Assembly (NCBI RefSeq): GCF_947496075.1
Contig: NZ_CANMBJ010000009.1
Location: 1-64,000, forward strand
Reading direction: 5' to 3'
Length of the DNA: 64,000 nt
DNA from: an uncultured Tateyamaria sp.
Lineage (GTDB): Bacteria > Pseudomonadota > Alphaproteobacteria > Rhodobacterales > Rhodobacteraceae
How positions within the stretch are numbered: the stretch's first letter is position 1; the number at the start of each line of letters is the position of its first letter. This document shows, in pieces, positions 1-64,000 of this stretch. The notes beneath the pieces were generated by a model. That model was given only the letters and a program-made list of their open reading frames with translations. It did not search any database and was not told the DNA's origin. The position numbers and the translations under genes are program-made.

Positions 1-1
1 T

Positions 2-496
2 GCGCAAGGGGCCCGGGCCAAAGGGGCCGAGGTGCGGATCATGCACCTGTCGGACATGGAAACAGAACACGGCTATGATGCAGATGCGCCCGTATCGCCC
101 GACGTGCAGACGTGGCAGGACAATGTCCGCTGGGCTGATCACGTAATGATCGTGCATCCCTATTGGTGGGGCGCGATGCCCGCGCAGGCCAAAGCGGTGA
201 TGGATGCGGGGCTGCAATCTGGATTTGCTTACAAGTATCACGGGCGCGGTCTGGGCTGGGACAAGCTGCTTGAGGGCCGGACGGGTGACGCGATCATCAC
301 GGCCGATACACCGCCATGGGTCGACACGCTGCTCTACCGCAGTCCGGGCCGCCGCGTGATGCGCAACCAGGTCATGAAGTTCGTTGGCGTGAAGCCCCGC
401 AACGTTGTGATGCTGGGATCGGTCAAACTGGCCAAGCCCGAAAAGATCGCAAATTGGCTGAAGCGGGCCGAGGCAATGGGCGCTGCGGCGGCCTGA
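2..496 (+). CDS. Flavodoxin-fold NAD(P)H quinone oxidoreductase-like protein, 5' truncated
   Basis: The frame is open from the window edge (reading AQGARAKGAEVRIMHLSD), so the N-terminus lies outside. The visible 165 residues fit the NQO1/flavodoxin_2 family, which moves electrons from NAD(P)H to quinones through FMN. Seen: the motif VHPYWWGAMPAQAKAVMDAG, matching the family segment that packs on the flavin (P-x-W-W-x-x-M-P-A), followed by GFAYKY. The internal GTG at 32 and ATG at 41 are unlikely to be the real start because coding-like sequence continues upstream. It ends 38 bp before the next gene on the same strand. The substrate cannot be told from sequence. Confidence 0.8.
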   Translation, partial: AQGARAKGAEVRIMHLSDMETEHGYDADAPVSPDVQTWQDNVRWADHVMIVHPYWWGAMPAQAKAVMDAGLQSGFAYKYHGRGLGWDKLLEGRTGDAIITADTPPWVDTLLYRSPGRRVMRNQVMKFVGVKPRNVVMLGSVKLAKPEKIANWLKRAEAMGAAAA

Positions 497-534
497 CCCC
501 TCGCCGCAGTGGACAGGACCGTTATGTATGGGTC

Positions 535-1626
535 ATGAAACGCCCCTTGTTCATTGGCTCCGAGATCTACCGCGGATCGTCCTACGGAACGTGGCACCCT
601 TTGCGGGTGCCGCGCGTATCCACCGTCATCGACCTGAGCCGCGCGATGGGGTGGTTGCCAAACGAAGCCTATGTTCCCAGCCCACGTGCCAAGCCAAACG
701 CACTGACCATCTGGCACACACAGGCGTACCTGTCGGCCTTGCACGCGGCCGAAACAGCGCAGCATGTGAGTGATGACGTAAGAATCCGGCACGGTTTGGG
801 TACGTCCAACAACCCGGTCTTTCCCGAGATGTACCGCCGTCCTGCCACGGCAGCGGGGGGATCGCTGTTGGCAGGTGAACTGCTTCGTGACGGAGGCATC
901 GTCTATCACCCAGCGGGCGGCACGCATCACGCGATGCCGGATCGGGCCGGGGGGTTCTGCTATCTCAATGATCCGGTGCTTGCGATCCTTGCCCTGCAGC
1001 GGAACGGGGCTGCGCGTGTCGCATATGTGGATATTGACGCGCACCACCCGGATGGGGTCGAGGTCGCCTTTGGCGATGACCCGGATGTGCTGATGATCTC
1101 GGTGCATGAGGATGGGTTGTGGCCGCGTACAGGCGCGCTTGGAGCGATGGATACCTTGGTCAACATACCTGTTCCACGACATCTCAACGATGACGAAATG
1201 GCCCTGATCCGGGATCAGGTCATTTTGCCCCATGTTGAGGCATTTCGACCGGACGCCATCGTCATTCAGTGTGGCGCCGACGGGGTCGAAGAAGACCCCC
1301 AAGCGCATTTGTCCCTCTCCAACACGGCGCATTGGGCCATCGTCCGCGCCCTGATGAACCTCGCCCCGCGGCTGTTGGTGCTAGGTGGCGGTGGCTACAA
1401 CCCTTGGTCCGTGGGACGTCTGTGGACTGGCGTTTGGGCCACGTTGAACGGGTACGACATTCCCGACCGCGTCACCCCCGACGGCGAGGACGTGCTGCGT
1501 GGATTACGCTTTGATGGCAACCGGCGCGGCAAAAACCCACCAGAGCACTGGTTTATGTCACTACAAGACACCCCCCGCAACGGCCCGATCCGGGAAGAGG
1601 TGCGACACCGTCTCGCGCAACTCTGA
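535..1626 (+). CDS. Histone deacetylase-like (AcuC-type) amidohydrolase
   Basis: 363 residues of the class I/II arginase-deacetylase fold, which removes acyl groups from amines such as acetyl-lysine, acetylpolyamines or acetoin-pathway proteins. Seen: GGTHHAMPDRAGGFCYLND, the tandem-histidine active site; DIDAHHPDGVE, carrying the D-x-H zinc ligands; GADGVEED, which supplies the last aspartate region; and GGGGYN near the C-terminus. I chose the ATG at 535 because family-like sequence (MKRPLFIGSEIYRG) begins there, although the frame stays open further upstream through the preceding gene. The biological substrate is not inferable. A hairpin-rich repeat follows the stop codon. Confidence 0.85.
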   Translation: MKRPLFIGSEIYRGSSYGTWHPLRVPRVSTVIDLSRAMGWLPNEAYVPSPRAKPNALTIWHTQAYLSALHAAETAQHVSDDVRIRHGLGTSNNPVFPEMYRRPATAAGGSLLAGELLRDGGIVYHPAGGTHHAMPDRAGGFCYLNDPVLAILALQRNGAARVAYVDIDAHHPDGVEVAFGDDPDVLMISVHEDGLWPRTGALGAMDTLVNIPVPRHLNDDEMALIRDQVILPHVEAFRPDAIVIQCGADGVEEDPQAHLSLSNTAHWAIVRALMNLAPRLLVLGGGGYNPWSVGRLWTGVWATLNGYDIPDRVTPDGEDVLRGLRFDGNRRGKNPPEHWFMSLQDTPRNGPIREEVRHRLAQL

Positions 1627-1630
1627 TCCC

Positions 1631-1690
1631 CATTCACTTTGCCAGATAAACTTCGGGGGGAGGCCGCAGGCCGGGGGGCTGGCCCCCCTT
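1631..1690 (+). repeat. Dispersed hairpin repeat A, copy 1
   Basis: It carries CCAGATAAACTTCGGGGGG followed by a GGGGGGCTGGCCCCCC hairpin. It is about 93 percent identical by eye to the reverse complement of 24314-24372, which lies inside bchB. It separates two convergent genes and could also terminate both transcripts. Confidence 0.8.
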
Positions 1691-1694
1691 CGAC

Positions 1695-2099
1695 CTATCC
1701 GCCGTAATCCGCGTCGCTGACCTGTTCCAGCCATGTGGCGGCTGACCCGTCCAGCGCCTCTTGCATGGCGATATGGGTCATGGCGGTGTCCGGCGCTGCA
1801 CCATGCCAATGCTCGGCATCTGCAGGAATCCAAACCGTGTCACCCGGGCGGATTTCTTGCGGTGTCTCGCCCCGCATACAGATCAAACCGGCCCCTTGGG
1901 TCACATGAAGCGTCTGGCCCAGCGGATGCGTGTGCCATGCCGTCCGGGCTCCCGGTGCGAAATGTACGGTAAGCGCATGCAGCCGCGCCGGCGCTTCGGC
2001 CGAGATGATCGGATCCTGCCACACTTCACCAGTGAAGTACTCCGGGTTCGCGCGCTGGCTTGGGCGGCTGCCTGCCCTGTACAGGATTATTCTGCCCAA
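1695..2099 (-). CDS. Cupin-domain protein
   Basis: 134 residues, single small cupin. Seen: HFAPGARTAWHTHPLGQTLH, the first cupin motif with two metal-binding histidines, and a second motif in RPGDTVWIPADAEHWHGAAP. Small stand-alone cupins of this type resemble the (R)-mandelonitrile lyase and quercetinase-like group, so a metal-dependent lyase, isomerase or sensor role is possible, but the substrate is unknown. The start at 2099 overlaps the end of the upstream binding-protein gene by 13 bp, which suggests co-transcription; a shorter start is possible. Confidence 0.75.
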   Translation of the reverse strand: MGRIILYRAGSRPSQRANPEYFTGEVWQDPIISAEAPARLHALTVHFAPGARTAWHTHPLGQTLHVTQGAGLICMRGETPQEIRPGDTVWIPADAEHWHGAAPDTAMTHIAMQEALDGSAATWLEQVSDADYGG

Positions 2100-3559
2100 C
2101 TCACACCCGTGAGGTCCGTGGCCTGCGTGGGTGCGTTGGTCCAGAGACCCTGTACCTCGGCCTTGGCGACGGACAGCTGTGCCAGTTGGAACAGGTAGCC
2201 GTTGACCGCATCATTCGCGATCATCTCTTGCGCCTTGGCCATCAGATTGGTCCGCTTATCGGGGTCCGTGGTGCTGTTCAGCGTACTGATCAACTCCTGA
2301 AACGCCGGATTGTCGTACTGGAAGTAATAGTCGGGATTGGCATAGATGCCGATATCCATCGGCTCTGTGTGACTGACGATGGTCAGGCCGAAATTCTTGC
2401 CGCGAAACACGGTTTCCAGCCACTGCGCCCATTCGACATTGATGATTTCGGCCTTGATCCCAACCTCGGCCAGTTGGGCGGCGATAATCTCCCCCCCGCG
2501 ACGCGCGTAAGATGGGGGTGGCAGGTGCAACGTGGTTTCAAACCCGCCTTCCATCCCGGCCTCGGCCAGAAGGGCGCGGGCCTTTTCCGGATCAAAGGCA
2601 GAACCACCCGTCAGATCGACATAGGCCGGGTTGTGCGGCGCAAAGTGCGTCCCGATCGGGGTGCCATAGCCGAACATTGCCCCGTCAATGATGGCTTGGC
2701 GGTCGATGGCATGGGCCACGGCCTGCCTGACACGCAGATCATCAAAGGGGGGCTGTGCATTGTTGGTGGATAGGATCGTCTCGCCTTCGGTCGAACCGAC
2801 AAGCACCTGAAAGCGCGGGTCGGCTTCGAATTGCGGTAGGTTTTCGGGCGCGGGGAAGCCCGTGAACACGTCCACATCCTCGGCCATCACGGCGGCAAAG
2901 GCGGCCGTTGGGTCCGAGATGAACTTGAAAGTGGCTTTGGTCAGGGCAGGTGCATCGCCCCAATACCCGTCGTATTGGCTGATGCTGATGCTGTCGCCCT
3001 GCGTCCAGCTATCGAACTTGAAGGGGCCGGTGCCGATGGGTTGTTGCTTGATGTTCTCGATGCTTTCCGGTGCCACGATCACGGCATCACCCCATGCGAG
3101 GTTGAACAGCAGGTTGCCGTTGGGCTCGTTCAGCGTCATGCGGACGGTTTGCGGGTCGACCACCTCGACCAAGGCGATGGCAGCATAAAGCGCCTTTTGC
3201 GCATTGGCACTGTCTTCGGCAAGGATGCGGTCGAAGGTGAATTTCACATCTTCGGCGTCCATGCCGGTGCCGTCGTGAAAGGTGACACCCTCGCGCAGCG
3301 CAAAGGTATATGTCAGCCCGTCATCCGAGATTTCCCAGCTTTCCGCCAGACCCGGCACAACCGACCCATCGCCCATGAAGCGGGTCAGCCCCTCGAACAC
3401 GTTGGAATAAAGCACCTGGTCGATGGCCCCCGCGGCGGCCGAGGTGGGATCAAGGTGCGGGGGTTCCAATTGCATGGCCACAGTGATGTCTGTTTTTGCC
3501 CAGGCCCCCGTCGCGGCAAGGGCGATGGCAGCGGTGGTCATCATCAGTCGGTTGAACAT
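2087..3559 (-). CDS. ABC transporter substrate-binding protein, family 5 (peptide/nickel type)
   Basis: 490 residues. A signal peptide is visible (MFNRLMMTTAAIALAATG then AWA), so the protein is exported to the periplasm. The mature part reads as an SBP_bac_5 protein: DITVAMQLEPPHLDP at the start, RFMGDGSVVPGLAESWEISD, LTYTFALREGVTFHDG, then the long C-terminal lobe. The start at 3559 is set by a good ribosome site (GGGGAGA 6 bp upstream) and the signal peptide. No permease or ATPase genes accompany it, so it is an orphan here and would have to work with a transporter encoded elsewhere. The ligand is unknown: peptide, opine or similar. Confidence 0.85.
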   Translation of the reverse strand: MFNRLMMTTAAIALAATGAWAKTDITVAMQLEPPHLDPTSAAAGAIDQVLYSNVFEGLTRFMGDGSVVPGLAESWEISDDGLTYTFALREGVTFHDGTGMDAEDVKFTFDRILAEDSANAQKALYAAIALVEVVDPQTVRMTLNEPNGNLLFNLAWGDAVIVAPESIENIKQQPIGTGPFKFDSWTQGDSISISQYDGYWGDAPALTKATFKFISDPTAAFAAVMAEDVDVFTGFPAPENLPQFEADPRFQVLVGSTEGETILSTNNAQPPFDDLRVRQAVAHAIDRQAIIDGAMFGYGTPIGTHFAPHNPAYVDLTGGSAFDPEKARALLAEAGMEGGFETTLHLPPPSYARRGGEIIAAQLAEVGIKAEIINVEWAQWLETVFRGKNFGLTIVSHTEPMDIGIYANPDYYFQYDNPAFQELISTLNSTTDPDKRTNLMAKAQEMIANDAVNGYLFQLAQLSVAKAEVQGLWTNAPTQATDLTGVSWAE

Positions 3560-3750
3560 GGCGGTCTCCCCATCGGTGCGTTTCCCCCAGCTTTCCCGCA
3601 AACCGGGCACCGTGCAAGCCTTCTGTGCCTTTGATCCGTTTCTTGCGGGTTACGCAGCAGCGCCGACGCCTGCGCAGGAAACGGGTCGGCGCAGGGTCGC
3701 GCGGTGCGTAGAGCGGGCGCCTGAACACAGATTTCCGAAAGGCAGAAAAC

Positions 3751-4506
3751 ATGCGACTGAAAGACAAAACGATCATAATCACCGGTGCAAGCAGCGGGAT
3801 CGGCGCGGCCGCAGTCCGGCTGTTTGCGCAAGAAGGCGCAAACGTGGTTCTGGGTGCCCGACGGGCCGACAAGTTGCAGGAGATCGTGACCGAGATTGAA
3901 GCCATAGGCGGGCACGCTGCCTATGCTGCCGGAGATGTGGCTGATCCATCTGTTGCCAACGCACTTGTCGATACGGCCATGGCACGCTTTGGCGGTCTGG
4001 ATGGTGCATTCAACAATGCCGGTATGGTGGGTGAGATGGGTCCGGTCACCGACATGACGGATCAGACATGGGCTGATGTCATCCAGACCAACCTGACCGG
4101 CGCATTCCTGTCCGCTCGCGCCCAGATCCCCGCGCTGGTCAAGCGGGGCGGGGGCGCTTTGGTGTTCACGGGATCATTTGTCGGCCTCGGCAATGGCGGG
4201 ATGCCCGGTATGGCGGCCTATGCCGCGTCCAAAGCCGGGTTGGTGGGCCTTGTCCAATCACTGGCCATCGACTGGGCCGGGCGGGGTATCAGGGTGAATG
4301 CGGTCTTGCCCGGTGGCACACGCACGGCCATGGCGGGTGACGACCCTGACACCATCGACTTCGTAGCGGGATTACACCCGATGAAACGGCTGGCGGACCC
4401 CGAGGAAATTGCGCGCGCGGCCCTGTTCCTGCTGTCCGATGACGCGTCCTTTGTCACTGGCGCACCGCTGATTGCGGACGGCGGCATGTCCGTGCGTATG
4501 CTGTGA
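3751..4506 (+). CDS. Short-chain dehydrogenase/reductase (classical SDR)
   Basis: 251 residues, a complete classical SDR using NAD(P)H. Seen: the cofactor motif TGASSGIG near the N-terminus, NNAG, a catalytic Ser in TGSFVG, and Y-x3-K in YAASKAG. The C-terminus SFVTGAPLIADGGMSVRML is typical of 3-oxoacyl-ACP reductase-like members. The start follows an AAAGG site. It stands alone between the orphan binding protein (divergent) and panB; the substrate cannot be read from the sequence. Confidence 0.85.
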   Translation: MRLKDKTIIITGASSGIGAAAVRLFAQEGANVVLGARRADKLQEIVTEIEAIGGHAAYAAGDVADPSVANALVDTAMARFGGLDGAFNNAGMVGEMGPVTDMTDQTWADVIQTNLTGAFLSARAQIPALVKRGGGALVFTGSFVGLGNGGMPGMAAYAASKAGLVGLVQSLAIDWAGRGIRVNAVLPGGTRTAMAGDDPDTIDFVAGLHPMKRLADPEEIARAALFLLSDDASFVTGAPLIADGGMSVRML

Positions 4507-4584
4507 CGTCACGGCCCGGGGTGGTGACATTGCGGCCCCGGGCCTGCTATGGGCGCGCAAAGACCCAATGCGAAGGACATGGAC

Positions 4585-5418
4585 ATGAGCGCCACAGCCC
4601 GCAAAACCGCACCCTTGCCTGACGATATCCGGGCCATGAAAGGGGGCACGCCGATTGTCAGCCTCACGGCCTACACCACCCCCATGGCACAGATGATGGA
4701 CACCCATTGCGACTTTGTCCTTGTGGGTGACAGCGTAGGCATGGTGCTGCATGGGCTGCCCTCGACCCTTGGCGTGACGATGGACATGATGGTGATGCAT
4801 GGCAAGGCGGTAGCTCGCGGTCTGACATCCGCCATGATGGTGATCGACATGCCCTTTGGCAGCTACGAAGAAGGGCCGGAACAGGCATTCCGCAATGCCG
4901 CGCGGCTGATGGCCGAGACGGACGCAGGCGCCGTCAAGCTTGAGGGTGGCGTGGCAATGGCGGATACCATTGCGTTCCTTGTGGCACGCGGCATTCCGGT
5001 CATGGCCCATATCGGCCTGACCCCCCAATCGATCAACACGCTGGGCGGCTACAAGGTACAGGGCCGCGGCGATGCGGCTGCAACCCTGATTGCCGATGCC
5101 AAGGCCGTAGCAGACGCGGGGGCATTTGCCGTCGTGCTTGAGAAGGTGCCGGAAACCCTCGCCAATCAGATCACGCAGGCTATCGACATCCCGACCATCG
5201 GCATCGGTGCCTCTGCCGGATGCGACGGGCAAATCCTGGTTGTCGATGACATGCTGGGCCTGTTCACTGCTTTCAAAGCCAAGTTCGTGAAACGCTATGC
5301 CGAGCTGAGCGTGGACGGCGAAGCCGCCATCGCGGCCTATGCCGAGGACGTGCGCGCGCGCCGCTTCCCCGGACCCGAACACGTGTTTGGTGACGCAGTG
5401 CCCGGAGCCAAGACATGA
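4585..5418 (+). CDS. panB: 3-methyl-2-oxobutanoate hydroxymethyltransferase
   Basis: 277 residues. PanB transfers a hydroxymethyl group from methylenetetrahydrofolate to 2-ketoisovalerate to make ketopantoate, the first step of pantothenate and hence coenzyme A synthesis. Seen: [24 protein letters not shown] and VIDMPFGSY (metal-binding aspartates), KLEGG, and [13 protein letters not shown]. The ATG at 4585 has GAAGGA seven bases upstream and is preferred over the ATG at 4579. Its stop overlaps the panC start (ATGA), so the pair is translationally coupled. Length and motifs are normal for the family. Confidence 0.96.
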
Positions 5419-6275
5419 CGGCGCCAATCGTGCGTACATTGGCCGAGCTGCGCGAGATGACACGGAGCTGGCAACGCTCTGGCGAAACCATCGGCGTTGT
5501 GCCGACAATGGGCGCGCTGCATGACGGCCACCTGAGCCTCGTGGCGCGGGCCAAGGACATGTCGGATCGGGTGATCGTGACGATCTTTGTGAACCCCAAG
5601 CAGTTCAACAACCCAGAAGACCTTGAGAATTATCCGCGCACCGAACACGAGGACGCGCGCAAACTGGAACGGTTCTCGGTCGACGCGATCTATGTCCCTG
5701 ACGGGCCGCAAATGTACCCGGACGGGTTTGCGACGAACATCAGCGTAGACGGGCTGACCAACGTTTTGTGCGGTGCGCACCGGCCCGGGCACTTTGACGG
5801 GGTCGCAACGGTGGTGACCAAGCTGTTCACCCAGACATCGGCCGATCTGGCGTTCTTTGGCGAAAAGGACTTCCAGCAATTGCAGGTGGTGCGACGGTTG
5901 GCGCGCGATCTGGATCTGGGGGTCGAGGTGGTGGGTTGCCCGACCATTCGCGAGATTGACGGGCTGGCCATGTCTTCGCGCAACCTGCTGCTGTCTGATC
6001 AGGCACGTGGCCGGGCGGCAGCGCTGAATGATGTCATGGAAGAGATGGCCGAAGCGTTAGGGCAGGGGACGTCGATTGCCGACCTGTTGCCGGACGCGCA
6101 GGCGCGGCTGGCAGCGGCCGGGTTTGGTGAGATCGACTACCTTGAGATGCGCACCAATGACACGCTCACCATGATCGAGCAGGCCAGCCAACCCGCGCGG
6201 CTGTTTGCTGCAGCCTGGATGGCCGGTGTCCGTTTGATCGACAATATCGACGTGCCGGTGATCGCCAAACGCTAA
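5415..6275 (+). CDS. panC: Pantothenate synthetase
   Basis: 286 residues. PanC joins pantoate and beta-alanine with ATP to form pantothenate. Seen: [14 protein letters not shown], the HIGH-like nucleotide motif; [26 protein letters not shown]; and the KMSKS-equivalent SSRN. It overlaps panB by 4 bp. The stop codon abuts the toxin gene stop on the other strand, with no intergenic space. Confidence 0.96.
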
Positions 6276-6716
6276 CTAGTCATCGAGCTTGGACAGCCGC
6301 GCGCGAAACCAGGTTTCGAGCGCGGTTTGCGACATGGCCCCGGTCACCACGTCGACCACCACGTCATCGATCCGATCCCCAGTATGGATGGCCAGATCGT
6401 AGCCGCTGTTGAGGCACAGCACTTCTGTCGTCAGCCACGCTGTGCGCTTGTTGGCATCATTGAAGCCATGGGACGTCGCCAAGCCATGCAGCAGGGCCGC
6501 GGCTTTCTTGTGAATAGGCAGGTGATAGCCGTGATAGGGACGGCCAATCGCACCCAGAATACTGTCGAGATTGCAGATACCCGGCAACCCGCCGAACGCC
6601 TCAAGTGATTGCTCATGGGCCTCAAGAACGTCGCCAAGCTTGACGCGATAGTGCCGCTTACCGATTGGCGAGCCGCTGCAGGGCGTCCCTGTTCTTGCTG
6701 ATTGAACTGCGCACAA
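6276..6716 (-). CDS. Fic/Doc-family death-on-curing toxin, start uncertain
   Basis: Doc-type toxin of a type II toxin-antitoxin pair; family members phosphorylate and inactivate elongation factor Tu and stabilise plasmids. Seen: YRVKLGDVLEAHEQSLEAFG, the Doc N-terminus, and the Fic active-site motif HGFNDANKRTAW (HxFx[D/N][A/G]NKR). The domain itself is about 127 residues. There is no ATG or GTG in frame near its natural N-terminus. The nearest usual start is TTG at 6716, which overlaps the antitoxin gene by 59 bp; an ATC at 6665 would give 129 residues. The gene may depend on coupling with the upstream antitoxin, or its 5' end may be altered. A plasmid-maintenance role fits the rep/par genes in this window. 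Confidence 0.8.
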   Translation of the reverse strand: MCAVQSARTGTPCSGSPIGKRHYRVKLGDVLEAHEQSLEAFGGLPGICNLDSILGAIGRPYHGYHLPIHKKAAALLHGLATSHGFNDANKRTAWLTTEVLCLNSGYDLAIHTGDRIDDVVVDVVTGAMSQTALETWFRARLSKLDD

Positions 6717-6831
6717 CCTTGGGGGTCTTTTTGCCCGAAGCATGCTCGGACGTGTCCCCACCTTCCTTGCGGACGGTGAACTTTCCGGCGTTTTCACTGC
6801 GGGCAACGGTTGCGCTGTTTGTCTTGGTCAT
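6658..6831 (-). CDS. Small antitoxin-like protein upstream of Doc
   Basis: 57 residues, beginning MTKTNSATVARSENAGKFTV and ending ISKNRDALQRLANR. It lies directly upstream of the Doc toxin on the same strand and ends at the point where toxin-like coding starts. Its position, size and basic C-terminal helix fit a type II antitoxin, but I do not recognise a named antitoxin family, and it lacks a clear AbrB or RHH signature. The ATG at 6831 is the only sensible start. Confidence 0.6.
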   Translation of the reverse strand: MTKTNSATVARSENAGKFTVRKEGGDTSEHASGKKTPKVVRSSISKNRDALQRLANR

Positions 6832-6925
6832 ATCTGCAAGTGTCCTTCCACATCAGAAAATGCACATCCGGCGACAACATATCAAGGGATCTTAAACCGG
6901 ACGTAATCCGCAGCCACGGTTTGGC

Positions 6926-8194
6926 TTACGGCAAGAGCAGGGTTTCGAGCGCGTGACCCATCACTTTGGCACTGTCGAGCATATCGGTGATCCCAACCCA
7001 TTCATCGGGCTTGTGGGCCAGTTCCAACTCGCCCGGACCATAGGCGATGCAATTGCGCAGCTTGCCGATCCGGTCGATATGTTTTTGATCATAAGACCCG
7101 GGGGAGGCGACATAGGTGGGTTCGACCCCCAATACGCTTTCAATGGCGGCATGGACTGTTTCCACCACGGGTGCAGATTTGTCCGTCATCGACGGTAAAA
7201 CCACGTTCAGCTCGCGCATTTCGTATTCAAACCGGTCTCGTGAGGCTTTCAGCCCTTCAAGCAGCTCGACCACTTCACCGCGCACCTGTTCAACGTTTTC
7301 TTCGACCAGAAAGCGACGGTCGATCACGATGCGGCAGCTGTCCGGCACACAGTGGGCGGGAAGGCCATCATAGTCTTCGGCCTGTTCCGGTTGACCGCCA
7401 TGTATCGAATTGATGTTCATCGTGGACTGCCGCGCGCCATCCGGCACCACGGGCATTTCGGTGTGTCTGCTGGCCATGGCCGGGTAGAGGTCACTTTCGA
7501 ACTTGTCCAACACGGCCCCCATGTGCCGCACCGCGCAATCACCGAGAAATGGCATGGAGCCATGGGCAATCTCGCCCTTCGTTTCAATCTCGGCCCACCA
7601 GCCGCCGCGATGACCCAGGCAAATGCGGTCCTTGTTCAGGGGTTCGGGGATGATGACATGCTGGACCCGCTCGGGCGCGAACAGACCCCTTTCAGCAAGG
7701 TAAGCCACGCCGCCATAGCCGCCCGATTCCTCGTCCGCTGTTGCACTGATTTCAATCGCACCCGCATAGTCGGGGTGTTCTTCGATAAATGCCTCTGCCG
7801 CGATGATCGAGGCGGCCAGCCCGCCTTTCATGTCGCACGCACCCCGGCCATAGATCTTGTCGCCCTCAACCTCTGCCCCGAACGGATCGCGGGTCCATCC
7901 GTGGCCCACCTCGACCACATCGTGGTGGCTGTTGAAATGCACACATTCCCCGGCACGTGTCCCTTCGCGCCGCGCCACCACGTTCCAGCGCGGATAGGTG
8001 TCGCTGTCGCCCGGTGTGCCATGAGCCCGGATCATCTGCACATCGAACCCGTGCCCCTTCAGCCGATCCCCGACCAATGCGCAGATGTCGTGATAATGCC
8101 GTCCCGGCGGGTTCAGCGTGGGAATGCGGATCAAATCCTGTGTCAACGCGATCAAAGCGTCGCGGTGACCGTCGATGCGAGCGGAAAGGGTCAT
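6926..8194 (-). CDS. M20-family metallopeptidase (ArgE/DapE type)
   Basis: 422 residues, about the normal length. M20 enzymes use two zinc ions to hydrolyse N-acyl amino acids such as acetylornithine or succinyl-diaminopimelate. Seen: HFNSHHDVVEVGHGW, with the first metal histidine and aspartate; GRGACDMKGGLAA, with the bridging aspartate; TADEESGGYGG, with the catalytic EE pair; and a C-terminal region with SPGSYDQKHI. A dimerisation-domain signature is visible around NINSIHGG. The substrate is not determined by sequence. The gene is monocistronic between the toxin operon and the MBL/rhodanese pair. Confidence 0.88.
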   Translation of the reverse strand: MTLSARIDGHRDALIALTQDLIRIPTLNPPGRHYHDICALVGDRLKGHGFDVQMIRAHGTPGDSDTYPRWNVVARREGTRAGECVHFNSHHDVVEVGHGWTRDPFGAEVEGDKIYGRGACDMKGGLAASIIAAEAFIEEHPDYAGAIEISATADEESGGYGGVAYLAERGLFAPERVQHVIIPEPLNKDRICLGHRGGWWAEIETKGEIAHGSMPFLGDCAVRHMGAVLDKFESDLYPAMASRHTEMPVVPDGARQSTMNINSIHGGQPEQAEDYDGLPAHCVPDSCRIVIDRRFLVEENVEQVRGEVVELLEGLKASRDRFEYEMRELNVVLPSMTDKSAPVVETVHAAIESVLGVEPTYVASPGSYDQKHIDRIGKLRNCIAYGPGELELAHKPDEWVGITDMLDSAKVMGHALETLLLP

Positions 8195-8285
8195 GGCCCG
8201 AGTGTTGAGCCGCAGACGTCAAATGGCAAGGGACGTCCCAGCTCAACCCGGCCCTTCGGGGAGGATTTTTTAAAACAGGGAAGTG

Positions 8286-9161
8286 TCAGAGTTTGCCCAA
8301 TGGGACCTTGAGCGCCATGTCCCCCTCGTCATCACGCGGGATTTCACCGGCGCGCATGTTCACCTGTAGCGCGGGAATGATCAGGCTTGGCATCGCGAGC
8401 TGTTTGTCCCGTTCCGTGCGAAACTTGATGAAATCCTCGCGCGTTTTGCCGCCACCCACGTGAATGTTCTTTTCCCGCTCTTCCGCCACTGTCGTCTCCC
8501 ACGCGATTGCGCGCCCGCCGGGGCCGTAATCGTGGCAGATGAACAAGCGCATGGCATCGGGCAGGGCCAGAACGCGCATGATACTGTCGTAAAGTTGCCC
8601 GGCATCCCCACCCGGGAAATCCGCGCGCGCCGAACCGCCATCCGGCATGAATAGCGTATCGCCGACAAAAGCAGCATCCCCAATGACATGCACCATGCAG
8701 GCGGGGGTATGACCGGGCGTGTGCATGGCAAAGCAGGTCATGGCGCCAACCTCGTAGCTGTCGCCGTCTTCGAACAGCGCATCGAATTGCGACCCGTCGC
8801 GTTGGAACTCGGTCCCTTCGTTGAACACTTTCCCAAAGGTGTCCTGCACATCGGTGATCTTGGCGCCGATGCCGATTTTCCCGCCCAAAGCCTGCTGGAT
8901 GTAGGGTGCCCCCGACAGGTGATCGGCGTGGACATGGGTTTCGATGATCCAGTCGAGCCGGAGGTCATTGGCGCGTATGTGGGCGATGATCTTATCGGCA
9001 CCATCGAAATTCAAAGCACCCGCGGCATAGTCTATGTCCATCACAGCATCGATGACCGCACAGGCCCGCCCGCTTGGTTCCTGCACGACATAGGAAATCG
9101 TATTCGACCGCTCATCAAAGAACGGGGTGACTTTCGGGTGACAATTCATATCGGGTGTCAT
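8286..9161 (-). CDS. MBL-fold persulfide dioxygenase-like / Blh-like hydrolase
   Basis: 291 residues of metallo-beta-lactamase fold. Seen: THVHADHLSGAPYIQ, the H-x-H-x-D-H motif; HTPGHTPACMVHVIGDAAFVG, the next histidine and bridging aspartate; and FICHDYGPGG, the last histidine. The layout resembles ETHE1/Blh proteins, which oxidise glutathione persulfide during sulfide detoxification. It overlaps the rhodanese start by 4 bp (ATGA), so the two proteins are made together, and this pairing supports a sulfur-handling role. Confidence 0.82.
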   Translation of the reverse strand: MTPDMNCHPKVTPFFDERSNTISYVVQEPSGRACAVIDAVMDIDYAAGALNFDGADKIIAHIRANDLRLDWIIETHVHADHLSGAPYIQQALGGKIGIGAKITDVQDTFGKVFNEGTEFQRDGSQFDALFEDGDSYEVGAMTCFAMHTPGHTPACMVHVIGDAAFVGDTLFMPDGGSARADFPGGDAGQLYDSIMRVLALPDAMRLFICHDYGPGGRAIAWETTVAEEREKNIHVGGGKTREDFIKFRTERDKQLAMPSLIIPALQVNMRAGEIPRDDEGDMALKVPLGKL

Positions 9162-9556
9162 GCCCTGTCCTCCTTTTCCACCGGGCCGCCTTGCGCTTCC
9201 CAGGTCGAGAAACCTTCGCGCAGATGCCCCGCCTCAAATCCCATGTCCTTCAATGTGGCGACGGTCAGCGCCGATCGCCAGCCCGAGGCACAATGAAACA
9301 GGTATGTTTTGTCAGCCTGACCGAACACGTCCTTGAAGTAGGGGCTGTTGGGGTCGACCCAAAACTCGATCATGCCGCGCGGCGCATGGACCGATCCGGG
9401 GATGTATCCACTGCGCTGACGTTCGCGAATGTCCCGGATATCGACGATAACGACGTCAGGATTATCCACTGACTTGATGGCATCCACCGTCTCAACCTCT
9501 TTGATGCGGGCGCGCGCATCGGCGACCATTTTCGCGGCAGTTGTCTTCAGGCCCAT
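9158..9556 (-). CDS. Rhodanese-like sulfurtransferase
   Basis: 132 residues, a single rhodanese domain that transfers sulfane sulfur through a catalytic cysteine. Seen: VVIVDIRDIRERQRSGYIPG (the CH2A region) and the active loop CASGWRS with the catalytic Cys, then GFEAGHLREGFSTWEAQGGP. The start at 9556 has GGAGG upstream. It is the first gene of a two-gene operon with the MBL-fold persulfide dioxygenase-like protein. Confidence 0.88.
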   Translation of the reverse strand: MGLKTTAAKMVADARARIKEVETVDAIKSVDNPDVVIVDIRDIRERQRSGYIPGSVHAPRGMIEFWVDPNSPYFKDVFGQADKTYLFHCASGWRSALTVATLKDMGFEAGHLREGFSTWEAQGGPVEKEDRA

Positions 9557-9713
9557 CGGCACCTCCGTTTGAACATGGGAACTGTGCCAGCAGCTTTCTG
9601 TGGCGGCAAGGCCAGTAAGCGACCCGTAATGTGGATTATGTAAAATTATGCAGCCGGGGTGGACGCCCAAGCCTCGTTCGGGTCATGTGCCGTTAACAAG
9701 GAAAGGGCCAGCC

Positions 9714-10409
9714 ATGGGCTTTGTCATACCGCTTCCGCAGCAAGCCTCTGTCGCTGTTGCAGGGTCAGAAGACCGCTTCCCGGTCCGCCGCATCTTTTGC
9801 GTTGGACGGAATTATGCCGCCCATGCGCGCGAGATGGGCAAGGATCCCGACCGTGAGCCACCGTTCTTCTTTACCAAACCCGCGGACGCCGTTGCCGACA
9901 GCCCCTGCACCATTCCTTATCCGCCGCTGACGGCAGACCTGCATCACGAGATCGAGTTGGTCATCGCCATCGGTACCGGAGGCGCAAACATCCCGGCCGA
10001 TGCCGTCATGGATCACGTCTGGGGCGCCGGTGTGGGCATCGACATGACGCGCCGCGATCTACAGGCCGAAGCCAAGAAAATGGGCCGCCCATGGGACTGG
10101 GCAAAAGCGTTTGATTTTTCCGCCCCCATGTCGCCGCTTGTGCCGCTGGTGGATGTTCCCAGCCTGACCGCTGGGCGTATCTGGCTCGCCGTGAACGGAG
10201 AGATGCGGCAGGATGCAGACATTTCGGACCTGATCTGGCCCGTCCGCGATCACGTGGCTTACCTATCGCAAGCGGTGACGCTGGCCCCGGGCGACCTGAT
10301 CATGACAGGTACCCCTGCCGGAGTGGGCGCTGTCGACCCGGGAGACGTAATGACCGGGGGCGTCGCTGGGATCGGAGAGGTCGAAGTGACTGTCGGGTCT
10401 CGAGGCTAA
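9714..10409 (+). CDS. Fumarylacetoacetate hydrolase-family protein
   Basis: 231 residues of the FAH fold. Members hydrolyse or decarboxylate beta-diketo acids, e.g. acylpyruvases and oxaloacetate decarboxylases. Seen: FCVGRNYAAHAREMG, FFFTKPADAV, HHEIELVIAIG (metal-binding E-x-E), the DMTRRDLQ segment, and the closing LIMTGTPAGVGAVDPGD. The start at 9714 follows GGAAAGG. It ends 4 bp into the convergent isochorismatase gene. Confidence 0.88.
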   Translation: MGFVIPLPQQASVAVAGSEDRFPVRRIFCVGRNYAAHAREMGKDPDREPPFFFTKPADAVADSPCTIPYPPLTADLHHEIELVIAIGTGGANIPADAVMDHVWGAGVGIDMTRRDLQAEAKKMGRPWDWAKAFDFSAPMSPLVPLVDVPSLTAGRIWLAVNGEMRQDADISDLIWPVRDHVAYLSQAVTLAPGDLIMTGTPAGVGAVDPGDVMTGGVAGIGEVEVTVGSRG

Positions 10410-11017
10410 AGTCCCGCCAAAACCTCTTTCAAACTGCGGCGTGCGCCGGTTTGCAGATACTCCATGGCCCGCAAGGACGCCTCGTGCGCCTCCAGACTTG
10501 ATCCGGCGACGCAATCCTCGATCACGCGGCAGAAATAGTCGTGCTGGTGCCCGTCAACAAAAGTGTAGTGCACACAGACATCGGTCAGCCCGCCGACCAG
10601 CAGCAAAGTGTCAACCTTGAGACCTTTCAGCAGGATCTCGAAATCCGTCCCGAAAAAGGCCGAATAGCGCCGCTTGCGGATCACGTAATCATCCGGACGC
10701 ACATCCATTTCCTTGACCGCCAGCGCCGTGGCCGGGTTGTTTTCAAGACAGTGCACATCCTCGTCCCCGTCCAGTTCGCGGCCAAAATCGACCATGGACG
10801 GATGGTGGACCTCTTGGATGAAAATCACCGGCACGTCTGCGGCGCGCGCGGCGTCAATCGCGGTACGTGCAGCCAGCATACGATCCTTGTAGCCGGGCAT
10901 ATTGTCGATCGACCGCACTTCGCTGTCGTCGATAAATGTACTGGCCTGAATGTCGATCACGATCAGAGCCGCACGGCCCTCGATCAAAGCACGCGGTGTC
11001 TTGCTTGCGTTTGCCAT
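10406..11017 (-). CDS. Isochorismatase-family cysteine hydrolase
   Basis: 203 residues. Seen: ALIVIDIQ (catalytic aspartate), RKRRYSAFFGTDFE (catalytic lysine region) and GLTDVCVHYT (nucleophilic cysteine), the three positions of the cysteine hydrolase triad. Members hydrolyse amides such as nicotinamide, N-carbamoyl compounds or biuret. The start ATG at 11017 shares one base with the glpK stop (TGATG), so this is the third gene of the glpD-glpK operon, although no glycerol-related function is evident. Confidence 0.85.
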   Translation of the reverse strand: MANASKTPRALIEGRAALIVIDIQASTFIDDSEVRSIDNMPGYKDRMLAARTAIDAARAADVPVIFIQEVHHPSMVDFGRELDGDEDVHCLENNPATALAVKEMDVRPDDYVIRKRRYSAFFGTDFEILLKGLKVDTLLLVGGLTDVCVHYTFVDGHQHDYFCRVIEDCVAGSSLEAHEASLRAMEYLQTGARRSLKEVLAGL

Positions 11018-12489
11018 CAAACGGCCTGCGTTGCATTGATGGCGCGTTTCCAACGGCCATAGCCCGCTTCACGCGCATCTTCCGACATCTGCGGATCAAA
11101 CCGTGCTTCGCGTGCCCATGTGGCAGCGAAGCCTTCGGTATCCGGGTAGATGCCAGCACGCATGCCGGCCAGCCATGCCGCCCCCAGTGCCGTTGTCTCG
11201 AGCCCGGCAGGCCGATCTACCGGCGCGCCCAGCATGTCCGACAGGAATTGCATGGCCCAGTCATTGGCGCTGAGCCCGCCATCAACGCGCAGCACTGCAT
11301 CGCCCGCATCGGGCCAATCCGCCCGCATCGCTTCCCAAAGATCGCGGGTTTGGAAGCCAACGCTTTCCAATGCCGCGCGCGCCATGTCGGCAGGCCCCGT
11401 ATCCCTGGTCAAACCGAAGGTGGCCCCACGGCAATCCGGGTTCCAATACGGGGCACCCAGACCAGTGAAAGCCGGAACGAGAGTCACGTTCCCACTGCCC
11501 TTCTCGGCCAGCGCCTGCGTTTCGGCTGCACTGGCAATGATGCCCAACCCGTCACGCAGCCACTGCACCACGGCCCCGGCGATAAAGATCGATCCTTCCA
11601 GCGCATAGGTCGGCTTGCCATCCAGCTGATAGGCCACGGTGGTCAGCAAACGGTTGTTCGAAGTCACCGGCGCATCGCCCGTGTTCAAGAGCGCAAAGCA
11701 GCCCGTGCCATAGGTCGATTTCAGCATGCCTGGCTCGAAACAAGCCTGCCCGATGGTCGCTGCCTGCTGGTCGCCCGCCACGCCATAAATCGGCGTCTCG
11801 CCACCCAGCAAATCCGTCACGCCAAAGTCAGATGCGCAATCGCGGACCTCGGGCAGCATCTCCATCGGAATGTCGAGCATGGCGCACATCTCGGGGCTCC
11901 AGGCGCCCTTGTGGATGTCGTAAAGCATGGTGCGTGCGGCATTGGTCGCATCGGTGACATGGGCCGTGCGGCCCGTCATGTGCCAGATCAGGAAGCTGTC
12001 GACCGTGCCGAACAGCAGCTTGCCCGCCTTGGCCCGATCCCGCGATCCCTCATGCTGATCAAGGATCCACTTCACCTTGGTTGCACTGAAGTACGGGTCT
12101 AGCAGCAAACCGGTGATCGCCGTCACCTGGTCGCCATGCCCTTCGGCCCGCAACCCTTCGCACATCTGCGCCGTGCGGCGGTCCTGCCAGACGATGGCGT
12201 TGTGCAACGGCTCACCTGTTTCCGCATCCCAGATCACGGTTGTTTCGCGCTGGTTGGTGATGCCGATGGCAGCAATGTCCCCTGCCCCAAGACCTGCCTT
12301 ATCCATAGCCGCCTTGCACGTCGATTGCACAGTGGCCCACAGATCGGCGGGTTTGTGTTCCACCCAGCCACTGTTCGGGAAATGCTGCTTGAATTCTTCC
12401 TGCGCCGAGGCGACAGGCTGCATGTTCCCGTCAAACACAATCGCACGCGAGGACGTGGTGCCCTGATCGATGGCAAGAATATGGGTCAT
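11017..12489 (-). CDS. glpK: Glycerol kinase
   Basis: 490 residues. It phosphorylates glycerol to sn-glycerol-3-phosphate with ATP. Seen: [16 protein letters not shown] at the N-terminus (phosphate 1 motif), [49 protein letters not shown] and DGGLSANDW, all hallmarks of FGGY-family glycerol kinase. Its ATG overlaps the glpD stop by 4 bp. The order glpD-glpK without a glp transporter or regulator implies that these are supplied elsewhere. Confidence 0.96.
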
Positions 12490-14021
12490 GCAGCGTTTTC
12501 CTTCATCCAGTCGTCCACGGCGGTGCGTTCTTCTGCACTCAGGCGCAAACCAAGTTTGGTCCGCCGCCACAATGCATCATCACCCGCCACCGCGTATTCG
12601 TGGGTCATCATCCATTTGAGCTCGGCTCCGGTCAATGTGGCACCGAAAGCGGGCCCCAGATCCTCTGCCGATTTAGCGTCGCCCAGCACGTCCCACGCTT
12701 CGGTGCCGTATGCCCGGATCAAGCGCGCGGCCCATTTCTGGTCAAGAAACGGGTACTCAGCGACCAGCTTCGATGTCAGCGACCCGACCTCGACCACCTT
12801 AAAATCCCCGCCGGGCAGCGCGACACCAGCGGTCCAGGCATCGCCCAGCCCCATCTTGGCCAGGGCCTTCTCTGCCAGCTTGCGATAGGTTGTGATCTTG
12901 CCGCCAAAAACGCTCAGAACCGGCGGTCCATTCTCATCCAGCGCCAGCACATAATCCCGCGTCGCAGCCGTGGCCGAAGACGCGCCATCATCATAAAGGG
13001 GACGCACGCCTGAATAGGTCCAGACGACATCTTCTTGCGTCACCGGCTTCTCGAAATACTCAGACGCAAAAGCGCACAGGTAGTCGCGTTCCTCATCGGT
13101 GATTGCTGGCTTGGTGTCCGCATCCGTATGCTCGGCATCGGTGGTGCCAATCAGGGTGAAGTCCTGCTCATACGGAATGGCAAAGATGATCCGTCCATCA
13201 GTGCCCTGGAAGAAATACGCCTTGTCGTGGTCATAAAGCCGCTTGGTCACGATGTGTGAGCCGCGCACCAGCCGGATGTTGTGCTGCGAGTTTTGCCGCA
13301 TCACACCGGTCAGAATGTCGGCCACCCATGGCCCACCTGCGTTGACCAGGGCCTTGGCGCGATAGGTTCCCTTCTCGGTCTCGATCCGCCAAGTATCACC
13401 ATCCCGCGTGGCCTCCTGAACCGCGCAGCGGGTCAGGATGGTCGCGCCGCGCGCCTCGGCATCGCGGGCATTCAGCATGACCAGCCGTGAATCCTCGACC
13501 CAGCAGTCACTATATTCATAGGCCATCTTGAAGCGTGACTTGAGGCCCTTGCCCTCGGACGCGGTGGTCAGGTCCAGCGTCTTGGTCCCCGGCAGGATCT
13601 CCCGCCCACCCAAATTGTCATACAGAAACAGGCCCAAACGGACGAGCCATGCAGGCCGCCGCCCTTTCTCGATCCACGGCATCACAACGCGCAACAAACG
13701 CGAGGTCGGCGTGTCACTGTCAAACCGCATGTCGGGGGCGTAGGGCAGGACAAAGCGCATGGGCCAACTGATATGCGGCATCGCCTTCAGCAGCACCTCG
13801 CGCTCTTTCAGCGCGGATTTCACCAGCCCGAATTCGAAGAACTCAAGATAGCGCAGCCCACCATGAAACAGCTTGGTCGACGCAGACGAGGTTGCGCCCC
13901 CCAGATCACCGGCCTCGGCCAAGGCAACACTCAGGCCACGGCCCGACGCGTCACGGGCAATCCCGGCGCCATTGATGCCGCCACCAATCACAAACAGATC
14001 ATAGATTTTGTCGTCCGACAC
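12486..14021 (-). CDS. glpD: Glycerol-3-phosphate dehydrogenase (aerobic, FAD)
   Basis: 511 residues. It oxidises glycerol-3-phosphate to dihydroxyacetone phosphate and passes electrons to quinone at the membrane. Seen: [20 protein letters not shown] (FAD-binding), [38 protein letters not shown], and [15 protein letters not shown] near the C-terminal domain. I chose the GTG start at 14021 because a strong GGAGG lies eight bases upstream; an ATG at 14063 would extend the protein with sequence unlike the family. Confidence 0.95.
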
Positions 14022-14088
14022 GCCCGCGTCCTCCGGATGGGTACGGAGTCCTCTTAAAACCATAGTAGGCAGTGATCAATCGTTAGCG

Positions 14089-14718
14089 TTAACGTTGCGG
14101 CGTGATGTCCTTGAGGCCCAACAGAACGGCCGCCCCGATCATAAGGCCACCGCACACCCGGTTGATGGCCGTCATGGATCGCTGTGCAAAACGGGCGGCC
14201 ACCCGGTCCCCGGCCCAGCCCCACAACAGCAGCGTGGCACCGTCCACGACAAGATACGTGGCCCCAAGGATCAACAGCTGCGGCAGGATTGGCGCATTGA
14301 CCGTGATAAATTGCGGGAACAGGGCCGCAAAGAAGACAACGGCAAACGGGTTGGTCATCGAGGTTATGAATCCAAGGCGAAACAGCCGAACCGGATGGGC
14401 AGCGCTATCCGCACGCCCGCGCCCACTCTCCCCTCGGGACATCATCATCCGCAGCCCGATCCATACCAGATAGGCCACGCCCAACCACTTGATGACACCA
14501 AAGGCCGCCGCAGACGTGGCAATCACCGCAGCAAGACCAAAAGCGGCAGCCGTCATCTGGATCACGTTCGCACTCAAATCACCGGCAATCACCCAGACAG
14601 AGCGGCGCAACCCGTGCTTCATCGCATTTGCAATGATCAAAAGCTGGCTGGTATCCGGCGGTGTGGCAAAAAACACCGCAACAGCCGCGAGGTACAAAAG
14701 ATAGATCTCGACACTCAC
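14089..14718 (-). CDS. LysE/RhtB-family amino-acid exporter
   Basis: 209 residues with about six hydrophobic segments. The N-terminal PPDTSQLLIIANAMKHGLRR corresponds to the LysE motif (P-G-P-x-x-x-x-v-x-x-x-x-x-x-G-x-r-x-G). LysE proteins export basic amino acids, homoserine or related metabolites. The start overlaps the idi stop by 4 bp, so this gene is the tail of the idi-bchP operon. A link to pigment synthesis is not evident. Confidence 0.85.
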   Translation of the reverse strand: MSVEIYLLYLAAVAVFFATPPDTSQLLIIANAMKHGLRRSVWVIAGDLSANVIQMTAAAFGLAAVIATSAAAFGVIKWLGVAYLVWIGLRMMMSRGESGRGRADSAAHPVRLFRLGFITSMTNPFAVVFFAALFPQFITVNAPILPQLLILGATYLVVDGATLLLWGWAGDRVAARFAQRSMTAINRVCGGLMIGAAVLLGLKDITPQR

Positions 14719-15257
14719 ACCCGCGCGGCCTGCGCCAGGTCAGCGCCAAAGATCGTGTCGGCATGGTCCGCCAGGTAGATGCGCAGCCATGGCGTAAAAC
14801 GATCAGGATGACGGGCCACCGTGGCCATCAGATCGTGGTAGTCGACCCATTTGTATGCCATGACCTCATCCGGGTTCGGCGCAACGCGCAGATCGCCCCG
14901 GGCGTGGCCCAGATAGACCTCGACCACCTCATGCTCAATCAACCCATCACCCACATCGGCGCGGTACTCCAGATGGTGGCGATGCTCGAGCGGCACGCCA
15001 GTCACGCCCAACTCTTCATTCAGGCGGCGGGCTGCGCATACCGAAGGCGCTTCGTCCCATTCGGGATGCGTGCAACAGGTGTTCGCCCACAGGCCCGGCG
15101 TGTGATACTTACCCATCGCGCGCTGCTGCAACAACACCTCGGTGCCACGCACAACAAAGACCGACACGGCCTTGTGCTTCAGACCGCGCTGATGCGCCTC
15201 CAGTTTTTCAACCGGAGTCAACGCGCCGTCGACCCAGGCCGGGATCATGATCGTCAT
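14715..15257 (-). CDS. idi: Isopentenyl-diphosphate delta-isomerase, type 1
   Basis: 180 residues, Nudix-like type 1 enzyme. It interconverts IPP and DMAPP, supplying precursors for carotenoids and for the geranylgeranyl/phytyl tail of bacteriochlorophyll. Seen: GLWANTCCTHPEWDE with the catalytic cysteine, AARRLNEELGV (Nudix-type helix) and YRADVGDGLIEHEVVEVYLG with the catalytic glutamate. The ATG at 15257 overlaps the bchP stop (ATGA). This bchP-idi order is standard in Rhodobacterales PGCs. Confidence 0.95.
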   Translation of the reverse strand: MTIMIPAWVDGALTPVEKLEAHQRGLKHKAVSVFVVRGTEVLLQQRAMGKYHTPGLWANTCCTHPEWDEAPSVCAARRLNEELGVTGVPLEHRHHLEYRADVGDGLIEHEVVEVYLGHARGDLRVAPNPDEVMAYKWVDYHDLMATVARHPDRFTPWLRIYLADHADTIFGADLAQAARV

Positions 15258-16432
15258 ACGTGGTTCGCCTTCACCAGCCCGGTCAGGTGGGCCATGTTCT
15301 TGATACCGATCTTCAGATGCGCCATGGGCCGCGCCTTGACCAGCTTCTTGTTCATATACGCCTCGAAGGTCAGACGCTGCACATCTATGTCGTGACAAAG
15401 TGACACAAAGCGTTCGCGCCGGTCGTCACTGCGATAATAGGCATTCTGCATCGACGCCAGAACCCGGAACACAGTCTTGTGCTCGCGCATGAACAGCTTG
15501 CGCGCCAGTTTCAGGTCCTTGACGCGGCCCGACGCCAGCATAGCCGCACAGGCCGTCGCGGCCACTCGGCCCCCAACCATGGCATAGTAGATGCCTTCGC
15601 CCGAGGACGGGGCCACGACACCAGCCGCATCCCCAGCCAAGACAACATCCTTGCCGTTGTCCCAACGATCCATCGGTTTCAGGGGTATGGGTGCGCCTTC
15701 CTTGCGCAAGGTCTCGCACTCGTCCAGACCGGATGCAACGCGCAGCGCCGCCGTCGCTTCCTTGAGGTTCACAGACGATTGCTCGGACCCCATCCCAACG
15801 CTTGTCGTGCCACCATGCGGAAACACCCAGCCATAGAAGTCGGGCGATATGGACCCGTCATAGATCACGTCACAGCGCATCGGATCGTAGGTGTCGGTTG
15901 CCTCCGGAGCCTTGATGATCTCGTGATAGGCAAAGACAAGCGGCACCTTGTCCGCGCCCTCGACCTCGGCCTGCCCCACGCGGGACTTGGCGCCATCGGC
16001 TCCGATCACCAGCTTGCACGGCAGTTCGCGGTGTTCCTGCGTTTCCTTGTCACGGTAGATCACCACTGGATGCCCATCGGGTCGGTCGATACGCACAAAC
16101 GTACCGGTGAAATACTCAGCCCCCGCATCGGCGGCGCGCTGGCGCAGGAACGGATCGAAATCCTTCCGATCGACCATCCCGACATACCCGTTCTCGATCG
16201 GGATATCGACGCGACGACCCGTGGGGGAAATCATGCGGGCCGTCGTGACTTTGGTCAGCAACTGCTCTTCCCCGATGTGAAAATCCTGCATCAGCCGGGG
16301 CGGAATGGCACCACCACAGGGTTTGATCCGCCCCTCGCGGTCCAGCAGGGCAACGGAATGGCCTGACCGCACCAGATCCTCGGCTGCGGTGGCCCCGGAC
16401 GGCCCACCCCCCACAACAACGACATCATACAT
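15254..16432 (-). CDS. bchP: Geranylgeranyl diphosphate/geranylgeranyl-bacteriochlorophyll reductase
   Basis: 392 residues. It reduces the geranylgeranyl chain of bacteriochlorophyll a to phytyl using NADPH. Seen: VVVVGGGPSGATAAEDLVRSG, the N-terminal dinucleotide fold; LVIGADGAKSRVGQAEVEG; and VLAGDAAGVVAPSSGEGIYYAM, the second FAD-binding motif. The length matches the family. It lies between the PucC-family gene (4 bp upstream) and idi in one minus-strand operon starting at bchG. Confidence 0.96.
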   Translation of the reverse strand: MYDVVVVGGGPSGATAAEDLVRSGHSVALLDREGRIKPCGGAIPPRLMQDFHIGEEQLLTKVTTARMISPTGRRVDIPIENGYVGMVDRKDFDPFLRQRAADAGAEYFTGTFVRIDRPDGHPVVIYRDKETQEHRELPCKLVIGADGAKSRVGQAEVEGADKVPLVFAYHEIIKAPEATDTYDPMRCDVIYDGSISPDFYGWVFPHGGTTSVGMGSEQSSVNLKEATAALRVASGLDECETLRKEGAPIPLKPMDRWDNGKDVVLAGDAAGVVAPSSGEGIYYAMVGGRVAATACAAMLASGRVKDLKLARKLFMREHKTVFRVLASMQNAYYRSDDRRERFVSLCHDIDVQRLTFEAYMNKKLVKARPMAHLKIGIKNMAHLTGLVKANHV

Positions 16433-16436
16433 CAGA

Positions 16437-17693
16437 TCATTCCCCCGGAACCAAGGTTACATCATAGGTCTCTGCCGCCCGCATCACGCGAGAGGCGACC
16501 AGAGCGGCGCACAGGAACAGCGCCGCTTCGAATGTGAAAACCGTGCCATAAGCAGCAGCGTCGGGCAGGATCAAACGGGTCAGGTCCAGCATGCCCGTGG
16601 CGACCAACCCAGCCAGACCCGCGGCAATGGCCTGCGCCGCACCAAAGACACCCATGCGGGTGCCGGTGTTGCGCGCATGGGCGGCGGCCAACTGCATCAT
16701 TGAACCGACCGCGCCAACGACAAACAGCCCGTTGCCCAAGCCCAGCACAACCGTCGACGGCACCAGCGGCAGACCGGTCCCCAGACCCAACAGGCCAAGC
16801 GCCGACAGCACACAGCCCGTCACAGCCCAAAACCGCAGGCTGCCAATCCGCAGATGCGACAGGACCCCCGCCGCAATCATCCCCATCAGGGCGGCCCCAT
16901 CCTTGCCGCCCGACAGCTTGGTGCTGTCCTCGGGGCTCAGGCCATGCACATGACCGGCAAAAGGCTCGAAGATCAGTTCGGACAGGTAAAACGCGAGGAT
17001 CGACAGAAAGACAAACCCGGTAAACTGGCGCGCCGCGGGGTCAGCCCATGTGCGACGCAGGGCTGCAATCAATGGCGTATCATCCGCCTGATGCTCGAAT
17101 GCGGCATGGCTCTCAACACCGATAGTTGCGATCACAGACAGAAGGAAAGCCACCGCACAAACCGCCGCGACAACCCATACCAGACGATCCGGGCTGTAAG
17201 GCTCCAGCGCGATGCCGGTCCCGACAGAGGCAAAGATCGCGCCGGCAATCAGCAATAGCCACGCCAACGTCGCCCCTGCCCCTTTGCGCGGCCCGGTCAC
17301 GCAGGCCAGAAGCGCAAGGAACGATGTGCCCGCCGCTCCGATCCCAAGTCCAATCGCGGCATAGGACAGAAGCCAAACGGCCAGTGCCAAAGGCACCGAA
17401 GTCTCGGCAAGCAATATGCCCCACGCCGCGCCAATCACACCCAGAGCAACAACAGCAATGCCACCAAGAATAAAAGGCGTTCGCCCACCCTTCACATCCG
17501 ACCGATGGCCCCAAACAGGCCGGGTCAACTGCACACCATAATGCAGAGCGACCAGCAGACCGGGCAGCAAAGCGGGCAAGGCCAGCTCGACCGTCATCAG
17601 CCGATTGAACAGGTTCACGGGCAGCGCGGCCAGCCCTCCGATGGCGGCATTCACCAGACACAGACGCACCAACATGCCCCAGCCAGCAATCAT
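16437..17693 (-). CDS. PucC/BCH-family transporter (bacteriochlorophyll synthase 44.5 kDa chain)
   Basis: 418 residues with about twelve membrane segments, major-facilitator-like BCH1/PucC family. Seen: NLFNRLMTVELALPALLPGL and HRSDVKGGRTPFILGG, the family loop after helix 2. Homologues sit between bchG and bchP in purple bacteria (orf427/428) and are thought to handle bacteriochlorophyll delivery. The ATG at 17693 overlaps the bchG stop by 4 bp. A second family member, lhaA, is at 29.8 kb. The precise substrate is not established. Confidence 0.92.
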   Translation of the reverse strand: MIAGWGMLVRLCLVNAAIGGLAALPVNLFNRLMTVELALPALLPGLLVALHYGVQLTRPVWGHRSDVKGGRTPFILGGIAVVALGVIGAAWGILLAETSVPLALAVWLLSYAAIGLGIGAAGTSFLALLACVTGPRKGAGATLAWLLLIAGAIFASVGTGIALEPYSPDRLVWVVAAVCAVAFLLSVIATIGVESHAAFEHQADDTPLIAALRRTWADPAARQFTGFVFLSILAFYLSELIFEPFAGHVHGLSPEDSTKLSGGKDGAALMGMIAAGVLSHLRIGSLRFWAVTGCVLSALGLLGLGTGLPLVPSTVVLGLGNGLFVVGAVGSMMQLAAAHARNTGTRMGVFGAAQAIAAGLAGLVATGMLDLTRLILPDAAAYGTVFTFEAALFLCAALVASRVMRAAETYDVTLVPGE

Positions 17694-18589
17694 GCCAGCC
17701 CCCGCAGTGCAAAGGCGGCAATCATCATGCCGGAGACATAGAGCAGCACACCCGTGCCATTGTACCAAGGCGCCTTCGCCTTGGGATCACGGAACATAAT
17801 GGTCATGGCCCAGAATTGCAGCAACAGGACCAAGGCAACCCCCGCCGCATGGGCGGGCCGATCCCACAGGGCCAAAAGCGCAATCACCACAGCCTGCGGC
17901 ACCGCCATCACGGCACAGGCCACCTGTGCCGCGCGACGCGGACCAAGCGTGACAGGCAGGGAATTGACCCCCATCTGCCGGTCGCCTTCCAGCGCTTTGA
18001 AATCATTCAGGGTCATAATGCCATGCGCGCCCAGCCCATAGAGGAGCGCCACCAGCAACACCTCGCCGCGCGGTGCGCCTGCACTCAGCACGGCGGCGCC
18101 AGTGATCCAGGGCAAAGTCTCATAGCTCAGACCGACAAGGCCCGGACCCCACCAGCCCGACCGCTTTAGGCGGACAGGTTCCGCCGAATAAGCCCACGCG
18201 GCCAACACGCCCGCAATCGTCGCGGCAAAGCCCCACGGACCCAATTGCCAACCGACAAACAAGGACAAAGCGGACATTGCCAACGCAATCCACAGCCCCC
18301 ATCGCCCCGGGATACGACCCGATGGGATCGGGCGGTCGGGTTCATTGATGGCGTCCACATGCCGGTCGCACCAGTCATTTGCAGCCTGAGACATCCCGCA
18401 CACGATAGGGCCCGCCAAAAGCACACCCAGCAAGATCAAAGACCACTGCCCCGCCGGGGACGCCCCGGATGAGATGACACCACACAGATAGGCCCACATC
18501 GGCGGGAACCACGTGATCGGTTTGATCAGGCGCAGGGCCGCCGCAGGCTCGGGAAATCGGCGCGCAGGTAAAGGGTGGCTGACATCCAT
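17690..18589 (-). CDS. bchG: Bacteriochlorophyll a synthase (geranylgeranyl/phytyl transferase)
   Basis: 299 residues, UbiA prenyltransferase family, membrane-bound. It esterifies bacteriochlorophyllide a with geranylgeranyl diphosphate. Seen: LIKPITWFPPMWAYLCG at the N-terminus; NDWCDRHVDAINEPDRPIPS, the Mg-diphosphate motif (NDxxDxxxDxxxEPxRPIPS); and TLNDFKALEGDRQMG, the second aspartate-rich motif. The start at 18589 matches homologues but has no ribosome-binding site, and a PpsR box begins two bases upstream of it. First gene of bchG-pucC-like-bchP-idi-lysE. Confidence 0.96.
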   Translation of the reverse strand: MDVSHPLPARRFPEPAAALRLIKPITWFPPMWAYLCGVISSGASPAGQWSLILLGVLLAGPIVCGMSQAANDWCDRHVDAINEPDRPIPSGRIPGRWGLWIALAMSALSLFVGWQLGPWGFAATIAGVLAAWAYSAEPVRLKRSGWWGPGLVGLSYETLPWITGAAVLSAGAPRGEVLLVALLYGLGAHGIMTLNDFKALEGDRQMGVNSLPVTLGPRRAAQVACAVMAVPQAVVIALLALWDRPAHAAGVALVLLLQFWAMTIMFRDPKAKAPWYNGTGVLLYVSGMMIAAFALRGLA

Positions 18590-18590
18590 G

Positions 18591-18608
18591 TGTCAACTAT
18601 GGCTGACA
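18591..18608. promoter_or_regulatory. PpsR box upstream of bchG
   Basis: TGTCAACTATGGCTGACA matches TGT-N12-ACA and the tighter TGTC-N10-GACA. It lies in the 48-bp gap between ppsR and bchG and almost touches the bchG ATG, so bound repressor would cover the start site. Confidence 0.8.
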
Positions 18609-18637
18609 CTTTGAGTCGGTGCAAGGGTTGCAGCGGG

Positions 18638-20059
18638 CTAGCCGTTCTTGCTCAGCAGCCCATATTTGCGCAGCTTGACGTAAAGCGACTGACGGGACAG
18701 CCCCAACATCTCGGCCGCGGCAACACGGTTATTGCGGGTCAGGTTGACGGCCGTTTCAATGCACATCTTCTCAACCACATCAGTGGTCTCGGCCACGATC
18801 TCTTTCAGCGACGCAGAGCCGATCAGGTCCATCACGTTGCGGCCAGGCTCTGGCATGCTCGCCCCGCCGCTGCCTTCAACCTTGCGGACACCTTCCAGAC
18901 GGCTGACATCACGCATGATCAGCGCCACGGCAGGGTTCTGCGCGTCTTCAAGCGCGGTGGCGGACACCTCAACGGGCACACGGGCGCCGAGGTCATTCAC
19001 AAGACGGGTGGCATAGACACGCATCTGCCCGGTGCGGGCCGCATTCTCCAACAGCACACCCAGATCAATCTGACCGCGGGCCAGATATTCGGCCAGGGAT
19101 TGACCCACCACATCCGACAGATGAGTTGCCCCGATCAGATCCAAAAAGGCATCATTGACGGACAGCGTGGTGCCACGCGGGTCCATAAAGACAATAGCAT
19201 CCGTGGTTCCCCGGAACAGCGACACCGCATGATTGGCGGCCGAATCCGTGTTTGACGCAATCGCTTCGCTGCCCACAAGACGACACATCAGAACACGCTG
19301 CCCTGCAGCGCGGAACAAGGTCGGATACAAGTCGATGGTTTGATGTGTCCGCGACGTACGCACCGGTACAGCTTCACCACCGTCTGTCAGGGTGGCGTTC
19401 ATCAGGCTTTCGGTCAGCTCCGCACCGGACCGATCCTTGAACAGGCTGGCAAGGGTGACACCCACAAGCGCATCCGGCTTCAGGCCCAGCAACGCTGCAG
19501 CCCGGCCATTCGCATCTTCGATCCGCCCGGTCTGCACCGACACGAACACAATCGCATCGTCAACATTGGACATGACCACACGATAACGCGCATCAAACTC
19601 GCGGCTGGCCTCGTATCCTTGCTCAAGCGCAATCTGGGCCTGCACCAACTGCTGCTGCGTTTCGGCAATAGGGCGCAGGTCGCGACCCAACAACAAGACC
19701 CCATTTTCTTGTCCAAAACGGTGAAACGTATAGCGCACAGGATATTGCCACACGGCATTGTCGCTGTGGTTCAGCTCAAGCGGCTTTTTCGGCGGATGCC
19801 CCGACATATACGCGTCGTGCGCTTGCTGAAACTTTTCAATGCTCTCTTCCGTCAGGAACTCGACAACAGGTCGACCTTCCCAATGGCTCAGGTTGCCAAA
19901 GCTGTCATCCTGGTCGTTCAACAGCACCGACAGGATCGTACCTTCGGCAGATACAACAAGAGCGATGTCCGAGGCAGCCGCAATAATGCTGCTCAGAAAC
20001 TCAGGCTCAATGAGCGGGACAGCGCCGCTTGTCCAAAAACTGCTTCCGTCAGTTGTCAT
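18638..20059 (-). CDS. ppsR: Photosynthesis repressor PpsR/CrtJ
   Basis: 473 residues. PpsR represses bch, crt and puc promoters under oxygen by binding paired TGT-N12-ACA sites. Seen: tandem PAS-like regions (SIIAAASDIALVVSAEGTIL; ARYRVVMSNVDDAIVFVSVQ; AVSLFRGTTDAIVFMDPRG) and a C-terminal Fis-type helix-turn-helix, AAEMLGLSRQSLYVKLRKYG. A cysteine precedes the HTH at about residue 433, where redox-active CrtJ Cys420 lies in Rhodobacter. Its start overlaps the ppaA stop, so ppaA-ppsR form one transcript. PpsR boxes are present at all main PGC promoters in this window. Confidence 0.96.
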   Translation of the reverse strand: MTTDGSSFWTSGAVPLIEPEFLSSIIAAASDIALVVSAEGTILSVLLNDQDDSFGNLSHWEGRPVVEFLTEESIEKFQQAHDAYMSGHPPKKPLELNHSDNAVWQYPVRYTFHRFGQENGVLLLGRDLRPIAETQQQLVQAQIALEQGYEASREFDARYRVVMSNVDDAIVFVSVQTGRIEDANGRAAALLGLKPDALVGVTLASLFKDRSGAELTESLMNATLTDGGEAVPVRTSRTHQTIDLYPTLFRAAGQRVLMCRLVGSEAIASNTDSAANHAVSLFRGTTDAIVFMDPRGTTLSVNDAFLDLIGATHLSDVVGQSLAEYLARGQIDLGVLLENAARTGQMRVYATRLVNDLGARVPVEVSATALEDAQNPAVALIMRDVSRLEGVRKVEGSGGASMPEPGRNVMDLIGSASLKEIVAETTDVVEKMCIETAVNLTRNNRVAAAEMLGLSRQSLYVKLRKYGLLSKNG

Positions 20060-20838
20060 CTACGGGCCAATGCCTTTTTGCGCTTCGTCGTGAAGCCAAC
20101 AACATCTTTTGCCGTATTCGTCACAAGATCGACGCCTGTTTGTTCTGTTATATGTTTAGTGATCCCAGAATAGGCGCCACCTATGGCCAACACGGGACTC
20201 ATATCACTTGCTTCTCTTATCTTTGTAACCGTTCCACATGCGGTTTCAAGGCCCGCGGCCCGCGCACATGAGAACAGAATCATATCCGGCTGATCATATT
20301 CAACCCTGGCAAGAATCTGAGGTGTTGCCTCGTTGATCGACAGGCTGACATCACAGCCCAGCCGACGCAGCTGCGCCGCAACAACGCTGGCTCCCAGGAA
20401 ATGCTGCTCGCCATCAGGAACAATGACCAATGCGTGCAATACATTGCTCTGGTCCACCGACTCGCGCGTAAGGCCATGTGCCGCAACGCCCAAAAGCGCC
20501 TGCAGACGCAACGAACCCACCGTGACCGTGGCAAAATCCAGGTCTGATGTCATCCATTGCGCGCCCAGGTATTCCGCAGCCTTGGGAATATAAAGGTCAA
20601 TCAGCGCATCATGGGTCAGGCGGTAGGTGCTCAACTCCTCCAGCACCAGCGCTGCATCAAAACTGCCATCAGACAGAACAGCCCGCACCAGATAGTCGAT
20701 GGCAATCTGACGTGCGCCCGAGGGTCCAACGACCTGACGATCCTTCAGGATAGAAATAACCTCACCGGCCAACGACTCGTGGTCGTAGCTGTGCCCGTAC
20801 ACATAACGGGAAGTGCCAAATGGGTCGTCCTGCGTCAT
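20056..20838 (-). CDS. ppaA: PpsR antagonist PpaA/AerR (B12-binding domain)
   Basis: 260 residues. PpaA/AerR proteins modulate PpsR/CrtJ binding in response to light or oxygen through a cobalamin-binding domain. Seen: a helical N-terminal part (LIDLYIPKAAEYLGAQWMTS) followed by a B12-binding-type Rossmann half, VIVPDGEQHFLGASVVAAQL, and FSCARAAGLET. The gene is coupled to ppsR downstream (ATGA) and is divergent from bchF across 307 bp that hold PpsR boxes, so it is probably under PpsR feedback. Confidence 0.93.
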   Translation of the reverse strand: MTQDDPFGTSRYVYGHSYDHESLAGEVISILKDRQVVGPSGARQIAIDYLVRAVLSDGSFDAALVLEELSTYRLTHDALIDLYIPKAAEYLGAQWMTSDLDFATVTVGSLRLQALLGVAAHGLTRESVDQSNVLHALVIVPDGEQHFLGASVVAAQLRRLGCDVSLSINEATPQILARVEYDQPDMILFSCARAAGLETACGTVTKIREASDMSPVLAIGGAYSGITKHITEQTGVDLVTNTAKDVVGFTTKRKKALARR

Positions 20839-20906
20839 GGATTACCTCGATCCGTGTGAACGCAATGAACGGTTCTGGCGCGTCAGAGCCGTGGAAACAA
20901 CAAAAG

Positions 20907-20924
20907 TGTCTGCCCGAACACACA
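20907..20924. promoter_or_regulatory. PpsR box, ppaA side (weaker)
   Basis: TGTCTGCCCGAACACACA fits TGT-N12-ACA but lacks the GACA end. It is 21 bp centre-to-centre from the next box, so the pair could bind cooperatively. Confidence 0.6.
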
Positions 20925-20927
20925 CAA

Positions 20928-20945
20928 TGTCAACTCAATTTGACA
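20928..20945. promoter_or_regulatory. PpsR box, ppaA side
   Basis: TGTCAACTCAATTTGACA is a full TGTC-N10-GACA palindrome, the second of a tandem pair. Confidence 0.8.
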
Positions 20946-21070
20946 GCAGCACGATGTCACAGACCTATGCGCGCCTCTGAGCAGCGCAGCTTAATTCAGA
21001 AAAGCGGGGCTTTTTCACACCCATACAGGTTGCAGCGATTAAAAACTGTGCGCCAAGATGACAGTCAGAG

Positions 21071-21088
21071 TGTAAGTTATAATTGACA
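21071..21088. promoter_or_regulatory. PpsR box upstream of bchF
   Basis: TGTAAGTTATAATTGACA fits TGT-N12-ACA, 57 bp before the bchF ATG. Its AT-rich core also resembles a -10 region. Confidence 0.75.
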
Positions 21089-21114
21089 CTTTTCCCTCCC
21101 ACCCGATACGCTGA

Positions 21115-24528
<3,414 letters not shown>

Positions 24529-24539
<11 letters not shown>

Positions 24540-27500
24540 TACGCACATAAACGGGCGCATGCCCGGCTACCGCGTGGTGATCATCACGTTGGACAGCCAT
24601 GCCGCCGGCCCGGCCCGAAGGGCCATGGATGCACTGGTGTCGGACTACCCGGGCCTTGATCTGCAAATACATGCCGCCGCCGAATGGGGCGAATCTCCCG
24701 AGGCCTTCGAAGCCGCCGAAGAGGCCGTGATGAATGGCGACATCATCATCTCGAACCTCCTGTTCCTCGAAGAACATGTGGCCCGAATCCTGCCTGCGCT
24801 GAAAGCGCGCCGAGACACCTGTGACGCGATGGTCGGGGTCATAGCCGATGCCGAAGTGGTCAAGTTGACCCGCATGGGCACGCTCGACATGCAGGCCCCG
24901 CCCTCGACCATGGGCAAGTTGATGAAGCGGTTGCGTGGCTCCTCCAAACCCTCGACCGAGGACGGCGCGAAGAAGATGCAGATGCTGCGCCGCCTGCCCA
25001 AGATCCTCAAATTCATCCCCGGCAAGGCGCAGGACCTGCGCGCCTGGTTCTTGGTCATGCAGTACTGGCTCGGTGGCTCCGACGACAATGTGCGGGCGAT
25101 GATCCAGTTCCTGCTGAACCGCTACGCGACCTCTGCCGATTGGGCGAACGGGCCCGAAGCGGCCCTGCCCATCGACTACCCCGACACAGGCCTCTATCAC
25201 CCCGATCTGCCGCAGCGCATCACCACTGATGCCGCTGATATCCCCGGTCCCAAAGGGGCGGAGATGACCGTGGGCATCGTCATGCTCCGCTCCTACGTAC
25301 TGGCGGGCGACACGGCACATTACGACGGCGTCATTCGCGCGTTTGAGGCCCGAGGCATGCGCGTTCTGCCCGCCTTTGCCGGAGGGCTGGACGCCCGCTC
25401 TGCCATCGACGTCTATTTCAAAGGTCAGGTGGACGCGCTTGTCTCCCTGACCGGTTTTTCGCTGGTGGGCGGCCCCGCCTACAACGACAATGAGGCAGCC
25501 ATCGACGTGTTGTCCGAATTGGATGTCCCATACCTTGCCGCCCACGCGTTGGAATTTCAGACGCTCGGCCAGTGGGCAGGCAGCACGGGCGGTCTCGGCC
25601 CCATCGAAACAACAATGCTCGTGGCTCTCCCCGAGTTGGACGGGGCCACTTGCCCCACCGTCTTTGGCGGGCGGCTTGGCCCCGAAGGGTGCAATGGCTG
25701 CACCCATACCTGTCAGGCAGGCGAACCGAAGGCGATGGTGCCTTGCGTCGAACGCATCGACAGCCTGGCCGAAAAAACCCTGCGCCTCGGTCGCCTGCGT
25801 CGAAAAAAGAATGCCGAGAAGAAGGTCGCCGTCGTCCTCTTTGGTTTCCCACCCAATGCGGGTGCCGTGGGAACAGCTGCGTATCTTTCTGTTTTCGAAA
25901 GCCTTTTCAACACGTTGAAAGCCATGCAAGCGCGCGGCTACACGGTCGATCTGCCAAAAAGCGTGGACGCCTTGCGCGCCCAAGTCTTGCAAGGCAACGC
26001 CGCGCAGTACGGTCAGGAGGCGAATGTCGCCGCCCATGTGGATGCCGACACCATCGTTCGCACCACGCCGCCGCTTCACGCCATAGAAGCCGTCTGGGGA
26101 CCTGCCCCGGGCCGCATCCAATCCGACGGGCGCGGTGTGTTCGTCCTGGGTAAGGAGATGGGCAACGTCTTTGTCGGGGTCCAACCCGCCTTTGGCTACG
26201 AGGGCGACCCGATGCGGTTGCTGTTCGAAGAAGGCTTTGCTCCGACCCATGCCTTCACCACCTTCTATCTCTGGCTGCGCAACACCTATCAAGCCGATGC
26301 GGTGCTGCATTTCGGCATGCATGGCGCGCTGGAATTCATGCCCGGCAAACAAGCGGGCATGGGCGCACGTGACTGGCCCGACCGGCTGATCGGCGAGATG
26401 CCGAACATCTACCTCTATGCGGCCAACAACCCGTCGGAGGCGTCACTGGCCAAACGCCGGTCCAACGCGGTGACGATCACGCACTTGACGCCACCACTTG
26501 CGCAATCCGGTCTCTACAAAGGGCTGGCTGAACTGAAAGACAGCCTCTGCCGCTGGCGCGAGATGGAAGGCGACGACCCCGCGCGACCCGAGTTGGAAGA
26601 GCTGATCGCTGAACAGGCCGAGGCCGTGGACATGGGCGGCACGCCCGCGGAAGCGCTCTGGCTGAAACTGCTCGAAACCGAAGACGCGCTGATCCCCGAA
26701 GGTCTGCACGTGGTCGGCCAGCCGCTCAGCGATACCGCGCGCGAGGAATACCTCAACCTCATGCCCCACGCGGATGAAGATGCCCGCGCACGTGTGGACG
26801 CCCTGCTGCAGAACGAAACTGAACTCAGCGCCCTGATGGCTGCGCTTGATGCGCGTTACATCAAACCAGTGCCCGGCGGTGACCTCATCCGCTCGACCGA
26901 CATTCTGCCCACGGGCCGCAATATCCACGCCTTTGATCCGTTCCGCATGCCCACGGCTTTCGCCTGCCGCGACGGGATGAAACAGGCGCAACTGCTCTTG
27001 GACACGCACCCGACCCTGCCCCGCTCGATCGCACTGGTGCTGTGGGGGTCCGACAACATCAAATCCGACGGCGGCCCCATCGCGCAGGCCCTCGCCCTCA
27101 TGGGCTGCACCCCGCGCTTCGACAGCTTTGGCCGTCTTGCCGGGGCCGACCTGATCCCACTCACGGACCTCGGCCGTCCCCGCATCGACGTGATCATGAC
27201 ACTGTCGGGCATTTTCCGCGACCTGTTGCCCCTGCAAACCCGCATGCTGGCCGAAGCGGCATTGAAATGCGCCAAAGCCGACGAGCCGCTGGAGCAAAAC
27301 TACATCCGCGCCCACGCGCTGGCCTATGCAGAGGCGCAGGGCGTGGATCTCGCCACCGCGGCCCTGCGCGTCTTCTCGAATGCCGAAGGGGCCTATGGCT
27401 CGAACGTGAACCAACTGGTCGACAGCTCGGCTTTCGGGGACGAGGACGAGTTGGCCGACGCCTATGAGACGCGCAAAAGCTTTGCTTACGGCGTCGATGG

Positions 27501-28086
27501 CAAATCCGCCGCCAACCCCGCGCTCCTGCAAAAGGCGCTCGCGGATGTGGAAGTCGCCTACCAAAACCTCGAATCCGTCGAATTGGGTGTCACCACGGTC
27601 GACCACTATTTCGACACTCTGGGCGGCATCGCCCGCGCGGTGAAACGCGCGCGGGGGTCCGAGGCATCGGTCTATATCGGCGACCAGACTCGCGGCAACG
27701 CGACCGTGCGCACGCTCAAGGATCAAGTGGCGCTCGAAACCCGCAGCCGCGCACTGAACCCCAAGTTTTTCGAAGGGCTGCTGAAACACGGCGCCGAAGG
27801 TGTGCGGCAGATCGAGGCGCATATCACAAACACCGTCGGCTGGTCCGCCACCACCGGACAAGTGGACGACTGGGTGTACCAGCGCATCTCGGAAACCTTC
27901 GTTCTGGACGAAGAGATGCGGCAGCGCATGGCCGATCTGAACCCCACCGCCTCGTCCCGCATGGCAAACCGCCTGCTGGAAGCATCCGACCGCGATTATT
28001 GGGCACCCGATGCCGAAACGCTGGCCGCGCTCCAGGATGCCGCCGATGCGCTTGAGGACAAGCTCGAAGGGATCGCAGCCGAATGA
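24529..28086 (+). CDS. bchH: Magnesium chelatase subunit H
   Basis: 1185 residues, normal length. BchH binds protoporphyrin IX and, with the AAA+ proteins BchI and BchD, inserts Mg2+ as the first committed step of bacteriochlorophyll synthesis. Seen: [20 protein letters not shown] at the N-terminus, a CobN-like body with [39 protein letters not shown], and [17 protein letters not shown]. The ATG at 24529 overlaps the end of bchB, so translation is coupled. The partners bchI and bchD are about 20 kb away beyond the replication module. Confidence 0.97.
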
Positions 28087-28104
28087 CTCTTTACACGGAC
28101 ACAT

Positions 28105-29079
<975 letters not shown>

Positions 29080-29080
<1 letters not shown>

Positions 29081-29760
29081 TGGACTACGGCTCAACCCGC
29101 GCCCGGGTCGAAGACTATTTCGACCGCACGGCGACCAAGACATGGGAGCGTCTGACCTCGGACGCGCCTGTGTCGCGCATTCGGGAAACCGTGCGCGCGG
29201 GTCGGGATCGGATGCGGGATCTGATATTGAGCCGCCTGCCCGATGACCTGCGTGGGGCACGTATTCTGGATGCCGGATGCGGCCCCGGCGTGGCAACCAT
29301 CGCACTGGCGGAACGCGGGGCCACCGTGGTCGCCGCCGATATCTCGCCCCAACTGATCGATATCGCCCAACTGCGCCTGCCCCATGATCTGCAAAACCAA
29401 GTGACCTTCCATACCGGCGATATGCTGGACCCGAAATTGGGCCAGTTTGATGCCGTCATCGCGATGGACAGCCTGATTTACTACACGGCCTCCGACATTG
29501 GCGCGGCACTTGCAGCACTTGAGCCGCGCGTGAGCGGGCCCATCGTCTTTACGGTCGCGCCTCGCACACCTGCGTTGATGGCGATGTGGTACGCGGGCAA
29601 GGCCTTCCCTCGCTCAGACCGCTCGCCCTTGATGATCCCGCACGCGCATCCGAAACTCATGAGCGCTGCCAAATCCGCGGGAGTCCGCCGTATGCTGCGC
29701 CCGGTCGACCGGATCACCAGCGGCTTCTACATCTCCGAAGCGATGGAGCTGCGGCCATGA
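29080..29760 (+). CDS. bchM: Magnesium protoporphyrin IX methyltransferase
   Basis: 226 residues, SAM-dependent O-methyltransferase acting on Mg-protoporphyrin IX, the step before the cyclase AcsF. Seen: RVEDYFDRTATKTWERLTSD, typical of BchM N-termini; ILDAGCGPGVATIALAERGA (SAM motif I); and FDAVIAMDSLIYY. The ATG at 29080 shares a base with the bchL stop (TGATG); a TTG three bases earlier is also possible. The stop overlaps lhaA. Confidence 0.96.
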
Positions 29761-31181
29761 GTGCGCTCAAGCATCTCTCGCTCAAGGCACTGCCTTTTGC
29801 CGATGCGGCGTCAGATGACCTGCCGATGGGCCAGCTTCTGCGCCTTTCGCTGTTCCAGGTGTCGGTCGGCATGGCCTCGGTCATGCTGCTCGGTACACTC
29901 AACCGCGTGATGATCGTGGAATTGTCGGTGCCCGCCATGATCGTGGCGGTCATGATCGCGCTGCCCGTGCTCTCGGCCCCCTTCCGGGCGCTGCTGGGCT
30001 TCCGCTCCGACACGTACCGCTCCGCCATCGGGTGGAAACGCATCCCCTATATCTGGTTCGGCGCGCTCTGGCAGTTCGGCGGCCTCGCCATCATGCCCTT
30101 TGCCCTGCTTGTCCTGTCGGGCGACACGGTGCACGACATCCCCTTCGCGGGCGAAGTGCTGGCGGGCCTCGCCTTCCTGATGACGGGCCTTGGTATCCAC
30201 ATGACCCAGACCGCCGGACTGGCCCTCGCCAGCGACCGGGCGACAGACGAAACCCGCCCCCGTGTCGTGGCGATGCTTTATGTCATGTTCCTTGTGGGCA
30301 TGGGCATCTCCGCCCTGATCATCGGTGGTTTGCTAAACAATTACAGCAGCTTGACACTGATCCGCGTGGTGCAGGGCTCCGCCGTCGTCGGCGCCGTCCT
30401 CACCTTCATCGCTCTCTGGAAACAGGAAAGCGTGAACCCGATGACCCGGGCACAGCGCGAAGCACCACGCCCGCTGTTCCGCGAGGCGTGGACAGATTAC
30501 GCCGCCGGCGGCAAAGCCGGGCGACTTCTGGCCTGCGTCTTTGTCGGCACCATGGCTTTCAACATGCAGGACGTGCTGCTCGAACCCTATGGCGGCGAAA
30601 TCCTCGGGCTGTCGGTGTCGGCCACGACAATCCTGACGGCGCTCTGGGCGGCAGGCGCGCTGACGGGCTTCATCTGGGCGGGTCGTCGGCTTGCAAAAGG
30701 GTCAAACTCCTACCGTTTGGCCGGGGCAGGCATCCTCGCGGGCATCTGGGCCTTCAGCCTCGTGATCTTCGCCGCCCCCATGCAAGCGAACCTCCTGTTT
30801 TACGCAGGCGCCACGCTGATCGGCTTCGGTGGCGGGCTCTTTGCCGTCTCAACCCTCACAGCCGCCATGGCCATGCCCGCCAAGGGGGTCGCTGGGCGCG
30901 GCCTGGCCCTCGGCGCATGGGGCGCAGCCCAAGCTACTGCGGCAGGCGTTGCCATCGCACTTGGCGGCACGCTGCGCGACTGGATCGGCGCCATCGCAAT
31001 GTCCGGGGCCTGGGGCGAAGGCCTCGCCACACCCACCACCGGATACTCTTTCGTCTATCACCTAGAGATTGGCCTTCTCTTCGTCACTCTCGTCATCCTG
31101 GGACCGCTTGTGCGCACTTCGGGTCCCCTCACCGAACGGAAGGACGCGGGCCGCCTGGGCCTCGCGGATTTCCCCACATGA
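29757..31181 (+). CDS. lhaA: Light-harvesting 1 assembly protein, PucC/BCH family
   Basis: 474 residues, about twelve membrane segments. LhaA assists insertion of LH1 subunits and bacteriochlorophyll at the inner membrane. Seen: LGTLNRVMIVELSVPAMIVA, GFRSDTYRSAIGWKRIPYIW (family loop) and LGIHMTQTAGLALASDRA. Its position between bchM and puhA is the usual lhaA position, which separates it from the bchG-bchP member. It starts within the bchM stop (ATGA). Confidence 0.95.
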   Translation: MSALKHLSLKALPFADAASDDLPMGQLLRLSLFQVSVGMASVMLLGTLNRVMIVELSVPAMIVAVMIALPVLSAPFRALLGFRSDTYRSAIGWKRIPYIWFGALWQFGGLAIMPFALLVLSGDTVHDIPFAGEVLAGLAFLMTGLGIHMTQTAGLALASDRATDETRPRVVAMLYVMFLVGMGISALIIGGLLNNYSSLTLIRVVQGSAVVGAVLTFIALWKQESVNPMTRAQREAPRPLFREAWTDYAAGGKAGRLLACVFVGTMAFNMQDVLLEPYGGEILGLSVSATTILTALWAAGALTGFIWAGRRLAKGSNSYRLAGAGILAGIWAFSLVIFAAPMQANLLFYAGATLIGFGGGLFAVSTLTAAMAMPAKGVAGRGLALGAWGAAQATAAGVAIALGGTLRDWIGAIAMSGAWGEGLATPTTGYSFVYHLEIGLLFVTLVILGPLVRTSGPLTERKDAGRLGLADFPT

Positions 31182-31206
31182 CCTTCTCCAGGAAAGGACA
31201 TCTGTC

Positions 31207-31977
31207 ATGACCGCAACATTCTTTGGCGAATTCGACCTCGCGTCGCTGGCGCTCTGGTTGTTCTACATCTTCTTTGCCGGGCTGATCATCTGGATCCAAC
31301 GCGAGAACATGCGCGAGGGTTATCCACTGGAAGACGACGAAGGCAACGCCTCGTCCAATTCCGGCCTATTCCCCCTGCCTGAGGACAAGAGCTTTGAACT
31401 GCCTCACGGGCGTGGCACCGTGACCGTTCCGTCGGGCCAAACGCCCGAACGCGCCGACATTCCCATGAAGCGCACCGGCCCAGGCAATGGTTACCCGCTT
31501 GAGCCCACGGGCGATCCGATGCTCGATGGCGTTGGTCCGGCCAGCTGGGCCCCGCGCCGCGACGTGCCCGAGCTTGATGGCCATGGCCACCCCAAGATCA
31601 TCCCGATGTCGGCCAATGACAGCTTCCGCTTCGCCACGGGCCGCGACCCGCGCGGGCTGCCGCTGATGTCCGGGGACGGCGAGGTTGTGGGCAAGGTGGT
31701 CGACATGTGGATCGACGAGCCCGAGCAGCTTGTGCGCTATCTCGAATACACGCTGGACGCCAAATGGGGCACGGGCAATCGTCTGGTTCCGCTGACACTG
31801 GCGCGGATCAAATCCGACCGGGTTGTCGTGCGCACGCTCTATGGCAAGCACTTTGCCACCGTGCCACAGCACACAAGCGCCACGCAGGTGACCATGCTCG
31901 AAGAGGAAAAGATCTGCGGCTACTACGGCGGCGGTGTCCTCTATGCCGACAGCAGTCGGCAAGAGCCCAAGCTCTGA
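31207..31977 (+). CDS. puhA: Photosynthetic reaction centre H subunit
   Basis: 256 residues. The H subunit caps the cytoplasmic side of the reaction centre and shapes proton paths to QB. Seen: one N-terminal membrane helix (LASLALWLFYIFFAGLIIW), then RENMREGYPLE, the membrane-interface motif, and a PRC-barrel cytoplasmic domain (GEVVGKVVDMWIDEPEQLVR). Good AGGAAAGGA ribosome site. It is followed by 279 bp with a MITE-like element before puhB. Confidence 0.97.
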   Translation: MTATFFGEFDLASLALWLFYIFFAGLIIWIQRENMREGYPLEDDEGNASSNSGLFPLPEDKSFELPHGRGTVTVPSGQTPERADIPMKRTGPGNGYPLEPTGDPMLDGVGPASWAPRRDVPELDGHGHPKIIPMSANDSFRFATGRDPRGLPLMSGDGEVVGKVVDMWIDEPEQLVRYLEYTLDAKWGTGNRLVPLTLARIKSDRVVVRTLYGKHFATVPQHTSATQVTMLEEEKICGYYGGGVLYADSSRQEPKL

Positions 31978-32063
31978 TGCAACAGGCGCGCGCCATATCC
32001 TGGCAAGGCCCCGGGGCACCCCGGCGGCTGGCGCGTGCGCGATTGCAATCAAGCGACAAGGGA

Positions 32064-32185
32064 CGCGCCCGACCCTGGGTGGGCGCTCTCGACATGATTT
32101 CTAGACACTCTGACTGCTGCAAGGCGTTCGCGAGTTCGATGCGTGACATAACCCATGCGCCCTCCCGGGGGGAGGGTCGGGCGCG
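32064..32185 (-). mobile_element. MITE-like 122-bp element B, copy 1, with adjoining hairpin
   Basis: It is bounded by a perfect 13-bp terminal inverted repeat, CGCGCCCGACCCT at 32064-32076 and AGGGTCGGGCGCG at 32173-32185. A 21-bp hairpin adjoins it at 32186-32206. The same 122-bp size and conserved ends recur in opposite orientation at 34849-34970, with unrelated middles. It fills most of the puhA-puhB gap. Confidence 0.65.
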
Positions 32186-32256
32186 GCCCGGGGCTGAACC
32201 CCGGGCATACCAGTTCAAATGCAAGACCCCCGAAACCAAGAAAGGGAACGTGCGCC

Positions 32257-32889
32257 ATGTCCCATGATGATTTCGCCGTCGAGCCTATCGAAGGGCTCCC
32301 CGAACGCCCGCCCGAGGGCGAACAGATCCTGTGGCAAGGCAGGCCCAACACCCTCGCGCTCGCCCGCGAGGCGCTGAACCTGAACTGGATCATCGGCTAC
32401 TTCGCCATCCTCGCCGCATGGCGGTTCATATCGGTCGTCGACCTGTTGCCGATCGGACAAGCGATCGGGGCGACCCTGCCTGTCGCGATCCTCGGGCTGG
32501 TGGTTTGCGGCCTGCTCTATGCCATCGCGCTGATCCAGGCGCGGGCGACCATGTATACGATCACCACGTCGCGGATCGCGATGCGGATCGGGGCGGCCCT
32601 GACACTCACGATCAACCTGCCCTACCGCGAACTGGGCAATGCCGCCCTTGATCTGCGCAAGAACGGCACGGGCACCATCGCGCTCGACACCACAGGTCAG
32701 ACCAAAATCAGCTACCTCGTCCTCTGGCCCCATGCGCGGCCTTGGCGGTTCGGCAGCACGCAGCCCGCCCTGCGCTGCATCCCCGATGCCGAAAATGTCG
32801 CCCGCATCCTCGCCGACGCGGCCGAAGCACGGATCACAACACCCCAAGTCACGCGCGTTGCCCCCGGCGGCGCCGTCGCGGCGGAGTAA
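32257..32889 (+). CDS. puhB: Photosynthetic complex assembly protein PuhB
   Basis: 210 residues with PH-like sequence and membrane helices near residues 45-95. PuhB helps reaction-centre assembly. Seen: EGLPERPPEGEQILWQGRP, typical of the N-terminus; helices IIGYFAILAAWRFISVV and LPVAILGLVVCGLLYAIALI; and YTITTSRIAMRIG followed by TINLPYREL. The ATG at 32257 is preceded by AAAGGGAACG. It follows puhA after a MITE-like element and precedes puhC by 5 bp. Confidence 0.93.
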   Translation: MSHDDFAVEPIEGLPERPPEGEQILWQGRPNTLALAREALNLNWIIGYFAILAAWRFISVVDLLPIGQAIGATLPVAILGLVVCGLLYAIALIQARATMYTITTSRIAMRIGAALTLTINLPYRELGNAALDLRKNGTGTIALDTTGQTKISYLVLWPHARPWRFGSTQPALRCIPDAENVARILADAAEARITTPQVTRVAPGGAVAAE

Positions 32890-32894
32890 GCGCC

Positions 32895-33362
32895 ATGTCA
32901 CACGCCGACAGCCCCCGCATCCACGCCAAGGAGGACGAACTTGTCCCGCGCATCCTGATCCGCGCGGTCCTCGCCCTGCTGCTCATTGTCCTTTCACTGG
33001 TCACAATTGCCACCCTCACGGACCGACCTCTCGAAAGCACACCGCCGCAAACAGAAATCATCGCGGAACGCGCGATCTTCCTATCCGGCGACGCGTCGGG
33101 GGCCGCCCGCGTGCTTGATGCACACGGCACGGTTCTGGCGGATTTCCCATCGGACAAGGGCGGCTTTGTCGCCGGCATCGAACGCGTGATCGCGCGCGAA
33201 CGGGGCAAGATCGGTGCAGACCCCGCCGCCCCGGTGCTGCTGCGCCTGCGCGACGGCAACCGCCTGTCCCTCTACGACCCCGAAACCAACTGGAGCGCCG
33301 AGCTGATGGGCTTTGGCGCCGACAATCTCCGCACCTTCGCCAGGTTGCTGAGCAAACCCTGA
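32895..33362 (+). CDS. puhC: Photosynthetic complex assembly protein PuhC
   Basis: 155 residues. One membrane helix (IRAVLALLLIVLSLVTIATL) anchors a periplasmic domain. PuhC supports reaction centre/LH1 organisation in Rhodobacter. Seen: the family stretch IIAERAIFLSGDASGAARVL, FPSDKGGFVAGIERVIARER and a LYDPETNW ending. It lies between puhB and a small gene upstream of acsF, as in other PGCs. Confidence 0.9.
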   Translation: MSHADSPRIHAKEDELVPRILIRAVLALLLIVLSLVTIATLTDRPLESTPPQTEIIAERAIFLSGDASGAARVLDAHGTVLADFPSDKGGFVAGIERVIARERGKIGADPAAPVLLRLRDGNRLSLYDPETNWSAELMGFGADNLRTFARLLSKP

Positions 33363-33382
33363 CCCAGAAAGGAAGCCACCTC

Positions 33383-33679
33383 ATGGGACTACTGACAAAG
33401 GACATTGAACGTGCCCCGTGCACAGTCGAAATCAGCCACAAATTCGAAAGCCTGCACGCGCATGTGCGGTTCAACAACGGTGCCGTGATCTATCCCGGCG
33501 ACGAGGTGCAAGTGCAGGGCCCCGAAATCATGGCCCCTTTCGGTGAAATCGTCACCGAAGACCGCGAGGCCGTGATTGTCCGCGCCTCCGCCCTCGAACG
33601 GCTCTGGACCCGCCTGACGGGCGATCTCGAAGTCATGGAACTCTGCGAATTCTCCTTCTCCGAAGAGGTGACGCTATGA
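33383..33679 (+). CDS. Small hypothetical protein between puhC and acsF
   Basis: 98 residues, soluble, no membrane segment or signal. Seen: EISHKFESLHAHVRFNNGAV, then YPGDEVQVQGPEIMAPFGE, which suggests a small beta-barrel, and an acidic C-terminus. It ends in an ATGA overlap with acsF, so the two are co-translated. Small genes at this position are common in purple-bacterial PGCs, which points to a role near the cyclase or H-subunit assembly, but I do not recognise a named function. Confidence 0.8.
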   Translation: MGLLTKDIERAPCTVEISHKFESLHAHVRFNNGAVIYPGDEVQVQGPEIMAPFGEIVTEDREAVIVRASALERLWTRLTGDLEVMELCEFSFSEEVTL

Positions 33680-34785
33680 ATGTTCGACACAGCAAACACA
33701 CCGCCGACGCCACTTCGGTCGAGGAAGGTCTGGCCATCGCCCAAGCGCAGGACGAACAATTCACGTCCGAATTCGCCACCGAAACGGCCATGCAGAACAC
33801 CCTGCTGACACCGCGCTTCTACACCACCGACTTTGACGAAATGGACGCAATCGACGTGTCCCCGGTGCGCGAAGATTGGGACAAGCTGATTGCGCAAATG
33901 GAATCCGACCCGAACAAGGGCCACTTCAAGAAAAACGAAGACTGGGACACCGTCGATTGGGACGGGATGGAACCGGAGCTGAAAAAGGAATTCATCGACT
34001 TCTTGATCAGCTCCTGCACAGCCGAGTTTTCGGGCTGCGTGCTCTACAAAGAGATGAAGCGGCGCGGCAACAACGAGGACATCACCCAGCTGTTCCAACT
34101 CATGGCACGGGACGAGGCGCGGCACGCGGGCTTCATCAATGATGCCCTGCGTGAGGCTGGCTTGCGCGTGAACCTCGGGTTCCTCACACAGAAGAAGAAA
34201 TACACCTACTTCCGGCCCAAGTTCATCTACTACGCCACCTACCTGTCGGAAAAGATCGGCTATGCCCGTTACATCACGATCTTCCGGCACCTGCAGGCCA
34301 ACCCGGAACACCGCTTCCACCCGATCTTCAAGTGGTTCGAAGAGTGGTGCAATGACGAGTTTTCGCATGGCGAGGCCTTTGCCCTGCTGATGAAGACGGA
34401 CCCGAAACTGACACGCGGCCTGAATGTCTACTGGATCAAGTTCTTCCTGACAGCGGTCTATGCCACCATGTACGTGCGCGACCACCAGCGCCCCGCCTTC
34501 CACAAGGCCCTTGGGGTCGAGCCTGACTGGTACGCGCACGAGGTGTTCACCAAGACCTCGAAACTGTCGGAACAGATCTTCCCCATCACGCTCGACATCG
34601 ACCACCCCCGCTGGCAGCGCCAGCTTGAGAAGCTGCAAAAGGCCAATGTCGACATGGCAGAGGCGAAGGGGCTGAAAAAGATCGGCGCACAGCTGCGGGC
34701 CGCAGCGGCCTTCGTGGCGCTCTACACGATCCCGGCGAAAAAGCACGTTGTGCCTGCGTCAACCCGCTTGGAGCCAGCGTATTGA
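33676..34785 (+). CDS. acsF: Aerobic Mg-protoporphyrin IX monomethyl ester oxidative cyclase
   Basis: 369 residues, diiron oxygenase that forms the fifth ring of protochlorophyllide with O2. Seen: EFSGCVLYKEMKRRG, MARDEARHAGF (E-x-x-H, about residues 147-150) and CNDEFSHGEAF (E-x-x-H, about 228-231), the ferritin-like diiron ligands; TPRFYTTDFDEMD is a conserved N-terminal segment. Its presence, with no bchE visible, marks an oxygen-dependent pathway as in aerobic anoxygenic phototrophs. A MITE-like element follows it. Confidence 0.97.
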   Translation: MNVRHSKHTADATSVEEGLAIAQAQDEQFTSEFATETAMQNTLLTPRFYTTDFDEMDAIDVSPVREDWDKLIAQMESDPNKGHFKKNEDWDTVDWDGMEPELKKEFIDFLISSCTAEFSGCVLYKEMKRRGNNEDITQLFQLMARDEARHAGFINDALREAGLRVNLGFLTQKKKYTYFRPKFIYYATYLSEKIGYARYITIFRHLQANPEHRFHPIFKWFEEWCNDEFSHGEAFALLMKTDPKLTRGLNVYWIKFFLTAVYATMYVRDHQRPAFHKALGVEPDWYAHEVFTKTSKLSEQIFPITLDIDHPRWQRQLEKLQKANVDMAEAKGLKKIGAQLRAAAAFVALYTIPAKKHVVPASTRLEPAY

Positions 34786-34848
34786 ACCACGTCGGTCGAC
34801 ATAAGACGGCGTTCCGGTGGAACTGTTGCGCCCGGCTTCAAGCCGGGC

Positions 34849-34970
34849 CGCGCCCGACCCTCCCCCCGGGAGGGCGCATGGGCAATGTCATGCACCGAAC
34901 CCAGGTTCTACGGAAATCCGACGCCTCACACCGCATTATTGCCGGGTGCGCCCACCCAGGCTCGGGCGCC
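34849..34970 (+). mobile_element. MITE-like 122-bp element B, copy 2, with adjoining hairpin
   Basis: It starts with CGCGCCCGACCCT and ends with AGGCTCGGGCGCC, an imperfect terminal inverted repeat, preceded by a 19-bp hairpin at 34830-34848. It matches copy 1 at both ends (e.g. CCCCCCGGGAGGGCGCATGG near the left end and GCGCCCACCCAGG near the right), but the middle differs. It fills the acsF-puhE gap in the orientation opposite to copy 1. Confidence 0.65.
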
Positions 34971-34996
34971 GCCCTCATCACATTGGGGGCACGTGA

Positions 34997-35806
34997 ATGA
35001 CCCCCTGGATCGCCGCCCTCATCGCCCTGTTCATCTGGTGGTTCTCCACCGGCACCATCCTGATGGCGGTCAAATACGCCGACCGTTCCGGCGAAAGGGC
35101 ACGGCGCGCCACGACTATCGCCGCCCTGCCCCTCGTGGCCCTTGGTGCTTACGGAACCTACTGGTCCATGACGCAAACGGACATTCTGGGCACCTATGTG
35201 GCGTTCCTGTCGGCCCTCGCCCTCTGGGGCTGGATCGAACTGGCCTTCCTGACGGGCGTCATCACCGGCCCCAACCGCATGCCACTGCCCCCGCACAAGG
35301 CGGAATGGGAACGGTTCATCCGTGCCTGGGGTACCGTCGCCTATCACGAGATGCTGTTGACCGCGGCGCTGGTCGGCATGGGCCTCGTACTCTGGCACGC
35401 CCCCAATCCGTTCGCCTTCTACACCTTCGCCGTGCTCTTCTTCGCCCGCGTCTCAGCCAAGCTGAATCTCTTTCTCGGCGTGCCCCGCATCCACGTGGAT
35501 TTTCTGCCCGAAGCACTCGCCCACCTGCCCAGCCACTTCCGCACGGCAGGCATGAACTGGCTCTTCCCGATCTCGGTCACGGCCCTGACATTCGCTGCCG
35601 CCTGCTGGCTCGAACGGCTCTACGCCGCCGAAACGACTGGTGCAGTCACGGGCTTTGCCCTGCTGACAGCACTCACGGCCCTCGCGGCCCTCGAACACTG
35701 GGTGATGGTCCTACCCATCCCCGACGAACGGCTCTGGCGCTGGATGCTGCCTGCGCCCAAACCAACCAAGAACTCGACACCACAAGGGGGACATCATGGA
35801 CTTTGA
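34997..35806 (+). CDS. puhE: PuhE/DUF3623 photosynthetic complex assembly membrane protein
   Basis: 269 residues with about seven hydrophobic segments. PuhE influences reaction-centre level and bacteriochlorophyll production in Rhodobacter. Seen: [20 protein letters not shown] at the N-terminus, [18 protein letters not shown], and [20 protein letters not shown], all characteristic of the family. Its end overlaps the hemA start by 11 bp. Confidence 0.93.
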
Positions 35807-37010
35807 TGTATTGTTCCAAAGCCAAATCGACGCGCTGAAGGACGAGGGGAACTATCGCATTTTCGCGGAACTGGAACGGAAGGCCGGAGCCTTTCCCAAG
35901 GCCAAGTGCCACGACCCTGAAGCCCCCGATGAAGTGACGGTGTGGTGTTCAAACGACTACCTCGGCATGGGCCAGCACGAAAGCGTCACCAAGGCGATGA
36001 AAGACGCGGTGGACCTCTACGGCGCAGGCGCAGGGGGCACGCGCAACATCTCGGGCACGAACCACGCGCACAAGCTGCTCGAAGCGGAACTGGCTGACCT
36101 GCACGGCAAGGAAAGCGCGCTCCTGTTCACCTCGGGCTACGTGTCGAATTGGGCTGCCCTCTCGACACTGGGCAGTCGCCTGCCCGACGCAGTGATCCTG
36201 TCGGACGAACTGAACCACGCCTCCATGATCGAAGGCATCCGCCACTCACGGGCCAACAAGGTGATCTGGAAACACAACGATCCCGAAGACCTCGACCGCA
36301 AGCTGGCGTCCCTGCCCGCCAACGCCCCCAAGATCGTCGCCTTCGAATCCGTCTACTCCATGGACGGCGACATCTGCCCCATGCAGGAAATCGTCGAAGT
36401 GGCCGAAAAGCACGGCGCCATGACGTATCTGGACGAAGTGCACGCCGTGGGCCTCTACGGCCCGCGCGGCGGCGGCATCTCGGAACAGGAAGGGCTGGCC
36501 AACCGCATCACCCTGATCGAGGGCACACTTGGCAAGGCCTACGGCGTGGTGGGCGGCTACATCACCGGCTCAGATGCGATGTGCGACTTCATCCGCTCGT
36601 TCTCAAGCGGCTTCATCTTCACAACCGCCCTGCCGCCTGCCGTCGCATCAGCGGCGCGTACGTCCATCCGCCACCTCAAGCAATCGGACCAGGAACGCAT
36701 CGAACAACGCAAACGCGTCGCCTACCTGCGCAAACGGCTGGACCAGGAGGGGATCCCCCATATGGACAACCCCAGCCACATCATCCCGGTGATGATCAAG
36801 GACCCGGTCAAATGCCGGATGCTGTCGGACTACCTGATGCAGCGCTACGGGATCTACGTACAGCCGATCAATTACCCCACCGTGCCCAAGGGCACCGAAC
36901 GGCTGCGGTTCACCCCCTCTCCCCTGCACAGCACCGAGGACATCGAACACCTCGTCATGGCGCTAAAAGACCTATGGAAACAGTGCGCTATTGCCCACGC
37001 CGTCGCCTGA
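35796..37010 (+). CDS. hemA: 5-aminolevulinate synthase
   Basis: 404 residues, PLP enzyme condensing glycine and succinyl-CoA to 5-aminolevulinate (Shemin pathway), the entry to heme and bacteriochlorophyll. Seen: [44 protein letters not shown] and the PLP-lysine motif [14 protein letters not shown]. Located inside the PGC between puhE and cytochrome c2, as in many Rhodobacterales. Chromosomal paralogues may exist elsewhere. The start overlaps puhE and has AAGGGGG upstream. Confidence 0.97.
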
Positions 37011-37047
37011 CAGGGGAAAACCCGCCTACATTTCCCGCCGATCCGTG

Positions 37048-37077
37048 GATCAAGTCAAAGTTACTGTTGACTTGATC
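37048..37077. promoter_or_regulatory. Perfect inverted repeat upstream of the cytochrome c2 gene
   Basis: GATCAAGTCAA (37048-37058) and TTGACTTGATC (37067-37077) are perfect complements with an 8-bp spacer. They lie 46 bp before the cytochrome c2 ATG. The right arm contains TTGACT, usable as a -35 element. It could be an operator or an attenuating hairpin after hemA. It does not fit the PpsR box or the FNR layout. Confidence 0.6.
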
Positions 37078-37122
37078 ACGAAGCCGCTACGTTCTTGCGA
37101 AGAACTTTGGAAGGAGATTCAC

Positions 37123-37572
37123 ATGTTCCGCACACTTGCCATCGCAGCCACAACTGCCACGCTGGCCGTGCCCGCATTTGCTGACGGCCACGCAGCCTCC
37201 GGCGACGTCGCCGAAGGGGAAAAGGCATTCCGCCAATGCATCTCGTGCCACGTCGTCCAGAACGAAGCAGGCGATACACTCGCAGGCCGCAACGCCAAGA
37301 CCGGCCCGAACCTCTACGGGATCGCAGGCGGCCAGTTCGGCATGGTCGAAGGCTTCCGCTACTCTGACATCAACCAGCTCGCAGCCGAGATGGAAGGCCT
37401 CGTGATCACCGAGGAAGTGTTCGTGGCCTATGCCCAGGACCCTACGGCCTACTTGCGTGAGGTCACCGGCGACAAGGGTCGCAGCAAGATGACCTACAAG
37501 GTTCGCAAGGAAGAGGACGCCGTGAACCTCTACGCCTACCTCGCCTCTCTGCAGGCTGACGGCGGCAGCTAA
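37123..37572 (+). CDS. cycA: Cytochrome c2
   Basis: 149 residues including a signal peptide (MFRTLAIAATTATLAVPAFA), so periplasmic. It carries electrons from the cytochrome bc1 complex to the photo-oxidised reaction centre. Seen: CISCH heme attachment at residues 39-43, GPNLYGIAGGQFG, and SKMTYKVRKEED with the probable methionine ligand. Good AAGGAG site. A Rho-independent terminator follows, so this is the end of the right-going PGC half. Confidence 0.93.
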   Translation: MFRTLAIAATTATLAVPAFADGHAASGDVAEGEKAFRQCISCHVVQNEAGDTLAGRNAKTGPNLYGIAGGQFGMVEGFRYSDINQLAAEMEGLVITEEVFVAYAQDPTAYLREVTGDKGRSKMTYKVRKEEDAVNLYAYLASLQADGGS

Positions 37573-37591
37573 GCCGAACCCTGATACAGTC

Positions 37592-37623
37592 AAAAAAGGC
37601 CGTCGGACCCCCGGCGGCCTTTT
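37592..37623 (+). terminator. Rho-independent terminator after cycA
   Basis: AAAAAAGGCCGTCGG, a short loop, then CCGGCGGCCTTTT: a GC-rich stem with a U tract, 20 bp after the stop. Confidence 0.85.
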
Positions 37624-37768
37624 GTACATGTGGCGCATTCCCGCCGATTGGGCTGGGCAATGGCGGTGATGTGAATGCCCGCTGGCCAAAAGTGACGACA
37701 AGGGACTGGACGCCACCGCACGGACTTTGCATCTGTCTGCGCATTGAACACCGAACCAGAGGACAACA

Positions 37769-39337
37769 ATGGCCCTCACAGCCCCCATGACGCGCCGCAG
37801 CGCCCTTGCCACGCTTCTGGCAGGCGTCGCCCTGCCACGAACAGTGCTCGGTCAAGCCACAGGGCAAGCGTTTTCCTTCGAATGGCTCAAGAACCGGATG
37901 CAGGCGCGGGCGCAAGAACCTGACACGCCGCCCCCGCCGTTGGACAATTTCCTCCAGAACCTGACCTATGACGATTACCGCAACATCTATTTCCGGCCGG
38001 AAGCCGCGCGGTGGTCCGACACCCCCCTGCCCTTCCATGTCTCATCCTTCCATCCCGGCTGGCTGTTCAAAGAACCGGTGCAAATCCACGAAGTCACGGA
38101 TGGCACCGCCCGCCCGCTCATTTTCTCGACCGACGATTTCGAATATCGCAACGATGTGGGCACGCGCGTGCCAGACCACGCGGAACTGTCAGGCATCGCC
38201 GGCCTTAAGCTGACCCACCCGCTGAACACAGCCGACAAGTTTGACGAGGTGGTGACCTTTCTCGGTGCCAGTTATTTCCGCGCCCTGGGCCGCGGCAACA
38301 GCTATGGCCTCTCGGCCCGCGGCCTCGCCATCAACACATGGCTGAACGGTCCCGAGGAGTTCCCCCGCTTCTCCGAATTCTGGCTGGAAAAGCCCAAGAC
38401 AGCGGACACGTCGCTGACAGTCTACGCAGCCCTCGACAGCGCCTCGGTCACCGGGGCCTACAAGTTCACGATCACACCCGGCGACGACACCACCATGGAC
38501 GTCGAAGCAACGCTGTTCTTCCGCGAAGCGGTCCCGCAACTCGGCCTCGGCCCCCTCACCTCGATGTTCTATTTCGCCGAACACTCCGAACGGGATTTCG
38601 ACGACTTCCGCCGCCAGGTCCACGACAGCGAAGCGCTCAAGATCATCCGCAAGGACGGCAACGTGATCATGCGCCCGCTCAACAACCCGCCCCGCGTGTC
38701 CAGCTCCTATTTCAACGAACCGAACATGGCCCAGTTCGGCCTGATCCAGCGCGACCGCACCTATGAGGACTACCAGGACGCAGGCGCGCGTTACCACGAC
38801 CGCCCCTCCGTGATGATCGAACCCCTGAACGATTGGGGACCGGGCACCGTGCGCCTCGTTGAAATCCCGGCAGAGCTTGAGATCGACGACAACATCGTCG
38901 CCTTCTGGGTGCCCAAGACCGCACCGCAAGCCGGGGAAAGCCGCACCTACAGCTACCGCATGCACTGGGGCGACCTGCCCCCCTCAGGCGATCTAGCCTG
39001 GGTGCAAGGCACGCTCGCCGGCATCGGCGGCCCGTCGGGCGTTCCGCTGGACAACCCCAACCTGCGAAAATTCGTGGTGGATTTTCAGGGCGGCGCGCTC
39101 GGGTCCATGCCCGAAGACGCTGACGTGTCCCCGATCATCACTCACTCCGCCGGAGAGATCGACGGCATGGTCCTGCACAAGGTCACAGGTGCGGCGGTCC
39201 CAACCTGGCGCCTGTTCATCGACATCGACGGGCAGGATCACGACCTGATCGAACTCACCGCCCACGTCGCCGATGACACACAACGGCTCTCGGAAACATG
39301 GGTCTTCCAATGGCTGCGGGAGGTCGCACCCACCTAA
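37769..39337 (+). CDS. Periplasmic glucan biosynthesis protein OpgG/OpgD (MdoG)
   Basis: 522 residues. MdoG-family proteins build osmoregulated periplasmic glucans. Seen: an N-terminal twin-arginine-type signal (MTRRSALATLLAGVALP), consistent with OpgD-like Tat export, and then the family pattern RNIYFRPEAARW, FEYRNDV, ATFLGASYFRALG-like sequence (VTFLGASYFRALGRGN), YGLSARGLAINT and FREAVPQLGLGPLTSMFYF. The RR signal suggests OpgD rather than OpgG, but I cannot separate them. No opgH partner is present, so it would act with one encoded elsewhere. Confidence 0.9.
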   Translation: MALTAPMTRRSALATLLAGVALPRTVLGQATGQAFSFEWLKNRMQARAQEPDTPPPPLDNFLQNLTYDDYRNIYFRPEAARWSDTPLPFHVSSFHPGWLFKEPVQIHEVTDGTARPLIFSTDDFEYRNDVGTRVPDHAELSGIAGLKLTHPLNTADKFDEVVTFLGASYFRALGRGNSYGLSARGLAINTWLNGPEEFPRFSEFWLEKPKTADTSLTVYAALDSASVTGAYKFTITPGDDTTMDVEATLFFREAVPQLGLGPLTSMFYFAEHSERDFDDFRRQVHDSEALKIIRKDGNVIMRPLNNPPRVSSSYFNEPNMAQFGLIQRDRTYEDYQDAGARYHDRPSVMIEPLNDWGPGTVRLVEIPAELEIDDNIVAFWVPKTAPQAGESRTYSYRMHWGDLPPSGDLAWVQGTLAGIGGPSGVPLDNPNLRKFVVDFQGGALGSMPEDADVSPIITHSAGEIDGMVLHKVTGAAVPTWRLFIDIDGQDHDLIELTAHVADDTQRLSETWVFQWLREVAPT

Positions 39338-39400
39338 GGTGCGCCCGCGCACCATTTGCGATCCCGAGTACGGCAAAATGGCATTCTCCTAATCCCCCTT

Positions 39401-39436
39401 CATTTCGCCAAACAAACCGCCCCCGCAGGGCCGGTT
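39401..39436 (+). repeat. Dispersed hairpin repeat A, short variant
   Basis: CATTTCGCCAAACAAACCGC followed by CCCCGCAGGGCCGG; it shares its left half with the bchN copy. It lies in the 277-bp gap between opgG and the lipoprotein gene; I see nothing else in that gap. Confidence 0.55.
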
Positions 39437-39614
39437 GTCATCCGCGCTTGGAAACAGAACAGGTTCTGAAAGCGTGGCAGACATCGCACACGTCAAAAAG
39501 AAGGGCGGTAATCGCTTAAGTAGAGTTGAACTAAGGTTCAAAAGCTCACAATTTGCCGCCGACAATCCAGCGCTCAGGAAACTGGCCATCTGGTTGAAAT
39601 CGAAAGGAAATGAC

Positions 39615-40157
39615 GTGCGCAAAAATCTTTGTATCATTGCGATAGCAGCCATAGGTCTCGCGGCCTGTGTGACACCACCACCCGCAGGCAAGATTAGTGA
39701 CACCGCCGTCGCTCAGACCACCCTCTCTATCGCCGCACAGGCGGTCGACATTTGTGGCCGCACTTTCCCGAATGTGACCGGAGCAGCTGACGCGCTGCAA
39801 CGGGCAGGATTTTCAGAAACCGCAGAGCGCTTCGAAAACGGCAACGAGCTGGACGACCCAAGCCGTCAGGTGCGCGTACAAGTGGGCGAGCGGCCCGTAA
39901 ACGGCGGTCGCAAAGAACATGTTTGCCTGATCTCGGTGATCGGCATGACACCCGAGCAAGGCTTTGCACTGGCTCAGCCGTGGGTGCAGCGGTACGACGC
40001 GATCACAAATGCCGAAGCTGGTCAGGGGCTGTCGTCTCGTGCAATTCAGGCTTGGCGAAGTGAGACGCCCGACCGCATCGCCTTTATTGCAGCCAACAAG
40101 GCGAACAACGCATTCCGTCAGGCAGGGGCATCCGTCCGATTGATCCTGATCCAATAA
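39615..40157 (+). CDS. Putative lipoprotein of unknown function
   Basis: 180 residues from a GTG start at 39615 with GGAAA upstream. Seen: a basic N-terminus and a hydrophobic stretch (IIAIAAIGLAAC) ending in a lipobox cysteine followed by VTPPPAGK, so it should be lipidated and membrane-anchored. The rest has two more cysteines (DICGRTFPNV, EHVCLISVIG) that could pair. The frame is open upstream to 39435, but the lipobox favours the GTG. I do not recognise a family. Confidence 0.75.
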   Translation: MRKNLCIIAIAAIGLAACVTPPPAGKISDTAVAQTTLSIAAQAVDICGRTFPNVTGAADALQRAGFSETAERFENGNELDDPSRQVRVQVGERPVNGGRKEHVCLISVIGMTPEQGFALAQPWVQRYDAITNAEAGQGLSSRAIQAWRSETPDRIAFIAANKANNAFRQAGASVRLILIQ

Positions 40158-40174
40158 GGGGCTCAAAAGAGCGG

Positions 40175-40255
40175 TCAGGCGCTGAACGATGTAACCGTTG
40201 AGAAGAGCGCGACCACCACCCAAAAAACCGCAAAAACTTCAATGGCAAGACGCAT
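40175..40255 (-). CDS. Very small hydrophobic ORF downstream of the winged-helix gene
   Basis: 26 residues (MRLAIEVFAVFWVVVALFST and six more), essentially one membrane segment, with GGAGAAG upstream. A GTG 45 bases earlier would give 41 residues. It lies in the 207-bp gap after the winged-helix gene and on the same strand, so it could be a third gene of that operon or a remnant of a membrane protein. The evidence is only size, hydrophobicity and the ribosome site. Confidence 0.3.
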   Translation of the reverse strand: MRLAIEVFAVFWVVVALFSTVTSFSA

Positions 40256-40364
40256 GCGGTTCAGGTGCTTCTCCGCAAACCTGAATCGTGAGCACCCCAC
40301 CTTTCAACGGACGTGTTCTGGACGGAAACTGATGGCAGAGCCCAACATCGGCAAATCCATCAGC

Positions 40365-40667
40365 TCAGCTCTGTGGCGTCGCAGACTTGCAGATCTCCCT
40401 CATGACATCGATGTACTTACGAAACGCCGCCGCTCCGCTTTCCGAGAGGCGATAGACCGTATGCGGCCGCCCCTCGAGCACCATTCGGCTGTGCAAGTAC
40501 CCGGCACCGCCAAGTTTTTTCAGGTGGGCATCAAGATTCCCATCCGTGATGGAAAGCGACACCTTCAACTGAGAAAAGCTTGGTTCCCCTACGTACAGAA
40601 GTAAGCATAGCCGCGTTCTGACCGGTTGATGGAAGATCGCATCGGGGGCCGGTGGAACCGACTGCAT
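40365..40667 (-). CDS. Winged-helix transcriptional regulator (ArsR/MarR-like)
   Basis: 100 residues, a single winged helix-turn-helix domain of the HTH_34 type. Seen: PVRTRLCLLLYVGEPSFSQL (helices 1-2), LSITDGNLDAHLKKLGGAGY (recognition helix region) and the wing VLEGRPHTVYRLSESGAAAF. No ligand-binding domain. Its ATG shares a base with the stop of the DUF1835 gene (TGATG), so they form one operon. Tandem palindromes upstream of that operon are candidate autoregulatory operators. Confidence 0.85.
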   Translation of the reverse strand: MQSVPPAPDAIFHQPVRTRLCLLLYVGEPSFSQLKVSLSITDGNLDAHLKKLGGAGYLHSRMVLEGRPHTVYRLSESGAAAFRKYIDVMREICKSATPQS

Positions 40668-41671
40668 CAGACTGTCCGGCGCGCGAATTGCGCGGCGCCC
40701 TTGTTCCAGGTCCAGACTGTATCAGACGATGTGACTTCAACGCCACCCAGCCAGCCGTCACGCCTCATCAGACCAAATGCATCTTCCTCTCCGTTCAAAA
40801 CCCTACGCCCCACCTCCGTGAGGCTCACGCGCTGGTCGTCAAATGTTGGTGGCGCTTCTGATGTGAACGAAGGAAAGCGAAACGGGGATGGTTCACACGC
40901 CGCAAGGCCAGCCGCACATAGGGAGCCTATGATTTGGTACGTTGGCCAATCCCCGATGAAGAGTGCGGTTTCCATGTCCATGTTCTGCAAGAACAGTCTC
41001 TTTGGGTTGCTGACATTTTGGCCCATCAAACTCAGCACTTGCGTCTCTGTCCGGGTCAATCCGGTTACCGCGTTCGGGAATTCTTCAAAATGACGCTGGA
41101 GTGCGGCCGCTAAAAAGGACAGTTCGCGCAGATCATTGTCCAGAAACGCCAATAGGTCATTTGGATCACTGGACCGAAATGCCGCCCAACCCGCGGCTGC
41201 CAGTTTGAGCATTGTCTCGGTCACCGGTTGCTGCAACGGGACAAGCGATGCCATCTGGTCCGCATTCAGCTGTCCAATCCCCTTGAAATCCGGCTTTTCG
41301 GCAAACCGATCGATGCAGATCATGTCCAGCCTGATGTCGTCCATAGGCGCGCGCGAGAACCAATCGAGGATTTGCAGAATTTGAAGTTGGTCGAGCAGGT
41401 CATGCTCGAACCATAACGTCACCTTGTCGTAGCTTGGCGCGGCGTTCAGATGTCGGTCCCTGAGTTGAAAATCGCGTTTGACATCTGTTGCGTCAGCATC
41501 AGGACCAGCGAGGTATTCTGCGCGGAGATTCCCCAGTTCGGAGAGGGACAGCTTTGCCGGAAACGGACCATGATGCATGGGATCACGCCACGGCAAAACG
41601 TCGCCGGTCACAATGCTTTGCTTGATGGTGTTCGCGGCACCATCGCCATTCGTGATGTTCAGGGTTTTCAT
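40667..41671 (-). CDS. DUF1835 domain-containing protein
   Basis: 334 residues. Seen: LNITNGDGAANTIKQSIVTG, then VLPWRDPMHHGPFP, the N-terminal DUF1835 signature; VTLWFEHDLLDQLQILQIL; and a C-terminal domain that reads as a winged helix (SLTEVGRRVLNGEEDAFGL). The biochemical role of DUF1835 is unknown. It is the first gene of an operon with a winged-helix regulator; two CTCTG-N5-CAGAG palindromes lie 23-55 bp upstream. Confidence 0.82.
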   Translation of the reverse strand: MKTLNITNGDGAANTIKQSIVTGDVLPWRDPMHHGPFPAKLSLSELGNLRAEYLAGPDADATDVKRDFQLRDRHLNAAPSYDKVTLWFEHDLLDQLQILQILDWFSRAPMDDIRLDMICIDRFAEKPDFKGIGQLNADQMASLVPLQQPVTETMLKLAAAGWAAFRSSDPNDLLAFLDNDLRELSFLAAALQRHFEEFPNAVTGLTRTETQVLSLMGQNVSNPKRLFLQNMDMETALFIGDWPTYQIIGSLCAAGLAACEPSPFRFPSFTSEAPPTFDDQRVSLTEVGRRVLNGEEDAFGLMRRDGWLGGVEVTSSDTVWTWNKGAAQFARRTV

Positions 41672-41693
41672 CGCAACCTCACAGGTTCAATTA

Positions 41694-41726
41694 CTCTGTA
41701 AAGCAGAGTCACTCTGCGATTCAGAG
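41694..41726. promoter_or_regulatory. Tandem operator: two CTCTG-N5-CAGAG palindromes
   Basis: CTCTGTAAAGCAGAG (41694-41708) and CTCTGCGATTCAGAG (41712-41726), 18 bp centre to centre. They lie directly upstream of the DUF1835/winged-helix operon. They probably bind the operon's own regulator. Confidence 0.65.
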
Positions 41727-41800
41727 CACCTTGTCAAACGATTTTTGAGAATCGTTGGTTCAATGACCGCTTGCGCAACCGACCCAACTCAGTTTCTTCT

Positions 41801-41850
41801 GACCAGAAATACGACGGGGGAGGCGCGCAGCGCCGGGGGCAGAGCCCCTA
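41801..41850 (+). repeat. Dispersed hairpin repeat A, diverged copy
   Basis: GACCAGAAATACGACGGGGG then AGGCGCGCAGCGCCGGGGGC, matching the layout of 1631-1690 with changed loops. An 8-bp hairpin (GGCGCATC-CT-GATGCGCC, 41858-41875) follows and sits just after the DinB stop. Confidence 0.55.
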
Positions 41851-41877
41851 ACCGTAAGGCGCATCCTGATGCGCCCC

Positions 41878-42378
41878 CTACCCCAACATCGGCAAGTCGG
41901 TCGGCTCAGGACGCGCGCCGGCCGCCGTCAACATTCCATGAATCTGCCCACGATGATGGGTCTGGTGATTGAACAGATGCGCAAAACACACCGCCGCCGG
42001 TTTCTCAACGCGCACGTCCCCTCCCCCGGGATACCACGCAATCACACCCTCCAGATCGGATGATGCGAGACCTTCGGCCCACGCCGTCACCTCCGCATCC
42101 CGCTCGGTTCGCAACACTTTGAACGCCGCCCAATCCCGCGGCGCCTCCAAAGACACAGGCACGCTCAACTCCGGCCGCGTCTCCCCTGTAATGCGGGCCA
42201 ACCACAGCGCATCATCCCACAGCACATGATTGAAAGTGGCTGCAATAGAGCCGAAAAATGCCCCCCGATCCAGCCACCGTTCGACATCACTCAACGTATC
42301 TGCCGCCGCAACAAGCGATCCGTTCTGCCAGGCGTTGTACCGCGCCATCAGACGCAGATGCTCTACAAACTCAGACAA
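41878..42378 (-). CDS. DinB-family putative metal-dependent hydrolase
   Basis: 166 residues, four-helix DinB/YfiT fold. Seen: MARYNAWQNGSLVAAADTLS at the N-terminus, FGSIAATFNHVLWDDALWLA with the first metal histidine, and AHLFNHQTHHRGQIHGMLTA with the other two. Members include thiol-dependent transferases (bacillithiol, mycothiol, glutathione) and uncharacterised proteins. Its start overlaps the replicase end by 8 bp, so it is probably read from the same message as the replicase. Confidence 0.85.
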   Translation of the reverse strand: MSEFVEHLRLMARYNAWQNGSLVAAADTLSDVERWLDRGAFFGSIAATFNHVLWDDALWLARITGETRPELSVPVSLEAPRDWAAFKVLRTERDAEVTAWAEGLASSDLEGVIAWYPGGGDVRVEKPAAVCFAHLFNHQTHHRGQIHGMLTAAGARPEPTDLPMLG

Positions 42379-43066
42379 CGATCCGCACCTCGCTCACATC
42401 GCCATCCACTTCGCGACACGCCGCCAAAACCCGCCGCTCCAGATGCGTCTGGACATAAGCCCCGTGAAAGCGCGACGGCGCCCGCAGGGTCAACCGCCCC
42501 CCTGCCCGCTCAACCCGCTCCAGCCCGGCAATCCACGACGCGTACACGCCGGCATCCTCCGCATGCAGCACCGCCTGCGCCAGCGCCCACTCCGTCCCCT
42601 TCGACACATCCGGCGCAGCCACGGCCCCTTTCACCGGCAAAGACACCACCTTCGGCGCCTCCTCCTCCGCAGCCCCCATACGCAACTCGAAATCCGGCCC
42701 CACGGCCGCCCAATACGCCTCCGTATCCAGCAACATGCGCTCCAGATCCAAGCCATGCTCAGACACACGGCCCCGCGCACCCTGCCGCTTCACGACCAAC
42801 CAGCCCCGCGCACGCAACAACGCCATCTCGCGCTTCACCGTGCGCTCGTCCACAGACCACAGCCGCGCAATCTCGCGCTGCCCCACGGCCAGCTCGTCAC
42901 GAGCCCAATTGTAGCGCGCCGTGATGAGCGTCATCAGGCGCAGCACCCGCCGCTGCTCATGCTTGCCCTGCGCCAAAGCAAAGGCACCCAAGGCTGTCAG
43001 AATATCGTATTTGCGCGCAGACGCGCCCCGGCCCACCGGCCTCAGCGTTTGCATCACTGCCCTCAT
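42371..43066 (-). CDS. Plasmid replication initiator, DnaA-like type
   Basis: 231 residues. Seen: an N-terminal region with a winged-helix reading (RRVLRLMTLITARYNWARDE, VGQREIARLWSVDERTVKRE, MALLRARGWLVVKRQGARGR) and a C-terminal part resembling the DnaA N-terminal domain (AGVYASWIAGLERVERAGGR, LTLRAPSRFHGAYVQTHLER). This arrangement, next to a divergent parAB, corresponds to the DnaA-like replicases described for Roseobacter plasmids. Start alternatives: ATG 43066 (chosen), ATG 43054, or an upstream ATG at 43108. Divergent from parA across the candidate origin. Confidence 0.85.
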   Translation of the reverse strand: MRAVMQTLRPVGRGASARKYDILTALGAFALAQGKHEQRRVLRLMTLITARYNWARDELAVGQREIARLWSVDERTVKREMALLRARGWLVVKRQGARGRVSEHGLDLERMLLDTEAYWAAVGPDFELRMGAAEEEAPKVVSLPVKGAVAAPDVSKGTEWALAQAVLHAEDAGVYASWIAGLERVERAGGRLTLRAPSRFHGAYVQTHLERRVLAACREVDGDVSEVRIVV

Positions 43067-43191
43067 TTTCTTTGAATGGTCCGGACTGCCCCGAACAACA
43101 CCTGCCAACGGTGGGTTTCCCCGCGGTTCTGGCCGCTTTTCCGTCTCTGCTCCTGATTTGCGTCCGAAGCTGCGATTCTGTCAAGGGCAGA

Positions 43192-43200
43192 TGTGGATAA
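43192..43200 (-). promoter_or_regulatory. DnaA box
   Basis: TGTGGATAA on the plus strand, i.e. TTATCCACA on the minus strand, an exact consensus DnaA box in the replicase-parA gap. Confidence 0.7.
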
Positions 43201-43409
43201 CCTGTCAGACCCAAACCCATTTCAAAAGAAAAACAGGTTTAAACGGTATTGGGGGACATCCTGTTTGTCCCCTATTCCAACCCTTTTGTCACCCAATAGA
43301 TGGTGGAAAGCAAAAAACTGTCCCCCCAAATCTGGTCGGTCAACACAGCGGTCGCGTCCATCACAGAATCACAACCATTGCCCCTGCATCCATGACGCAA
43401 CGCCCGATC

Positions 43410-43425
43410 TGTCCCCGCGGGGACA
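43410..43425. repeat. parS-like palindrome 1
   Basis: Perfect TGTCCCCGCGGGGACA in the origin region, upstream of parA. Confidence 0.85.
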
Positions 43426-43513
43426 ACCATATTCCCCTTTTGCTTTTTCCGCAAAATCAGCGTAAATCTGGAAATGAGCAGAATTAGCGTCCCCAACGGG
43501 ACCAAAAACCACC

Positions 43514-43529
43514 TGTCCCCGCGGGGACA
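43514..43529. repeat. parS-like palindrome 2
   Basis: Perfect TGTCCCCGCGGGGACA 16 bp before the chosen parA ATG. ParB or ParA binding here could repress parAB. Confidence 0.85.
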
Positions 43530-43545
43530 AACGTACAGGCAGCGC

Positions 43546-44850
43546 ATGTTCACGCACACAGACCTCGCCCAACTCCAGGCGCAATCCCTCAAAATGCAGG
43601 GCTTCATCCGCCAGCAAACCTACTCTCCCGAAAGCGAAAAAACGCTTCGCCGCTTCTCAAGCTGGGAGGTGGCGGAACTCATCTTCAAGGCCAACCAATC
43701 CACCCTGCGCGGTCGCCTCGGCGCTGACCCCTCTCTGCCCCAGGGCATCGTCGAAGAAGACGGCCGCCAACGCTGGTACACGCTCGAAGAAATCAACGAG
43801 TTGCGCCGCCGCATCAAGGTGAACCGCAAATCGCTCATGCCCCACCGCCCGGCGAACAAGCGCGCGATCCGCGCCGCCATCGCCAATTTCAAAGGGGGCG
43901 CGGGCAAGTCCACAACAGCCCTCCACTTCGCTCACGCCGCCGCTCTCGACGGCTACCGAGTGCTGTGTGTTGACTTCGACCCACAAGCCACGCTCAGCCA
44001 CTCCATGGGCCTCAGCGACGTTGCCGAGGAATACACCGTCTGGGGCATCATGGCCCGCGATCTGGGGCACGAGACCGACCGTATGAACTCCGCCCTGCGC
44101 GGCGCGGAATCAGGCACCGCCCTGCCCCAGCGCAAACTGCCCGCCGCCATTACCGACATGGGGCTCAACGACCTGCGCGCCAGCGATTTCATAAAGCCCA
44201 CGAACTGGCCCACCATCGACATCGTGCCCAGCTGCGCCAACGCGGCCTTTGTCGAATTTGCCTCCGCCCAGTACAGGCACATCAACCCCGAATGGTCCTT
44301 CTTCGCCGCCGTCTCGCGCTTCCTCGACCAGATCGCGCCTGACACCTACGACCTCATCCTCTTCGATTGCCCGCCCGCCATCGGCTACCAGTCGATGAAC
44401 GCGGTCTTTGCCGCTGACGTGCTCTACATCCCCTCCGGCCCTGGCTACTGGGAATACGACTCAACCACGTCTTTCATCGGCCAGCTCTCCGAAGCGCTCG
44501 AAGATCTCAGCCGCTTCAACGGCCTTGTCCCCGCGGGGACAATGACCCTGCCCAAGACCTTCCTTGACCTTCGCTTCCTGCTCACCCGCTACGAACCGGG
44601 CAATGAACTCCATCGTGCCATGCAGGGCGCGTTCCAGAAAGTCTTCGGCGATCGCGTCTGCGAACACCCGATCGAAATGACCCGCGCTGTCGAACAATCC
44701 GGGCGGTTCCTCAGCAGTATCTACGAAATGGACTACCGCGATATGACCCGCGAAACCTGGCGCCGCGCCCGCGCCTCGTTCGACCGGGCCTATGAAGAAT
44801 TCAAAACCAACCTGGGAACAGCCTGGGACCAATTGGAGGATGAGGCATGA
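43546..44850 (+). CDS. parA: Partition ATPase ParA (RepA-type)
   Basis: 434 residues. ParA ATPases move ParB-parS complexes over the nucleoid to segregate plasmids. Seen: an N-terminal helix-turn-helix region (RRFSSWEVAELIFKANQSTL), AIANFKGGAGKSTTALHFAH (deviant Walker A), VLCVDFDPQATLSHSMG and DLILFDCPPAIGYQSMNAVF, the type Ia layout. I prefer the ATG at 43546 because it leaves a palindrome in the leader rather than in the protein; an ATG at 43474 would add 24 residues including the palindrome-encoded LSPRGQ. A palindrome is translated as VPAGT near residue 330. It overlaps parB (ATGA). Confidence 0.93.
   Translation: MFTHTDLAQLQAQSLKMQGFIRQQTYSPESEKTLRRFSSWEVAELIFKANQSTLRGRLGADPSLPQGIVEEDGRQRWYTLEEINELRRRIKVNRKSLMPHRPANKRAIRAAIANFKGGAGKSTTALHFAHAAALDGYRVLCVDFDPQATLSHSMGLSDVAEEYTVWGIMARDLGHETDRMNSALRGAESGTALPQRKLPAAITDMGLNDLRASDFIKPTNWPTIDIVPSCANAAFVEFASAQYRHINPEWSFFAAVSRFLDQIAPDTYDLILFDCPPAIGYQSMNAVFAADVLYIPSGPGYWEYDSTTSFIGQLSEALEDLSRFNGLVPAGTMTLPKTFLDLRFLLTRYEPGNELHRAMQGAFQKVFGDRVCEHPIEMTRAVEQSGRFLSSIYEMDYRDMTRETWRRARASFDRAYEEFKTNLGTAWDQLEDEA
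44526..44541. repeat. parS-like palindrome 3, inside parA
   Basis: Perfect TGTCCCCGCGGGGACA, read as VPAGT in the parA frame. Confidence 0.85.
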
Positions 44851-45914
44851 GCAAACGCCGCGTATTCGACATCGACTTCGAACCCGACGCGGGTCCCGGG
44901 CCCGAAACTGCACCAGACACCCCTGCCCCGGCCGCTGAGCAAACGCGGCGTGGCCCTATGGCCGCTGCGATCTCGGAAAACGCTACAGCGCTCAGTGAAC
45001 GCCATACGGCGGAGGCTGAAATCCGGGCCGAGAATGATCGCCTTGCACACGAATATATGTCTCTAAAAAGGGACGGAGCCATCGTGGCCCGCGTTCCCCT
45101 CGGGGACGTGGCGATGAAAAAACTGACCCGCGACCGCAGTACAAACCGCGACCCAGACCTTGAAGAGTTAAAGACCTCGATCCGCGACCTCGGCCTCTCG
45201 AATCCGATCCAGGTCGAAGACACCGGCGACGGCTACGAACTGATCCAAGGCTTCCGCCGCCTTAGCGCCTACAAATCTCTCTACGAGGAAACGGGTGACG
45301 ACAAATACGCCTCCATCCCCGCCGTCCTCGTGGCCAAGGGCGAGGCACTCGAAAAACTCTACCGCCGCATGGTCGACGAAAACATGGTGCGGCGAGATAT
45401 TTCGTTCGCCGAGATGGGCCAGCTTGCCGCCAGCTATGCCCGGCAAATGGACCTTGAATTGAACGATGCTATCGCCGTTCTTTTTGCATCTGCGGGACGG
45501 CAAAAACGTCACTACATAGGCAGTTTCAGTCTCTTGATGGACAAACTGGGACCCCGCCTGCAGTTCCCCGAAGCGATCCCCCGCGCCCTCGGTCTGAAGC
45601 TGATCAAGGCGCTGGAAGAACAACCGCGCGCGGTCCAACAACTGAACGTCCTACTAGAACACCAGAAACCCACTGATGCGATTGCTGAACTGGCCGTTCT
45701 GAACAAGGTTGTGGCCCCCAAGCCCGTCAGCGAACAAACAGCACCTTCGACCTCCTCCAAGACCACGATCAAACTGAACCGCAAGGCGGGTGCGGTGAAG
45801 GTCATCGGCGCCAAGGGCAAGATCGAATTGCAGATGAACCGCGACTTCGGATCGGTCGACCCCCGCAAGCTTGAAGCCGCAGTGCGCGCCCTTCTCGACC
45901 AGCTCGATCTGTAA
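44847..45914 (+). CDS. parB: Centromere-binding partition protein ParB
   Basis: 355 residues. ParB binds parS and stimulates ParA. Seen: an acidic N-terminus (FDIDFEPDAGPGPETAPD), the ParB/Srx domain (LEELKTSIRDLGLSNPIQVE; GYELIQGFRRLSAYKSLYEE) and an HTH region (VDENMVRRDISFAEMGQLAA). It is preceded by parA with 4-bp overlap and followed by three palindromes flanking a terminator. The abundant TGTCCCCGCGGGGACA palindromes around the gene are its likely targets. Confidence 0.93.
   Translation: MSKRRVFDIDFEPDAGPGPETAPDTPAPAAEQTRRGPMAAAISENATALSERHTAEAEIRAENDRLAHEYMSLKRDGAIVARVPLGDVAMKKLTRDRSTNRDPDLEELKTSIRDLGLSNPIQVEDTGDGYELIQGFRRLSAYKSLYEETGDDKYASIPAVLVAKGEALEKLYRRMVDENMVRRDISFAEMGQLAASYARQMDLELNDAIAVLFASAGRQKRHYIGSFSLLMDKLGPRLQFPEAIPRALGLKLIKALEEQPRAVQQLNVLLEHQKPTDAIAELAVLNKVVAPKPVSEQTAPSTSSKTTIKLNRKAGAVKVIGAKGKIELQMNRDFGSVDPRKLEAAVRALLDQLDL
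45093..45107. repeat. Degenerate parS-like site inside parB
   Basis: GTTCCCCTCGGGGAC keeps the TCCCC-N2-GGGGA core with one core change and altered flanks. Confidence 0.4.
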
Positions 45915-45916
45915 TC

Positions 45917-45932
45917 TGTCCCCGCGGGGACA
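45917..45932. repeat. parS-like palindrome 4
   Basis: Perfect TGTCCCCGCGGGGACA, 3 bp after the parB stop. Confidence 0.85.
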
Positions 45933-45985
45933 AACACACAAAGGGAACCGTTTTCCCAACGATGCGTACGCTGCGTTAACCCACC

Positions 45986-46001
45986 TGTCCCCGCGGGGAC
46001 A
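45986..46001. repeat. parS-like palindrome 5
   Basis: Perfect TGTCCCCGCGGGGACA just before the parB terminator. Confidence 0.85.
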
Positions 46002-46008
46002 AAACAGA

Positions 46009-46036
46009 AAGCCCGCCAATTCGGCGGGCTTTTTTG
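46009..46036 (+). terminator. Rho-independent terminator after parB
   Basis: AAGCCCGCC-AATTC-GGCGGGCTTTTTT: a 9-bp stem and U tract, flanked by palindromes 5 and 6. It separates parB from the convergent bchO. Confidence 0.9.
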
Positions 46037-46051
46037 TTGGTGCCGGCCAAC

Positions 46052-46067
46052 TGTCCCCGCGGGGACA
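46052..46067. repeat. parS-like palindrome 6
   Basis: Perfect TGTCCCCGCGGGGACA, 7 bp after the bchO stop codon (convergent side). Confidence 0.85.
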
Positions 46068-46074
46068 GATCCGA

Positions 46075-46947
46075 TTAACCCAACTCTTTTTCGATGATTT
46101 CGTTGATCAACCGGGCAAAACCTTCGGGATCTTCCTCATGAGCAAGATGACCCAATTCGGTAAAGCGATGCAGGGTGGCGTTGCGCATCCGGGATGTCAC
46201 CTTTTCGGACACCTCGGGCGGCACAGTGGCGTCCTTGTCGCCGACAATGAAGTGCACAGCCGACGGGTGGTTTGGCAATCTGGCTAGACACGGATCCAAG
46301 GCCCATTGCGCCATCATCAACAGTGTCCCATCCACATGGTTCCGGTCGGCGACCAATTGGCGATATAGCTCGAGGCCATCAGCGTCCAGTTGAGAACCAG
46401 TTGAACTGATAAGCGCTTTGATCCGGTCCGGTCGATTGGACGCGCCCGAAAACAGGGATGCTGTGAATGGCACTGCTGCTAGCACCTTGGCCATCATGGG
46501 AAAGACAAGCCCAGCAAGACCAGTGAACTGTGCCAATGCGGCATTAATCCCAATGACCAAGGGCGCTTGTCCCCGCGGGGACAGATCGCTTTCGGCGAGC
46601 CTCAAAGCAACGGCTGCGCCCGCGGAATGGCCAATGATGACATCGGGGATCCAGCCTTCTTGGTCGCACAGTTTGGCAATGTCTTCAGCCATCTGCTCAA
46701 GTCCGCTGCGATGTCGTGCACCAAGCTGGGTGAATCCCTGTCCTGGCAGGTCCAGAGCGACGATGTGATGACTCTGTGCGAGTATGGGTATGAGGTCGGC
46801 ATAGGAGTGGGTCGATCCCCCGGCACCGTGCAGCATCAGCAGTGTTTTGCCCGCACCTGTTTCCTGGATATGCCAACGATGCACGGGTCCTTGTTCCCGC
46901 CGGGACAGTTCGGAATTGGGCCATGTGTGAATTTGCGCCCAGTCCAT
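46075..46947 (-). CDS. bchO: Alpha/beta hydrolase, magnesium-chelatase accessory protein BchO
   Basis: 290 residues. BchO is an alpha/beta-fold protein encoded with bchD and bchI; it is thought to aid Mg chelation. Seen: LLMLHGAGGSTHSYADL (oxyanion region), IIGHSAGAAVAL (nucleophile elbow with Ser) and FTELGHLAHEEDPEGFARLI (histidine). Two palindrome-derived peptides are embedded: LSPRGQ at residues 122-127 from a perfect site just after the elbow helix, and LSRREQ at 14-19 from a degenerate site. Three bases separate it from bchD. Confidence 0.93.
   Translation of the reverse strand: MDWAQIHTWPNSELSRREQGPVHRWHIQETGAGKTLLMLHGAGGSTHSYADLIPILAQSHHIVALDLPGQGFTQLGARHRSGLEQMAEDIAKLCDQEGWIPDVIIGHSAGAAVALRLAESDLSPRGQAPLVIGINAALAQFTGLAGLVFPMMAKVLAAVPFTASLFSGASNRPDRIKALISSTGSQLDADGLELYRQLVADRNHVDGTLLMMAQWALDPCLARLPNHPSAVHFIVGDKDATVPPEVSEKVTSRMRNATLHRFTELGHLAHEEDPEGFARLINEIIEKELG
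46568..46583. repeat. parS-like palindrome 7, inside bchO
   Basis: Perfect TGTCCCCGCGGGGACA, translated as LSPRGQ (BchO residues 122-127). Confidence 0.85.
46892..46907. repeat. Degenerate parS-like site inside bchO
   Basis: TGTTCCCGCCGGGACA differs from the palindrome at two positions. It is read as LSRREQ, the same register as palindrome 7, consistent with a decayed copy. Confidence 0.6.
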
Positions 46948-46950
46948 GTT

Positions 46951-48594
46951 TTAGCTGTCCAAAGCCGCTTGCACCGCGCCGCTTAGCCGCTGCGCGTCAG
47001 CGCGCGGGAGGGCAACGTAGGGAGCGTCCAAAGTGCGGCTCAGATCCTTCAGAGCGGGTTGAGGGCGGTTGGACATGTCGATCACCAAAGCAGCCGTTCC
47101 CGAGCCGCGCAAGGCCCTCGCCATCGTGGTCGCGTCTTGCGCGGCCTGCGCCCGGTTTGCTTGGCCGTCGAGCGCGATATTTGCGCGTCCGTCAGTGATC
47201 AAAATGACGGTCGGTGTCAGTCCTCTGGCACCGCTTTGCTGCGCGAGCAGGAGGGCGTGTTGCAGGCCGGAGGCAAGGGGGGTGCCGCCTCCGCCGGGAA
47301 GGGCAGAGAGCCGCCGTTTGGTCTGGACCAGGGAACGGGTGGGGGGCAGCAGGGTTTCAGCCTCGGTACCCCTGAATGAGATGAGCGCGACGTGGTCGCG
47401 GCTGGCATAGGCGTCGGCGAGCAGGAGTTCGATGGCACCTTTGGCCTCGCCCAGTCTGGACACGGCGGCTGAGCCGGACGCGTCCACCGCGAAGATCAGG
47501 AGGCGGTCGGATTGTTCGGCGTAGCGTTTTAGGCGGATGTCGGAGGGGCGGATGAGGAGGCCCGAGCGGTTGGGCTGCTGTTGGCGGCGCAGGGGCTGCC
47601 ACGGGGCGGCGGCGCGCAGCGTGGCAACCAGGTCGATGCGGGAGGTGCCGTCGAGCCGTCCGGGGCGCGAGGGTAGGGGGCGGCCGCGGCGGTTGCTGCT
47701 GCGTTTTTGACCGGCGCCAGCACCGCCGGATGTGCGGTTTGTCCCCGCGGGGACAAGTCCGTTCAGGAGGTCTGCTGGGAGCAGGGATTTGATGGTTTCG
47801 ACCAGCATATCTGTGTCCGGGAATGCGTCGTTTTCCTGGTTGTCCCCGCGGGGACAGTCATCACTTGAAGGTGGGGGAGGGGAGCTTTCCTGGTCCTCCA
47901 TGTCCTCTGGGATCGTGGTTGCGCGGTGCGGATAAACGAGAGTTGCGGCAACCTCGACGTCGGCGTCTGTAAGGTGCGCTCGGCCCATGTATTGCGCGTG
48001 GGCGCGCGCGGTGCGCAGGGCGAGGGTGGGAGCCCTGAGGGATGCGATGCCGAAGCGAGTGGCGAGCAGGGTGAGCTGCAAGATCGCGTCTGCCGTTTTT
48101 ACCGCTGTCCCCGCGGGGACAGATTGGGGTGTCCCCGCGGGGACAGCTGGTTTTCGCCCCTCGGGCGAGAGATGGAAGGCGCAACGATCGGCGAGCGGAT
48201 CGGGGGTGCGTTCGTCGGGTTCGATCCCTTCGTCCAGGAGCAAAAAGCCCTGTGTTAGAGACTGATCGGTGAGTTGAGAGAGTTTGGCTGCGAGGGCTGG
48301 CGGGCAGCGTTCGGCCATAGGGAGTTGAGCTATGCAAGGCGCGCTAAAAAATGATTTATTTTCAATGACTTGAGAAAATGATAGCGTGGCGCTTAGGTCG
48401 ATACCGCCAAAGAGTTGTTCGTCTGAGATGGTGACGGGCAGTTTGCGGATGGGCAGGGAAGGGGTGAAGCCTGCGAGTAGCGCGTCGCGGTCGGGGCTGG
48501 CGCGCATGCGTATGACCGCGCCGCCAAGGCCTGCGGGGTCGAGGGCCAGGAGGCGCAGGGCGAGGGCCGCGTTATGCCAGCTTTCCGCTGTCAT
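46951..48594 (-). CDS. bchD: Magnesium chelatase subunit D
   Basis: 547 residues. BchD pairs with BchI in the AAA+ motor of Mg chelatase. Seen: a degenerate N-terminal AAA-like part (residues 1-220), an acidic/proline linker (DMEDQESSPPPPSSDD), a basic stretch (KRSSNRRGRPLPSRPGR) and a C-terminal von Willebrand A domain with MIDAS DASGS at 371-375 and VILITDGRANIAL. Four perfect palindromes are translated in it: VPAGT at 151-155, 159-163 and 281-285, and CPRGD at 247-251. They sit in linker-like stretches, so the gene looks intact. Confidence 0.95.
   Translation of the reverse strand: MTAESWHNAALALRLLALDPAGLGGAVIRMRASPDRDALLAGFTPSLPIRKLPVTISDEQLFGGIDLSATLSFSQVIENKSFFSAPCIAQLPMAERCPPALAAKLSQLTDQSLTQGFLLLDEGIEPDERTPDPLADRCAFHLSPEGRKPAVPAGTPQSVPAGTAVKTADAILQLTLLATRFGIASLRAPTLALRTARAHAQYMGRAHLTDADVEVAATLVYPHRATTIPEDMEDQESSPPPPSSDDCPRGDNQENDAFPDTDMLVETIKSLLPADLLNGLVPAGTNRTSGGAGAGQKRSSNRRGRPLPSRPGRLDGTSRIDLVATLRAAAPWQPLRRQQQPNRSGLLIRPSDIRLKRYAEQSDRLLIFAVDASGSAAVSRLGEAKGAIELLLADAYASRDHVALISFRGTEAETLLPPTRSLVQTKRRLSALPGGGGTPLASGLQHALLLAQQSGARGLTPTVILITDGRANIALDGQANRAQAAQDATTMARALRGSGTAALVIDMSNRPQPALKDLSRTLDAPYVALPRADAQRLSGAVQAALDS
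47740..47755. repeat. parS-like palindrome 8, inside bchD
   Basis: Perfect TGTCCCCGCGGGGACA, translated as VPAGT (BchD 281-285). Confidence 0.85.
47841..47856. repeat. parS-like palindrome 9, inside bchD
   Basis: Perfect TGTCCCCGCGGGGACA, translated as CPRGD (BchD 247-251), a different register from its neighbours. Confidence 0.85.
48106..48121. repeat. parS-like palindrome 10, inside bchD
   Basis: Perfect TGTCCCCGCGGGGACA, translated as VPAGT (BchD 159-163), 24 bp from the next copy. Confidence 0.85.
48130..48145. repeat. parS-like palindrome 11, inside bchD
   Basis: Perfect TGTCCCCGCGGGGACA, translated as VPAGT (BchD 151-155). It is the outermost copy on the right. Confidence 0.85.
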
Positions 48595-48608
48595 TGCGTG
48601 CTGCCTTT

Positions 48609-48753
48609 GGCGGACGACACGTCCGCCTTACACGTGGGGGGTGATGCGGTTAAGCGGTGCACGCTGTGGGATAAGTGGTTTGGCGGGGTGAACCCCGCCC
48701 TACGGGATGATGCAAGGGCAGTGCGCAATCGTAAGGCGGACGTGCCGTCCGCC
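48609..48753. repeat. Hairpin cluster in the bchI-bchD gap
   Basis: Two near-identical hairpins, GGCGGACG-ACA-CGTCCGCC (48609-48627) and GGCGGACG-TGC-CGTCCGCC (48735-48753), bracket a third, GGCGGGGT-GA-ACCCCGCC (48682-48699). They fill the 166-bp gap between bchI and bchD, where PGCs usually have little spacing. Confidence 0.65.
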
Positions 48754-48760
48754 GCGCCCG

Positions 48761-49768
48761 TCATGCCAGCACAGCGTCGACCGTGCGGGTGACGCGGGTG
48801 GTGCTGCCGGCTTCGTCCAGCGGATCGCGGCGCAACCGGTGGGACAGGGCGACGGGCGCAATGCGCTTGAGGTGGTCACGGGTGAGCACCTTTTTCTTGT
48901 CGAAGGCTGCCAGGGCGCGGGCGGCGCGCAGGAGCGTCAACTCGCCGCGCAACCCGTCGCTGCCGAGTGCGATGCACAGTTCTGCGCAATCGTGTAGGAT
49001 GGCGTCAGGCGTTTCGATCTGCGGCAGGAGCTTGCGGGCGCCGAGGATCTTGCGTCGGATCTTGGCGTCTTCCTTGGTGTAGGTCTCCATGAAAGCATCG
49101 AAGTCCGACTCAAAGGCGTCGCGGCGTTTGATGACTTCGATCCTTTGGGCCACATCATTGGGGCTGCGCACTTCGACCGACAGACCGAAACGGTCGAGCA
49201 GTTGGGGCCGCAATTCGCCTTCCTCAGGGTTGCCGGAACCCACCAGCACAAAGCGGGCAGGGTGGCGGATGCTGAGCCCCTCACGCTCGACCACGTTTTC
49301 GCCGGACTGGGCGACGTCGAGCAGGAGGTCAACGATGTGGTCTTCGAGCAGGTTGACCTCGTCAATGTAGAGGTAACCGCGGTTGGCACGGGCCAGCAGG
49401 CCGGGTTCAAAGGCTTTTTCGCCCCGTGTGAGGGCACGTTCGATGTCGAGTGCGCCTACCACGCGGTCCTCGGTTGCGCCGAGGGGCAGGTCGATGACCG
49501 GAGTAGGGACCTTACGGGTTCTTTTTGTCTCTACATTGGCCCAATCGGGGCAGTCTGCGTGCGTTTCAGCGTTGATCGGGCAGCCCTGCACCGCGGTGAT
49601 CGGGGGCAAGAGGGCGGCGAGGGCCCGCACAGCGGTGGATTTGCCCGTGCCCCGATCCCCAAACACCAAAACGCCGCCAATGCCGGGGTCGATGGCCGTG
49701 AGGATCATGGCCCGTTTCATGTCGTCCTGGCCGACAATAGCGGAGAAGGGGAAGGGCGTTTTCGTCAT
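48761..49768 (-). CDS. bchI: Magnesium chelatase subunit I
   Basis: 335 residues, AAA+ ATPase that drives Mg insertion with BchD and BchH. Seen: [20 protein letters not shown] (Walker A at 37-45), [20 protein letters not shown] (Walker B), [20 protein letters not shown] (sensor 1 and arginine finger region) and [16 protein letters not shown] (sensor 2). The ATG at 49768 overlaps the crtA stop (ATGA). The operon reads crtA-bchI-bchD-bchO from the PpsR-controlled crtA/crtI promoter. Confidence 0.97.
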
Positions 49769-50478
49769 GCTGCGGTCAGATCCAGTTGGGCGAGCGGGCT
49801 GGTGCCACCCCATGTGCCGCTGTCGCCAAGGATGGCGAAACGGGCGTAAAGCTCTTCGCGAAACCAGGCGCCATCGCGGACGGCCCGGATTGCTTCGGCG
49901 TGGGGGCCGTTTGTGCGGGCGAATTGGGCCATTTCCTGCGGCCCGGGCCAGATGGAGAACGTGACCTGGTGGAGCATGGGGACTTCGCCAATCCCGATCT
50001 TGAACACCACGTTGGGGTCACTGCCGATCATGGCCGAGATGTCAGGGACGCGGCCCCAGAATTTGGTGAGGATACCGGGTTTGATCGTGGCGCGTGTGAG
50101 GGCGGCCAGTGGGCCTGTTTCAGGCTCTGATACAGGGGAAAACGGCATTCGACCGCTCCATGCGCCGCGGGCAGAGGTGGGGGCCAGAAAGACGGTCCAA
50201 TCTTCGGAGGCACGGGCGCGGTAGCGTTGGAAAATGCGGGTATGTGCCACGCGTTGTCGCGCCGTGTCTTCGTCCGGCCAGGTGCAGAGGATGGCATAGA
50301 CGGCGGTGTTGGGCACAGGCGTGAACCCTTCGCCCGTGCCGGAGCCGCAGAGTTTCCAGAACCCGAGATCGGGGACGCGCGACATGGCCAGACGGGCGCC
50401 GCCCATCATGGTCAGCGCCCATGCCCGGTCGCGCCACCGCGGAAAACGGAAGAAGGATATGGTTGTTGTCTGGTCCAT
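49765..50478 (-). CDS. crtA: Spheroidene monooxygenase
   Basis: 237 residues from ATG 50478 (an ATG at 50511 would add 11). CrtA introduces the keto group that turns spheroidene into spheroidenone under oxygen. Seen: [54 protein letters not shown] and [18 protein letters not shown], all typical of the family. Neither start has a clear ribosome site. Divergent from crtI with one PpsR box between them. Confidence 0.94.
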
Positions 50479-50538
50479 CAATTCGCACTGGCAGCGTGCC
50501 CATTGGCACATGATTTAGCCTATCGGTGGAAAAGAAAT

Positions 50539-50556
50539 TGTCAACTAAACTAGACA
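50539..50556. promoter_or_regulatory. PpsR box between crtA and crtI
   Basis: TGTCAACTAAACTAGACA, a full TGTC-N10-GACA match 19 bp before the crtI ATG, shared by the divergent crtA-bchIDO and crtIB operons. Confidence 0.8.
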
Positions 50557-50575
50557 CTCGTATTGTTTTGGAGAG

Positions 50576-52102
50576 ATGACACGCCTTGATCCCATCGAAT
50601 CGAAGACCCGTGCGGGCAACCGCGCCATCGTCATTGGTGCGGGTCTGGGTGGGTTGGCAGCGGCCATGCGCCTTGGGGCCAAGGGCTATGCCGTCACTGT
50701 CGTTGACAAGCTGGATGTGCCGGGGGGCCGTGGATCGGCGATTTGGCAAGACGGGCATCGCTTTGATCTGGGCCCCACCATTGTGACCGTGCCGCAGCTT
50801 TATCGCGAGTTGTGGGCTGCGTGTGGTCGGCGGTTTGATGATGATGTGGAGCTGCGGTCTTTGGACCCATTCTATGAGATCCGCTGGCCGGATGGCACCA
50901 AGTTCGTGGCCCAGCATGACACCGATGCCATGCGGGAAGAGGTGGCGAAGATCGAGCCGCGCGACGTGGCGGGCTTTGATGCATTCCTGCGCGACAGTGC
51001 CAAGCGGTACTGGTTTGGCTTCGAGGATCTGGGCCGGCGGTCAATGCACCAGCTGTGGGAGTTGGTGAAGGTGTTGCCCACCTTCGGGATGCTGCGGGCT
51101 GATCGCTCTGTCTATGCCCATGCGGCGCGCCGGTTCCGCAATGAAAAGCTGCGCATGGCGTTTTCCTTTCACCCGCTTTTTATCGGGGGTGACCCGACCC
51201 ATGTGACCAGCATGTATATTCTGGTGAGCTATCTCGAGAAGGAATTTGGCGTGCATTACGCCATGGGTGGGTTGGCCGGGATGGCCCGGAAGATGGCCGA
51301 TGTGATCGAGGATCAGGGCGGTACGCTGCTGATGGACACTGTGGTTGACGAGATTGTCGTCGATGACGGGCGTGTGCGGGGCGTGCGGTTGGAGTCGGGG
51401 CTGGAATTGGGCGCCGATGTGGTTGTGTCCAATGCCGATGCCGGGCACACCTATGATCGGTTGATGCGGCAGGTGCCGAAGAAGCGGTGGACGCCCGCCA
51501 AGCTGAAGCGCACGCGCTATTCGATGAGCCTGTTTGTCTGGTATTTCGGGACGAAGGGCACGCGGGGGCAGTGGGGCGATGTGGGGCATCACACCATCCT
51601 GAACGGGCCGCGCTATACTGGCTTGCTGAAGGACATTTTCATCAAGGGCAAGCTGGCGGATGACATGAGCCTTTATGTGCATCGTCCGTCCGTTACCGAT
51701 CCATCTGTTGCACCCGAAGAGGATGATACGTTTTACGTTCTCAGCCCTGTGCCGCATCTGGGTCATGGCGGTGTGGATTGGGCGACGGAGGCGGAGGCGT
51801 ATAAGGCCAAGGTGTTGGCCGTGTTGGAAGATCATCTTTTGCCTGGGTTAGGGTCGAAAATCAGCACCGAACAGGTGTTCACGCCCGAGACCTTCCGTGA
51901 TCGGTATCTGTCGCCGCACGGGTCCGGTTTTTCCATTGAGCCGCGGATTCTGCAGTCGGCCTGGTTTCGACCTCACAATGTGAGTGAAGAGGCTGAGGGG
52001 TTGTATCTGGTGGGGGCGGGGACCCATCCCGGTGCGGGCGTGCCGGGGGTGATTTCAACGGCGGAGGTTCTGGCGCAATTGGTGCCGGATGCGGTGACAT
52101 GA
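50576..52102 (+). CDS. crtI: Phytoene desaturase
   Basis: 508 residues, FAD enzyme that desaturates phytoene to neurosporene in spheroidene producers. Seen: AIVIGAGLGGLAAAMRLGAK (FAD motif at about 19-30), VPGGRGSAIWQDGHRFDLGP, FHPLFIGGDPTHVTSMYILV and the C-terminal GLYLVGAGTHPGAGVPGVI. It starts after GGAGAG and overlaps crtB by 4 bp. Confidence 0.97.
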   Translation: MTRLDPIESKTRAGNRAIVIGAGLGGLAAAMRLGAKGYAVTVVDKLDVPGGRGSAIWQDGHRFDLGPTIVTVPQLYRELWAACGRRFDDDVELRSLDPFYEIRWPDGTKFVAQHDTDAMREEVAKIEPRDVAGFDAFLRDSAKRYWFGFEDLGRRSMHQLWELVKVLPTFGMLRADRSVYAHAARRFRNEKLRMAFSFHPLFIGGDPTHVTSMYILVSYLEKEFGVHYAMGGLAGMARKMADVIEDQGGTLLMDTVVDEIVVDDGRVRGVRLESGLELGADVVVSNADAGHTYDRLMRQVPKKRWTPAKLKRTRYSMSLFVWYFGTKGTRGQWGDVGHHTILNGPRYTGLLKDIFIKGKLADDMSLYVHRPSVTDPSVAPEEDDTFYVLSPVPHLGHGGVDWATEAEAYKAKVLAVLEDHLLPGLGSKISTEQVFTPETFRDRYLSPHGSGFSIEPRILQSAWFRPHNVSEEAEGLYLVGAGTHPGAGVPGVISTAEVLAQLVPDAVT

Positions 52103-53133
52103 TTGATCCGCGTGATCTTGAGGCCTGTACCGAGGCGATCCGCCATGGGTCGTTGTCGTTTCATGCCGCATCGAAGCTGTTGCCCAAGCGGGTGCGCGAC
52201 CCGGCGTTGGCGCTTTATGCGTTCTGCCGGTTGGCGGATGACGAGGTGGACCTGAAGGCCGAGAAGGTGGAGGCCGTGCTGCGCCTGCGGGATCGGCTGG
52301 ATCTGGTTTATGCCGGAAGACCGAAAAACGCGGCGCCGGACCGGGCCTTTGCCGCTGTTGTGGAGCAGTTCGAGATGCCGCGTGCCTTGCCTGACGCCCT
52401 CTTGGAGGGTTTGGCATGGGATGCGGATGCGCGGACCTACGCGTCGCTGTCCGGCGTGAAAGACTATTCGGCGCGGGTGGCGTCTGCGGTGGGCGCGATG
52501 ATGTGCGTGCTGATGGGTGCGCGCGATGCGGATGCGCTGGCGCGGGCCTGTGATCTGGGCGTGGCAATGCAGCTGACGAATATTGCCCGCGACGTGGGCG
52601 AAGACGCGCTGGAGCGCCGTTTGTACCTGCCGACAGAGTGGCTGGAGGAGGCGGGAATGACGCCCGAGGGCTTCTTTGCCGACCCGCGCCCGACCAAGGC
52701 GGTGCGGGCGATGGTCAAGCGGTTGGTGATGGAGGCGAACAGGCTCTATTACAGGTCAGAAGCGGGGATTGCCGCGCTGCCGCGCGGGTGCCGTCCGGGG
52801 ATTTATGCGGCGCGGTTCATCTATGCGGGCATCGGCGGGCGGCTGACGGGCATGGGGTATGACAGCATCTCGGCCCGGGCACGAACCAGCAAGGCGCAGA
52901 AGCTGGGGTGGCTGGCGCAATCGGTGGCGCTGAGCGGGACGAGCATGGTCATGCCGCAATCGGCTGTCCTTTACGCCAAGCCGCTGCCCGAAGTGCAGTT
53001 TCTGGTTGATGCCGCAGCCACCGGGGCACGGCCCAGCCGCAGTGACAGTCTGTTCGAAGCGCTGGCCGCGCTGGAAGCCAAGCGACAGGCGGATCGGGCA
53101 AGCTTGATCGGGACCCGCGCACGGGTTACGTGA
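52099..53133 (+). CDS. crtB: Phytoene synthase
   Basis: 344 residues. It condenses two geranylgeranyl diphosphates to phytoene. Seen: FHAASKLLPKRVRDPALALY, FCRLADDEVDLKAEKVEAVL (first aspartate motif), GVAMQLTNIARDVGEDALER (second aspartate motif) and RLYLPTEWLEEAG. Coupled to crtI upstream and tspO downstream through overlapping codons. Confidence 0.97.
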   Translation: MIDPRDLEACTEAIRHGSLSFHAASKLLPKRVRDPALALYAFCRLADDEVDLKAEKVEAVLRLRDRLDLVYAGRPKNAAPDRAFAAVVEQFEMPRALPDALLEGLAWDADARTYASLSGVKDYSARVASAVGAMMCVLMGARDADALARACDLGVAMQLTNIARDVGEDALERRLYLPTEWLEEAGMTPEGFFADPRPTKAVRAMVKRLVMEANRLYYRSEAGIAALPRGCRPGIYAARFIYAGIGGRLTGMGYDSISARARTSKAQKLGWLAQSVALSGTSMVMPQSAVLYAKPLPEVQFLVDAAATGARPSRSDSLFEALAALEAKRQADRASLIGTRARVT

Positions 53134-53621
53134 CCCTCATGTTCTGGCTTTTATTCTGCATCTTCTTCGCCGCCTGCCTTGGCGCGGGCGTAACCGGTGG
53201 GTTGTTCCCGCCGGGCCCATGGTATCGGTCGCTGTCGAAGCCCAGCTGGACACCGCCCGACTGGGTGTTTCCGGTGACGTGGATGGTGCTTTATGTCTGC
53301 ATGGCCGTAGCAGGTGCGCGCGCGGCAATGGCTGAGGGCAACGGGATCGCCATGGCGTTCTGGGCGATGCAGATCGCGTTCAACGGACTATGGACGCCGG
53401 TGTTTTTTGGGTTGCGCAATATCCGGTTGGGCATGGCGATTATCGGGGTGCTGTGGGTGACGGTGCTGAGTGCGATGCTGGCCCTGTGGCAGGTCGATAC
53501 GCTCGCGGGGTTGCTGTTTGTGCCGTATCTGGTTTGGGTGACGATTGCCGCATCACTGAATTGGGGTGTATGGCGGTTGAACCCGGAAGAGGCGGCGAAG
53601 GGATCTGTGCAGGCGGGGTGA
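53130..53621 (+). CDS. tspO: TspO/MBR-family tryptophan-rich sensory protein
   Basis: 163 residues, five membrane helices. In Rhodobacter, TspO is an outer-membrane protein that modulates pigment gene expression, probably through porphyrin export or sensing. Seen: LFPPGPWYRSLSKPSWTPPD, the family signature; FPVTWMVLYVCMAVAGAR; and YLVWVTIAASLNWGVWRLNP. The GTG at 53130 overlaps the crtB stop (GTGA); an ATG at 53139 is the alternative. In related PGCs the next gene is crtC; here an unrelated pair is inserted. Confidence 0.95.
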   Translation: MTLMFWLLFCIFFAACLGAGVTGGLFPPGPWYRSLSKPSWTPPDWVFPVTWMVLYVCMAVAGARAAMAEGNGIAMAFWAMQIAFNGLWTPVFFGLRNIRLGMAIIGVLWVTVLSAMLALWQVDTLAGLLFVPYLVWVTIAASLNWGVWRLNPEEAAKGSVQAG

Positions 53622-53688
53622 AGGGGCTTTCGCCCGACCAACCGCTCGTATTTTCGACGCGCTGACGGGACCGGAACAAGCCGAAGGC

Positions 53689-53728
53689 GCCGGTCCAACA
53701 CAAGCCCACGGGCTTGTGTTGGACCGGC
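53689..53728. repeat. Perfect 19-bp inverted repeat after tspO
   Basis: GCCGGTCCAACACAAGCCC and its exact complement separated by 2 bp. It is a stable hairpin followed by TTTGGG, so it may terminate tspO transcription, but the stem is unusually long for that. Confidence 0.8.
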
Positions 53729-53749
53729 TTTGGGTTGGGTGTGCGGACA

Positions 53750-53786
53750 ATCCGGACATTTGGTTTGTTTGATCAAATGTCCGGAT
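53750..53786. repeat. Perfect 13-bp inverted repeat
   Basis: ATCCGGACATTTG (53750-53762) and its complement CAAATGTCCGGAT (53774-53786), 11-bp loop, 22 bp from the previous hairpin. The rest of the 293-bp gap to the epimerase gene (53622-53914) shows no gene. Confidence 0.8.
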
Positions 53787-53914
53787 GACTTTGTTAGCAG
53801 CCGTTTGTTGAGGTGCATAACGGAGCCGACTTCCTATACCAACAGTGCTCTATCATCTGGCGAAACGTCCGCGATTTGGACAATCGAGGTATTCTTGTTT
53901 CACGCCATTCCTTC

Positions 53915-54817
53915 TCAAGCCTCGATTGGACGGTACAGTCCTGCTTTGATGTCAGCGATCAAAGACGGCTCGGATGGGATCCACCCCAAGACCTTGCGGG
54001 TCCATGCGCTGGACGCCGGGGTGTCGGAAGCGGCCATGAAGTGGAACCAATTAAAGTAGGTCTGCGCCTCTTCGCCGGATTTGGGCGATACCAACAAACC
54101 AAGGCTTTGGCCGAGCGCCTCGGCGATGTCCTTGAACGGCACGGCTTCTTCGGACACGGCATGGTAGTGGACGCCGCCCTCGTTACGCTCCAAAGCCAGG
54201 CGATATAGTCGCGCGGCGTCCTGCTGGTGCACGGCACACCAGCGGTTTTGCCCTTCATCGACATAGGCGGCCTCGCCATTCTGCAGCGCGATGTCGGCCA
54301 GCATGCGCACAAAGCCGTGGTCCCCGGCACCGTGAACAGAAGGTGCCAGTCGCACGGCGGCAATCTTGACGCCTTTCCGCGCCATTTCTGCGCCTGCATG
54401 TTCTGTCGCCACGCGAGGGTGTGCCATCTCACCTGAGGGGGCGAGGTCTGTCTCGGTCGAGAACGCCCCAGGTGACAAGATTGCGGTGCCGGATGTCGCA
54501 AGAAAAAGCCGGTCCGATCCAGCCAGTTCCGCGCCTATCGCACGCACCACCTCGGCATCATGGGCGCAGTTTTCGGCGAAATTTGAGAAGTCGTGATTGA
54601 AGCCAAGGTGAATTACCGCGTCGGCCTTGGCGGCCCCAACGCGCAGACTGGCCAAGTCTTCGAGGGATCCCAGGTGTGGTTCAGCGCCAGCCTTTTTAAG
54701 GGCTTCAACAGAGGCTTCGGACCGTGCAAGCCCAATGACCGAATGGGTGTTGTCCAGCAACTCGCGAACGACGGCACGGCCGACATAACCTGTTGCTCCG
54801 GTTACGAATACACGCAT
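53915..54817 (-). CDS. NAD(P)-dependent epimerase/dehydratase (extended or atypical SDR)
   Basis: 300 residues. Seen: RVFVTGATGYVGRAVVRELL (cofactor motif TGxxGxxG), AVIHLGFNHDFSN, LFLATSGTAILS and ADIALQNGEAAYVDEGQNRW. There is no classical Y-x3-K at the usual place, so it resembles the atypical NmrA-like SDRs. The start at 54817 has AAGGAG upstream. It is divergent from the AraC gene, the usual arrangement of a regulator and its target. The substrate is unknown; no link to carotenoids is evident. Confidence 0.85.
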   Translation of the reverse strand: MRVFVTGATGYVGRAVVRELLDNTHSVIGLARSEASVEALKKAGAEPHLGSLEDLASLRVGAAKADAVIHLGFNHDFSNFAENCAHDAEVVRAIGAELAGSDRLFLATSGTAILSPGAFSTETDLAPSGEMAHPRVATEHAGAEMARKGVKIAAVRLAPSVHGAGDHGFVRMLADIALQNGEAAYVDEGQNRWCAVHQQDAARLYRLALERNEGGVHYHAVSEEAVPFKDIAEALGQSLGLLVSPKSGEEAQTYFNWFHFMAASDTPASSAWTRKVLGWIPSEPSLIADIKAGLYRPIEA

Positions 54818-55001
54818 AGCTATCTCCTTTGTTGCACTTGGGTCGGTCGTCCAACCCAAATCTCATGAGACTAAATATATGAGCGTTTCTGATACGTTGA
54901 ATGTGTGGTAGTCACTAGAATCTTCGCCATCGTCCCAATTTGTAGCTTTGCGACAATCGGTTTGGTATTCTCAATCAAAGCTGAACAACTGAGCAAACCA
55001 A

Positions 55002-55928
55002 ATGGACCCCCTGTCTGACATTCTTTCGATCCTGAAGCCGCAGAGCCACCTCGCAGGCCTGATCGACCTAGGCCACCCGTCCGCAGTCGCCTTTCCGGAT
55101 CAGGCCGGTGCGCTGAAATGCAATACGATGCTAGCGGGGCAGTGTTGGGTGGCGGTTGAGGGAAGCGACACGCCGGTTCTGGTTGAGCAAGGCGACTTCT
55201 TTGTTCTTCCAAGTGGTCGACCGTTTTCGATTTCTACGGACCCTTCATGTGTGCCCGAACCGCTAGAGCGTCTCTTTTCGATGCCTCTGTCCGAGCAACC
55301 TGCTGTCGTGAATGGTGGGGGTCATGCAGCGATCGCAAGCTGTCGTTTTACAGTGTCACAGGTCCAACCGGCGCATTTCGTCTCAATGCTGCCCCCGATC
55401 ATCGTGATCCCCGCCGAACAGGCTGCCGCAGCGCAATTGCAATACCTGGTCGAACGCATTCTGGACGAAATCGCCGCGGCGCGTCCTGGAGGGTTGTTGA
55501 TAGCGCAGCATCTGTCCCATGTCCTTTTGGTGCAGACGCTGCGGCACCAACACGTTGCAAAGGATGGTGGCTTAGGCTGGCTGGCCGCTCTGGTGGATGC
55601 ACAGCTCTCTCTGGCATTGGCCGCGATCCACGCAGACATCGGACGTAGGTGGACGCTCACGGCTCTAGCGGAACACGCTGGTATGTCCCGGTCCGTATTT
55701 GCACGGCGCTTCCATGACGTAGTGGGTGAGACTCCAATGGACTACCTGACAAACTTGCGCATGGCGAAAGCGAGCGATCAGCTCAAGACTTCACGCGATA
55801 CGATTGCGGAGGTTGCCGAGCGCGTCGGGTATCAATCTGAAAATGCTTTCAATACTGCGTTCAAACGGGTCGTGGGCAGCCCACCCAGACAGTTCGCAAA
55901 CCAGTTTCAATCGCCGCTGGCAGTATAA
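55002..55928 (+). CDS. AraC-family transcriptional regulator
   Basis: 308 residues. Seen: an N-terminal cupin-type AraC_binding_6 domain (CNTMLAGQCWVAVEGSDTPV; EQGDFFVLPSGRPFS) and a C-terminal double HTH (RRWTLTALAEHAGMSRSVFA; DTIAEVAERVGYQSENAFNT; FKRVVGSPPRQF). Divergent from the epimerase gene over 184 bp that include GCTTTG (54944) and CAAAGC half-sites 25 bp apart. It probably controls the epimerase. Confidence 0.9.
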   Translation: MDPLSDILSILKPQSHLAGLIDLGHPSAVAFPDQAGALKCNTMLAGQCWVAVEGSDTPVLVEQGDFFVLPSGRPFSISTDPSCVPEPLERLFSMPLSEQPAVVNGGGHAAIASCRFTVSQVQPAHFVSMLPPIIVIPAEQAAAAQLQYLVERILDEIAAARPGGLLIAQHLSHVLLVQTLRHQHVAKDGGLGWLAALVDAQLSLALAAIHADIGRRWTLTALAEHAGMSRSVFARRFHDVVGETPMDYLTNLRMAKASDQLKTSRDTIAEVAERVGYQSENAFNTAFKRVVGSPPRQFANQFQSPLAV

Positions 55929-56071
55929 GTAACAAGGCTTTGTCCTGAAACGGGTGTCCGCTCATTGGCGGATTGCGAGCATTCGTGAAAGCTGCAGCAT
56001 TTGCAGAATCTGGGCTCTTACCTGCCGTTCATACAACTCCCCTGAACCGACTGGCGGACGTTGAAGATGGA

Positions 56072-56893
56072 TCAGGAGAAGGTCCATTTGCTGCGTCTGG
56101 GGACCCGGACTGCAAGCATCGGTTTGATCAGGGGCGAGCGGAAGCGCGTGAGGTCGAGGGCTTCGTGCACTCCTGTGGTGCGTTCGCCGTTCAGTGTCGT
56201 CTCCACGGCCGAGCGGGAGTAGAACGGCGCGTCGAGCATGTTTTGCACTTGGCGGGCTTTGGCGCCCGCGTCTCCGCGGGTTTCGCGTTTGACCGCCCAG
56301 AGCGAGCGGCGGATGGGGGCTTTGGGCGGGAGCGGGATGCTGGTGGCTTCGCCCGTTTCGTCGAAGTGGAAGCCTGCGGCGAGTTCCGAGCCATCGAGCC
56401 TCGTGGCGTCGTAGAAGCAGGTGGCGCCGTCCCCGGTCGGGTAGCGGCCCCAGGTCCAGTACGAGAAGTCTTCTTCCAGAGCGCGGGTGCCGAAATTGGC
56501 ATCGAAGTAGCCTTCGCCCGACCATTGCCAGCCGGGGCGGTCGATGTCGACTTCGATGCGGCTGCGTGGGGCGAAGGGGCGCCAGATATGGGCGTTGTCA
56601 TTTGTGAGGGGGAGTTCGACATTGGTGAGCGCCGAGGGGATGACCCGGATTTGGCCCTTGATCCGCGAGATCAGCGGGGGAGATGAGATTTCGTCGATGT
56701 CGATGATCAGTTTGTTGTCTTCCCAGCGCATCATGGAGGGGCCAACCTCGAACCTTGAGGCCGTTTGCCGGAGCGCGGAAGTGCCCCGGTCTGTCATCGT
56801 GAACCGGCCGCCTTTGCCATAGGTGGCCACGTTGATGCAGACGTGGTTTTGCGGGTTCTTGCGCCCGGACCAGCGGTACCAGGGCGAGAACAC
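56072..56893 (-). CDS. crtC: Hydroxyneurosporene 1,2-hydratase CrtC, start uncertain
   Basis: CrtC hydrates the terminal double bond of neurosporene/lycopene in the spheroidene pathway. Seen: VFSPWYRWSGRKNPQNHVCI, NVATYGKGGRFTMTDRG, GYFDANFGTRALEEDFSYWT, FYDATRLDG and LDAPFYSRSAVETTLNG. The first usable start in the gene body is GTG 56893 (273 residues). Family-like sequence (NGYAWWYVDGLSD, then GFIGS) continues upstream into the 3' end of crtD, but that frame has no ATG, GTG or TTG between 56893 and 57118. The true N-terminus is therefore unresolved: a rare start codon, coupling through crtD, or a shorter protein. Confidence 0.88.
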   Translation of the reverse strand: MFSPWYRWSGRKNPQNHVCINVATYGKGGRFTMTDRGTSALRQTASRFEVGPSMMRWEDNKLIIDIDEISSPPLISRIKGQIRVIPSALTNVELPLTNDNAHIWRPFAPRSRIEVDIDRPGWQWSGEGYFDANFGTRALEEDFSYWTWGRYPTGDGATCFYDATRLDGSELAAGFHFDETGEATSIPLPPKAPIRRSLWAVKRETRGDAGAKARQVQNMLDAPFYSRSAVETTLNGERTTGVHEALDLTRFRSPLIKPMLAVRVPRRSKWTFS

Positions 56894-56940
56894 CGAACCG
56901 ATGAAGCCGATGACCGAGACGGCGCGGGTGCCGCAATCGC

Positions 56941-58479
56941 TTAAGCCGTCGACATACCACCACGCATAGCCGTTTGGCCCGACCTCGACGTTGAAGTTTG
57001 GTCGCTCAAGATCGCCTCGACCGCGTGCCGGGCGGAGAGGGTGGCCATGGGCACACCCGCCCCCGGGTGCGTCCCCCCGCCTGCGAGATAGAGGTTCGGG
57101 ATCTGCGTCCGGGCCGTGGGGCGTTGCAGTGCGGCTGTCAGCCCGTGCGGCGTCTGGCCGTAGAGCGCGCCGAGACTTGCCGGGAACATCTGCCCGAACG
57201 CTTGGGGCGTCGTTATCGTTGTCGTATCCGGTGTCGGGCTGAAAGTCATCCCGTGCTGCGCCATCTGGTGCGTGATCTGATGAAGCCATGGGGAGAGGTC
57301 CTCCGAGGTGTCTTCGCCCGTCGCGGGCGCGTTTGTGATGATCTCGAACCGTTCAAGCTGGGGTGGAGCGCGGTCCTGGCCGCGGTCGAGGGCGCAGATG
57401 TAGAAGCTGGGATTTGCGGGCACGCGCCCGGCCATGAGGTCGCGGAATTCGCTGGTCGCGTCCGCCGCGAAGAAGACGTTGTGGTGTGCGAGGTCTGGTC
57501 CGTGCGGTTTGGCGGCGAAGCTGAGCACGCGGGCGGAGAAGCTGCGTTTGGCCTTGGCCGTTTGCGGGGCGATATGCGCTGTGTCGGGTCCGAGTGTGCC
57601 GGTGGCCAGCGCCCTTGGGTCGCCCGCATGTACCAGCATGTCACAGGGCAGGCGGGTTCTGTCTAGCAGATGGACGGCAATTGCCCGTCCGTTCCGGACT
57701 TCGATCCGATCGACATGCGCGTTTGTCACGGTGTCGACGCCGTTGGTGTCCAGCACATGCAAGAGCGCCTGTGTCAACTTATGCATCCCACCCTTGACCA
57801 CCCAGACCCCGTTGGCCTCGGCCTGCCAGATCAGCGATAGGATGGCGGGGGCGTGGGTGGGGCTGCCGCCGACATAAGTGGCGTAGCGGCCAAAGAGTTG
57901 CCGCAGCCTTGGGTCGCGGAAGCTGCGTTTGAGCAGGGTTTTGAGTGTCGACAGTGGGGCCATGGCCGGGATGAGATGGGGCTGGCGCAGCACGTGTTTG
58001 GTGAGGGCGCCGAGCTTGGGCTCGGGGGCCTGCATCATGGGCGCGTCGAAGGCCGTGAAGAGCTGGCGCGTGCGTTTGGTGAACTTGAGGAAGTCCGCCA
58101 CCGCATCGTTGCCGCCAAAGCTGCGGAGCGCGCCGATGTTGCGCTCTTCGTCCGCGTAGAGACCGAGTGTGCTGCCGTCGGGCCAGAAGTGGCGGGCCAG
58201 TTCGTTCTGTTTGATCAGCGTCACATGGTCATCGAGCTGGGTGCCCAGTTGCGCAAAGAGGTCGTCGAAGACGTGCCGCATCGTCAGCACAGTGGGGCCT
58301 GCGTCGATGGGGCCTGCCTTGGAAGGGACCGCGCGGATTTTGCCACCGACGGTCGCGTGCCGTTCCAGCAGTGTCACCGCAAAGCCCGCCGCCCGCAGCT
58401 GGGCCGCGCAGGCAAGGCCAGCGATGCCCGCGCCGATGATCACGGCGCGTTGCGGGGCGGGGGCTATGACATGGGTCAT
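56941..58479 (-). CDS. crtD: Methoxyneurosporene dehydrogenase (carotenoid 3,4-desaturase)
   Basis: 512 residues, CrtI-like FAD enzyme that introduces the 3,4 double bond in the spheroidene pathway. Seen: AVIIGAGIAGLACAAQLRAA (FAD motif), VGGKIRAVPSKAGPIDAGPT, LFGRYATYVGGSPTHAPAIL and the C-terminal LYLAGGGTHPGAGVPMATLS. Its end overlaps the presumed crtC N-terminal coding. Divergent from crtE with two PpsR boxes between them. Confidence 0.96.
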   Translation of the reverse strand: MTHVIAPAPQRAVIIGAGIAGLACAAQLRAAGFAVTLLERHATVGGKIRAVPSKAGPIDAGPTVLTMRHVFDDLFAQLGTQLDDHVTLIKQNELARHFWPDGSTLGLYADEERNIGALRSFGGNDAVADFLKFTKRTRQLFTAFDAPMMQAPEPKLGALTKHVLRQPHLIPAMAPLSTLKTLLKRSFRDPRLRQLFGRYATYVGGSPTHAPAILSLIWQAEANGVWVVKGGMHKLTQALLHVLDTNGVDTVTNAHVDRIEVRNGRAIAVHLLDRTRLPCDMLVHAGDPRALATGTLGPDTAHIAPQTAKAKRSFSARVLSFAAKPHGPDLAHHNVFFAADATSEFRDLMAGRVPANPSFYICALDRGQDRAPPQLERFEIITNAPATGEDTSEDLSPWLHQITHQMAQHGMTFSPTPDTTTITTPQAFGQMFPASLGALYGQTPHGLTAALQRPTARTQIPNLYLAGGGTHPGAGVPMATLSARHAVEAILSDQTSTSRSGQTAMRGGMSTA

Positions 58480-58510
58480 CGGGTGGAATGTTGACTCGTG
58501 ACAGGCAATG

Positions 58511-58528
58511 TGTCCAGTATGATTTACA
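58511..58528. promoter_or_regulatory. PpsR box 1 between crtD and crtE
   Basis: TGTCCAGTATGATTTACA fits TGT-N12-ACA; 24 bp centre-to-centre from box 2. Confidence 0.7.
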
Positions 58529-58534
58529 CTTTAG

Positions 58535-58552
58535 TGTACGCTTAAAGTGACA
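58535..58552. promoter_or_regulatory. PpsR box 2 between crtD and crtE
   Basis: TGTACGCTTAAAGTGACA fits TGT-N12-ACA; 25 bp before the crtE ATG. Confidence 0.7.
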
Positions 58553-58577
58553 TTTATACCGAAAGGGAGCGACGCGC

Positions 58578-59459
58578 ATGGGCCTAAGCACGCGGATCGA
58601 GACGGCGATTGCCGAGGCTGTGGGTGTAGGGCAGGGGGCTGGACGGGCGACCCCGCCGAAGCTTGCGAGCGCTTTGCATTATGCGACGGCCCCCGGTGGG
58701 GCCCGCATCCGCCCTACTATCCTCATGTCTGTTGCGATGGCCTGTGGTGATGATCGCCCGACCGTGTCGAATGCTGCCGCGTCGGCGCTGGAGATGATCC
58801 ATTGCGCGTCCCTCGTCCATGATGATCTGCCGTGTTTTGACGATGCGGATATGCGCCGCGGCAAGGCGTCGGTGCATCGTGCCTATTCCGAGCCGCTGGC
58901 GGTGCTGGCCGGTGACAGCCTGATCGTGCTGGCCTTTGAAACCCTTGCCAGGCAGTCGGGGCATGCGCCCGAGCGGGTGGCGCAGTTGATCATGAACCTT
59001 GCACAGCGGACCGGCATGCCCGGCGGTATCTGTGCGGGGCAGGGATGGGAGAGCGAGGATCAGGTGGATCTGAAGGCCTACCATCAGGCCAAGACTGGGG
59101 CGCTGTTCATTGCGGCCACGCAGATGGGTGCCATTGCGGCAGGGCAGGATGCGGAGCAGTGGTTCGAGCTGGGCGACCGGATTGGCGAGGCGTTCCAGGT
59201 GGCTGATGACTTGCGCGATGCGCTGTATGACGAGGCGACACTGGGCAAGCCTGCGGGTCAGGACGACCTGCACGGGCGGCCGAATGCGGTGGCCTCATTT
59301 GGCGTGCAGGGGGCGATCAGCCGCCTCAAGGATATTCTGGGTGGGGCGATCGCCTCGATCCCGAGTTGCCCGGGCGAGGCGCAGCTGGCCGAGATGGTGC
59401 GGATGTATGCGGAGCGGCTGACGCCTGTTGTGTCTCCATCCCGCGTGCCGGGCGAATGA
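58578..59459 (+). CDS. crtE: Geranylgeranyl diphosphate synthase
   Basis: 293 residues, trans-prenyltransferase supplying GGPP to phytoene synthase and to BchG. Seen: [40 protein letters not shown] (first aspartate-rich motif), [15 protein letters not shown] and [16 protein letters not shown] (second aspartate-rich motif). It starts after GAAAGGGAG and overlaps crtF. Confidence 0.96.
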
Positions 59460-60583
59460 CAAGCGACGCGCATGACCTGCCCGGTTGGCCCAAGTATAGG
59501 GTCAGTAGCTGGGTGAACCGGCTGGTCGCACGGCCGGGGTTTCAAAGCTGGGCCAGCAAGTTTCCACTCACACGATCGCGGGCGCGGGCCGATGGGGCCG
59601 CGCTGTTCGATGTGGTGCAGGGGTTTGTGCAAAGCCAGGTGCTGATGGCGCTGGTCGAATTGGACCTGTTCCGGCGGTTGCGGGCAGGGCCGCAGACAGC
59701 CGAGACATTGGGGCGCGCCTGTGATGTGCCTGAGGATGGGATGCGGGTCCTATTGCAGGCGGGGGCCGCGCTGGGGCTGCTCAAACGCAAGAGGGATCGT
59801 TTTGCGCTGGCGCGCAAGGGGGCTGCGCTGATGGGCGTGCCGGGGCTGGAGGCGATGATCCGGCACCACAAGGCATTCTATGATGATCTGCGTGATCCGG
59901 TGGCGTTGCTGCGCAAGCCGGATGAGACGAAGCTGAGCCAGTTCTGGCCTTATGTTTTTGGCGGCGATGTGGATGCGGGCGATGCAGCGGTCTATTCCGA
60001 CCTGATGGCGCAATCGCAGCGCTTGGTGGCTGAGGACACGTTGCGGACCGTATCGCTGAAAGGTGTGCAGCACCTTCTGGATATCGGCGGCGGCACGGGG
60101 GCGTTTCTGGAAGCGGCGGGTCAGGTCAACCGGACGATGCAGATGACGCTGTTCGATCTGCCATCCGTGGTGCCCGATGCGCAGGCGCGGTTTGACGCGG
60201 CGGGGATGGCAGACCGGGTGACCATCGCGCCGGGGTCGTTCCGCGAGGATGCTTTGCCCGAAGGCGCGGATGCGATTTCACTGATCCGTGTTCTTTACGA
60301 TCATTCCGATGACACAGTGCGCGCTTTGTTGGCATCGGTGCATGATGCCTTGCCCCCCGGCGGGCAGTTGATCGTGTCCGAGCCGATGGGCGGCGGTGCC
60401 CGACCCGAGCGGGCAGGGGACGTGTATTTCGCATTTTACACGATGGCGATGCAGACGGGACGCGCCCGATCTGCGGAGGAGATCAGTGCGCTTTTGGTCG
60501 AGGCGGGCTTTGATCAAGTGCGCTGTCCGACGCCCGCGCGCACCTATGTCACGCGCGTTGTGACAGCGGTGCGTCCGATCTGA
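59456..60583 (+). CDS. crtF: Demethylspheroidene O-methyltransferase
   Basis: 375 residues. It methylates the 1-hydroxyl of demethylspheroidene with SAM. Seen: [40 protein letters not shown] (dimerisation helix), [18 protein letters not shown] (SAM motif), [16 protein letters not shown] and [15 protein letters not shown]. The ATG at 59456 lies within the crtE stop (ATGA). Confidence 0.96.
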
Positions 60584-60595
60584 TTTACAGGAAAG

Positions 60596-60613
60596 TGTCC
60601 AATCTAATTGACA
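60596..60613. promoter_or_regulatory. PpsR box 1 upstream of bchC
   Basis: TGTCCAATCTAATTGACA, a full TGTC-N10-GACA match, 26 bp from box 2. Confidence 0.85.
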
Positions 60614-60621
60614 CAATGATA

Positions 60622-60639
60622 TGTCCAACTAGAATGACA
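60622..60639. promoter_or_regulatory. PpsR box 2 upstream of bchC
   Basis: TGTCCAACTAGAATGACA, a full TGTC-N10-GACA match. With box 1 it makes a strong tandem operator for bchC-bchX-bchY, although crtF ends only 12 bp before it. Confidence 0.85.
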
Positions 60640-60703
60640 CATAACGACAAAGCGTCGCCCTGAGTCTCTTTCAAAGGAAACCGGGCAATTGCGACGCCCG
60701 AAC

Positions 60704-61651
60704 ATGGAGATGACCTTGGACACTTCTGCCGTCCTACTGAAAGGTCCCAAAGACCTTGATGTCGACACGCTGGCGCTGACGGCGCCGGGGGCAGGTGATC
60801 TGGTTGTCGAAGTCACGCATTCCGGGATTTCCACGGGCACGGAAAAGCTGTTCTGGTCGGGCGACATGCCGCCCTTTCCGGGCATGGGCTATCCGCTGGT
60901 GCCGGGCTACGAGGCTGCTGGTGAAGTGGTAGAGGCCGGTGTGCTGACCGGGTTCAAACCCGGTGACCGTGTGTTCGTGCCGGGGTCGAATTGCTTCGAA
61001 GGTGCCTTTGGCCTGTTTGGTGGGGCGGCGAAAACGCTGGTCACCGACAGTGAGCGTGTGACTCGTATTGATCCCAAGTTGGGGGCGGAGGGCGCATTGC
61101 TGGCCTTGGCCGCCACCGCTCGTCACGCAATGGCTGGCATGAACAAGGCCGTGCCGGACCTGATCGTGGGCCATGGTGTGCTTGGCCGGTTGCTGGCCCG
61201 GTTGACCATCGCCTCGGGCGCGCCTGCGCCGATGGTGTGGGAGATTGACCCTGCCCGCCGCGCCGGTGCGCAGGGGTACGAGGTTCTGCATCCCGATGAT
61301 GATCAACGCCGCGACTATCGGTCGATCTATGACGCGTCGGGGCAGGGTGACCTGTTGAACGATCTGGTCGGTCGCATCGCCAAGGGTGGTGAGATCGTGC
61401 TGGCCGGTTTCTATTCCGCGCCTTTGAGTTTCGCCTTTCCACCCGCCTTCATGAAAGAGGCCCGGTTCCGCGTGGCGGCCGAGTGGACCCGCGAGGATCT
61501 GGCCGCGACCCGTGCGCTGGTGGAATGCGGCGCGCTGCGACTGGATGGGCTGATCACACATACACGGCCCGCTGCCGATGCGCGGGCGGCTTATGAACAG
61601 GCCTTCACTGACGGGGCCTGCCTGAAGATGATTTTGGATTGGGAGCACTGA
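60704..61651 (+). CDS. bchC: Bacteriochlorophyllide a dehydrogenase (3-hydroxyethyl oxidising)
   Basis: 315 residues, medium-chain dehydrogenase-like. It oxidises the C3 1-hydroxyethyl group to acetyl in the last steps before BchG. Seen: [52 protein letters not shown] and [16 protein letters not shown] (cofactor region). Start options: ATG 60704 (chosen), ATG 60710, or TTG 60689, which has the best-spaced AAGGAAA site. Confidence 0.95.
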
Positions 61652-61654
61652 AGC

Positions 61655-62656
61655 ATGAAAGACGAGGTTCCTAATCTTAAGGATTTCGATCAGCGCCTGC
61701 GTGATGAGGCCAATGAAGACCTGGCCGACGTGTTGCCTGCCGAGGCCACGAAGGACACCCAGATCATCGCGATCTATGGCAAGGGGGGGATTGGCAAGTC
61801 CTTCACCCTCGCCAACCTGAGCCACATGATGGCGGAGCAGGGCAAGCGTGTGCTGCTGATCGGCTGCGATCCGAAGTCTGACACCACCAGCCTGTTGTTT
61901 GGTGGCAAGGCGTGCCCGACCATCATCGAAACCTCGACCCGCAAGAAACTGGCGGGCGAAGAGGTGAAGATCGGTGACGTGTGTTTCAAGCGTGGCGGTG
62001 TGTTTGCCATGGAGCTGGGCGGGCCCGAAGTGGGCCGCGGCTGCGGTGGGCGGGGCATCATCCATGGTTTTGAGCTGCTGGAGAAGCTGGGCTTTCACGA
62101 TTGGGATTTTGACTACGTCCTGCTCGATTTTCTGGGTGACGTGGTGTGTGGCGGCTTTGGTCTGCCCATTGCGCGGGACATGGCGCAGAAAGTGATCCTA
62201 GTCGCGTCGAACGATCTGCAGTCGCTGTATGTGGCCAACAACGTGTGTTCGGCGGTGGAGTATTTCCGCAAGCTGGGCGGCAATGTGGGCGTGGCCGGGC
62301 TGGTCATCAATAAGGATGACGGGTCGGGCGAGGCGCAAGCCTTTGCCGAAGCCGTGGACATTCCGGTGCTGGCGTCCATTCCGCAGGATGATGACCTGCG
62401 CAAGAAATCCGCGAATTACCAGATTGTCGGCACGGACACGTCCCAATGGGGTGCCCTGTTTGCTGCTCTGGGAGAGAACGTGGCCGTCGCACCGCCGGTG
62501 CGTCCTGCGCCCTTGTCGCAGGATGGGCTGCTTGATCTTTTTGACGGGTCCGAGACGGGGGCGGGCATTGAATTGATCCCGGCCACGGACATGGACATGC
62601 GCGGCAAGAATGCAGCGCCGAAAGAGTCCCTTGAAGTGGTGTATGACGACGCATGA
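61655..62656 (+). CDS. bchX: Chlorophyllide a oxidoreductase, X subunit
   Basis: 333 residues, NifH-like ATPase of the complex (BchXYZ) that reduces ring B of chlorophyllide a. Seen: [20 protein letters not shown] (Walker A, P-loop at about 42-49), CDPKSDTTSLLFGG, VGRGCGGRGIIHG and [13 protein letters not shown] (cluster cysteines). It starts 3 bp after bchC and overlaps bchY by 4 bp. Confidence 0.97.
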   Translation: MKDEVPNLKDFDQRLRDEANEDLADVLPAEATKDTQIIAIYGKGGIGKSFTLANLSHMMAEQGKRVLLIGCDPKSDTTSLLFGGKACPTIIETSTRKKLAGEEVKIGDVCFKRGGVFAMELGGPEVGRGCGGRGIIHGFELLEKLGFHDWDFDYVLLDFLGDVVCGGFGLPIARDMAQKVILVASNDLQSLYVANNVCSAVEYFRKLGGNVGVAGLVINKDDGSGEAQAFAEAVDIPVLASIPQDDDLRKKSANYQIVGTDTSQWGALFAALGENVAVAPPVRPAPLSQDGLLDLFDGSETGAGIELIPATDMDMRGKNAAPKESLEVVYDDA

Positions 62657-64000
62657 GTCCCAAGGTCACATATGACGCCGCCGATACGGTGGAGGTGACC
62701 AAGGGCCACCCGCGCGAGGCAGAGATGCCTGCGGTGGAGGCCCCTGTTGACGGTCTGGGCTGTCATTCAGGGTCCGAGATGGAAAAGGCCGCGCGGATGG
62801 CGGGCAACTCCGAGATGTTGGACAAGTTCGCCGCTGACTATCCGCAAGGGCCCCATGACAAACCGCAAAGCATGTGCCCGGCATTCGGGTCGTTGCGTGT
62901 GGGTCTGCGGATGCGCCGCGTGGCGACTGTGCTGAGCGGCTCGGCCTGCTGTGTCTATGGACTGACTTTTGTATCCCATTTCTATGGCGCGCGTCGGTCT
63001 GTTGGCTATGTGCCTTTCAATTCTGAGACTTTGGTGACCGGAAAGCTGTTCGAGGACATTCGCGAGTCTGTTCATGATCTGGCGGACCCAGACAAATATG
63101 ACGCCATTGTCGTGACGAACCTGTGTGTTCCGACGGCCTCTGGCGTGCCGCTGCGGCTGTTGCCGGATGAGATCAATGGGGTTCGGATCGTCGGAATCGA
63201 CGTGCCCGGGTTTGGTATTCCCACCCATGCCGAAGCCAAGGATGTTCTGGCTGGGGCGATGTTGAAATACGCCCGCGCCGAAGTGGAGGCCGGGCCAGTC
63301 GCTGCGCCCGTGGGTGGAAAATCTGATCGCCCGACCGTGGCGCTGCTGGGAGAGATGTTCCCGGCCGATCCCATGATGATCGGGCAAATGCTGGCACCCT
63401 TGGGTCTGGCTGCAGGGCCGGTGGTGCCGTGCCGGGAGTGGCGCGAGCTTTACGCAGCTCTGGATGCGTCCGTCGTGGCGGCGGTGCATCCGTTCTATAC
63501 CGCTGCCGTGCGTGAGTTCGAGGCTGCCGGTCGGCCTATTGTTGGCTCGGCCCCCGTGGGGCGTGATGGCACGGCTGCCTGGCTGAAGGCCATTGGCGAG
63601 GCGCATGGCTGTTCGGCTGAGCAGATTGCCGAGGCGCAGAATGCTGTTTTGCCTGCGATTTCCGGCGGGTTGGCCGCGACGCCGATCAAGGGGACAATCA
63701 CCCTATCAGGCTATGAAGGGTCCGAATTGCTGGTGGCCCGGTTGCTGATCGAGAGCGGGGCGGAGGTGCCTTATGTGGGCACCGCTTGTCCGCGGACACC
63801 GTGGAACGCGGACGATCAGGCGTGGCTTGAGGCCAAGGGTGTGAAGGTGAAGTTCCGTGCATCGCTGGAAGATGATTGTGCCGCCATGGAAGCGGTGCAG
63901 CCGGATCTGGCCATCGGGACGACGCCGGTTGTGCAAAAGTCCAAGGAGCTGGGTATTCCCGGGCTCTACTTCACCAACCTGATTTCGGCGCGGCCCCTGA
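62653..64000 (+). CDS. bchY: Chlorophyllide a oxidoreductase, Y subunit, 3' truncated by window
   Basis: 449 codons are visible and the frame is still open at the window end. BchY with BchZ forms the NifDK-like catalytic unit of chlorophyllide a reductase. Seen: DGLGCHSGSEMEKAARMAGN, SMCPAFGSLRVGLRMRRVAT, SGSACCVYGLTFVSHFYGAR and VVTNLCVPTASGVPLRLLP, with the conserved cysteines, and LGIPGLYFTNLISARPL near the edge. The ATG overlaps the bchX stop (ATGA). bchZ and puf genes would be expected next. Confidence 0.96.
   Translation, partial: MSPKVTYDAADTVEVTKGHPREAEMPAVEAPVDGLGCHSGSEMEKAARMAGNSEMLDKFAADYPQGPHDKPQSMCPAFGSLRVGLRMRRVATVLSGSACCVYGLTFVSHFYGARRSVGYVPFNSETLVTGKLFEDIRESVHDLADPDKYDAIVVTNLCVPTASGVPLRLLPDEINGVRIVGIDVPGFGIPTHAEAKDVLAGAMLKYARAEVEAGPVAAPVGGKSDRPTVALLGEMFPADPMMIGQMLAPLGLAAGPVVPCREWRELYAALDASVVAAVHPFYTAAVREFEAAGRPIVGSAPVGRDGTAAWLKAIGEAHGCSAEQIAEAQNAVLPAISGGLAATPIKGTITLSGYEGSELLVARLLIESGAEVPYVGTACPRTPWNADDQAWLEAKGVKVKFRASLEDDCAAMEAVQPDLAIGTTPVVQKSKELGIPGLYFTNLISARPL

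Follow-up and report, generated by a model that had tools for sequence, protein, structure and literature searches.

A plasmid partition ParB of Tateyamaria and the dispersed chromosomal copies of its putative parS site

The partition protein ParB encoded on a photosynthesis plasmid of Tateyamaria probably acts as well at dozens of putative parS sites that selection maintains on the chromosome, a reading to which we assign a probability of roughly 75%. The 64,000-nt stretch of DNA analysed here (the window) contains 11 exact copies of the 16-bp palindrome TGTCCCCGCGGGGACA beside a DnaA-like I parA-parB module, and the genome as a whole contains 73, so that what the window shows is one local section of a set found throughout the genome. 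The original prediction was that of a centromere-like array centred on parA-parB; a purely local plasmid centromere is not supported, as 61 of the 73 copies lie off the plasmid contig in this genome and 45 of 55 on the chromosome in T. omphalii. What the comparisons suggest, beyond a plasmid centromere, is that a ParB encoded on the plasmid has candidate sites all over the chromosome.

The palindrome array and its genes

An exact-match scan of the window recovered all 11 predicted perfect copies at the same coordinates. The predicted degenerate copy at 46892 (TGTTCCCGCCGGGACA, two mismatches) is the only further place with three or fewer mismatches, and, as had also been predicted, the palindrome is free of stop codons in every frame. 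The second degenerate copy, proposed to lie near 45093, is present as GTTCCCCTCGGGGACG inside parB but is weak, with four mismatches counted by eye. With independent bases, 6e-5 exact copies of TGTCCCCGCGGGGACA would be expected by chance in 64 kb, and 100 dinucleotide shuffles yielded a mean of 0.79 matches (maximum 3) at up to three mismatches. The host replicon is an 85-kb photosynthesis plasmid (contig C9, 85,132 bp), on which a 12th exact copy lies at C9:81655, 33.5 kb off the array. The features of the locus are as follows.

42371..43108, minus strand: probable DnaA-like I replication initiator, homologue of the 'DnaA N-terminal domain-containing protein' adjoining parAB in relatives
43410..43425, unstranded: putative parS copy 1, rep-parA intergenic
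43514..43529, unstranded: putative parS copy 2, 5' of the likely parA start
43546..44850, plus strand: parA, partition ATPase (AAA_31 4e-25, CbiA 1e-17)
44526..44541, unstranded: putative parS copy 3, within parA, reads VPAGT
44847..45914, plus strand: parB, partition protein of the ParB-CTPase fold, 355 aa (PF02195, Spo0J, Foldseek)
45093..45108, unstranded: weak relic-like site, four mismatches, within parB
45917..45932, unstranded: putative parS copy 4, directly 3' of parB
45986..46001, unstranded: putative parS copy 5, parB-bchO intergenic
46052..46067, unstranded: putative parS copy 6, parB-bchO intergenic
46075..46947, minus strand: bchO, hosts copy 7
46568..46583, unstranded: putative parS copy 7, within bchO, reads SPRGQ
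46892..46907, unstranded: degenerate copy, two mismatches, within bchO
46951..48594, minus strand: bchD, hosts copies 8-11
47740..47755, unstranded: putative parS copy 8, within bchD, VPAGT
47841..47856, unstranded: putative parS copy 9, within bchD, CPRGD
48106..48121, unstranded: putative parS copy 10, within bchD, VPAGT
48130..48145, unstranded: putative parS copy 11, within bchD, VPAGT

The initiator, divergent from parAB, matches DnaA_N with 21.2 bits, under the cut-off of 24.6. It is 67-85% identical to homologues adjoining parAB in five of the six loci with a match and 38% identical in the sixth, and its placement and homology agree with the annotated DnaA-like I loci of relatives. The longest open reading frame of the Walker-type ParA adjoining parB starts at 43474, whereas the annotated length in relatives (1,305 nt) favours 43546; a parA-internal site equivalent to copy 3 occurs at about nt 980 in all nine motif-bearing plasmids mapped. 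ParB itself matches PF02195 with 26.5 bits against a cut-off of 26.3, and Spo0J at 5e-7. Its predicted model (mean pLDDT 67.8, with a low-confidence N-terminus of pLDDT 35-39 over residues 1-30) retrieved ParB and Noc structures in Foldseek, the best at 1e-8. The segments QGFRRLSA and DENMVRRD contain the CTP-pocket motifs GxRR and ENxxR, and G135, R137, R138, E178, N179 and R182 are invariant across 19 aligned ParBs.

Next to parB lie bchO-bchD-bchI, with a phytoene desaturase-type gene close by; bchO adjoins parB in all four photosynthesis plasmids examined and a ParB relative in Actibacterium. A DnaA-like I module has been described at the central position of the photosynthesis gene cluster (PMC6052148), and the same arrangement is found at this locus. 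Repeated palindromes close to parAB, one of the features of type I ParABS, are present here and in relatives.

Comparison across strains indicates that TGTCCCCGCGGGGACA is very probably the parS of the array's own ParB. The earlier suggestion of ParB as the likely binder gains support from the palindrome accompanying the parAB module across genera, the same 16-mer being shared by DnaA-like I plasmids from several of them. Among 13 plasmids of other strains, our choice from 117 other records, eight carry repeated exact copies around parAB, to which T. omphalii adds a further case with ten; in three, a related palindrome recurs that shares the 12-bp core, TCCCCGCGGGGA, but has different outer bases, and two are exceptions. 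The outer bases also differ in some distant ParB clades (in a tree without PARRP1, which had an empty alignment row, and with a partial Actibacterium row), CTTCCCCGCGGGGAAG being the form linked to Paracoccus and Ketogulonicigenium. Furthermore, among 20 congeners, the 16-mer is present only where this ParB is present.

Chromosomal copies, their linkage to ParB and their conservation

Against the 73 exact copies in this genome, the reversed-motif control has none; at up to two mismatches, there are 98 places versus four for the control. Of the 55 copies in T. omphalii, 45 lie on the closed chromosome and the other ten on the PGC plasmid, which leaves none for the other replicons versus 4.2 expected (P 0.015, for a rounded genome size). 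The chromosomal copies in T. omphalii are randomly spaced. Their distance from ori is uniform (KS p 0.62), with no depletion at the terminus and with sites at 1.37-1.53 Mb, close to the inferred terminus; we reject a Noc-type terminus gap. According to crude gene calls made with no gene finder, 29 of 50 own sites are intergenic, as are 20 of 45 T. omphalii ones, compared to about 20% of a T. omphalii sample called in the same way. Up to 21 of the 50 lie within genes, and three of these fall right where the predicted reading frame begins. Intergenic sites with resolved neighbours separate divergent genes in none of 22 cases here and in two of 19 in T. omphalii. Near a strong ParB_N match, both genomes carry the canonical parS, TGTTTCACGTGAAACA, twice at one place, for which reason we reject a replacement of the chromosomal ParABS.

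ParB and the sites occur together in 14 of the 20 congeners, and both are missing from the other six: the ParB identity is at least 66% in all 14 genomes with copies and nowhere above 37% in the six without, which contain 0-3 near-matches versus 0-4 in the control. The presence of ParB is insufficient for the site set because G004 and G014 encode it (73% and 70% identity) yet have only two copies each. In a tree of one 5-kb locus (midpoint root), five of the six genomes lacking the motif are interspersed with carriers, so that ParB and the sites were probably lost together; grouping of the high-copy carriers in a single clade was rejected (AU p 0.008). The original prediction had named an even spread of the 16-mer over the genome as a refutation, and a genome-wide spread was indeed found. 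It nevertheless leaves ParB as the likely binder, because the chromosomal sites track ParB too.

Comparison of orthologous positions indicates that the chromosomal sites are subject to purifying selection. Between this genome and T. omphalii, 22 of 50 off-plasmid sites (the comparisons cover 50 of the 61) are intact at the orthologous position under a strict test and 24 with gap-shifted pairs, whereas 7.5% of control 16-mers are kept in these alignments (p 2e-14). Between genome G009, for which 36 of 66 copies are covered, and this genome, the corresponding numbers are 14 and 16 of 36, against 6.4% for the control. In G018, 10 of 15 sites are common to other species by a looser test with self-hits dropped (control 6.4%). 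Overall, 39-67% of the sites are kept, compared to 6-7.5% of 16-mers in the same alignments. In Cypionkella, none of the five compared sites is shared; Actibacterium contributes 11 distinct places to the cross-species comparison. At L137:1243, the one coding site compared with non-carriers, the 11 site-free congeners show other bases, nine of them ungapped; base substitution rather than insertion produced this copy. A comparison of shared sites with five motif-poor genomes, covering three stretches of 20 kb per genome, provided a single comparable position, at which G015 has no site and a 5-nt alignment gap. Any single site is dispensable, given that about half of the sites are unshared between two species.

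Some of the sites are embedded in a larger unit. A degenerate 135-bp non-coding element abuts 12 of 50 own sites, at fixed spacing, and also eight of 45 in T. omphalii, three of 36 in G009 and two of 15 in G018. Own sites flanked by the element are less often common to T. omphalii (3 of 12 versus 21 of 38, p 0.10); such sites, roughly one in four in this genome, may have spread with it. A search of Rfam with the element gave no match, and the consensus RNA fold places pairing in the palindrome only; the element could bind a further protein.

Two lineages outside Tateyamaria combine many copies with a ParB relative that has no parA of the array ParA's family beside its gene. Actibacterium sp. 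188UL27-1 has 79 copies, and its ParB relative adjoins bchO-bchD-bchI on a 47.9-kb contig with no parA or rep homologue; a divergent parAB (57% ParA) is on another contig. Pseudorhodobacter sp. PARRP1, a MAG, has 62 copies and a parB-like gene adjoining repABC. Both proteins are only 40-43% identical to the array ParB, keep the CTP-pocket motifs and are without the N-terminal RRGPMA segment (their start codons are uncertain), whereas in the Tateyamaria ParBs this segment is conserved and parA is adjacent. Because 62-79 copies coexist with parA-free gene settings in these two lineages, a dispersed role independent of this ParA is suggested.

Possible roles of the chromosomal sites

Under the model we favour, TGTCCCCGCGGGGACA would be parS, the loading site for the ParB encoded within the array, and the plasmid cluster would serve ordinary ParA-ParB partition. 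The Tateyamaria chromosome would have gained dozens of single, scattered parS copies, which selection would retain for as long as the plasmid ParB persists. What the sequences show are the sites, their conservation, their link to ParB, their random spacing and the parA-free gene settings; binding, coating and a cellular purpose are our inference. On the basis of what ParB and Noc are known to do biochemically, ParB-CTP clamps would load at the sites and then coat a large part of the nucleoid or bridge it, and the plasmid ParB would double as a chromosome-wide organiser. That the protein has been recruited as a nucleoid protein, with selected sites partly in a compound element and with a Noc-like system having evolved repeatedly from plasmid partition, is a tentative proposal that we hold at somewhat less than even odds. 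A point against the model is that some 15 extra parS copies are reported to destabilise an IncC plasmid (PMC10954446), so that the roughly 60 sites on the chromosome would be expected to weigh on partition.

Under two other explanations the chromosomal sites would serve plasmid-related ends. They could tether the plasmid or let it hitch-hike, with ParB bridging the cluster to the nucleoid or ParA acting on both, a possible but rather unlikely alternative. Random genome-wide spacing suits a general handle, the absence of T. omphalii copies from replicons other than the chromosome and the PGC plasmid fits as well, and photosynthesis genes on the plasmid align the interests of plasmid and host. 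However, ParA would normally be triggered at each site, and the two lineages with many sites and a ParB relative have no family parA beside that gene. Improbable, in our view, is a decoy function whereby the sites titrate the ParB of incoming DnaA-like I plasmids and shield the resident replicon. The identical 16-mer is used in such plasmids of several genera and surplus parS copies are reported to expel plasmids (PMC10954446), but the resident plasmid has this site too and would be harmed equally, and the sites are absent where the plasmid ParB is absent although defence would still pay there.

The remaining explanations detach the sites from ParB function. A different protein, such as a transcription factor, might read the chromosomal copies, the identity with parS being coincidental or second-hand; the intergenic excess (29 of 50 and 20 of 45 versus about 20%) fits this notion, as does the 135-bp element, a potential target of a further protein, next to 12 of the 50 sites in this genome. 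Nonetheless, we consider it quite improbable given that the sites track ParB over 20 genomes and that the scarcity of sites between divergent genes (0/22 and 2/19) and the up to 21 of 50 intragenic sites make for poor operator placement; we reject an operator set on account of this placement. Spread of a functionless palindrome by a mobile repeat could account for the sites that abut the element and are less shared (p 0.10), but the majority lack the element. Such spread is very improbable, and a purely neutral repeat is ruled out by retention of 39-67% against 6-7.5% and by the substituted bases at L137:1243 (9 of 11 non-carriers ungapped). Finally, the palindromic form and the position of some copies directly 3' of stop codons would suit intrinsic terminators or RNA hairpins. 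The probability of this is negligible because a T5 run occurs within 12 nt on either side of only two of 50 own sites, which tells against terminators, many sites are intragenic, and the exact sequence is kept beyond mere pairing.

Comparison with known systems

The protein resembles Bacillus subtilis Noc, which is described as a ParB-CTPase-fold protein with about 70 dispersed palindromic sites (PMC4331003). The predicted model of this ParB matches the Noc structures 7ol9 and 7nfu, and the number of sites is comparable (61 off the plasmid here and 45 on the T. omphalii chromosome). The sites of Noc are reported to be absent from the terminus (PMC4331003), whereas those here occur around the inferred terminus at the same frequency as in other regions. 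Noc has an N-terminal membrane helix at the position where Spo0J meets ParA (PMC4331003). Also unlike Noc, the present ParB is plasmid-borne, with an intact adjacent parA and a conserved N-terminal segment. KorB of IncP plasmids regulates plasmid genes, whereas few sites here lie between divergent genes; like the system here, it is described as a ParB-family protein with palindromic sites, in its case 12 operators (PMC10954446).

In type I ParABS and RepABC systems of Rhodobacterales plasmids, parAB or repABC is likewise surrounded by parS-like palindromes that serve as anchors, and palindromes within coding sequences have been discussed for repABC; in the accessible text of these papers, plasmid parS are placed inside the module or close to it, with a few sites tens of kb away, and dispersed chromosomal copies are not mentioned (PMC5613091, PMC3910554, PMC3910702, PMC9040568). 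In SGI1, which hijacks the ParABS of IncC plasmids, parS similarly lies away from the plasmid that encodes the ParB, most IncC plasmids having 12-14 copies, but there two sites on a mobile island are described, compared to dozens conserved along the chromosome here (PMC10954446). Orphan ParB-CTPases stand outside a parAB pair, as do the Actibacterium and PARRP1 genes; the available part of that account does not mention a plasmid-derived Rhodobacterales ParB with dispersed sites (PMC12704722). A Streptomyces plasmid ParB is reported as not binding the chromosome (PMC13245405). Among the papers listed for ParB, parS, chromosome and Tateyamaria, no title or abstract opening describes dozens of chromosomal copies for a plasmid ParB, and a literature text search for the core letters found the 14-mer nowhere and the 12-mer only in eight papers, all unrelated by title.

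Extra centromeres would be expected to disturb partition, judging from the IncC account (PMC10954446), yet related species retain dozens of copies at the same places on the chromosome. Should ParB bind the chromosomal copies, a plasmid segregation protein would now be part of host chromosome biology; here may lie a reason why a photosynthesis plasmid might be hard to lose. The stages of such a change would stand side by side in these bacteria: sites confined to the plasmid, dispersal in part or in full, loss, and relatives with no parA next to the gene. An origin of Noc-type proteins in ParB can therefore be put to a direct test.

The palindrome array and related plasmids

All 11 exact copies of the 16-bp palindrome, the candidate parS, were recovered at the originally predicted positions, far above chance expectation, in a stretch that lies between and inside the genes for the DnaA-like initiator, ParA, ParB, BchO and BchD. 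As predicted, the array extends beyond an intergenic cluster, with five copies between genes and six within them; copy 43514 falls within the longest parA ORF, yet upstream of the start favoured by relatives.

Genic copies in the window
parA: one copy (44526)
bchO: one copy
bchD: four copies

The parA product is a clear Walker ATPase by domain search, and the ParB-CTPase fold of the window's ParB (P0001) was recognized by domain and profile matches, a structure model and structure search. A 12th exact plasmid copy lies outside the window, 33.5 kb off the array (G000:C9:81655). Separately, a short repeat, some 43 bp long and dispersed, occurs at 39389-39442 of the window and at 274-329 of the extracted locus L137; many Tateyamaria genomes carry copies (78-97% identity among the matches listed).

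The closest plasmid is T. omphalii pDOK1-4-3, taken to be contig C4 of assembly G002 (82.7% identity over 95% of the 9-kb query). From the other 117 matching records, 13 plasmids were picked for genus spread and the 16-bp palindromes in each were listed.

Palindromes on the 13 picked plasmids
Exact, repeated (8 of 13): Roseobacter ponti 5, Thalassococcus 5, Leisingera caerulea 9, Alloyangia 14, L. methylohalidivorans 15, R. litoralis 3, Parasedimentitalea 4, Salipiger CCB-MM3 15
Limimaricola: GTTCCCCGCGGGGAAC, 4
Ketogulonicigenium: CTTCCCCGCGGGGAAG, 5
P. zhejiangensis: CTTCCCCGCGGGGAAG, 2
P. yeei: CTTCCCCGCGGGGAAG, 1; 12-bp core, 3
Ph. porticola: 12-bp core not found; a single TGTCCCTGCAGGGACA only

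In this comparison with related plasmids, which the original prediction had called for, Ph. porticola, which lacks the core, is the one misfit among the 13. The ParB tree unites the three CTT forms in a single supported clade, and the parA site near nucleotide 980 is present in all nine motif-bearing plasmids mapped. Judged from sequence, the recurrence of the palindrome around parAB across plasmids is the pattern predicted for a cognate parS. Parasedimentitalea pW43D carries two successive genes for ParB N-terminal-domain proteins after parA (L266, 6302-8498).

Dispersed sites and their conservation

A count over the whole genome (11 contigs, 4.94 Mb) bore out the plasmid array but not its confinement to the plasmid: of 73 exact copies, 12 are on the plasmid contig C9, to which the window belongs, and 61 elsewhere. 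Allowing up to two mismatches added just 25 places, compared with 4 for the control. In T. omphalii DOK1-4, 45 copies are on contig C1 (3,861,636 bp), taken as the closed chromosome, and 10 in the plasmid region L257; together these are all 55, so that none remain for the other replicons (P 0.015, with genome size rounded), an absence compatible with a chromosomal role and with tethering of the plasmid to the nucleoid alike. The chromosomal spacing is indistinguishable from random (CV 0.955 against 0.969 simulated; Rayleigh p 0.39). With the origin and terminus located from the GC skew of 20 samples and the canonical parS pair, we found no terminus gap on this chromosome, and distances to the origin were uniform (KS p 0.62).

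For 50 of the 61 off-plasmid sites, the aligned T. omphalii position was inspected; it has an intact copy in 22 cases, or 24 when two gap-shifted pairs are included (p 2e-14 for 24 of 50 against control). In the reverse direction, 23 of 45 are intact (24 with gap-shifted), and the congener G009 has 14 of 36 sites in common with our genome (16 with gap-shifted) and 14 of 36 with T. omphalii. Mean identity of the 100-bp flanks is 0.71-0.75, and control 16-mers in the same alignments were kept in 6.2-7.5% of cases. The named contig loci give a consistent picture: an orthologous own locus was found for 31 of 57 query sites, and for 30 the position of the site coincides, a figure conditional on every own locus carrying a site. 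These comparisons indicate that the dispersed sites are subject to selection.

Sites have been both gained and lost among congeners. At L137, site 1243 is exact in seven and site 3626 in eight of nine close genomes including our own, and neither is present in the remaining 11 congeners. Site 1243 is genic, and 9 of the 11 non-carriers differ from it in bases without gaps (G006 and G010 have small gaps), so that its origin lies in substitutions.

Part of the sites adjoin a degenerate element of about 135 bp and fixed geometry, with TTCGG close to the palindrome and TTAACC 91-92 bp from its edge; TTAACC is so placed at 12 of the 50 off-plasmid sites and at 0.4% of random points.

Loci with the element in our genome (G000)
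L129, L140, L142, L146, L149, L151, L153, L155, L159, L162, L168, L170

The intervening stretch is a degenerate family with 67-71% mean column identity and hardly any indels. A model built without the palindrome detected members absent from its training set, each beginning 1-8 nt from a palindrome: 8 among the 44 site loci of T. omphalii, 3 among those of G009 and 2 among those of G018, with E values from 2e-4 to 1e-22. A further 794 kb gave no match at E<0.09; this sequence takes in the plasmid of the window, 300 kb from motif-poor congeners and 300 kb of the T. omphalii chromosome, a 7.8% sample that allows up to about 39 palindrome-free copies. Nor were there matches in the Actibacterium, PARRP1, Cypionkella and plasmid loci. 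We saw no open frame across all 12 copies, no conserved RNA fold and no Rfam match (7 copies tested). The element may be the binding site of a second protein, or some of the sites may have been dispersed together with it.

Co-distribution with ParB and evolutionary history

Exact copies in the 20 Tateyamaria genomes
G000-G009: 73, 72, 55, 51, 2, 52, 0, 65, 0, 66
G010-G019: 71, 0, 0, 0, 2, 0, 68, 95, 22, 57

A ParB of 66-100% identity is encoded in all 14 motif-bearing congeners, as opposed to at most 37% identity in the 6 motif-free ones, a raw count that ignores kinship. The presence of ParB is insufficient for many sites, given that G004 and G014 have it and merely two copies each. In a midpoint-rooted tree of one 5-kb chromosomal locus with palindromes removed, monophyly of the 12 high-copy genomes was rejected (AU p 0.008), and G018, with 22 copies, branched outside a group in which five of the six motif-free genomes stand together with the remaining high-copy ones. 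Ten of the 15 off-plasmid sites of G018 are common to other species. The simplest history is thus that the sites dispersed early and that several lineages later lost them along with ParB, a scenario that is provisional because one locus bears it. No excess of near-matches was detected in the motif-free genomes.

In a sample of 394 genomes of the family, 34 carry copies, and many of the carriers listed have a few within a few kb. Conspicuous outside the genus are the counts of 79 in G082, taken as Actibacterium sp. 188UL27-1, and 62 in G265, taken as the MAG Pseudorhodobacter sp. PARRP1. Like its Tateyamaria counterpart, the Actibacterium ParB gene adjoins bchO-bchD-bchI (in Actibacterium bchI-bchD-bchO, then a lone parB; G082:C17, L330 5706-10434); its 47.9-kb contig has no parA or initiator homologue, and a different DnaA-like parAB, without sites, is on another contig. 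The arrangement looks like a photosynthesis cluster that departed from its plasmid module, retaining parB but losing both parA and the initiator. The PARRP1 ParB gene adjoins a repABC operon, the RepA of which is just 31% identical to ParA. Both proteins (42% identical to each other, 40-43% to P0001) keep the CTP-pocket motifs and, start uncertainty aside, lack the N-terminal KRR-FDI...RR(G/S)PMA segment of the parA-linked ParBs in the alignment. Positions matching Tateyamaria were found for 1 of 11 distinct Actibacterium sites, in a coding stretch, and for none of 12 PARRP1 and 5 Cypionkella sites; with hardly any positions in common, dispersal seems to have been largely independent in these lineages. 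Low-level dispersal may extend to further genera: G100, G020 and G106 have 5-14 copies, several of them on contigs for which no cluster is listed. Three exact copies in 142 bp (L045, 350-491) of a MAG contig labelled Dysgonamonadaceae reflect either contamination or unrelated use of the motif.

Role of the sites and known systems

The sequence comparisons characterize the site set as selected, ParB-linked, exact and randomly spaced. By analogy with known ParB and Noc biochemistry, every site would load ParB clamps. Control of promoters is disfavoured by the scarcity of sites between divergent genes (0 of 22 resolved intergenic sites in our genome and 2 of 19 in T. omphalii, with crude gene calls), and a role that goes further than partition of the plasmid is favoured by the two lineages with no parA beside the ParB gene. 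Among the candidate purposes, a ParA-independent, Noc-like organizer role is ranked first and tethering second.

The literature searched, with a 2011 plasmid-type paper outside its coverage, yielded no report of a plasmid parS with dozens of chromosomal copies. Noc of Bacillus subtilis is the nearest working analogue, yet this is not a family assignment, as the sites here leave no gap at the terminus and ParA, which Noc lacks, is present. In form, the nearest counterparts are the RepABC palindromes and the parS sites of SGI1.
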